Assembly: GCF_900104615.1 (NCBI RefSeq)
Contig: NZ_LT629939.1
Span: forward strand, 72,141 to 105,238
Direction: 5' to 3'
Source: Merdimmobilis hominis
GTDB lineage: Bacteria; Bacillota; Clostridia; Oscillospirales; Ruminococcaceae
DNA: 33,098 nucleotides
Part shown: positions 1 to 33,098 of the stretch, piece by piece
Position numbering within the stretch: position 1 is the first letter of the stretch
How the letters are laid out: the number at the start of each line of letters is the position of its first letter
The notes under the pieces: model-generated
What the model was told of the DNA's origin: nothing
The model's database searches: none
Seen by the model: only the letters and a program-made list of their open reading frames with translations
Made by a program: the position numbers and the translations under genes

Positions 1-1
1 C

Positions 2-77
2 GCGGGTTTAGCTCATCTGGTAGAGCGCCACCTTGCCAAGGTGGAGGTAGCGAGTTCGAGCCTCGTAACCCGCTCCA
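2..77 (+). tRNA. tRNA-Gly (anticodon GCC)
   Basis: A full cloverleaf can be drawn. The acceptor stem GCGGGTT (2-8) pairs with AACCCGC (67-73), followed by discriminator T and an encoded CCA at 75-77. The anticodon stem CCACC/GGTGG closes the loop TTGCCAA, with anticodon GCC at 35-37, which reads GGC and GGU glycine codons. The T arm GCGAG/CTCGT closes TTCGAGC. A strong terminator follows within 4 nt. The promoter lies outside the window. Confidence 0.96.
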
Positions 78-80
78 ACA

Positions 81-109
81 AAAGGCTGGAAAAAAACCAG
101 CCTTTTTTT
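81..109 (+). terminator. Rho-independent terminator after tRNA-Gly
   Basis: AAAGGCTGG and CCAGCCTTT form a perfect stem around a short A-only loop, followed by a run of T. It ends the tRNA-Gly transcript. Confidence 0.9.
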
Positions 110-178
110 CTTATCTTTTGGTTGTTTCCTCCGTTGTTTTAAAACGGTTGGAAAGCAAAAAGCTCTTTGGGGCAGCGG

Positions 179-207
179 AGCGAGTTTGAGCCTTGTAACC
201 CACTCCA
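179..207 (+). pseudogene. Decayed copy of the 3' part of tRNA-Gly
   Basis: These 29 nt match positions 49-77 of the intact tRNA-Gly at 26 of 29 positions. They run from the T-arm through the acceptor 3' strand to CCA. No 5' half is recognisable upstream, so no functional tRNA can form. It could be what is left of a tandem tRNA duplication, or an attachment-site-like remnant of an element that once used the tRNA 3' end. The sequence alone does not separate these. Confidence 0.6.
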
Positions 208-282
208 AAGAGAAAAGTAGCGGTTTATAGGAATATAAAATTCCCTTCTTTCATATAGTGTTGATGTGATCCGCCACAGTAC

Positions 283-357
<75 letters not shown>

Positions 358-363
358 CCATGT

Positions 364-405
364 AAGGCCAGTGATCCGCTTGCCAGCGGGTCACTGGCCT
401 TTTTG
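364..405 (+). terminator. Long terminator hairpin after tRNA-Cys
   Basis: AAGGCCAGTGA pairs with TCACTGGCCTT, and the inner CCGC/GCGG extends the stem to roughly 16 bp with one wobble. A T-run follows. The helicase ribosome binding site begins 13 nt later. No separate helicase promoter is obvious, so helicase expression may come from read-through of this structure. Confidence 0.85.
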
Positions 406-429
406 TATGTTAAAAACAAGGAGTATCGT

Positions 430-1551
430 ATGACAAAATACAGTGAACTCGCCTTGTCGGCGGAAATACAGCAGGCTGTGGAAAAAATGGGTTTCACCCA
501 ACTGACCGAAGTGCAGGAAAAGGCGATCCCCGTTCTGTTAGAGGGCAAAGAAGTCATTGCCAAAGCCCCCACCGGCACCGGCAAAACTTGTGCCTTTGGC
601 ATCCCCATTATCGAAATGCTGAACCCGGAATCCAAACAGGAACCCCAGGCGTTGATCCTTTGCCCCACCCGGGAGCTCTGCCTCCAGATCCGGGATGTGA
701 TGCGGGATCTCACCGCCTTTCTTCCCCATATTCGCACTGTGGCGGTCTATGGAGGACAGCCTATCGCCGGCCAGATTGAGGCGCTGAAAAAATCGCCTCA
801 GATTGTGGTTGCAACCCCCGGCCGCCTGCTGGATCATCTGAAGCGGAAAACCATCCAGCTTACCGGGGTCACTACTGCCATCCTGGATGAGGCGGATGAA
901 ATGCTGGACATGGGCTTCTTCAAGGAAGTCCGGCGTATTTTAGATGCCCTCCCCAAGGGGAAGCGACTTTCCATGTTTTCTGCCACCATCTCCCGGGAGG
1001 TGATGGACATCGGCTGGCTGTACCAGCGGGATCCAGTGGAGATCACTGTCCAGCCTGTGGAGGACAGCCGCCCTCAGATCACCCAATACAGCCTGCAGAC
1101 CAACACCGGCCGCCAAAAGATTGAAGATTTGTGCCAGATCATCGCCCGCAATGGTTACCACAAGGTGTTGGTGTTCTGCAACACCAAATACGCTACTTCC
1201 AGCCTCTGTGACCAGCTGAACATCCGCAGGGTGCCGGCCATCTGCTTGAGCGGAGAACTCCAGCAGAGCGCCCGCAATAAGATCATGGCTCAATTCCGGG
1301 AACAAAAGGACTGTGTTCTCATCGCAACCGATGTGGCTGCCCGCGGCATCGACGTAGAAGATGTGGACGCTGTGGTCAACTATGACGTTCCCCAGAGCAA
1401 CGAATACTACCTGCACCGCATCGGCCGCACTGGCCGTGCAAAAAAATCCGGCACCGCCTACATCTTCTATATGGAGGATGAAAAAAAGCGGCTGGATAAT
1501 ATCATCCACTTTACCCGGTCGGACATTCAGCCCATGACCCGGGAGTGGTAA
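430..1551 (+). CDS. DEAD-box ATP-dependent RNA helicase
   Basis: A 373-residue DEAD-box helicase that uses ATP to unwind or remodel RNA, with likely roles in ribosome assembly or mRNA turnover. The RecA-like core is complete. It has a Q-motif-like FTQLTEVQ near residue 22, Walker A APTGTGKT at 46-53, PTREL, TPGRL, DEAD, SAT, VLVFCNTK, ATDVAARGIDV and HRIGRTGRA in the usual order. The protein stops soon after motif VI with no basic or RRM-like tail, so it is a minimal core, shorter than CshA or DbpA. An in-frame reading extends upstream into the tRNA/terminator region. ATG 430 is preferred because AAGGAG lies at 418-423. The specific orthologue cannot be named from sequence alone. Confidence 0.93.
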   Translation: MTKYSELALSAEIQQAVEKMGFTQLTEVQEKAIPVLLEGKEVIAKAPTGTGKTCAFGIPIIEMLNPESKQEPQALILCPTRELCLQIRDVMRDLTAFLPHIRTVAVYGGQPIAGQIEALKKSPQIVVATPGRLLDHLKRKTIQLTGVTTAILDEADEMLDMGFFKEVRRILDALPKGKRLSMFSATISREVMDIGWLYQRDPVEITVQPVEDSRPQITQYSLQTNTGRQKIEDLCQIIARNGYHKVLVFCNTKYATSSLCDQLNIRRVPAICLSGELQQSARNKIMAQFREQKDCVLIATDVAARGIDVEDVDAVVNYDVPQSNEYYLHRIGRTGRAKKSGTAYIFYMEDEKKRLDNIIHFTRSDIQPMTREW

Positions 1552-1555
1552 TGGC

Positions 1556-1584
1556 AACCGGCCTTTCGTGTAAGGCCGGTTTTT
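1556..1584 (+). terminator. Terminator after the DEAD-box helicase
   Basis: AACCGGCCTT and AAGGCCGGTT form a 10-bp stem with a 6-nt loop, followed by TTT. It starts 5 nt after the helicase stop codon. Confidence 0.9.
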
Positions 1585-1599
1585 AATTTCACACTTTAC

Positions 1600-1628
1600 T
1601 TGACAAAAGTGCCTGCAAGAGGTATGAT
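1600..1628 (+). promoter_or_regulatory. Sigma-A promoter of the M20 amidohydrolase
   Basis: TTGACA at 1600-1605 and TATGAT at 1623-1628 are separated by exactly 17 nt. The gene starts at 1695, leaving a leader of about 60 nt. Confidence 0.85.
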
Positions 1629-1694
1629 AGGGAACAGAAAACGACCGTATCCATCTGGGAATCGCCATACAACGATACATGAGGAGGAACTGCA

Positions 1695-2873
1695 ATGAAC
1701 TATTTTCTCAATCGGGCTAAGGAACTGGAACAGGAATTGATTGCCATGCGCCGTGAGATCCACAGCTATGCGGAATTGGGTTTTGACCTGCCTAAAACAA
1801 ATGCCTTCGTCACGGAAAAACTGCGCTCCTACGGCTACGAGCCCAAAACTGTGGGCAAAGCCGGTGTCACCTGCACTGTGGGCAAGGGGGGGAAAGTTCT
1901 CCTGCTGCGGGCAGATATGGACGCCCTGCCCATGCCCGAGGAATCTGGGATGCCTTATGCCGCCCAGAACGGCCACTGTCACTCCTGCGGCCACGACTGC
2001 CATACCGCTATGCTTTTGATCGCCGCCAAAATGCTTAAAGAGAAGGAAGAGGAACTAAAAGGTACGGTGAAATTTATGTTCCAGCCGGCGGAGGAGCTGC
2101 TGGCTGGGGCTGCTGCCATGGTGGAAGACGGTATCATGGAGAACCCCAAGGTGGATGTGGCCTTGGGACTGCACATTTCGGTTGGAATGGATGACACCCG
2201 CAGCGGCATCATCCGCTACATCTCCGGGGTGGCCAACAACTCCGGCGATGCCATCCGCATCTCCATTCAGGGTCATGGGGTTCATGGCTCTAAGGCCTAT
2301 TTGGGCGTGGATGCCATCAACATCGCCGCCCACACCATCATCGCCCTCCAGGAGATCCTGGCGCTGGAAATTCCCAGCACCCAGCCGGCTGTGGTGCTGG
2401 TGGGCAAAATGGAGGGCGGTTCCAGCTGCAACAGTGTGGCAGATACCGCTTCCCTGGAGATCTCGGTCCGTACCAATTCGGTGGAGACCCGCAATTTCCT
2501 GAAGAAACGAATCAAAGAGATCGCCGAATCGGTGGCTGCCACCTACCGCGGAACCGCCACTGTAGAGCATATGTACGGTATGCCGCCCCTGGTGAACAAC
2601 TCGGATTTTGCCCGGGAGATGGGCCGTTACGCAGCAGAGATGCTCCCCCAAGGCGACGTGGAGGAGATCGGGCCCAGCGGCGGCGGGGAGGACTTCGCTG
2701 TGGTGGCCGAGAGGGTTCCCGGGGCCATGATTTACCTGGGTGTCGGCAGCACGGAAGAGGGCTATTGCCATCCCTGCCACGATCCCAAGATGAAAGTCAA
2801 TGAGGAGGCCCTTTATGTGGGAAGCGCCACCTATGCCCAGTGCGCTGTCCGGTATCTGGAAGAAAACTGCTAG
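1695..2873 (+). CDS. M20-family amidohydrolase (hippurate/N-acyl amino acid hydrolase type)
   Basis: A 392-residue metal-dependent hydrolase of the M20D/amidohydrolase group, expected to cleave N-acyl amino acids or similar amides in the cytoplasm. The family landmarks are present: REIHSYAELGF near residue 20, LLRADMDALP near 70, and the metal-binding segment CHSCGHDCH at 95-103 with Cys98, His100 and His103. PAEE follows at 131-134, then His160, HGVHGSK, GGEDFAV and a C-terminal CHPCHD. The GAGGAGGA Shine-Dalgarno sits about 8 nt before ATG 1695, and a consensus promoter lies upstream. The exact substrate is unknown; N-acetyl-diaminopimelate deacetylase and hippurate hydrolase belong to the same superfamily. 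No terminator is seen before the orphan inverted repeat that begins 8 bp after the stop. Confidence 0.9.
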   Translation: MNYFLNRAKELEQELIAMRREIHSYAELGFDLPKTNAFVTEKLRSYGYEPKTVGKAGVTCTVGKGGKVLLLRADMDALPMPEESGMPYAAQNGHCHSCGHDCHTAMLLIAAKMLKEKEEELKGTVKFMFQPAEELLAGAAAMVEDGIMENPKVDVALGLHISVGMDDTRSGIIRYISGVANNSGDAIRISIQGHGVHGSKAYLGVDAINIAAHTIIALQEILALEIPSTQPAVVLVGKMEGGSSCNSVADTASLEISVRTNSVETRNFLKKRIKEIAESVAATYRGTATVEHMYGMPPLVNNSDFAREMGRYAAEMLPQGDVEEIGPSGGGEDFAVVAERVPGAMIYLGVGSTEEGYCHPCHDPKMKVNEEALYVGSATYAQCAVRYLEENC

Positions 2874-2881
2874 GCTTTCCA

Positions 2882-2948
2882 TTGGCTGCCAAATTTTCCA
2901 CATCCTTTGTCTTATACCGAGTACAGGAATTCTATCACCGAAGAATAG
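2882..2948 (-). repeat. Orphan inverted copy of the cwlD/radA junction (67 bp)
   Basis: The reverse complement of these 67 bases matches 5537-5603 at 66 of 67 positions. The matching segment contains the last codons and stop of cwlD, the radA ribosome binding site and the first radA codons. Here it is non-coding and starts 8 bp after the M20 amidohydrolase stop. Both flanks stop matching abruptly. Because the other copy is made of two genes with normal ends, this copy is probably the derived one. Confidence 0.93.
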
Positions 2949-2974
2949 CAGCATACCCTCTGGCAAATCTTCCA

Positions 2975-3003
2975 TTGAAAAAAGCGGAGGAAACTGGTAT
3001 AAT
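2975..3003 (+). promoter_or_regulatory. Sigma-A promoter of the PepT-like gene
   Basis: TTGAAA at 2975-2980 and TATAAT at 2998-3003 are spaced by 17 nt, about 70 nt upstream of the start codon. It begins only 27 bp after the orphan inverted repeat. Confidence 0.85.
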
Positions 3004-3075
3004 ACTAACGTGTCAGCTGAGGGAAACCCAATGGATGGCTGAACCGTGAAAATCCATTACTGGAGGAGCAACACC

Positions 3076-4191
3076 ATGGAATTAAATAAAAAAAGACTGC
3101 TTGATACCCTGTGCGAAATGATCCGCATTGACAGCGTCTCCCTGCACGAAAAGGAGATGGCCGACTGGATCGAAACATATTTTAAAAACCGTGGCTTTGA
3201 CGTTTACCGGGATGAAGCCGGCAAAAACTTTGGAAGCAACGGCGGCAACCTTTTGATCCATGTGCCCGGCACCATGGAGGGCGAAGCCCTGTGCTTCAAC
3301 GCTCACATCGACACCGTATCCCCCGGCAACGGCATTGAGCCGGTTGTAGACGGGGAATTCCTGGTCAGCAAAGGGGACACCATCCTGGCCGCTGATGACA
3401 AGTCCGGCATCGCCGCTATTCTGGAGGCTTATGAGTATATCCGGGAGAACAACATCCCCCACCGGGAGATGTACTTCCTCTTCACCATCTGCGAAGAGCA
3501 GAATATGATGGGTTCCAAGAACTTCGACGTCTCCAAGCTGCCCTGCAAGAACATGGTTTCCATCGACGGAGCGGGCAAGCCTGGCGTTATCGTCACTGCG
3601 GCCCCTGCCAAAGACGGCATTGTCGCCACCTTTAAGGGCAAAAAAGCCCACGCTGGCATCGAGCCGGAAAAAGGCATCAACGCCATCACCATGGCTTCCA
3701 AGGCCATCGCTAAGATGACTTTGGGCCGCATCGATGCGGAGACCACTGCCAACATCGGCCGCATCGAGGGCGGCGGGCAGACCAATGTGGTCACCGATGA
3801 GGTGTTCTTCACTGCGGAAGTGCGCTCCCACAGCATGGAGAAGCTGAAAAACCAGGTGGAGTCGATGAAAAAAGCCTGTGAAGAGGCTGCCGCCGAGATG
3901 GGCGGCCAGGTAGATTTTGCCGTCAGCCACGATTACCCCTGCTTTGTGCTGAGCCAGGAATCCTTTGCTTTTAAGGCTTGTATGGCCGCCTATGAAAAAG
4001 AGGGCATCCCCACCTCCACCCTTATCGGCGGGGGCGGCGGCGACTGCAACATCTTCGCCGGTTCCGGTATCACCTGCGCCTGCATCGCCAGCGGTATGTA
4101 CGACGTCCATTCCTCCAATGAGCGTCTGAACTTGGAGGAGTTCTATACCACCACCCGGGTGGTCTACACCATGATGACTGAAAAATTCTAA
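3076..4191 (+). CDS. PepT-like M20 metallopeptidase
   Basis: A 371-residue di-zinc peptidase of the M20B/peptidase T-like group, likely a cytoplasmic aminopeptidase acting on short peptides. Visible ligand motifs are NAHIDTV (His77, Asp79), LAADDKSG (Asp107/108), the catalytic pair CEEQ (Glu140/141) and SIDGAGKPG (Asp164). The dimerisation segment contains KKAHAGIEP, and the distal part has GGGGGDCN and DVHSSNE. The length is shorter than true tripeptidase T (about 410) and fits the PepT-like subgroup. An upstream in-frame start at 3046 exists. ATG 3076 is preferred because GGAGGAG at 3062-3068 is 7 nt before it. It has its own promoter and terminator, so it forms a single-gene unit. Confidence 0.9.
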   Translation: MELNKKRLLDTLCEMIRIDSVSLHEKEMADWIETYFKNRGFDVYRDEAGKNFGSNGGNLLIHVPGTMEGEALCFNAHIDTVSPGNGIEPVVDGEFLVSKGDTILAADDKSGIAAILEAYEYIRENNIPHREMYFLFTICEEQNMMGSKNFDVSKLPCKNMVSIDGAGKPGVIVTAAPAKDGIVATFKGKKAHAGIEPEKGINAITMASKAIAKMTLGRIDAETTANIGRIEGGGQTNVVTDEVFFTAEVRSHSMEKLKNQVESMKKACEEAAAEMGGQVDFAVSHDYPCFVLSQESFAFKACMAAYEKEGIPTSTLIGGGGGDCNIFAGSGITCACIASGMYDVHSSNERLNLEEFYTTTRVVYTMMTEKF

Positions 4192-4212
4192 CAGTATCCA
4201 TCCCTATTGGAG

Positions 4213-4240
4213 CAGCCGGGCCTTCGGGCTCGGCTGTTTT
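4213..4240 (+). terminator. Terminator after the PepT-like gene
   Basis: CAGCCGGGCC and GGCTCGGCTG form a 10-bp stem with one G-T pair around a TTCG tetraloop, followed by TTTT. Confidence 0.88.
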
Positions 4241-4259
4241 CCAAAGCGGATATGGAGGT

Positions 4260-4817
4260 ATGCTTTTGAACCGGAAAAAATCACTGTTCTCTCAAGGGTT
4301 AGGGCTGTTTGGAGTGAGCTTGTTCGGGGTGTTTTTCGCCGCCATTATCGTCTTTTCACTGGGCCTCCTCTGGCAGGGAAGAACCAGCCAGATGGTTGTC
4401 CAGACAGCGGCGCTCCTCTCCTTCTGCATGGTGGTATATCACAGCGCATGGGCTATGGGGGAGGAGGAGGGCCGCCTTTCCCGGCTGGAAAAACGGCCGG
4501 TCCGGAGCCATCGCGGGGTGCCGGTGGGCCTTGTTGCCGCTGTCCCGTATTTTGCCTCTGGGCTGATCCTGATCCTCTCTAAGGCGGGAGCCATCCCCGA
4601 TGTGGCCTTCCTCTATAAACTCTTTACCCCCCAGCACGTCTTTTTTATCAACTGGGTGATGCCCTCCGGCTACGCTGCCAACGCCTCTTGGGGTGCTGTC
4701 GCCCTGGTGATTGGGTTTCACCTATGCCTGCCTGTCACTGCCTGGCTGGGGTATCTGCTGGGCACCAAAGAAATCCTCCTCCTTTACCGGCTGGTGTTCC
4801 GCAGTCCAAAAAGGTAG
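4260..4817 (+). CDS. Integral membrane protein of unknown function
   Basis: About 185 residues, not recognised as a named family. Four hydrophobic stretches are visible: roughly 13-38, 45-65, 88-108 and 140-172. A charged loop around 67-85 (EEEGRLSRLEKRPVRSHRG) lies between the second and third. The C-terminus is basic. GGAGG at 4254-4258 is only one base before ATG 4260 but 7 nt before TTG 4266 (third codon), so translation may really begin at TTG 4266. The gene lies between a terminator and cwlD, 42 bp before the cwlD start, and is probably co-transcribed with cwlD. That could suggest a cell envelope or sporulation role, but this is only context. No clear promoter is visible. Confidence 0.7.
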   Translation: MLLNRKKSLFSQGLGLFGVSLFGVFFAAIIVFSLGLLWQGRTSQMVVQTAALLSFCMVVYHSAWAMGEEEGRLSRLEKRPVRSHRGVPVGLVAAVPYFASGLILILSKAGAIPDVAFLYKLFTPQHVFFINWVMPSGYAANASWGAVALVIGFHLCLPVTAWLGYLLGTKEILLLYRLVFRSPKR

Positions 4818-4859
4818 CATAATCCCCGCCCGGCGGCGCATACCTTCGTGGTGGGAGTG

Positions 4860-5573
4860 ATGGCATTGAAGAAAAAATATTGGTTGGCTGTCCTTGTGCT
4901 GTGTGTGGTCACATTTGCCGCAGCAGGGGGTATGGTCTTTCGGATTCACAGAACCTGCCCGGTGATGCTCACTGCGGGGAACCGGCCCCGGATCATTATC
5001 GACGCCGGGCACGGCGGGATGGACGGCGGCGCGGTTGGGTACAACAACATTGTGGAGAAAGACATCAACTTGGCCATTGCTGAAGATCTGCGGGACTTGT
5101 TTGTGATCAGCGGGTTTGACGTGGTGATGACCCGGGACAGCGACTGTTCTATCCACGACGACGGGATCACCGGGGTGAAGAACCAAAAGACCTCGGATAT
5201 GCGCAACCGCCTAAAAATTATGGAGCAAAATAGGGATGCCATCTTTTTGAGCATTCACCAAAACAAATTCACCGACCCCAAGTATAGCGGCGCCCAGATG
5301 TTTTACAGCCCTAATCTCCCGGAAAGTGAGGAACTGGCCGCTATCATGCAGCGCCATTTCCGGGAGATGCTCCAACCGGAGAACACCCGGGAGCGCAAAC
5401 GGTCCGGCCGGGAACTGTTCCTCCTCTACAAGGCCCAAACCCCGGCGGTATTGGTGGAGTGCGGCTTCCTCTCCAATCCCCAGGAGGCCACCAATTTGAT
5501 TGATCCGGAATACCAGGAAAAGGTGGCCTTTGTCATCTATTCTTCGGTGATGGAATTCCTGTACTCGGTATAA
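4860..5573 (+). CDS. cwlD: N-acetylmuramoyl-L-alanine amidase, CwlD type
   Basis: A 237-residue amidase with an N-terminal signal anchor (residues 7-27) and an Amidase_3 domain. It would cleave the stem peptide from muramic acid outside the membrane. In spore formers, CwlD starts muramic-delta-lactam production in the spore cortex. Zinc ligands are seen as His51 (DAGHGG), Glu66 (VEKD) and His133 (SIHQN), with the catalytic Glu200 in VECGFLSN. The single-domain architecture with a short N-terminus fits CwlD better than vegetative autolysins with SPOR or CWB repeats. ATG 4860 has GGTGG about 6 nt upstream; TTG 4866 is also possible with GGGAG 8 nt upstream. The last 36 nt of the gene (5538-5573) lie inside the 67-bp inverted repeat. 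Confidence 0.9.
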   Translation: MALKKKYWLAVLVLCVVTFAAAGGMVFRIHRTCPVMLTAGNRPRIIIDAGHGGMDGGAVGYNNIVEKDINLAIAEDLRDLFVISGFDVVMTRDSDCSIHDDGITGVKNQKTSDMRNRLKIMEQNRDAIFLSIHQNKFTDPKYSGAQMFYSPNLPESEELAAIMQRHFREMLQPENTRERKRSGRELFLLYKAQTPAVLVECGFLSNPQEATNLIDPEYQEKVAFVIYSSVMEFLYSV

Positions 5574-5603
5574 GACAAAGGATGTGGAAAATTTGGCAGC
5601 CAA
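5537..5603 (+). repeat. 67-bp inverted repeat, coding copy at the cwlD/radA junction
   Basis: This is the partner of 2882-2948 in opposite orientation, with 66 of 67 bases identical. It holds the last cwlD codons, the TAA stop, the AAAGGA Shine-Dalgarno and the beginning of radA. The single difference changes a Met codon near the cwlD C-terminus to Ile in the orphan copy. Confidence 0.93.
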
Positions 5604-6969
5604 AATCAAAACAAACTATGTGTGCTCTGCTTGTGGGTACGAAGCCCCCAAATGGTACGGCAAATGCCCGGAGTGCGGCGCTTGGAATACTTTTGAGGAA
5701 CAGGTGAAATCGGTTCCCCTCAGCAGCAAAATGCCCCCGAAGGAACATGTGAAGTCTGCGGTGGTTTCCCAGCTCCACGAGATTTCATCCGATGAGCGGC
5801 AGCGGTACAAAACCGGCTTAAAGGAGTTGGACCGGGTGCTGGGCGGTGGCGTTTTCCCCGGGTCGGTGATCCTGCTCAGCGGCGACCCTGGCATCGGCAA
5901 ATCCACCATCCTGCTGCAGATTTGCCAGTTTCTATGTCAAAACCTAAAAATCCTATATGTATCCGGCGAGGAGAGCGCCCGCCAGGTCAAGCTGCGGGCT
6001 GTGCGGCTGGGGGTGGACAGCGACAACCTGTACATCTCCTCCATCACCGACATCGCCCAGGTGGTGCAGACCATTGAGCAGCTTTCCCCCGACCTGGTGA
6101 TGGTGGATTCCATCCAAACCATGAACCTCTCCACTATCCAGTCCTCTTCGGGCAGTGTGACCCAGGTGCGGGAATGCACCCAGCAGTTGATTTATGTGGC
6201 CAAGGCCAATGACATCCCCATATTTGTAGTCGGCCACGTCAATAAGGACGGCGCTATCGCCGGTCCCAAAGTGTTGGAGCACATGGTGGACTCTGTCCTC
6301 TATTTCGAAGGGGAGCGCAACCTTTCCTACCGGATTTTGCGGGCGGTGAAGAACCGCTACGGCTCCACCAACGAGATCGGTGTCTTTGAAATGACTGAAA
6401 GCGGCCTGGAAGAGGTACAGAACCCCTCTATGATGTTGCTCTCCGGCCGGCCGACCAACGTCTCCGGTACCTGCGTCGCCTGTGTCATCGAGGGGAGCCG
6501 TCCTATTATGGCAGAGGTTCAGGCCCTGGTGACCAAAACCGCATTCGGCAATCCCCGCCGGACTTCCACCGGGTTTGATTTCAACCGCACAGCGTTGATT
6601 TTGGCGGTATTGGAAAAGCGGGGCGGCTACTTCTTTGGCAACCTGGACGCTTACATCAACGTGGTGGGTGGTCTGCGGCTGGACGAGCCCGCGGCAGATC
6701 TGCCGGTGGCCTTGGCCCTTGTCTCCAACCTGACCGACCGGGTCATTGCGGAAGATGTAGTCGCCTTTGGCGAAGTGGGCTTGGCTGGGGAGATTCGGGC
6801 CGTCAGCCGGGTGCAATCCCGGGTCAACGAGGCTTACCGGCTGGGGTTCCACAAGATCATTCTGCCCCGTGCGTCGATGAAGCAGCTGAAAACCGACGAC
6901 CTGCCGACGGATTTAGAGCTAATCGGGGTCAGCAGCCTCGCCCAAGCCTGTGCGGCCCTCAAAGGATGA
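5593..6969 (+). CDS. radA: DNA repair protein RadA
   Basis: 458 residues; a RecA-like ATPase that promotes branch migration in recombination. Order of parts: C4 zinc finger (Cys11, Cys14, Cys25, Cys28), Walker A GDPGIGKST at 97-105, the RadA signature KNRYG at 253-257 (KNRFG in many bacteria), and a C-terminal Lon-protease-like domain with GEVGLAGEIR. TTG 5593 is chosen because it is 10 nt after AAAGGA and gives the family-typical beginning MAAKIKTNYVC. GTG 5584 is in frame but only one base after the Shine-Dalgarno. It follows the cwlD stop by about 20 nt and is likely co-transcribed. The last 51 nt overlap a small convergent gene. Confidence 0.95.
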   Translation: MAAKIKTNYVCSACGYEAPKWYGKCPECGAWNTFEEQVKSVPLSSKMPPKEHVKSAVVSQLHEISSDERQRYKTGLKELDRVLGGGVFPGSVILLSGDPGIGKSTILLQICQFLCQNLKILYVSGEESARQVKLRAVRLGVDSDNLYISSITDIAQVVQTIEQLSPDLVMVDSIQTMNLSTIQSSSGSVTQVRECTQQLIYVAKANDIPIFVVGHVNKDGAIAGPKVLEHMVDSVLYFEGERNLSYRILRAVKNRYGSTNEIGVFEMTESGLEEVQNPSMMLLSGRPTNVSGTCVACVIEGSRPIMAEVQALVTKTAFGNPRRTSTGFDFNRTALILAVLEKRGGYFFGNLDAYINVVGGLRLDEPAADLPVALALVSNLTDRVIAEDVVAFGEVGLAGEIRAVSRVQSRVNEAYRLGFHKIILPRASMKQLKTDDLPTDLELIGVSSLAQACAALKG

Positions 6970-7101
6970 CCGGTCGTCCTCCACCCGGGAAAAATAAGCG
7001 CATTCCTCATCCGCACTGGTACCCAGCGGGGTGATTTGATCCAAACTGCAATAGCCGTCCCGTTGGTGGCGGCAGTGTTTTGCGCACGGAATCCAACTCA
7101 T
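6919..7101 (-). CDS. Small four-cysteine protein, convergent with radA
   Basis: 60 residues, starting at ATG 7101 with GAGGTGAG about 7 nt upstream on the minus strand. The N-terminal half has four cysteines (6, 10, 18, 34) in the pattern CAKHC-x7-C-x15-CAYF. This suggests a small metal-binding fold. The text around DGYCSLDQIT resembles short Cys-rich proteins I recall from Clostridia that are often mislabelled or listed as hypothetical; I could not check this. The C-terminal tail (about residues 43-60) is antisense to the end of radA and lacks the cysteine pattern. No function is claimed. The clear Shine-Dalgarno and cysteine spacing argue that it is real. Confidence 0.6.
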   Translation of the reverse strand: MSWIPCAKHCRHQRDGYCSLDQITPLGTSADEECAYFSRVEDDRSSFEGRTGLGEAADPD

Positions 7102-7243
7102 TCTACTCACCTCATAGTGGTTAGTGTGCGGCTGGATTCCGCAATTATTCCAAGGAAATCCTACAGTATATTCCCCCCCATGCGAGAGAGAATAACAAAA
7201 GTGACAAGCTTTGGTTATTTACTTTGGTATGGGGGTTTTTTTG

Positions 7244-8311
7244 ATGCGGATGAAGTTGTTTCTCACCCTGTTTACCGTGGGGGTGATCCTGTTGGCGGGG
7301 TGTTTGCCCCAGCTTTTTTTGTCCTCCCTCTGCTCAGTGCAGTACATTCGCCCAGTGGAACAGCCTTACAGCAGGCGCTTGAGCTGTGAAGGGGTGGTGC
7401 GGGCTCAAAAGTCAGCGGAAGTTTACCTGGACACCCCGGTGATCCCCATGGAAGTCCCTGTCTCAGTGGGGGATTGGGTTGGGGAGGGGGATTCTCTGGC
7501 GGTGATCGATGTCTCCCTCACCCAGACTGTGCTTGCCCACAGCGGTGCTGTGGCGGTGGAGAAAGAAGCAAAAAGCGGCCTTTCCCAGCAGTTGGAAGAT
7601 TTATATGCCTTGGCGGAAAGTTATCAGATCGGCCGGGATCAGGTGGATGCCCTCGCCCAGGGCTACACCTCTGGCTACCAGCAGTCCCCCTCGGTTGAGG
7701 TAGGCTATATCCCCAGCGCCATTGCGTCCCCTATCCAAGGGATTGTGGCCAAGGTCAACCTTCAAGAGAATATCCTTTCCGGGAAAGGGCAGATGGCATT
7801 TTCCGTTGTGGACCCCAGCGGATACCAGGTGGTAATCTCCATCCCCCAGTCCCAGGCGGATGATGTCTACGAGGGCTGCCAGGCAGTCATCCGCTGCAAT
7901 GGACAGACCAAAGAATACAACGGGACCTTAACCAAACTCTATCCCACGGCGGAGAACAGCGGGGCAGGGGAGGCGACCGTCACAGCAGAAGTCCTCATTG
8001 AAGATGGGGACTCCTCCCTGCGGGATGGGTACGCCGCCAAAGTGGACCTTCTTTTGGAGGAGGAGCGCCAGGTGGTGATGGTCCCCTTTGAATCGGTGCG
8101 CCAAGACCGGGAAAATATTGAGTATGTTTATGTGTTTGAAGGGGGGAAAGCCATCCGGCGGGATATTGAAACCGGGGTGGAGACAGCGGAGGGTGTAGAA
8201 GTCCTTGCGGGGCTAGCTCCCGGGGAAATTGTCCTCTTTGACCCGGATGAGCCGGCGGTCTCCCACAACTTTGTCTATTTAAGGGGGGAAGCAAATGCTG
8301 ATGCTGATTGA
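7244..8311 (+). CDS. Periplasmic-adaptor (MacA/HlyD-like) efflux subunit
   Basis: 355 residues. This is the membrane-fusion type partner of an FtsX/MacB-like transporter, probably linking or regulating an efflux pump at the outer face of the membrane. The N-terminus is hydrophobic and contains LLAGC, with Cys20 matching a lipobox, so it may be a lipoprotein; a plain membrane anchor is also possible. A biotinyl-lipoyl-like half-motif (VGDWVGEGDSLAVID) and its partner (IASPIQGIVAKVNLQ) flank a short helical hairpin (about residues 95-140). A beta-barrel and a C-terminal membrane-proximal domain follow. ATG 7244 is chosen because GGGGG at 7231-7235 is 8 nt upstream. The stop overlaps the next gene by 17 nt, so the pair is translationally coupled. 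Confidence 0.83.
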   Translation: MRMKLFLTLFTVGVILLAGCLPQLFLSSLCSVQYIRPVEQPYSRRLSCEGVVRAQKSAEVYLDTPVIPMEVPVSVGDWVGEGDSLAVIDVSLTQTVLAHSGAVAVEKEAKSGLSQQLEDLYALAESYQIGRDQVDALAQGYTSGYQQSPSVEVGYIPSAIASPIQGIVAKVNLQENILSGKGQMAFSVVDPSGYQVVISIPQSQADDVYEGCQAVIRCNGQTKEYNGTLTKLYPTAENSGAGEATVTAEVLIEDGDSSLRDGYAAKVDLLLEEERQVVMVPFESVRQDRENIEYVYVFEGGKAIRRDIETGVETAEGVEVLAGLAPGEIVLFDPDEPAVSHNFVYLRGEANADAD

Positions 8312-9497
8312 TAGCGTGCGCTGCGGCCTGCGCAACCTGGGGAGGAAGCGCTTCCGCAGCGTACTGACCATCCTGGGGATCTCCATCGGAGTGGCGTCGG
8401 TGGTTTTAACTGCATCCATTGGGGAAATTGGCCGCTCCCAGATCAACATGGAGATTGAAAAGATGGGGGTCGGCTCTATCTTAATCAGTGTGGACGGGAT
8501 GCGCCATCCCTCCGCCGCCCTGCGGGAAGAGGATCTTCCCAGATTGCAAGAGCTCCCCTCGGTGGAGAGCACCCTCCCAGTGCTGATGAAATACACCGAT
8601 GTCTACATGCGGGGCCTGGTCTCCAAATGTGTGGCCTGGGGCGTAGGGGATGGAGCAGAGGAAACCGTCTCCATGGTGCCCATCTACGGCCGGCTGTTTG
8701 ATCAAGCGGATATGGACAAGCAGAACAAAGTCTGTATTGTAGACCAAAACTTAGCTGAAGCCTTTTACCACCGTTCCAATATTGTGGGGAAAACCATCGA
8801 GGTACAATACGACAACAAAACCGAATCCTATGAGATTGTAGGGGTCGTGGAGTCCGGAGGGAACCTGATGCAAAACATGTTGGGGGAGTATGTGCCATCC
8901 TTCCTATACCTTCCATATACCACTATGCAAAGCGCGTCTGGCCAGGACCACTTTGACCGAATCGCTGTCCGGGCGGCGGAAGGGGAAGACCCGGATCGGG
9001 TGGGGGAGGAGATTATCACCCAGCTCTGCCAGACATCCGGCCGATCCGAAAGCATGTGCACTGTGGAGAACATGGCAAAACAGAAGGAAGGGCTCAACCG
9101 GATTATGGATTTGGTCACCTTAGTTCTCTCCGCAATTGCGGCGATTTCCCTGGTGGTAGCGGGCCTTGGCATCATGACGATGATGCTGACCTCAGTCAAT
9201 GAGCGCACCAAAGAAATCGGGATCAAAAAATCCATCGGCGCCAGCGAAGGGATCATCCTGCTGGAATTCCTCATCGAGGCGTTTACCTTGTCTCTGGTGG
9301 GAAGCATAATCGGGGCCGGTGTAGGCCTTGGCATTGTGCTCATCTGCTGTGCCATTGGGGGGATTCCTATGGCAATCAATTGGACCCTAACCTGGGCGGT
9401 CATTGGTTTTACAGTGCTGCTTGGGGTTCTATTCGGCGTATACCCAGCGGCAATTGCCGCAAAGCTTCGGCCGGTGGATGCCCTGCGGTTTGAATAG
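8295..9497 (+). CDS. FtsX/MacB-like ABC transporter permease
   Basis: 400 residues with the four-helix MacB/FtsX layout. One helix lies at about 23-42 (VLTILGISIGVASVV). A large extracytoplasmic MacB_PCD domain spans about 45-265. Three helices then lie near 272-300, 318-345 and 358-385, ending in the usual RPVDALRFE. There is no ATP-binding domain and no ATPase gene next to it, unlike most MacA-MacB operons, so the ATPase must be elsewhere or be shared. AAGGGGGG precedes ATG 8295 by about 7 nt. The substrate could be a peptide, antibiotic or lipoprotein. A terminator follows. Confidence 0.87.
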   Translation: MLMLIDSVRCGLRNLGRKRFRSVLTILGISIGVASVVLTASIGEIGRSQINMEIEKMGVGSILISVDGMRHPSAALREEDLPRLQELPSVESTLPVLMKYTDVYMRGLVSKCVAWGVGDGAEETVSMVPIYGRLFDQADMDKQNKVCIVDQNLAEAFYHRSNIVGKTIEVQYDNKTESYEIVGVVESGGNLMQNMLGEYVPSFLYLPYTTMQSASGQDHFDRIAVRAAEGEDPDRVGEEIITQLCQTSGRSESMCTVENMAKQKEGLNRIMDLVTLVLSAIAAISLVVAGLGIMTMMLTSVNERTKEIGIKKSIGASEGIILLEFLIEAFTLSLVGSIIGAGVGLGIVLICCAIGGIPMAINWTLTWAVIGFTVLLGVLFGVYPAAIAAKLRPVDALRFE

Positions 9498-9503
9498 AGA
9501 ATG

Positions 9504-9530
9504 AAAGGATGGGATGTATCCCATCCTTTT
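9504..9530 (+). terminator. Terminator after the permease gene
   Basis: AAAGGATGGGAT and ATCCCATCCTTT are exact reverse complements around GT, followed by T. The stem begins 6 nt after the stop codon. Confidence 0.88.
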
Positions 9531-9907
9531 GTGTATATCCAGAGCGAACTCCAACGACGACCCACCAGAAATATCTGCCCGTTTTATTGGAGAGAATGGA
9601 CTTGCGGAAAGAGGCTGCCTGTGGTAAAATAAAGGGGCGGACAACTTCGCAAAATAAAGATTTAACGAAATTAAGGGGAGCGCAATTTTCGATGTGATTC
9701 TAAAACTTAAACTTAGCGGTCTGGGATTACCATAAGGCTTTAGGCGGTGTTGGAATTATCAATCATTTCACTCCTTATCATAGAAATTGGATGATACCCA
9801 ATCATCTTTTCAGGTAAGTTCCATGTACGCTGTATCGTCGCCAATCTGATCGCATCGGATGCAAACATCATCGTCAGCTGACTTTTAGGAATCATGGAGG
9901 GTTTCAC
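9531..9907 (+). other. Gene-free, AT-richer region upstream of the Xer recombinase
   Basis: No supported gene lies here. Short readings on either strand lack a Shine-Dalgarno and family features. One promoter-like pair is visible: TTGCGG (9602-9607) and TAAAAT (9625-9630), spaced 17 nt, which would give the recombinase a leader of about 270 nt. Two weak dyads occur. CGAAATT/AATTTTCG spans 9666-9691, and GATGAT/ATCATC at 9790-9806 is followed by TTTT. The base composition is more AT-rich than the neighbours, as is the start of the recombinase gene. It may be a decayed gene, a regulatory leader, or both. Confidence 0.5.
9602..9630 (+). promoter_or_regulatory. Candidate promoter upstream of the Xer recombinase
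   Basis: TTGCGG and TAAAAT are separated by 17 nt. The -35 is imperfect and the distance to the start codon is long (about 280 nt), so the assignment is tentative. Confidence 0.4.
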
Positions 9908-10909
9908 ATGTCCATTCAAGAATATCAAGATGCACCGGATTTTCTGCGGGATTTTTTATTTTATCTATTAACCATCAAAGGGCGGTCGCCCAAAACCGTA
10001 GAAGCTTATTACATAGACCTGCGGATGTTCTTCCGGTTTTTGCTGCAATACAAGCATATGGCCCCGGCCGATCAACCGATCCATGAAATTTCAATTGATT
10101 CCATTTCATTAGATTTTGTTAAAAATATAACATTATCAGATGCTTATGCCTTTTTAAATTACACCCTGACCGAGGCCGATAACAACGCCAAAACAAGGGC
10201 GCGCAAAGTTTCCAGCCTGCGCTCTTTTTTCCGGTATATGACCGCCAAATCCCACCTGTTGGAAAAAAATCCTGTGCAGGAGCTGGAAGTTCCTTCTGTA
10301 AAGAAATCCCTTCCCCGGTATCTAACCTTAGAGGAAAGCCTGGAGCTCCTCAGCAGTGTGGAGGTGAAAGATTTTGAATCCGCTCGGGATTACTGTATGA
10401 TCACCCTGTTTCTAAACTGTGGGATGCGTCTTTCTGAACTGGTGGGCATCAACCTCTCCGACATGAAAGAAGAAACACTAACCATCACCGGCAAAGGCAA
10501 CAAAGAACGGGTGGTTTATCTCAACGACGCCTGCCGGGCCGCGATTAAAACCTACCTGGCTGTTCGGCCAGTGGATGGGGTGAAAGACAAGGACGCACTG
10601 TTCCTCTCCAGCCGGAAAAGCCGGATCTCTGGCCGGCGGGTGGAGCAGATTGTGGAGAAAGCCTTACAGTCGGCCGGGCTCTCCGCCAAAGGGTATTCCC
10701 CTCATAAGCTGCGGCACACAGCGGCGACGCTGATGTATCAGCACGGTGGAGTCGATATCCGGGCACTGAAAGAGGTCTTGGGGCATGAAAACATCGCCAC
10801 TACTGAGATCTACACCCATGTATCCAGCGCACAGGTGGAAAATGCCATCAAGAGCTCTCCCCTTTCCCAGGTGAAAAAAGACACAAAAAAAGCGCCACAA
10901 GGCGCTTAG
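9908..10909 (+). CDS. XerC/XerD-type tyrosine recombinase
   Basis: 333 residues. The N-terminal SAM-like core-binding domain (about 10-115) is followed by a catalytic domain with the complete tyrosine recombinase set: Arg174 (CGMRLSEL), Lys near 196 (TGKGNKER), His266 and Arg269 (HKLRH), His293 (LGH) and Tyr302 (EIYTHV). The length and organisation fit the host Xer recombinases that resolve chromosome dimers, rather than a longer phage integrase. No element ends, excisionase or clear dif site were seen near it. GGAGG lies about 7 nt before ATG 9908. The stop overlaps the convergent membrane gene by 4 nt, and its coding tail holds that gene's terminator. Confidence 0.92.
   Translation: MSIQEYQDAPDFLRDFLFYLLTIKGRSPKTVEAYYIDLRMFFRFLLQYKHMAPADQPIHEISIDSISLDFVKNITLSDAYAFLNYTLTEADNNAKTRARKVSSLRSFFRYMTAKSHLLEKNPVQELEVPSVKKSLPRYLTLEESLELLSSVEVKDFESARDYCMITLFLNCGMRLSELVGINLSDMKEETLTITGKGNKERVVYLNDACRAAIKTYLAVRPVDGVKDKDALFLSSRKSRISGRRVEQIVEKALQSAGLSAKGYSPHKLRHTAATLMYQHGGVDIRALKEVLGHENIATTEIYTHVSSAQVENAIKSSPLSQVKKDTKKAPQGA
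10884..10907 (-). terminator. Minus-strand terminator inside the recombinase 3' end
   Basis: Read on the minus strand, AAGCGCC TTGT GGCGCTT is followed by a run of T. It ends the DUF624-like gene transcript but lies within the coding sequence of the Xer gene. Confidence 0.8.
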
Positions 10910-11613
10910 TGGGAAGAATCCCGGAAGATGGAATCTTCCCTTTTTTGTTGGGAAGCATAGGGCAGGATCAGGAATTTTTCCACAATGGGATAGCTGTTGA
11001 AGGACGCCACTAGGGAGAGAAATGCCGGCAAGATGGTCACCACAAAAAATGCCGAGTAAGGGTAAAAGTACAGGCAGGCCAACAGCAGATTCCCCACAAG
11101 GAACAGAGTAATCAGGTTGGTTCGCAGTGCCACTAACGACAAAATAAAGGCGTTTTTCAAGATATCCCAGAGGGGCAAATCGAGGGTCACAATCATCAAA
11201 GGTGCATAAAAATTCACAATAATGAGGACCCCGATCACTGCCCAACAAAGGTATAACGGGATTTGAAATAGCGGGTTATGTGCTGTGTACGGAAGGCATA
11301 GGGTAATCACCACCCCGACTATGCCAAGCGAGCCGCAGAAAAAGAGCCCATAGATAAACCCCTGTTTCCAGTTTTTGCGAAACGTTCCCCAATAATCCGA
11401 GACCAAAAATAGTGGCTTGCCGATGGCAAAATTGCGGGTGACATAGGCCATAGCACAAAGGGCCGGCCCAATGGTCACCACTGGAATACAGCTGAGTAAA
11501 AAGAGAAGATTCAAACCAATCAACTTCCAAAATTTGTGAAAGAAAACCTCGATAAAGACAAAAAAACGCCTTTTTTCCAGAGGTTCCCTAGGGGAGGACA
11601 AAGAATTCCCCAA
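10906..11613 (-). CDS. DUF624 (YesL-like) membrane protein
   Basis: 235 residues with about five hydrophobic segments. The N-terminal part (FFHKFWKLIGLNLLFLLSCIPVVTIGPALCAMAYVTR, given here as residues 24-60) matches my recollection of DUF624/YesL membrane proteins, which are often near carbohydrate uptake genes but are of unknown biochemical function. TTG 11613 is used because AGGAGAT lies about 8 nt upstream and the nearby ATG at 11621 is out of frame. A TATAAT-like -10 (plus-strand 11652-11657) overlaps the end of the SpoIIM-like gene, but no good -35 is seen. The last codons overlap the Xer stop by 4 nt. Confidence 0.78.
   Translation of the reverse strand: MGNSLSSPREPLEKRRFFVFIEVFFHKFWKLIGLNLLFLLSCIPVVTIGPALCAMAYVTRNFAIGKPLFLVSDYWGTFRKNWKQGFIYGLFFCGSLGIVGVVITLCLPYTAHNPLFQIPLYLCWAVIGVLIIVNFYAPLMIVTLDLPLWDILKNAFILSLVALRTNLITLFLVGNLLLACLYFYPYSAFFVVTILPAFLSLVASFNSYPIVEKFLILPYASQQKREDSIFRDSSH
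10911..10946 (+). terminator. Plus-strand terminator of the Xer gene
   Basis: GGGAAGA-A-TCC and GGA-A-TCTTCCC pair with a single internal mismatch, followed by six T. The hairpin lies in the coding end of the convergent DUF624-like gene. Confidence 0.78.
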
Positions 11614-11652
11614 GAGACCATCTCCTTCCTGATTTTAAAACATCCCCTGACA

Positions 11653-12309
11653 TTATAGTGCAAAATAACTAGAAAACATTTGAAATAGCAGGCTTTCTAA
11701 GGCGGAAGTACCAGCTAAACAAGCTGTAAAGATAATATACTTTACACAGTAATCTCCCACAGAAGTACCTTCGCTAGGCATTTGTAGGGGATTGATCACC
11801 TGAAAAAACATGCAGCTGAGCCCCAAAGACTCCTTACAACAGAACAGGAGAACCAAGGTTGAAAGAATAGTCCCCGGCAGCAGCAGAACAATCAGATACC
11901 CCATGGCAGAACTGCCGTAAATGCTTAGCATCGTGGAGGCGGACAGCCCAAATCCCAACCCTTTAAAGAAGGGTACCAGAGCAATCAGCGGCTGAGAGAT
12001 GGCACAAAACCCGCAGAAAAACAAGAGTGCCGCCGGCCAAAAAGAAGAAAAAAATGTGCTCAAAAATGTTTGGCGCATCTCCTGCCCTTCCCGTCGGGAG
12101 ACAAACCCGTTGAGGAGGATCAGCAGTTGATCCAAGGTTTCCCCCTGGAAACTGCCAATAAAGGATGTCCCAATCCAGACACCAAAAATGAATAAAAATC
12201 CAAACAATAAAATCAACCAATTCTCCCGGATAAAAAATAGGAAATACCGCTTGTAATAGCCAGCCTTGCGCCGTTTCCCATCCAGGCCAAAACTGCGTGT
12301 CCGATTCAT
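11653..12309 (-). CDS. SpoIIM-like sporulation membrane protein
   Basis: 218 residues with about five membrane segments, starting near residue 30 (ENWLILLFGFLFIFGVWIGT). The size and helix layout agree with SpoIIM/DUF95 proteins, which with SpoIID and SpoIIP drive peptidoglycan remodelling during engulfment. ATG 12309 is chosen because GAGGTGG lies 7-8 nt upstream; TTG 12339 is in frame but has a poorly placed Shine-Dalgarno. A sigma-E-like promoter candidate sits just upstream. The assignment rests on topology and on other sporulation genes in the window, so a different SpoIIM-fold protein is possible. Confidence 0.65.
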   Translation of the reverse strand: MNRTRSFGLDGKRRKAGYYKRYFLFFIRENWLILLFGFLFIFGVWIGTSFIGSFQGETLDQLLILLNGFVSRREGQEMRQTFLSTFFSSFWPAALLFFCGFCAISQPLIALVPFFKGLGFGLSASTMLSIYGSSAMGYLIVLLLPGTILSTLVLLFCCKESLGLSCMFFQVINPLQMPSEGTSVGDYCVKYIIFTACLAGTSALESLLFQMFSSYFAL

Positions 12310-12338
12310 TTCGCATCCCACCTCACTGTTTTTATCCA

Positions 12339-12366
12339 ATCCTATGCGGGTGAGATGAAAAATAGA
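12339..12366 (-). promoter_or_regulatory. Candidate sigma-E-type promoter of the SpoIIM-like gene
   Basis: On the minus strand, TCTATTT is followed after 13 nt by CATAGGAT. These resemble the sigma-E -35 and the CATACAAT -10. The match is partial. Known spoIIM genes are sigma-E dependent, which makes it plausible. Confidence 0.3.
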
Positions 12367-12377
12367 CTAGCCTTTGC

Positions 12378-12410
12378 AAAAAGCGGACGCCCCAAAAGGC
12401 GTCCGCTTTT
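12378..12410 (-). terminator. Terminator after the TIGR04086-like gene
   Basis: AAAAGCGGACGCC and GGCGTCCGCTTTT form a 13-bp stem with a 6-nt loop. T-runs occur on both strands, so it could act in both directions. On the minus strand it ends the upstream membrane protein gene and insulates the SpoIIM-like gene. Confidence 0.88.
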
Positions 12411-12439
12411 CCAATTATCCCTTGAAAGCCTTGTAGGTT

Positions 12440-12850
12440 TTATTTGCGCCGACTGCGGGTATTGACGCCCAAAATTCCACCCACCCCACCGCACAGCGGA
12501 ATGACTGCCAGGCGGATCAGGCCGGCGGTACCAAAGCCTTCCCCACCCACGCCAAAGAAGGCGAGGACACAGAAGAGGACCGCTCCACAGCAGATGCCCA
12601 AGAGGAGTCCCTTCTCCCGGACGATCTTGGCGGAGCAAAAACCGCCGCAAAATGCGCCCAGAGCTACGGCAAAGACCGCCAGCGGTTCCACCAGCGATTG
12701 GGGCAGGTCTTTGATGGACATGGCCAGGGCCAGGGCCATCAAAATCACCGCACAGACGGCGGCACCAACGCCGCAGCCGACCAATAAAGGCCGCACAAAT
12801 TTCAAATAGCCGACCGGCTCATTTTTCGGTTTGTTTTTCGCTCGTTTCAA
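12440..12850 (-). CDS. Small four-helix membrane protein (TIGR04086-like)
   Basis: 136 residues: a basic N-terminus (KRAKNKPKNEP), then four hydrophobic segments at about 20-45, 55-75, 82-103 and 110-128, ending in a basic tail. The size, topology and position next to yajC match the TIGR04086 family as I remember it; its function is unknown. TTG 12850 is the start because AAGGAGGGG lies about 7 nt upstream. It begins 66 nt after the yajC stop and is probably co-transcribed. Confidence 0.7.
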   Translation of the reverse strand: MKRAKNKPKNEPVGYLKFVRPLLVGCGVGAAVCAVILMALALAMSIKDLPQSLVEPLAVFAVALGAFCGGFCSAKIVREKGLLLGICCGAVLFCVLAFFGVGGEGFGTAGLIRLAVIPLCGGVGGILGVNTRSRRK

Positions 12851-12916
12851 CCCAACCCCTCCTTTATTCCAGTTACAGGATATTCAAAGGGGTCACGCTT
12901 TATTCTGCGGCACAGC

Positions 12917-13222
12917 CTATTTTGCGCTGTTGTTCTGTTGGACAGCCCAACGGGTGATGCGGATCTTGCTGCGGTCGCTGCCGGTCTCGATGACGATGGT
13001 CTCATCTTTGATATTGACCACCCGGCCGATGATGCCGCCGATGGTGACAATCTCATCCCCGACCTCCAGTTTGGAACGCATCAGCTGAATCTCTTTCTCC
13101 TTCTTTTTCTGGGGACGGATCATGAAGAAGTACAGGATGGCGAACATGGCGGCAATCATCGCGAACTGGGTGAACATCGCCATGGAAGCATTGGTCGGGG
13201 TTTGCAGCATAATTTGTGTCAT
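12917..13222 (-). CDS. yajC: Preprotein translocase subunit YajC
   Basis: 101 residues: one membrane helix at about 14-35 followed by the YajC cytoplasmic domain, with FFMIRPQKKKEKE, then LEVGDEIVTIGGIIGRVV. YajC associates with SecDF and the Sec translocon. ATG 13222 is used, although the GGAGG is about 12 nt upstream, which is long. A consensus promoter precedes it, separating it from tgt. secDF is not visible in the window. Confidence 0.93.
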   Translation of the reverse strand: MTQIMLQTPTNASMAMFTQFAMIAAMFAILYFFMIRPQKKKEKEIQLMRSKLEVGDEIVTIGGIIGRVVNIKDETIVIETGSDRSKIRITRWAVQQNNSAK

Positions 13223-13257
13223 GGTTGTTTTGCACCTCCAAAAAATATACAAATAAT

Positions 13258-13286
13258 ATTATACAATGCGGGGCGGAAGATTGCAA
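13258..13286 (-). promoter_or_regulatory. Sigma-A promoter of yajC
   Basis: On the minus strand, TTGCAA (plus positions 13281-13286) and TATAAT (13258-13263) are 17 nt apart, about 35 nt upstream of the yajC start codon. Confidence 0.8.
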
Positions 13287-13326
13287 CGCTGTTTACAAAA
13301 TTAAGGAATTGCTCACAACTCCCCTG

Positions 13327-15544
<2,218 letters not shown>

Positions 15545-15574
15545 GACAATTCCTTCATTCTATGGTTGTTGTCC

Positions 15575-15666
15575 CGCCAATTTGGACAGGAATTCCCTCA
15601 TTTCTAAGGAATACCCGCAAATTGGCGCTCATATCCTTCAAGGTGAGCAGCTGCTTTGCAGCTAAC
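15575..15666 (-). promoter_or_regulatory. Structured 5' leader of queA-tgt
   Basis: Between the promoter and queA, two dyads can fold on the minus-strand RNA. The first is AGCTGC AAA GCAGCT framed by AGGT/ACCT (about 15637-15665). The second is a perfect 10-bp stem CGCCAATTTG/CAAATTGGCG (15575-15584 with 15618-15627), enclosing an asymmetric internal loop and a smaller ATTCC/GGAAT stem. There is no T-run directly after it. It does not obviously match the preQ1-I or T-box consensus as I know them. A regulatory role is inferred from the structure alone. Confidence 0.4.
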
Positions 15667-15670
15667 CTCT

Positions 15671-15699
15671 ATTATATTGCAAGATGCCCAGCGTTTCAA
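15671..15699 (-). promoter_or_regulatory. Sigma-A promoter of queA-tgt
   Basis: On the minus strand, TTGAAA (plus 15694-15699) and TATAAT (15671-15676) are spaced by 17 nt. It fires divergently from asd. Confidence 0.85.
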
Positions 15700-15744
15700 C
15701 CAATAATTTGTAGCCGATGCCTGTTTTCAGGAAGGAGGGCGCTT

Positions 15745-16824
15745 ATGAAATGCTTTCGCGTCGGGGTGGTTGGCGCCACCGGCATGGTGGGACAGCGGTT
15801 TGTCTCCCTGCTGGACGGCCATCCTTGGTTTCGCCTTGCCGCAGTGGCAGCTTCCCCAAAAAGCGCAGGGAAACTTTATGGGGAGGCAGTGAAAGGGCGG
15901 TGGGCTATGGCCAGGCCGATCCCCCAGAAAGCTGCGGGGATGACGGTGCTGGATGCCGTCGCAGACCGCCGGAAGATGGCCGGCCTGGTGGACTTCATCT
16001 TCTGCGCAGTGGATCTTGACAAAGCCTCCACCCGAGAACTGGAAGAGGACTACGCCCGGTTGGAGTGCCCGGTGATCTCCAACAACTCCGCCTGCCGGGC
16101 TCTGCCAGACGTCCCCATGGTCATCCCAGAGGTCAACCCCGGCCACCTGGCGGTAATTCCCAGCCAAAGGCGGCGGCTGCGCACCCGCCGGGGATTTATC
16201 GCAGTCAAGTCCAACTGTTCCATCCAAAGCTATGTGCCCGCCCTGCACCCTCTGTGGGAATTTGGAATCAACCGGGCGCTGGCCTGTACCTGCCAGGCGG
16301 TCTCCGGTGCGGGTAAGACGTTGGAGGGTTGGCCCCAGATGGCGGACAATGTGATCCCTTTCATCCCCGGGGAGGAGGAAAAAAGCGAACGGGAACCCTT
16401 AAAAATCTGGGGGAACCTGCTCCACGGGGAAATCCTCCCCCTCCCTTCCCCGTTCATCACCACCCAGTGCCTGCGGGTTCCGGTGAGCGACGGCCATCTG
16501 GCAGCGGTGTTTGTCTCCTTTGACCACAAGCCGGACCGGGAGGAAATCCTCGCCCGTTGGGAGGGGTTCCAGGGCCTGCCCCAGCAGCTGGGCCTGCCCA
16601 GCGCGCCCAAACAATTCCTGCGGTATTTTCCGGAGCTGGACCGGCCCCAGACCCGCCTGGACCGGGACTTGGAGAACGGCATGGCAGTTTCGCTGGGCCG
16701 GCTGCGGGAGGATTCCCAGTACGATTATAAATTTATCTGCCTCTCCCACAATACCCTGCGGGGCGCGGCAGGCGGCGGGATTCTCCTGGCGGAGCTGCTG
16801 GCCAGCCAGGGGTATCTCTCTTAA
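15745..16824 (+). CDS. asd: Aspartate-semialdehyde dehydrogenase
   Basis: 359 residues. It reduces aspartyl phosphate to aspartate semialdehyde with NADPH, the branch point to lysine/DAP and threonine/methionine. The NADP-binding [11 protein letters not shown] is at 7-17. The catalytic Cys158 lies in KSNCSIQ, and the acid-base His251 in RVPVSDGH. The spacing and the SNCS form fit the archaeal/fungal-like class of the enzyme. An in-frame reading continues upstream into the intergenic region; ATG 15745 is chosen because GGAAGGAGGG lies 8 nt before it. It is the first gene of asd-dapA-dapB (22-nt gap to dapA). I see no strong promoter for this direction. Confidence 0.93.
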
Positions 16825-16846
16825 CACAGCACAGGAGGAATCGCCT

Positions 16847-17734
16847 ATGAAATCCATCCCCTTCTCCGGGGCGGCCACCGCCCTCATCACCCCCATGAAC
16901 CCAGACAAAAGCTTGAATCTATCCGCTTTCCGCCTCTTGGTGGAGGAACAGGTATCCCACGGCATCGACGCATTGGTTGTGGCGGGAACCACCGGGGAAT
17001 CCGCTACCCTCGCTCCTCGGGAATACGCTGACCTTCTCTCCACAGCTGTAGACGCTGCCGAGGGCCGGGTGCCCATCATCGCCGGGGCGGGAAGCAACGA
17101 CACCGCCCATTCCCTGGAGATGATCTACATTGCCCAGGATATCGGGGCCGACGCCCTCTTACTGGTGACCCCCTACTACAATAAAACCACTCAGCTGGGG
17201 CTCATCCGCCATTTCAACACCTTGGCCGACCGGTCGAAACTCCCGGTGATTTTATATAATGTCCCCTCCCGCACCGGCCTTAACATCCAGCCTAAAACCT
17301 ATCAAGAGCTTTGCAAACACCCCAACATCGTAGCGGTAAAGGAGGCAAGCGGGGACATCTCCCAGATCGCGGAGACCGCCTACCTCTGCGGGGATGACCT
17401 CATCCTCTACTCCGGCAACGACGACCAGGTGGTGCCCATCCTGTCCCTGGGGGGCAAAGGGGTTATTTCGGTTCTCTCCAACCTGATCCCCGGGGAGGTG
17501 CACCAGCTCTGCCAACGGTTTTTCGATGGGGATTTGATGGGGAGTCTCCAGCTCCAACTGGACTTCCTGCCCCTCATCCAAGCGCTGTTCTCTGAGGTGA
17601 ACCCCATCCCAGTGAAGGCCGCTATGGAGCTCACCGGCCACGAGGCGGGACCCTGCCGGCTTCCATTGGTGGATGCCTCCCCTGAGACCCGGGAGCGCCT
17701 TTCCCGGGTACTTCTCAACCTGGGGCTGTTGTAG
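16847..17734 (+). CDS. dapA: 4-hydroxy-tetrahydrodipicolinate synthase
   Basis: 295 residues, the usual length. It condenses pyruvate and aspartate semialdehyde. The TIM-barrel active site shows GTTGES (Thr48/49), Tyr111 in TPYYNK, Tyr137 in LYNVPSRTG and the Schiff-base Lys165 in VAVKEASGD. AGGAGGA precedes ATG 16847 by about 7 nt. It sits between asd, which supplies its substrate, and dapB, which uses its product, with 16 nt between its stop and the dapB start. In a spore former its product also feeds dipicolinate. Confidence 0.96.
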   Translation: MKSIPFSGAATALITPMNPDKSLNLSAFRLLVEEQVSHGIDALVVAGTTGESATLAPREYADLLSTAVDAAEGRVPIIAGAGSNDTAHSLEMIYIAQDIGADALLLVTPYYNKTTQLGLIRHFNTLADRSKLPVILYNVPSRTGLNIQPKTYQELCKHPNIVAVKEASGDISQIAETAYLCGDDLILYSGNDDQVVPILSLGGKGVISVLSNLIPGEVHQLCQRFFDGDLMGSLQLQLDFLPLIQALFSEVNPIPVKAAMELTGHEAGPCRLPLVDASPETRERLSRVLLNLGLL

Positions 17735-17750
17735 GAAAGGAGATGGCCGC

Positions 17751-18503
17751 ATGAAACACCTGATTCTCTCCGGCTGTGCAGGCCGGATGGGCCGGATGCT
17801 GGAATCCCTCATTGAACAGCGGGACGACTGCCGCATCGCCGCAGGGGTAGACCCCGCCCCATACCATTCGGAGGAGTTCCCGGTGTATTCCAACTGGGAA
17901 CGATGCCCGCCCAACGCCGACGGCATTTTGGATTTTTCCAGCCCGGCGGGCCTTTCTCCCATGCTGGAGTTCGCCACCGGCCATGGAATTCCTGTGGTGT
18001 TAGGCACCACAGGCCTCTCCCCTTCTCAGGTGGAGGAGGTCGCCTTAGCATCGAAAACCATCCCCATTTTCCGGGCGGCCAACTTCTCCCTCCCCGTGGC
18101 ACTGATGGCCCATCTGGTGGAGGAGACTTCCCGGGCACTGGGGGCAGACTTTGATATAGAATTGCTGGAACTGCACCACCGGGGAAAGGCCGACGCCCCC
18201 AGCGGCACTGCAAAAGTGCTGATGGATGCAGCCAACGCCGGGCTTGGCGCCTCCCTTTCGCCGGTCTACGGCCGGGAGGGAGACTCCCAGCGGCAGCCGG
18301 GGGAAATCGGCGTCCACTCCCTGCGGGGCGGCAGCTTTGCGGGGGAACATACTGTTCTCTTCAGCGGGCAAGGGGAAGCACTCAGCATTCAGCACACCGC
18401 CCTTTCCCGGGAAATTTTTGCCCGTGGAGCCATCCGGGCCATGTTGTATCTGCAGGGCTGCCCAGCAGGCCTCTATGGAATGGAGAGCCTGCTACAGTTC
18501 TAG
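17751..18503 (+). CDS. dapB: 4-hydroxy-tetrahydrodipicolinate reductase
   Basis: 250 residues. It reduces the DapA product with NAD(P)H. Features are the nucleotide-binding SGCAGRMGRM (7-16), VVLGTTGLS (83-90), and the catalytic/substrate segment ELHHRGKADAPSGTA, with His142, His143, Lys146 and the SGT triplet. AAAGGAG lies about 9 nt before ATG 17751. Last enzyme of the asd-dapA-dapB run; a weak terminator hairpin follows the stop. Confidence 0.95.
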   Translation: MKHLILSGCAGRMGRMLESLIEQRDDCRIAAGVDPAPYHSEEFPVYSNWERCPPNADGILDFSSPAGLSPMLEFATGHGIPVVLGTTGLSPSQVEEVALASKTIPIFRAANFSLPVALMAHLVEETSRALGADFDIELLELHHRGKADAPSGTAKVLMDAANAGLGASLSPVYGREGDSQRQPGEIGVHSLRGGSFAGEHTVLFSGQGEALSIQHTALSREIFARGAIRAMLYLQGCPAGLYGMESLLQF

Positions 18504-18516
18504 CAGTCCCGTGGAT

Positions 18517-18540
18517 AAAAGGCGGGAGACTCCCCTTTTG
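18517..18540 (+). terminator. Weak terminator after dapB
   Basis: AAAAG-GC-GGGA and TCCCCTTTT can pair with a 2-nt bulge and a short loop, ending in TTTTG. The stem is imperfect, so some read-through into the small genes is possible. Confidence 0.45.
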
Positions 18541-18621
18541 ATTCTAATTGAATATTTTTTTGCAGAAATTACCACTGCAATTCCGGTTCTCGGACGGGAA
18601 TTCTAATCCTGAGGTGATTGT

Positions 18622-18756
18622 ATGCCGAAGGACAGCCAACCCGATAAAAAAGAGGTCCGCCTGAAAAAATGCAATGGGCAGACCCCGCTGACCCGGGAGA
18701 ACCAAAACCAGAATAAAAACGCAAAAAAACAGTCGATCAAACGCGGTGACGTGTAA
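18622..18756 (+). CDS. Small basic, hydrophilic protein (44 aa)
   Basis: 44 residues, starting MPKDSQPDKKEV, very rich in Lys, Asn and Gln, with no hydrophobic segment and one Cys (17). GAGGTG lies 5 nt before ATG 18622. The stop is 14 nt before the next small gene, whose Shine-Dalgarno overlaps the stop, so the two are a unit. The PLTREN...NKNAKKQ stretch vaguely recalls small acid-soluble spore proteins of Bacillus such as SspO, but the similarity is weak and by eye. TTGAATA upstream (about 18548) resembles a sigma-G -35 but has no convincing -10. Function unknown. Confidence 0.6.
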   Translation: MPKDSQPDKKEVRLKKCNGQTPLTRENQNQNKNAKKQSIKRGDV

Positions 18757-18770
18757 AGGAGGGAATACCC

Positions 18771-18932
18771 ATGGCAAAGGCAGGTATGCGCCGCCCAGAT
18801 CCCAAGGAACCCCACGGGACAGAAAGCAACCACAAGACCCACATCCCGAAAAATGACGTCCCTCCGGTGCCGGAGATTCAGGGCAAGGCGAAAACCACAA
18901 AGGAAAAAGCCAAACCCATTACCGAGAAATAA
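18771..18932 (+). CDS. Small basic, proline-rich protein (53 aa)
   Basis: 53 residues, starting MAKAGMRRPDPKEPHGTE, with proline/charged composition, no hydrophobic segment and a lysine-rich tail (KAKTTKEKAKPITEK). AAAGGAGGG precedes ATG 18771 by about 7 nt, a very strong site. I recall similar short proteins in Oscillospiraceae genomes but cannot verify this here. It is followed by a solid terminator. It is likely disordered, and a spore-core or nucleic-acid-associated role is speculation. It directly follows the 44-residue gene. Confidence 0.65.
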   Translation: MAKAGMRRPDPKEPHGTESNHKTHIPKNDVPPVPEIQGKAKTTKEKAKPITEK

Positions 18933-18961
18933 CCCTCGGTATCAGGAGCCCACGGCCCTTT

Positions 18962-19011
18962 AAAGCTCCCCTGTCTGTGAGAAAACCACAGGCTAGGGAG
19001 CTTTGCTTTTT
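18962..19011 (+). terminator. Terminator after the two small basic genes
   Basis: AAAGCTCCC and GGGAGCTTT pair, with CTGTG/CACAG extending the inner stem, followed by GCTTTTT. Its distal end overlaps the -35 region of the next promoter. Confidence 0.82.
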
Positions 19012-19031
19012 GCAGTAAAATTAGCTATAAT
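19003..19031 (+). promoter_or_regulatory. Sigma-A promoter of the AlkZ-like gene
   Basis: TTGCTT (19003-19008) and TATAAT (19026-19031) are separated by 17 nt. The gene starts at 19132, about 95 nt after the expected transcription start. Confidence 0.65.
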
Positions 19032-19131
19032 AGCGGTGGATACTCGCTTGGATTTCCTTTCCCGCCTCGCTGCGTGGGCGTTTTTTACAGCACAAGAAAC
19101 AAGTACAGCATGGAAAGACATAGGTGACCAT

Positions 19132-20322
19132 ATGGACGTTACAGCAAAACAAATCCGAGGCTTCCGCCTGCGGGCCCATCACCTGGATCAAAAGCTCCCG
19201 GCCGGGGCGGTCGTCGAGGCGGCAGGTGCCTGTGGCATGCAGAACTCGCCCCCCGGCGCATGGGAAACCGCCATGATGAACCGTCTGGAAGGCTGTACTC
19301 TGCCCCGTTTATGGGACGCCCTATACCAGGAGAAAAGCCTGCTGCAAGCTTGGAGCTTCCGGGGCGCCCCTGTGGTGTTCCCCACTGGGCAAAGCGAGGT
19401 GTTCCTCACCCCGCTCATCGCCCAGAATGGGGAAGATCCCTGGGTGTACACTCTGGGCATCTCAGGGGCCCTTGACTACCTGGAAATGCCCTTTGACGAC
19501 CTGTTGGGGCGGCTCAAAGAGGTCATTGGGTACCTGGATACCCACACCGTCAAAAGCAAAGAGGAGTTGGACCGCACCCTGGCTGGCCTTATAGAGCCGG
19601 GCCTCCCCCAGGAGAAACAGGCCCTTTGGCGGGCGCCTTCCATGTACGGCAGCCCGGGAAAACAGACCGTGGGAGGGGCCGTTGTCTCCTTCCTGCTGCG
19701 GCCCTGCTCTTTCTCCTCCCTTGTGGTGTTCGGCCGGCGGGAAGGCATTCACCCCACCTTTACCTCCTATCAAAACTGGGTTGGGCGCCCTCCTCTTCCC
19801 CTGCCGGATGGGGAAAAGGAGTTGGTTCGCAAATTCCTGCGCGCCTACGGCCCAGCCACCTTGAACTCCTTTGCCAGCTGGCTAGGTTGTTCCCAGAAGC
19901 AGGCTCGCCGCCTGTGGGATACCATCGCAGACGAACTGGCCCCGGTCTCGGCGGAGGGCAAGACCTGCTTTCTTTTAGCAACAGAGGAAAAAATATTGGC
20001 TTGTTCCCAGCCGGATGAGGACCAGCTCCTTCTTCTGGGGCCTCACGACCCCTACCTGGATATTCGGGACCGGGGCATCCTGTTGGAGGGTAAATCCCTG
20101 CAAAAAGAGGTCTGGAAAACCGTTGCCAACCCCGGCGTCATCCTCAAAGGGGGGCGGGTCGCCGGCATCTGGAGAACTAAGACGCTCAAAGACAAACTGG
20201 ATGTCTCAATGGTGCTTTTTGAGCCGATGTCTTCACAAGAGCGGAAGAAATTGAATGCCCTTGCACAAGAGTACGCAGCTTTCCGCCAGATCAAACTGAG
20301 GAACTGCACCATCGAGGGCTGA
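19132..20322 (+). CDS. AlkZ-like winged-helix DNA-binding protein
   Basis: 396 residues of the HTH_42/YcaQ-AlkZ family, which includes DNA glycosylases that unhook crosslinks or remove alkylated bases. Family marks are TAKQIRGFRLRAHHL at the N-terminus, GMQNSPPGAW (35-44) at the place where catalytic AlkZ carries its Gln-containing motif, LLQAWSFRGAPVVFP, and a C-terminal GGRVAGIWR. Because the classical Gln-x-Gln is not exact here, glycosylase activity cannot be assumed. An in-frame reading runs upstream to 19003 across the promoter. ATG 19132 is chosen for AGGTGA 5 nt before it and the family-typical beginning. Monocistronic. Confidence 0.85.
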   Translation: MDVTAKQIRGFRLRAHHLDQKLPAGAVVEAAGACGMQNSPPGAWETAMMNRLEGCTLPRLWDALYQEKSLLQAWSFRGAPVVFPTGQSEVFLTPLIAQNGEDPWVYTLGISGALDYLEMPFDDLLGRLKEVIGYLDTHTVKSKEELDRTLAGLIEPGLPQEKQALWRAPSMYGSPGKQTVGGAVVSFLLRPCSFSSLVVFGRREGIHPTFTSYQNWVGRPPLPLPDGEKELVRKFLRAYGPATLNSFASWLGCSQKQARRLWDTIADELAPVSAEGKTCFLLATEEKILACSQPDEDQLLLLGPHDPYLDIRDRGILLEGKSLQKEVWKTVANPGVILKGGRVAGIWRTKTLKDKLDVSMVLFEPMSSQERKKLNALAQEYAAFRQIKLRNCTIEG

Positions 20323-20504
20323 TGGCCAAGCGCTGCCGGCTTGAGCAGACGCTGCCATGCTGGACAAAGCTCCCCGGCGATTCGGTTGGTTTAATCCAAT
20401 CCATCGCCAATAGCACCCTTTGGGGGCATTTCTCACAGGGGGAGATACCTGCCTTCGAGATGGATTCTTCTCATAAATGAGGGGGCATCCCTTCTGCCTT
20501 ACAC
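20323..20504 (+). other. Intergenic stretch between the convergent AlkZ-like gene and tyrS
   Basis: No gene is supported. It contains one imperfect dyad at 20376-20408, with GGCGAT/ATCGCC as the outer stem and TTGG/CCAA inside. There is no T-run, so it is not a standard terminator. Confidence 0.5.
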
Positions 20505-20534
20505 AAAAAAGGAGCGGGAATTCCCGCTCCTTTT
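20505..20534 (-). terminator. Terminator of tyrS (bidirectional)
   Basis: AAAAGGAGCGGG AATT CCCGCTCCTTTT is a perfect 12-bp stem with T-runs on both strands. It ends tyrS on the minus strand and can end the AlkZ-like transcript on the plus strand. Confidence 0.9.
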
Positions 20535-20553
20535 CCCTTTGCTGGGTCAAAAA

Positions 20554-21780
20554 TCAACCCAAAAGGACTTTATGGAACACCTTTTTACCCTTTTTTAGGA
20601 TGACATGGCCCTTCTCAAACTGTCCCTTTTCCACCGCCGCAGCGATGTCAGTCACCTTCTCATCATCCACCGAGATACCGCCCTGCTGCACCAGCCGGCG
20701 GGCCTCCCCTTTGGAGGGGGCGAGGCCGGTTTTCACCAGCAGATCCAGCACACCAATTTTGCCGTCGGTAAGGTCCTCCTCGGCAATGGCAGTGGAGGGC
20801 ATGTTTTCACTGCTACCGCCTCCGACGAACAGGGCTTTGGCCGCATCCAGGGCTTTTTTCGCCTCTTCTTCCCCGTGGACCATCTTGGTCAGCTCAAAGG
20901 CCAGCATCTCCTTGGCGGTATTGAGCTGGCTGCCCTCCCAATTTTCCATGGCCTCAATTTCCTCAATGGGGATGAAGGTCAGCAGTTTCATGCAGTTGAT
21001 GACGTCGGCATCATCCACATTGCGCCAGTACTGGAAGAAGTCGTAGGGGGAGGTCTTGTTGGGGTCGAGCCACACAGCGCCGGACTGGGTTTTGCCCATC
21101 TTCTTGCCCTCGGAATTGAGCAGCAGGGTGATGGTCATGGCGCTGGCATCCTTGCCAAGCTTTTTGCGGATCAGCTCGGTGCCCGCCAGCATGTTGGACC
21201 ACTGGTCATTGCCGCCGAACTGAAGGTTGCAGCCATATTTCTGGAACAGCGCATAGAAGTCATAGGCCTGCATGATCATGTAGTTGAATTCCAGGAAGGA
21301 GAGGCCCTTCTCCATCCGCTGCTTGTAGCACTCAGCCCGCAGCATGTTGTTGACCGAGAAGCAGGCGCCCACTTCACGCAGCAGCTCCACATAGTTCAAT
21401 TCCATCAACCAATCGGCGTTGTTGACCATCAGGGCTTTGCCTTCCGAGAAATCAATGAACCGGCTCATCTGCTTTTTAAAGCAGCCGCAGTTGTGCTGGA
21501 TGGTTTCAGGGGTCATCATCTGGCGCATGTCGGTGCGGCCGGAGGGGTCGCCTACCATGCCGGTTCCGCCGCCGATGAGGGCGATGGGCCGGTTGCCCGC
21601 CATCTGGAGCCGTTTCATCAGGCACAGGGCCATAAAGTGGCCCACATGGAGGCTGTCGGCGGTGGGGTCAAAACCGATGTAAAAGGTGGCTTTTCCGTTG
21701 TCGATCAATTCCTTGACGACCTCTTCGTCGGTGACCTGGGCGATGAGCCCGCGGCGCTGGAGTTCTTCGTAGACTGTCAT
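20554..21780 (-). CDS. tyrS: Tyrosyl-tRNA synthetase
   Basis: 408 residues. It charges tRNA-Tyr. The HIGH-type motif is HVGH (45-48) within FDPTADSLHVGHF. The KMSKS-type loop is KKMGKT (226-231). YIGFDPT and QFGGNDQWSN form the tyrosine/ATP pocket, and a C-terminal S4-like domain contains GLAPSKGEARRLVQQGGI. An in-frame reading extends into the T-box. ATG 21780 gives the normal start MTVYEELQRRG and has AAGGAG about 10 nt upstream. Expression is controlled by the T-box leader and its own promoter, which lies in the end of recN. Confidence 0.96.
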   Translation of the reverse strand: MTVYEELQRRGLIAQVTDEEVVKELIDNGKATFYIGFDPTADSLHVGHFMALCLMKRLQMAGNRPIALIGGGTGMVGDPSGRTDMRQMMTPETIQHNCGCFKKQMSRFIDFSEGKALMVNNADWLMELNYVELLREVGACFSVNNMLRAECYKQRMEKGLSFLEFNYMIMQAYDFYALFQKYGCNLQFGGNDQWSNMLAGTELIRKKLGKDASAMTITLLLNSEGKKMGKTQSGAVWLDPNKTSPYDFFQYWRNVDDADVINCMKLLTFIPIEEIEAMENWEGSQLNTAKEMLAFELTKMVHGEEEAKKALDAAKALFVGGGSSENMPSTAIAEEDLTDGKIGVLDLLVKTGLAPSKGEARRLVQQGGISVDDEKVTDIAAAVEKGQFEKGHVILKKGKKVFHKVLLG

Positions 21781-21833
21781 AGTTTCATTTCTCCTTTTCC
21801 AATTCTGCATCCGGAGTTCAGCGCAAAAAGGCG

Positions 21834-22118
21834 ACAAAAAAGCCCTCCATTGGGCTGAACCCAATAGAGGGCGTGTAAAACGCGGTACCACCTCTAATTC
21901 ACCCCGCCATCGCTGTGCGGAGCCTCACCCAGTGCCCCAAACCTTGGGATACCGGTTCGCGATAACGGGCGTACCCGGCCAGATCCTACTGCCTACAAAA
22001 AGGGTTCAGACGGCGGCTCAAAGAGGTATTCACACTGCTGCGCCACGCTTTTTTCCACCGGCCAAAAGCTCTCTGAAGAGGCGGGATACAGGCTACTTGT
22101 TCTTTTCATTGCCGTTGA
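21834..22118 (-). promoter_or_regulatory. T-box leader of tyrS (tRNA-Tyr sensing)
   Basis: The minus strand contains the conserved T-box core AGAGGTGGTACCGCG (plus 21881-21895). It is followed by a terminator of GCCCTCTATTGGG and CCCAATGGAGGGC with a T-run (21836-21872). A TAC triplet at 22026-22028, in GTGTGAATACC, is a good candidate specifier codon for tyrosine. The TGGT in the core would pair with a tRNA 3' end having discriminator A, as expected for tRNA-Tyr. Uncharged tRNA-Tyr would favour the antiterminator and turn on tyrS. Confidence 0.92.
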
Positions 22119-22123
22119 AAGAT

Positions 22124-22152
22124 AGTATAATGCAGGTTTTTTTATTTGTCAA
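22124..22152 (-). promoter_or_regulatory. Sigma-A promoter of tyrS
   Basis: On the minus strand, TTGACA (plus 22147-22152) and TATACT (22124-22129) are 17 nt apart. The -35 lies inside the last recN codons. Confidence 0.88.
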
Positions 22153-23827
22153 GGGGGCGTTTCTCCCCGCTGGCGAGGGTCAGCATCTCCCGGGCGTTTT
22201 GCAGGGAGATTTCGGTGATGTTCTCCCCGCCGATGATCCGGGCCAGTTCCTCCACCCGCTGCCGCTGGGTGAGGGGCAAAACGTTGGTGTAGGTGCGGTC
22301 GCCTCTCACCTCTTTTTGAATGAGAAGGTGATGATCTCCATAGGCGGCCACCTGGGCCAAATGGGTCACACAGATCACCTGGCGGTGTTCTGCCACCTGC
22401 TTGAGCTTGCGCCCAATTTTTTGAGCTGCCCGGCCAGAGACGCCGGTGTCCACCTCATCGAAGATCAGGGTGCCAACCTCATCTTCGCTGGCCATGACAT
22501 TTTTGATGGCCAGCATTACCCGGGAAATCTCGCCGCCAGAGGCGATTTTCGCCAACGGCTTAGGCGGCTCCCCGGGGTTGGTGGAAATCAGCAGCTCCAG
22601 ATCGTCCTGCCCCATGGGTCCAAGTGCCTTTTCCCGATGCGAAAAAGTCAGGGTGACACTGGGCATATCCAGTTGGATCAACTCCCCCCGGACTTCCTGG
22701 CAGAGGCGTCCAGCGGCTTTAAGGCGGGCTTTGGTCAACTCGTCCGCCAGGGATTTGGCCTTGGCCTCCAACGCCTGTTTTTGGGCCTCCAGCTGGGCGG
22801 TGCGCTCCTCGGAAAGGGTGATTCCCTCCAGTTCCCCGCTGGCCTTCTGCTGAAAGGCCAAAATTTCTTCCACTGTAGAGCCGTACTTTTTCTTCAGCCG
22901 GTATAGGGTGTCCAGCCGCTGCTCGATGGCGTCCAGTTCCTGGGGATTGTACTCCATCTCCTCCAGGGCATCCCGTGCAGAGGCAGCGTACTCTTCCAGT
23001 TCGTAGCGCATTTCCTGAGCGCGGCCCGAAAATTCCCCAAAGCCGTCCAGGTAGGCACCCGCTTCCCCAAGGCCGCCGATTACCTGGTCTAGGAGTTCAA
23101 GAAGCCCTTCCCCATCCTCCCCGGTGAGGATGCTGTACACCCGCGCCAGGGAATCGGAGATCTTCTGGGCGTTTTTAATGATCCGTTTCCGGCTGTCCAG
23201 CTCCTCTTCCTCCCCCAAGCGGAGGCCAGCCTCTTCAATCTCCCCAATCTGGTATTGGAGCAGATCGATCCGCCGGGCCTTTTCCGCCTCGTCCAGGTTG
23301 CTGGAGGAGAGTTCTTCCCGCACTTGACAGAGTTCCCGGTAAACGCCCTGGTATTCCCGCAACTGGCCATTCAAGAGGCCGAACCCATCCACAAAGCCGA
23401 TGTGTTTGTCCGCTGCCATCAGCTGGTGGGTATCCTGCTGGCCATGGATGTTGATGAGGCTTCCCCCCAACTCCCGCAGCAAGGCCGCTGTAGCAGGGCG
23501 TCCTCCGATTTTACAGCTGCTTTTGCCGTCCAGCCCGATCTCCCGGGAGAGGAGCAATTCCCCGTCCTCCAGCGGAAATCCCAACTCCTCCGCCAGAGCT
23601 AAAACCCGGGGTGGGAGGCCGGTGAACAGAGCGGAAACCAGGGCCTTTTTCTCCCCGGTCCGGATGATATCCTTGGAGGTACGCTCCCCCAGCACCGCGT
23701 TGATGGAATGGATCAGGACGCTTTTGCCCGCACCGGTTTCGCCGGTGAACACATTGAGCCCTTTGGCTAGGTCAATGGAAGCCTCTTGGATCACCGCAAC
23801 GTTGCGAATGTACAGCTGTGCAAGCAT
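22142..23827 (-). CDS. recN: DNA repair protein RecN
   Basis: 561 residues, the normal size. An SMC-like ATPase acting early in double-strand break repair. Walker A GETGAGKS is at 29-36. A long coiled-coil region runs through the middle (about 150-390). The ABC signature IASGGEISRVMLAIK is followed by Walker B TLIFDEVDTGVSG and the His-loop region CVTHLAQVAAYGDHH. ATG 23827 has AGGTGA about 6 nt upstream. It begins 10 nt after the argR stop, continuing the nadK-argR-recN run common in Firmicutes. The tyrS promoter is in its 3' end. Confidence 0.96.
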   Translation of the reverse strand: MLAQLYIRNVAVIQEASIDLAKGLNVFTGETGAGKSVLIHSINAVLGERTSKDIIRTGEKKALVSALFTGLPPRVLALAEELGFPLEDGELLLSREIGLDGKSSCKIGGRPATAALLRELGGSLINIHGQQDTHQLMAADKHIGFVDGFGLLNGQLREYQGVYRELCQVREELSSSNLDEAEKARRIDLLQYQIGEIEEAGLRLGEEEELDSRKRIIKNAQKISDSLARVYSILTGEDGEGLLELLDQVIGGLGEAGAYLDGFGEFSGRAQEMRYELEEYAASARDALEEMEYNPQELDAIEQRLDTLYRLKKKYGSTVEEILAFQQKASGELEGITLSEERTAQLEAQKQALEAKAKSLADELTKARLKAAGRLCQEVRGELIQLDMPSVTLTFSHREKALGPMGQDDLELLISTNPGEPPKPLAKIASGGEISRVMLAIKNVMASEDEVGTLIFDEVDTGVSGRAAQKIGRKLKQVAEHRQVICVTHLAQVAAYGDHHLLIQKEVRGDRTYTNVLPLTQRQRVEELARIIGGENITEISLQNAREMLTLASGEKRPLDK

Positions 23828-23837
23828 ACAGAATCAC

Positions 23838-24293
23838 CTACTTTTCCAAAAGCTGGGAGAGCTGGGCGACAAACTCTTCGGCGTTTTCGCTGTTGCGCAT
23901 CAGGATAAAAATAGTGTCGTCCCCTGCCAAGGTTCCCACCACTCCGTTCCAGTGGATGGAATCCAGGGCGGCACAAGCGGCATTTGCCAAGCCGGTGTAA
24001 CATTTGACCACCACCATATGGCCGGCGCAGTCCACCTTGATCACCGATTCGGTGAAGATGGTGTGAAATTTGAGGGACATGTCCACTGTGCCCTCTTTGG
24101 CGTTGACGGCATAATGGTACCGCCCGTCAGGGGATTGGGTCTTGATCAGCCGCAGTTCCTTGATGTCCCGGGAAACGGTGGCCTGGGTCACCTTGAATCC
24201 ACATTCCTGCAAGCGGTTTTGCAGTTCCTCCTGGGTGTCGATGGCGTAGCTTTCAATCAGCTCCAATATCTTGGCATGTCGCTTGGCTTTCAT
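23838..24293 (-). CDS. argR: Arginine repressor ArgR
   Basis: 151 residues. The N-terminal winged helix (1-70) includes TQEELQNRLQ and TQATVSRDIKEL, the recognition helix. The C-terminal hexamerisation and arginine-binding domain contains GTLAGDDTIFILMR. With arginine bound it represses biosynthesis and activates catabolism. No arg genes are in the window, so its targets lie elsewhere. It begins 4 nt after the nadK stop, and its conserved place before recN is a typical Firmicutes linkage. Confidence 0.95.
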   Translation of the reverse strand: MKAKRHAKILELIESYAIDTQEELQNRLQECGFKVTQATVSRDIKELRLIKTQSPDGRYHYAVNAKEGTVDMSLKFHTIFTESVIKVDCAGHMVVVKCYTGLANAACAALDSIHWNGVVGTLAGDDTIFILMRNSENAEEFVAQLSQLLEK

Positions 24294-24297
24294 CCTG

Positions 24298-25155
24298 TTA
24301 CCCCCTAAACATCAGCTTTTGGTTTAATATCTCATAAAAATCCTTGTCGGGAAGGGAGACAAAGGGAACATACACATCCCCTCCGGTGATGACCAACCGG
24401 TCCTCGGTTTTGAGGACAGCCACATTCTCCCCATCCACTGCCACATGGATCTCCGCCTCATTGTTCACCTGGCGGGACTGGGCGGTAATCCGTTTGTCCG
24501 GCGCAAACAAGATGGACCGGTCAAACAGGGAGTGGGGGCAGATGGGGGTCATGGAGATGCTGTCCAGCACCGGGTCAATGATCGCCCCGCCCGCGGAAAG
24601 GGCATAGGCTGTAGAGCCGGTGGGAGTGGAAAAGATCACCCCATCCGCCCGGTAGCTGATCACTGTTTTGCCGTTGCAGGAGATGTCAATGTCTACAATT
24701 TTGGCCAAGGTAGGGCGGGAGATCACCACATCGTTCAGGGCGTAGTACTGTTCCGCCGGTCGGTTGGGCCCTGTCACCTCCGCTTTGAGGAGCATCCGCT
24801 GTTCCACTTGGTAGCTGCCGGAAAGAATTTCCGGAAGGCGGTGGAGCTCACTGGACTCCAGCTGTGCTAAAAACCCAAACCGGCCTACATTGATCCCCAA
24901 AACGGGCTTGGATGCAGGAAGGGTCAGCATCGCCGCATGGATGATGCTGCCATCCCCGCCGATGGCAAGGACCATGTCACATTGGTGCATCAGCTCCGCC
25001 GAGGGGCCAAAAATGGCAGAAACCCCCGGGAACTCCGGTTCCAGCTCCTGGGGGAGAAGGGCGGTGCAGCCGCAGTCCCGAAGGATATTGGCCACCTGGC
25101 AGGTGCAGTCCGCCGCATGCTCTTTCAGCAGATTGGGGACGATGAAAATGGTCAT
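24298..25155 (-). CDS. nadK: NAD kinase
   Basis: 285 residues. It phosphorylates NAD to NADP. The signature GGDG is at 66-69 within LAIGGDGSIIHA, followed by INVGRFGFLA and the substrate/nucleotide segment FSTPTGSTAYALSAGG. ATG 25155 is preferred over GTG 25158, as GGAGG is 8 nt before it. The start lies 2 nt past the tlyA stop (TAG then TG ATG), so the two are tightly coupled. Confidence 0.95.
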   Translation of the reverse strand: MTIFIVPNLLKEHAADCTCQVANILRDCGCTALLPQELEPEFPGVSAIFGPSAELMHQCDMVLAIGGDGSIIHAAMLTLPASKPVLGINVGRFGFLAQLESSELHRLPEILSGSYQVEQRMLLKAEVTGPNRPAEQYYALNDVVISRPTLAKIVDIDISCNGKTVISYRADGVIFSTPTGSTAYALSAGGAIIDPVLDSISMTPICPHSLFDRSILFAPDKRITAQSRQVNNEAEIHVAVDGENVAVLKTEDRLVITGGDVYVPFVSLPDKDFYEILNQKLMFRG

Positions 25156-25157
25156 CA

Positions 25158-25970
25158 CTACTTCCTCCCGCTTTCCAGCTCCCGGTGGGATGCGGCTACC
25201 ACCACCTCCATCACCTCTTGGGTCACCCGGTTTTCCCCCTCCCCTTTTTGCAGGCAGAGGAGGTATTCGATGTTGCCTTCCGGCCCTTTGATGGGGGAAA
25301 AGTCCAGCGCCACTGTGCAGAAGCCATTTTCCTCTGCAAATCCCACCACCTTTTGGATGACCTCCAGGTGGATTTCCGGCTCCTTGACCACCCCTTTTTT
25401 GCCCACTTTCCCTTTGCCCGCTTCAAACTGGGGCTTGACCAGGCAGACCAAGCATGCACCGTCTTTGAGGAGGCGGCAGGCCACCGGCAGGACCAGGGTC
25501 AGGGAGATAAATGAGACATCGATGGAGATGAAATCGATGGGGTCGGGCACCTGTTCTTCGGTGACATAGCGGATGTTGGTCCGTTCCAGGTTGACCACCC
25601 GGGGATCGTTGCGCAGCGTCCAGGCCAGCTGGCCGTAACCCACGTCGATGGCATAGACCTTTACTGCGCCATTTTGCAGCATGCAGTCGGAAAAGCCCCC
25701 AGTGGAGGCCCCAATATCGCAGCAGATTTTGCCGGTCAGATCCAAATGGAACTGGGCCATAGCCTTTTCCAGCTTTAAACCGCCCCGGCTAACGTATTTG
25801 AGGGTTTCCCCGCGGATTTCAATGGTGTCCTCCGCCGAAACATCGGTTCCGGCTTTGTCGGATTTCTGGCCGTTGACATAAACCTGCCCGGCCATGATGA
25901 TGCTTTTGGCCCGTTCCCGGCTGGGGACCAATCCCTGTTCCACCAGCGCGATGTCCAACCTCTTTTTCAC
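25158..25970 (-). CDS. tlyA: TlyA-family rRNA (cytidine-2'-O)-methyltransferase
   Basis: 270 residues. An S4 RNA-binding domain (1-60, RLDIALVEQGLVPSRERAK) is followed by an FtsJ-like methyltransferase domain with the SAM-binding DIGASTGGFSD at 85-95 and LVKPQFE. TlyA homologues methylate ribosomal RNA 2'-O positions; haemolysin was an older label. GTG 25970 overlaps the dxs stop by 4 nt (GTGA), with GGAG 7 nt upstream, so it is translationally coupled to dxs. The dxs-tlyA-nadK order is conserved in Firmicutes. Confidence 0.93.
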   Translation of the reverse strand: MKKRLDIALVEQGLVPSRERAKSIIMAGQVYVNGQKSDKAGTDVSAEDTIEIRGETLKYVSRGGLKLEKAMAQFHLDLTGKICCDIGASTGGFSDCMLQNGAVKVYAIDVGYGQLAWTLRNDPRVVNLERTNIRYVTEEQVPDPIDFISIDVSFISLTLVLPVACRLLKDGACLVCLVKPQFEAGKGKVGKKGVVKEPEIHLEVIQKVVGFAEENGFCTVALDFSPIKGPEGNIEYLLCLQKGEGENRVTQEVMEVVVAASHRELESGRK

Positions 25971-27832
25971 AGCGATTCTCCTATGATGGTATTGGCGATC
26001 CCCTGGGCATCCAGTCCCAGGCTGTGCAGTGCGCTGGGGATAGACGCTTGGGGTACAAATTGATTTTCAATGGCCCGCAGCGTAAATTTGCCGCGGTAGC
26101 CCCGCTCCACAAGGCGGGAAGCAAGGTGCTCCCCAATGGAGCCGGAGCGGATGCCTTCTTCTACAAATAACACCTCTTGATGGCTGCTGACAAGGGCGAG
26201 TACCTCCTCCGAGAGGGGGAAAATCTTAGTCAGCGCCAGCAGGGAAACCTTCTTCCCCTGCCCTTTTAACAGCTCCACCGCCTGGGCGGCCTCAGCTGAC
26301 AAACGTCCATAGGTGACAATGAGGGTCTCCCCGCCACCGTAATAGCTGTAATCCCCACCCTGATCTGGGTATCCCGGCGGGAAAGCGGGTTCTCCGCCGC
26401 GGGGATACCGGACAGCCACCACTCCGGCATCCTCATAGAGGGCAGATCTCAGGCAGCGGGTCAGCTGCCGAAAGCTAGCCGGGGAGTAAATAATGATCCC
26501 GGGGATGGATGACAGCATGGCGACGTCAAACACCCCTTGGTGTGTCTCCCCGTCGTCCCCGACGATGCCAGCCCGGTCCACCGCCAAAACAATGTGTTTT
26601 TGTTCGATGGAAGCGTCGTGGAGAACCTGGTCATAACTCCTCTGTAGAAAGGTGGAGTACACCGCAAACACCGGAAGCATGCCGTTGGCTGCAAGGCCGC
26701 AGGAGAAGGTGACCGCATGGGATTCGGCAATGCCCACGTCAAAGAACCGTCCTTGGGGGCGGAACTCCTGGGCAAAGCCGTCCAGGCCAGTGCCATCCTG
26801 CATAGCGGCGGTGATGGCGCAGATGCGTTTGTCTTCCCGGGCCAGGCAGGTGAGCTCCCTGCCAAACACCGAGGAGAAGTTCTCCCCTCCCTTTTTGAGA
26901 GGTTCCCCGGTTTTGATCTCGAATTTAGAAACCCCGTGGAAAGCGCCGGGATTGCGCTCTGCCGGGGAATATCCCTTGCCCTTGGTGGTCTCAATATGTA
27001 CCAGCACCGGCATATGAAGGGATTTTGCCCGCTCTAGCACCTCACAAAGGCTATCCACGTCATGGCCGTTGACCGGTCCCAGGTATACGTAGCCGAAATC
27101 CTCAAAAAAGTTGCTGTGGTATAAGAGCTGTTTGAATGCGGATTTGGAGGCGGAGATGGAATCCCGCAGCTTCTCCCCCACCACTGGGATTTTTTTCAGG
27201 GTGGATTCGGTGAAGTCCTTCACCTTAAAATACTCCGGCTTGGATCGAATCACCGCCAGGTATTTGGCCAGGGCCCCCACATTTTTGGAGATGGACATCT
27301 CGTTGTCGTTGAGGACGATGATCAGGTTGTCCCGGCTCCGGCCGGCGTTGTTCATCCCCTCATAGGCCAATCCGCTGGTAAAGGCGCCGTCGCCGATCAC
27401 CGCCACCACATGGCCATCGTCCCCTTGGAGCCGCTTGGCGGTCACCAGTCCATAAGCTGCGGAGATGGAGGTGCTGGAATGGCCGGCCAAAAAGGCGTCG
27501 TGTTCGCTTTCCTGGTGTTTGGGGAACCCGGAGAGGCCCCCTTCCTGCCGCAGGGTGGAGAACCGGTCCCGCCGGCCGGTGAGCAATTTGTGGGTATAGC
27601 TTTGATGCCCCACATCCCAAACGATCTGGTCATGGGGACTCTCAAACACCCGGTGGAGGGCCACAGTCAATTCCACGGTGCCCAGGTTGGATGCCAGATG
27701 CCCTCCGGTCCGTGACAAAGTGGAAACCAGTTCCCGCCGGATCTCCCGGCAAAGGGCCGGAAGCTCCTGAGGCGTTAACTTTTTGATGTCACTTGGCTGA
27801 TGGATGGTATCCAGCACTGAAGTTGGCTTCAC
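25967..27832 (-). CDS. dxs: 1-deoxy-D-xylulose-5-phosphate synthase
   Basis: About 621 residues. It condenses pyruvate and glyceraldehyde-3-phosphate with thiamine diphosphate, the first step of the MEP isoprenoid pathway. Seen in order are SRTGGHLASNLGTVELT, WDVGHQSY, the thiamine-binding IGDGAFTSG...VLNDNEMS, HIETTKGKGY, DVGIAESHAV and RYPRGG. GTG 27832 is chosen because AGGAGG is 9 nt before it; ATG 27841 in the same frame abuts the Shine-Dalgarno and would be poorly spaced. A longer reading runs into the PAP2-like gene and is not supported. It is 26 nt downstream of that gene. Confidence 0.95.
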   Translation of the reverse strand: MKPTSVLDTIHQPSDIKKLTPQELPALCREIRRELVSTLSRTGGHLASNLGTVELTVALHRVFESPHDQIVWDVGHQSYTHKLLTGRRDRFSTLRQEGGLSGFPKHQESEHDAFLAGHSSTSISAAYGLVTAKRLQGDDGHVVAVIGDGAFTSGLAYEGMNNAGRSRDNLIIVLNDNEMSISKNVGALAKYLAVIRSKPEYFKVKDFTESTLKKIPVVGEKLRDSISASKSAFKQLLYHSNFFEDFGYVYLGPVNGHDVDSLCEVLERAKSLHMPVLVHIETTKGKGYSPAERNPGAFHGVSKFEIKTGEPLKKGGENFSSVFGRELTCLAREDKRICAITAAMQDGTGLDGFAQEFRPQGRFFDVGIAESHAVTFSCGLAANGMLPVFAVYSTFLQRSYDQVLHDASIEQKHIVLAVDRAGIVGDDGETHQGVFDVAMLSSIPGIIIYSPASFRQLTRCLRSALYEDAGVVAVRYPRGGEPAFPPGYPDQGGDYSYYGGGETLIVTYGRLSAEAAQAVELLKGQGKKVSLLALTKIFPLSEEVLALVSSHQEVLFVEEGIRSGSIGEHLASRLVERGYRGKFTLRAIENQFVPQASIPSALHSLGLDAQGIANTIIGESL

Positions 27833-27858
27833 AAACCCCATCCTCCTTGCTTGCAAAA

Positions 27859-28365
27859 TTAAAATACAGGGATCAGCACTGCCACCAAAATGCCCAACAG
27901 TGCTCCGCCCAGCACTTCCAGCGGGGTGTGCCCCAGGAATTCCTTGAGTTCTTTGGGTTCGGGTTCCTCCAGATCCGAATCGGTTAACTCCTGATCCAGG
28001 TTGAAATCCTTCCAAAAATCTTCCCCAAATAGTTTGAAGCTGAAGATCATTTTGTTGAGGACTTTGGCCTGCTCCCCTGCCGCCCGGCGCACCCCCATGG
28101 CATCGTACATCACGATGCCGGCCAAGGTGAGGGCTAAGGCGAATTCCGGGGAGGCAAACCCCATCTTACGGGACATCCCCACCGCAATGGAACAGACGAG
28201 GGCCGAATGGGCGCTGGGCATCCCGCCGGAGCCCACCAGCCGTTCCGCCCGGAAGGTATTGGTGTCCAGATAGTAGAGCAAGGTCTTGAGCACTTGGGCG
28301 GACAGCCAAGCGACAAAGGCCACGTCAATCAGGTAATTGCTGGTCAGAAATCGTAGTGTTTCCAT
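27859..28365 (-). CDS. Divergent PAP2/DUF212 (YuiD-like) membrane protein
   Basis: 168 residues with about four hydrophobic segments. The signature GGMPSAHSALV is at 47-57, a variant of the PAP2 phosphatase motif, followed by MYDAMGVRRAAGEQAK. It is placed between ispA and dxs. A role in recycling isoprenoid phosphates or lipid phosphates is an inference from this position; family activity is not proven. A middle loop rich in acidic residues (DQELTDSDLEEPEPKE) is notable. The ribosome site before ATG 28365 is weak (GGTGA). Confidence 0.85.
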   Translation of the reverse strand: METLRFLTSNYLIDVAFVAWLSAQVLKTLLYYLDTNTFRAERLVGSGGMPSAHSALVCSIAVGMSRKMGFASPEFALALTLAGIVMYDAMGVRRAAGEQAKVLNKMIFSFKLFGEDFWKDFNLDQELTDSDLEEPEPKELKEFLGHTPLEVLGGALLGILVAVLIPVF

Positions 28366-28388
28366 GGTTCACCATTTCCCTTTTTCCA

Positions 28389-29276
28389 TTAAAATTGGCG
28401 AACTGCCAGGGAATCCGCCAAGGAGCACAAGAAACCGCAGTCCCAATCCAGCCCCAACAGGGCGGATTTGGCCGCCTCGGTGATCCGCAAAGCCTCCTGC
28501 TTGGCGCCTTCCAGCCCGAGAAGGGTCACATAGGTGGTTTTATGATTATCTGCATCGCTGCCGACGGGTTTGCCCAGCAGGGCTTCATCCCCCACAGCAT
28601 CCAGAATGTCATCGGTGATTTGAAAGGCGAGGCCCAGGTTCTGAGCGTACCGATCGGCAGCTTCCTCCTGCTCTGGGGATGCCCCTGCTGCAATGCAGCC
28701 AAGACGGGCTGCCGCACGGATCAGCGCGCCGGTTTTCATTTTGTGGAGGAGGGCCAAAGTCTCCCGGTCGATGGAGGTATCTTCATGTTCAATATCCACC
28801 ACCTGGCCGCCGATCATCCCATAGGTTCCAGCGGCTTTGGAAAGCTCCTGAACCGCCCTCAGCTGCCGCTGGGGGGGAAGTTCCAAAATGGGCCGGGAAG
28901 CGGTTTCAAAAGCATAGGTCAACAGGCCGTCCCCAGCCAGGAGGGCAATTGCTTCCCCATAGGCGATATGGCAGGAGGGTTTCCCCCGCCGCAGGTCGTC
29001 GTCGTCCATACAAGGCAGGTCATCGTGGATCAAGGAATAGGCGTGGATCATCTCCAGTGCCGCAGCAAAGGGGAGCGCTGCCTCAGGCTTTCCGCCGCAG
29101 AGGCGGCAAAACTCCAGCACCAGTATAGCCCGAAGCCGCTTCCCACCCGCCAGCAGGCTGTACTGCATAGCGTCCAAGACGCTGTGCTGGATGCAGTCTG
29201 CACTGGGCAGAGAGGTCTCCAAGTACCCCTCCACCAACCGTTTATAGTCTGCCTTTGTTTCTTCAAACCTAGTCAT
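28389..29276 (-). CDS. ispA: Farnesyl/geranyl diphosphate synthase (polyprenyl synthetase)
   Basis: 295 residues. It elongates allylic diphosphates with isopentenyl diphosphate. GGKRLRA is at 44-50. The first aspartate-rich motif is HDDLPCMDDDDLRRG (84-98) and the second is FQITDDILD. The short spacing before the first motif is usual for farnesyl diphosphate synthases. The product chain length is inferred. Its start overlaps the xseB stop by 8 nt, so it is coupled to xseB. Confidence 0.93.
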   Translation of the reverse strand: MTRFEETKADYKRLVEGYLETSLPSADCIQHSVLDAMQYSLLAGGKRLRAILVLEFCRLCGGKPEAALPFAAALEMIHAYSLIHDDLPCMDDDDLRRGKPSCHIAYGEAIALLAGDGLLTYAFETASRPILELPPQRQLRAVQELSKAAGTYGMIGGQVVDIEHEDTSIDRETLALLHKMKTGALIRAAARLGCIAAGASPEQEEAADRYAQNLGLAFQITDDILDAVGDEALLGKPVGSDADNHKTTYVTLLGLEGAKQEALRITEAAKSALLGLDWDCGFLCSLADSLAVRQF

Positions 29277-29487
29277 CTTCCCTCTCCTTCGCCGGTTGTT
29301 TCGGCTCGGACAGCTGCTCGATCTTCAATTTGGCATCGGTCAGCTTTTTATCGCAGAATGCGGCCAGCTCGGTTCCCTCCTGGAAGAGCTTTAAGGTCTC
29401 GTCCAGTGTGGCGGTGCCCTCCCCCAATCGGGCGACAATCTCCTCCAAACGGGCCATGGCCGCTTCGTAACTCAAATTCTTTTTCAT
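29269..29487 (-). CDS. xseB: Exodeoxyribonuclease VII small subunit
   Basis: 72 residues, normal length. It contains the helical-pair core SYEAAMARLEEIVARL, TATLDETLKLFQEGT and CDKKLTDAKLKIEQL. It binds XseA. ATG 29487 overlaps the xseA stop by 4 nt (ATGA), and its Shine-Dalgarno lies in xseA. Confidence 0.93.
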   Translation of the reverse strand: MKKNLSYEAAMARLEEIVARLGEGTATLDETLKLFQEGTELAAFCDKKLTDAKLKIEQLSEPKQPAKEREDD

Positions 29488-30698
29488 GATGGGATTTCTC
29501 CTTTTTTGGCCAGCACCTGGGAGGCCAGTTCACCGCCTGCCAATTTGGTGGTGATAATATCCCCCGGGGATGCTTCCCCCGGGTCACGCAGGATGTCTCC
29601 ATCTTTCAAGGTGATGGAATACCCCCGGGCTACGACCTTCAAGGGGCTGTAGGAATCCAAAAGAGCAGCATATTTATGCAGATCCCGCTGCATGTCATCC
29701 AGCTTTTTTCCGGTGGATTCCATTGCTAATTCTACCAAATTTTTCAGCTCTTGTCTATTTTGTTCCAAGGTTTTTTCAGGGGAGACCCGGGAAAATTCCT
29801 CCAGAAGCAGTCCAAAGCGGCTCTGCCTAGCCTCCAACCCATCTATAGTATATCTATACAAAGCGCTTTTCAGCGCCGTTTGCTGCAAAATCAGCTGTTC
29901 GACACTTGGGGAAGCCAGCTCTGCCGCCGCCGATGGGGTGGGGGCCCGCAGATCCGCGGCAAAGTCACAGAGGGCGAAGTCCACCTCATGGCCCACTGCC
30001 GAAATCACCGGGATGGCGGATTCATACACCGCCCGAACCACCGCCTCCTCGTTGAATGCCCAGAGGTCTTCCAGAGAGCCGCCTCCCCGCCCTACAATGA
30101 GGACGTCACAGGCCCTTTGCCGGTTCATCTCCCGGATTCCCGCCACAATGGAGGGCGCCGCCTCCCTCCCCTGGACCACCGCATCGGCCACCACTAGGGT
30201 ACCGATGGGGTACCGGCGGGAGAGGACGTTGACAATGTCTTTAAGGGCCGCCCCGGACAGAGAGGTCACCACCCCGATCCGCGCGGGGAAAGCGGGAATG
30301 GGCCGTTTGTGGCCGGGGTCGAAGAGCCCTTCCGCTTCCAAGCGGCGTTTGAGCTGCTCATAGGCCAAGGCCAGGGCGCCAATCCCCTCCGGCTGCATGT
30401 CGGTGACATAGAGCTGGAAACTGCCGTCCCGCTCATAGAGGGAAACCGAGCCCCGCACCAGCACCGAAAGGCCGTCCTCCGGGGTGAAGCGCAAAAACTG
30501 GGCGTTGCCTTTAAACATGACACACTTCACCGCCGCATCCCGGTCCTTGAGGGTGAAATAGCAGTGCCCAGATTTCAAGTGGCGCACAAAGTTGGAGACT
30601 TCCCCCTTGACGTAAACTTCCTGGAGCAAAGGATTTTCTTCCAGAAGGGATTTGACATACCGGTTGAGCTGGGATACCGTCAACATGTTTTGATTCAT
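29484..30698 (-). CDS. xseA: Exodeoxyribonuclease VII large subunit
   Basis: 404 residues. It degrades single-stranded DNA in both directions. An N-terminal OB-fold (LTVSQLNRYVK...VYVKGEVSNF) is followed by the catalytic domain with GVVTSLSGAALKDI, VGRGGGSLEDLWAFNEE and SAVGHEVDFALCDFAADLRAPTP, then a helical C-terminal part. ATG 30698 overlaps the upstream TsaD-like stop by 4 nt. The xseA-xseB pair is translationally coupled. Confidence 0.95.
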   Translation of the reverse strand: MNQNMLTVSQLNRYVKSLLEENPLLQEVYVKGEVSNFVRHLKSGHCYFTLKDRDAAVKCVMFKGNAQFLRFTPEDGLSVLVRGSVSLYERDGSFQLYVTDMQPEGIGALALAYEQLKRRLEAEGLFDPGHKRPIPAFPARIGVVTSLSGAALKDIVNVLSRRYPIGTLVVADAVVQGREAAPSIVAGIREMNRQRACDVLIVGRGGGSLEDLWAFNEEAVVRAVYESAIPVISAVGHEVDFALCDFAADLRAPTPSAAAELASPSVEQLILQQTALKSALYRYTIDGLEARQSRFGLLLEEFSRVSPEKTLEQNRQELKNLVELAMESTGKKLDDMQRDLHKYAALLDSYSPLKVVARGYSITLKDGDILRDPGEASPGDIITTKLAGGELASQVLAKKGEIPS

Positions 30699-31630
30699 AA
30701 CGCACCATCCCGTATGGCTGCCAGGACCGAGACCCCGGCCGCGTTGTCCGCCGAAAAGGCCGGCTGGGCAAACTGGCCGCCGTACCGCTTGGAGATGTCC
30801 TCCCGGATGATGGAATTGGACATCACACCGCCAGCGTAGATCAAAGGCAAATCCCCTTGGCTGCGCAGGGCATTTTCGGTCATTTTAGCCACCACTGCCC
30901 GGATGTAATCCAGGCAATACCGGGCGATGTCGCAGGGGGCTTCCCCGTCCCGCAGCATCTTCTGGCATTTGTTTTCCAGCCCGGAGATGGAGGGGTTGTC
31001 CCCCTGGAAGGGCGGCTTGATCTTATATACTTTTGTGGAGGCGAGGGCCAACTGTTCCAGTGCGGGGCCCGCCGGGAACGGAAGCCCCAGCATGCCGCCC
31101 ACCCGGTCCACCGCCTGCCCAGCTTTCAAATCAGAGGAGGTGGCTAAAAGGGTGATGCCCAGGGTGTAGGTCTCATCCGGCTGGCACAGGAGACAGTCGG
31201 TGGTTCCGCCGGAGAGATGGAAAGCGATAAACGGCTCCCGGTATAAGGGGATCTGCCCGGTGGAATAAAGGGCCGCCATCACATGGCCCGCCTGGTGGGA
31301 AACCGGGTATTTGGGGACCCCCAGTGCCGCGGCAACCGAAGATGCAACAACATCGCCCACAAGAAAGCAGGGCATGTAAGAGCCCTCCTGATCCCGTGGA
31401 CGTGTGGAAACCCCCACCCCGCAGATGGGGTAGGCTTGGTCGAGCAGCTCTTCCAGCAAGGGAGCCAATTGCTTGACATGACTAAAAACGGCGTCGCTCT
31501 GCCTTAAGCCCAACGCGCCGTCCTTGACCGGCAAAAGCTGTTTCTTCTGCCGGATTTCATTTGTGCCGCTGTTGTACAGCGCCGCCGAGGTGGTGTAATT
31601 GCTGGTATCGATACCTAGATAGTATGGCAT
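30695..31630 (-). CDS. TsaD-like (Kae1/Qri7 family) ASKHA protein, paralogue
   Basis: 311 residues with the Kae1/TsaD fold: YLGIDTSNYTTS at the start, SHQAGH with metal-type His112 and His116, LSGGTTD, the nucleotide-binding AVDRVGGMLGLPFPAGP, and AGGVMSNSII. It is somewhat shorter than standard TsaD (about 340) and differs in several motifs. It also sits in the nusB-xseAB operon rather than with tsaB/tsaE. It is therefore probably a paralogue and not the t6A enzyme. Its function is unknown. It overlaps xseA by 4 nt and lies 5 nt after the nusB stop. Confidence 0.82.
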   Translation of the reverse strand: MPYYLGIDTSNYTTSAALYNSGTNEIRQKKQLLPVKDGALGLRQSDAVFSHVKQLAPLLEELLDQAYPICGVGVSTRPRDQEGSYMPCFLVGDVVASSVAAALGVPKYPVSHQAGHVMAALYSTGQIPLYREPFIAFHLSGGTTDCLLCQPDETYTLGITLLATSSDLKAGQAVDRVGGMLGLPFPAGPALEQLALASTKVYKIKPPFQGDNPSISGLENKCQKMLRDGEAPCDIARYCLDYIRAVVAKMTENALRSQGDLPLIYAGGVMSNSIIREDISKRYGGQFAQPAFSADNAAGVSVLAAIRDGAL

Positions 31631-31635
31631 GCGCC

Positions 31636-32049
31636 TTACTCCTCACCCTCGCCTTGTTCTTTGCTGTGGACGTAAGCGCCCAAAAGGCCGTTGATAAAGG
31701 ACGCATCGTCCTCGCTGGCAAATTTTTTGGCCAGCTCCACCGCCTCGTTGATGGTCACGCTCACCGGGATGTCCTCCATCCCGTCGATCTCACAGATGGC
31801 CAGCCGCAGGATCGCCAGGGTCACCTTGGGCAGCCGGTTGATGTTCCATTTGATGGAGTATTTCTGGATCACCTGGTCGATGGCGTCCAGCCGCTCAAAA
31901 GCCAAGGCGGCCAGGCGGCGGGCGAATTCGTCCACCTCAATCTGCCGGCCTTCGGTGGCCTGGGCGATCATCTCCTCGATGGGCTCCTCCCGGAAGGACC
32001 GCTCAAAAATCAGGGTAAACGCTTGTTCCCGGGCTTCACTTCTTTTCAT
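31636..32049 (-). CDS. nusB: Transcription antitermination factor NusB
   Basis: 137 residues of the all-helical NusB fold, beginning MKRSEAREQAFTLIF and ending near NGLLGAYV. It acts with NusE at boxA during rRNA transcription. ATG 32049 is used: GGAGG is about 9 nt upstream. An earlier in-frame TTG (32070) is less likely. A terminator lies between the Asp23-like gene and nusB, which may weaken transcription into this operon. Confidence 0.93.
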   Translation of the reverse strand: MKRSEAREQAFTLIFERSFREEPIEEMIAQATEGRQIEVDEFARRLAALAFERLDAIDQVIQKYSIKWNINRLPKVTLAILRLAICEIDGMEDIPVSVTINEAVELAKKFASEDDASFINGLLGAYVHSKEQGEGEE

Positions 32050-32090
32050 CCTTTTTGGCCTCCGCTGCAAATAATTGATACGTCATGGGC

Positions 32091-32123
32091 AAAAAAACAG
32101 ACCCTCCCGCCCCGCAGGAGGGT
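32091..32123 (-). terminator. Terminator between the Asp23-like gene and nusB
   Basis: On the minus strand, ACCCTCC and GGAGGGT form a 7-bp stem closed by a GC-rich loop, followed by CTG and a run of seven T. Confidence 0.8.
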
Positions 32124-32207
32124 TGCATTTTTCCAGCCCGCGTTTGGCGAGACAAAACAGCCCAAACAGGGCCATAGATTCACCTGCAAAGGCGAACTGC
32201 CGGGAAG

Positions 32208-32603
32208 TTATTCCTCCTCGGCTGCCTCAATGGGGGCGGCCTCCGCCTTGGGTTCGTCAAAGGCGATGCCAGCCACCTGGATGTTCACTTTGGAAACCGC
32301 GATTCCGGTCATATTCTGCACCGCCTCTTTGACGGCGGCCTGAATCTTCTCAGACACCTCGGGGATTTTGTAGCCGTATTTGAGGATGACGTGGATGTCG
32401 ATGACGGCGACGTCGTCGTTCAGGTCGATGACAATGGATTTTGCGGTCTGTTTTTTCATCAGCCAGCCTTTGATGTTGGTTGTAAAAGGAGCCAGATCGG
32501 CGACGCCGGCAATCTCCTTGGTGGCAAAGCTGGTAATTGTGGCGATGACATCCTTCGAGATCCGCAAACTGCCCACAGGCTGCCTGGATTCGTTGTTCTG
32601 CAT
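32208..32603 (-). CDS. Asp23/Gls24 (DUF322) family protein
   Basis: 131 residues with the Asp23 fold: GSLRISKDVIATITSFATKEIAGV, then LNDDVAVIDIHVILKYGYKI and IQAAVKEAVQNMTGI, and an acidic tail. Asp23-type proteins in Gram-positives are membrane-associated envelope-stress proteins, and clostridial ones are often next to nusB. ATG 32603 has AAGGAGGG 7 nt upstream; an in-frame reading extending upstream lacks such a site and crosses hairpins. It has its own promoter and a long structured leader. Confidence 0.9.
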   Translation of the reverse strand: MQNNESRQPVGSLRISKDVIATITSFATKEIAGVADLAPFTTNIKGWLMKKQTAKSIVIDLNDDVAVIDIHVILKYGYKIPEVSEKIQAAVKEAVQNMTGIAVSKVNIQVAGIAFDEPKAEAAPIEAAEEE

Positions 32604-32820
32604 AGGTTCGCCCTCCTTGTGTAGTAAAAATCCGCGGCGATTCCGCGGGGCCTTGGCCGGTGGCCCCCTGTTCAGCGGGGGAAGCCCACCGGTTCCATAC
32701 AACAAAACAATTCTACCACGGTCGCAGGCGGCTGTGGTAGAATCGCCTATTTTGTGGAAGGCTGCCCGGTGTGAAAGACGCTTCTTTTACACCAAAAGGC
32801 GCGCCGACGGCCTTGTTGTT
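32604..32820 (-). promoter_or_regulatory. Structured 5' leader of the Asp23-like gene
   Basis: About 210 nt between the promoter and ATG, containing four strong dyads. GGTGT/ACACC with an AAAG/CTTT core spans 32768-32793. TTCTACCAC/GTGGTAGAA (32711-32742) is followed on the minus strand by a T-rich stretch. CCGGTGG/CCACCGG encloses CCCCC/GGGGG (32657-32692). CCGCGG/CCGCGG (32632-32648) is followed by ATTTTT. The second and fourth look like terminators ahead of the gene. No match to a known riboswitch was recognised. Confidence 0.55.
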
Positions 32821-32848
32821 ATTATACCATATTTTTCTCGGTACACAA
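32821..32848 (-). promoter_or_regulatory. Sigma-A-like promoter of the Asp23-like gene
   Basis: On the minus strand, TATAAT is at plus 32821-32826, with TTGTGT 16 nt upstream (32843-32848), just after the spoIIIAH stop. The -35 is imperfect. Confidence 0.65.
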
Positions 32849-33098
32849 CTAGTTGATTTCCACAATTGAAATATTTTTATCATCGACGCCGGTTTCCCGC
32901 ACAATGATGTCTTTGATCTGGGCGGCTTCGTTGGAGAGGAGGCCGTTTGTCTTCACAATCACGTCCACCCGCTCGGTGTCGTAATAGACCATGCACTCGC
33001 TGAAGCCTTTGGATTTGACCAGATTTTCAATCTTGCCTTCGGTCTCAATGGATTTGGCCAGCTCCGCTGCCTGCAGGGCGAGTTCAGCTTTCTGGTCG
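32849..33098 (-). CDS. spoIIIAH: Stage III sporulation protein AH, C-terminal part
   Basis: The last 82 residues of a gene that continues past the right edge. It contains the SpoIIIAH C-terminal domain with KIENLVKSKGFSECMVYYD, VDVIVKTNGL and IKDIIVRETGV, ending DDKNISIVEIN. In spore formers the SpoIIIAH-SpoIIQ channel links mother cell and forespore. It is normally the last gene of the spoIIIA operon, which fits the following intergenic dyads and new promoter. The N-terminal helix and RBS lie outside the window. Confidence 0.85.
   Translation of the reverse strand, partial: DQKAELALQAAELAKSIETEGKIENLVKSKGFSECMVYYDTERVDVIVKTNGLLSNEAAQIKDIIVRETGVDDKNISIVEIN

Follow-up and report, generated by a model that had tools for sequence, protein, structure and literature searches.

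Template switches, as usually described, are local events, and by that comparison the 2.6 kb that separates the two sequences described here is far. PMC8794818 presents template-switch mutations (TSMs, Monttinen and Loytynoja) as changes that create reverse-complement copies; it counts only sources lying ≤8 bp from their targets, as local events within stem-loops, and allows that the two could lie further apart. Two other kinds of system resemble the present locus in part, namely phase-variable segments (invertons) and small non-autonomous elements of the MITE type.

The window analysed here is a 33,098-nt stretch of Merdimmobilis hominis DNA (GCF_900104615.1, contig NZ_LT629939.1, positions 72,141 to 105,238), in which the junction between cwlD and radA recurs upstream in inverted orientation. 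We read the upstream copy, with a probability of about 0.72 on the sequence evidence below, as a one-off, short inverted templated insertion that most likely arose by replication template switching and came to lie between an amidohydrolase gene and the promoter of a pepT-like gene. The parts of the locus are the following.

1600–1628: promoter-like site before the amidohydrolase gene, an 11/12 match in a promoter scan.
1695–2873, forward strand: M20 family amidohydrolase gene (Peptidase_M20; TIGR01891 above its cut-off), with its stop codon at 2871–2873.
2882–2948, reverse strand: left arm, read as the later copy, inverted, of the junction of cwlD and radA, between the amidohydrolase gene and the pepT-like promoter.
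2975–3003, forward strand: promoter-like TTGAAA-17-TATAAT ahead of the pepT-like gene, an 11/12 match.
3076–4191, forward strand: gene for a PepT-like M20 peptidase (TIGR01883, 345.9 bits against a cut-off of 274.25).
4260–4817, forward strand: Mem, a predicted protein with hydrophobic stretches judged by eye.
4860–5573, forward strand: cwlD, for a CwlD-like N-acetylmuramoyl-L-alanine amidase (Amidase_3, E 5.3e-45).
5537–5603, forward strand: right arm, read as the original cwlD/radA junction from synteny and from the relatives' conservation of both the CwlD tail and the RadA head.
5577–5583, forward strand: putative radA Shine-Dalgarno sequence AAAGGAT, 9 nt upstream of the TTG at 5593.
5593–6969, forward strand: radA/sms (TIGR00416, 590.6 bits against a cut-off of 403.05), its start taken from the alignments of relatives.

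The CwlD protein also scores 213.1 bits against TIGR02883, slightly below that model's cut-off of 221.55, and the Mem protein has no match in Pfam or NCBIfam at E 0.001.

A repeat search of the whole window returns the two arms as 67 nt each, 99% complementary and with 2588 nt between them, while the other five of its six inverted pairs reach only 20–25 nt at 80–86%, so that this is the single long separated pair. Direct comparison shows the left arm to be the reverse complement of the right at 66/67 positions, the sole mismatch falling at 2933 (T in the left arm, C in the reverse complement of the right). The first base outside the arms is already mismatched on either side, and inspection of the printed flanks of both arms likewise shows homology ending with the 67 nt. 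The first-pass annotation had described a 67-bp inverted repeat with abrupt ends, and the comparison agrees with it on both counts. Against its own genome the 67-mer gives three matches in all (E 1.0e-27 to 3.3e-29), values that exclude chance as the origin of the likeness; at E 0.001 nothing is found there beyond the two arms and a redundant contig end. A near-identical reverse-complement copy with sharp ends and unrelated flanks, in the same genome as its source, is the product that a template-switch insertion would leave.

What the right arm contains depends on where radA begins. The TTG at 5593 is probably its start, and is likelier than the GTG at 5584 that heads the mechanical list of open reading frames, because RadA residue 4, which this TTG encodes, is aligned with a methionine, the probable initiator, in six of the 17 relatives that have both genes (L096, L097, L100, L101, L103 and L105) and because the putative Shine-Dalgarno sequence lies 9 nt upstream. 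With this start, the right arm would take in the last 37 nt of cwlD including the stop codon at 5571–5573, then 19 nt of intergenic sequence, then 11 nt from the beginning of radA. The left arm interrupts no gene; it starts 8 nt past the amidohydrolase stop codon and ends 26 nt ahead of the -35 box of the pepT-like promoter (2975–3003).

Comparison with relatives gives the order in which the arms arose. A CwlD search of 148 family genomes matched 98, the window's own included, and we compared the cwlD stretches of 18 of the 97 others. In 17 of these radA follows cwlD, counting one relative (L101) with a 1.66-kb gap; the eighteenth (L111) has no RadA match at its cwlD locus. Recognisable CwlD tails and RadA heads are present in all 17 relatives that have both genes: SSVMEFLYSV, the tail that the right arm encodes, can be aligned with SSIMEF in L095 and SSLMEYL in L110, and the relatives' RadA alignments start at window residues 1 to 7. 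A Mem-like protein is encoded upstream of cwlD in five of the 18 loci. Three upstream neighbours of cwlD in the window, the genes for a DEAD helicase, the amidohydrolase and PepT, were not seen near it at E 1e-8 in the 18 stretches, several of which are truncated by contig ends.

Because both genes represented in the right arm are conserved, and because the cwlD-radA adjacency recurs, we conclude from these alignments that the right arm came first and that the left arm is an inverted secondary copy of it. The segment that a template switch would have used as its source is thus both kept and ancestral. The earlier proposals that the right copy consists of two genes with family-typical ends, and that the left one is an inverted duplicate of their junction, are upheld, the former by the conserved CwlD tail and RadA head and the latter by this conservation together with the recurring adjacency. 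The one differing codon is ATG (Met) in cwlD and corresponds to ATA in the left arm; since both closely matching tails (L095 and L110) have Met, the base change probably arose in the left arm.

How often such repeats occur was assessed in an own-genome sample of 471,508 bases in 24 pieces, about one-fifth of the genome, with the window and redundant contig ends included. The arm pair is the only inverted match of 40–150 nt at ≥97% between separate places in this sample, apart from a 44-nt match in L041 that is caused by a contig-end fold-back. Weaker inverted matches between own loci include 65 nt at 92% (L035/L048), 65 nt at 94% (L034/L038) and 35 nt at 97% (L033/L048). A direct match of 76 nt in the same sample is a tRNA-Ala pair. 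The relatives' sample, 343,728 bases in 19 loci, yielded no inverted match between separate places that reached 20 nt at E 0.01. As the sole strong inverted match in the own sample, with none in the relatives' loci, the arm pair is an isolated event within the material examined, about one-fifth of the genome.

The 67-mer has no comparable match in the other genomes sampled. The first-pass annotation had named the same 67 bp at many unrelated loci of related strains as the outcome that would make it a dispersed repeat, and we looked for this in a family sample of 396 genomes and an overlapping order sample of 394, each including the window's own. Among the 395 other family genomes there was no comparable match, the best being 22 nt at E 0.0017, and among the 393 other order genomes none at E 1e-4. 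At the listing cut-off of E 1, 225 of the 396 family genomes (own included) gave matches, and among the matches listed outside the own genome lengths ran from 15 to 37 nt; these short matches are what chance gives. An exact 34-nt pattern was absent from viral contigs, and a megablast of 1695–6966 against plasmids and phages returned nothing, in collections that may lack entries closely related to the window's genome. No Rfam family is placed at the left-arm site. None of these results points to an element that is mobile or dispersed. We therefore reject a dispersed repeat, as copies at several unrelated loci were found neither in the own genome beyond the redundant contig end nor in the family or order samples. 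A known structured RNA is rejected as well, for the Rfam matches in 1–12000 are two tRNAs and two sub-threshold hits, all elsewhere.

A site lacking the insert was also sought. At the DNA level, 2600–3300 matches none of 60 other genomes, which hence provide no empty site. A contig scan with PepT found six loci at 30–48% identity, too distant to be of use, and homologues of the amidohydrolase occur in seven other family genomes at 52–63% identity. The region upstream of a PepT paralogue (L113), judged by eye, bears no likeness to the left-arm site.

A template switch could have produced the left arm as follows. A nascent strand, during replication or repair, would pass the end of the amidohydrolase gene, shift by 2.6 kb to the strand of the same polarity at the cwlD/radA junction, copy 67 nt there in the direction 5603 to 5537 and then return to its own template. 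The result would be an inverted copy immediately before the pepT-like promoter, later changed at 2933. The switch may have been primed by TTG or by CTGSCAAATYTTCCA. The switch itself is probable, as a reconstruction from the product, and the left arm is probably without function. The first-pass annotation had likewise suggested template switching, in what may have been a recent event. Three short sequences around the insert bear on this scheme.

2877–2884, forward strand: left member of an 8-bp direct repeat, TTCCATTG, spanning the left edge of the insert.
2970–2977, forward strand: right member of the same repeat, overlapping the -35 box of the pepT-like promoter.
2960–2974, forward strand: the 15-mer CTGGCAAATCTTCCA, to the right of the insert, a possible pairing site for the switch.

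The TTCCATTG repeat (8/8) was equalled by 5 of 2000 mononucleotide shuffles. The 15-mer CTGGCAAATCTTCCA is identical at 13/15 positions to CTGCCAAATTTTCCA, the radA end of the copied segment (2886–2900; 5585–5599 on the reverse strand), a match equalled by 36 of 2000. These comparisons were chosen after the sequence had been seen, with mononucleotide shuffles as their control. Three further comparisons, of five in all, did not stand out, since 1137, 1162 and 1969 of 2000 shuffles equalled them. The local homologies thus fit a template switch without proving it. If the TTCCATTG repeats are its bounds, the inserted unit is 93 bp and the ancestral empty site would read amidohydrolase stop-GGCTTTCCATTGAAAAAAGCGG; about 21 nt of such a unit (2949–2969) have no source identified in the own genome. 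With the redundant contig copy set aside, the best match of the flank 2949–3075 elsewhere in that genome is 15 nt exact (E 0.99), while the longest extends over 29 nt at 76% (E 3.45).

The likeliest alternative, although itself unlikely, is that the left arm is an assembly artefact of contig extension or scaffolding and is absent from the chromosome. The third copy of the 67-mer (C3:71939-72005) ends 135 bases ahead of the window. It lies in the end of the left contig, which is an exact 3082-nt repeat of window 1–3082 and is followed by a single N and then by the window start, and it is therefore scaffold redundancy outside the window, which the first-pass annotation had missed. Such repetition at joins is common in this scaffold: among 11 N-runs in 23 own loci, eight have exact direct overlaps on their two sides, 87 to 3307 nt long, the other three lying in a repeated tRNA array (L005), at a locus edge (the first in L037) and at the fold-back in L041, where a contig end forms a perfect 1520-bp palindrome seated on a perfect 44-bp palindrome. 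That contig-end artefacts are so numerous counts against a template switch, and the left contig stops just 134 nt to the right of the left arm. On the other side, the left arm is identical in both overlapping contigs, though these may not be independent, and machine copying leaves the one-base difference between the arms unexplained. The L041 fold-back, moreover, has its 44-bp palindrome, while none is listed at 2882–2948, and the left-arm flanks are single-copy on both sides, the redundant contig end aside. Since the assembly repeats contig ends, copy counts drawn from it need care in any case.

Less likely again is an origin as the remnant of a larger inverted duplication, or as a MITE-like non-autonomous element that captured the junction. 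In the latter case the directly repeated 8 bp at 2877–2884 and 2970–2977 would be a target duplication, which speaks for such an element. Against it, no terminal inverted repeats were noticed by eye in the 93-bp unit, and a second insertion is missing from the own genome, the family sample and the order sample. A larger duplication is opposed by the flanks of the arms as printed, which show no homology past the 67 nt.

The remaining proposals concern what the left arm might do. It is improbable that the copy acts as a de novo antisense sequence, in which readthrough from the amidohydrolase gene would yield a 3'UTR antisense to the radA Shine-Dalgarno sequence and start and to the cwlD stop codon, lowering RadA synthesis. 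A forward transcript of the left arm would be antisense at 66/67 positions to the region where radA starts; the amidohydrolase gene has a promoter-like site upstream (1600–1628, 11/12), and a terminator scan lists no site between this gene and the left arm. That scan is crude, however, as it overlooked a probable terminator near 4212–4240. The predicted RNA duplex of the two arms is strong (-143.5 kcal/mol), but this energy is uninformative on use because any inverted copy yields a strong duplex. Even less probable is its extension to a newborn local regulator, with amidohydrolase expression silencing radA, and perhaps cwlD, through RNase III-type cleavage of the duplex. If true, it would represent a mutational route to fully matched bacterial antisense regulators in one step.

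The least probable proposal is an invertible segment, in which recombination between the arms would flip 2949–5536 (the pepT-like gene, Mem and cwlD) and detach radA from its upstream operon. An in-silico flip leaves the amidohydrolase, PepT, Mem and RadA proteins unchanged letter for letter, alters CwlD by one Met to Ile change near its end and keeps all five reading frames open, but this is not independent evidence, since the frames survive because the arm contains the tail of one gene and the head of another. In the part of the window scanned for recombinases no dedicated invertase was recognised, the XerC/D-like gene there (9908–10909) scoring under both the XerC and the XerD cut-offs. Xer homologues lie near cwlD-radA in five of the 17 relatives having both genes, and those genomes are without a comparable arm match. 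The Mem-like genes upstream of cwlD-radA in relatives have the same orientation as in the window. The flipped genes also look like housekeeping genes, whereas invertons often go with surface genes (PMC11892184).

Returning to an inverted templated insertion as the preferred reading, we can place the locus among the systems named at the outset. Like a MITE or other small non-autonomous element, the left arm is a short insert that does not code for protein and may be bounded by an 8-bp direct repeat; unlike one, it has no second insertion found and no terminal inverted repeats noticed, and its content comes from a local gene junction. Like invertons and other phase-variable segments (PhaseFinder; PMC11892184), the locus has a near-perfect inverted repeat around a 2.6-kb segment, but here no dedicated recombinase is recognised, the segment is without surface-modification genes and it is known in one orientation only. 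The closest likeness in kind is to replication template-switch and quasipalindrome mutations, in that a reverse-complement copy with abrupt ends would arise in one event. It differs from the TSMs covered in PMC8794818 in that 2.6 kb separates source from target and in that the change is a clean 67-nt insertion. Such insertions can yield antisense RNAs and inversion substrates in one step, neither of which is demonstrated here. The inverted junction copy is a clean example of an already known class of mutation, and it offers a natural case of non-local inverted templated insertion in which the donor, polarity and endpoints can all be read.

Matches to the PepT-like M20 peptidase encoded at 3076..4191 on the forward strand of the window are rare in the family sample: at an E-value threshold of 1e-60 they occur in 11 of 148 genomes, its own included. 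This genome carries a second PepT-like gene (L113:9734-10840, in one of the sampled stretches of the genome) with 66% protein identity, and its upstream region looks unrelated to that of the gene in the window. Computational folding of the sequence 3' of the window gene reveals a strong UUCG-type hairpin followed by a short T run (4212-4240), which is a probable terminator overlooked by a simple terminator scan.

A decayed tRNA-like stretch (179-239) sits between the tRNA-Gly and tRNA-Cys genes and, as judged by eye, resembles the 3' half of the adjoining tRNA-Gly. The sampled stretch L043 contains a perfect 27-bp inverted repeat (13211-13237 and 13604-13630) with arms 366 nt apart, in a region that has stretches of 136-184 nt, 89-95% identical, in common with L051 and L113.

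At the scaffold join preceding the window, an exact 3082-nt repeat flanks a single N (L004:16058-19140 and window 1-3082), and redundant contig ends of the same type occur at N-runs in L036, L037, L043, L048, L049 and L051. Gene and tRNA counts in assembly GCF_900104615.1 are probably inflated. A further contig end (L041:5099-6618) forms a perfect 1520-bp palindrome centered on a palindromic, terminator-like hairpin, and is probably a fold-back made in assembly.
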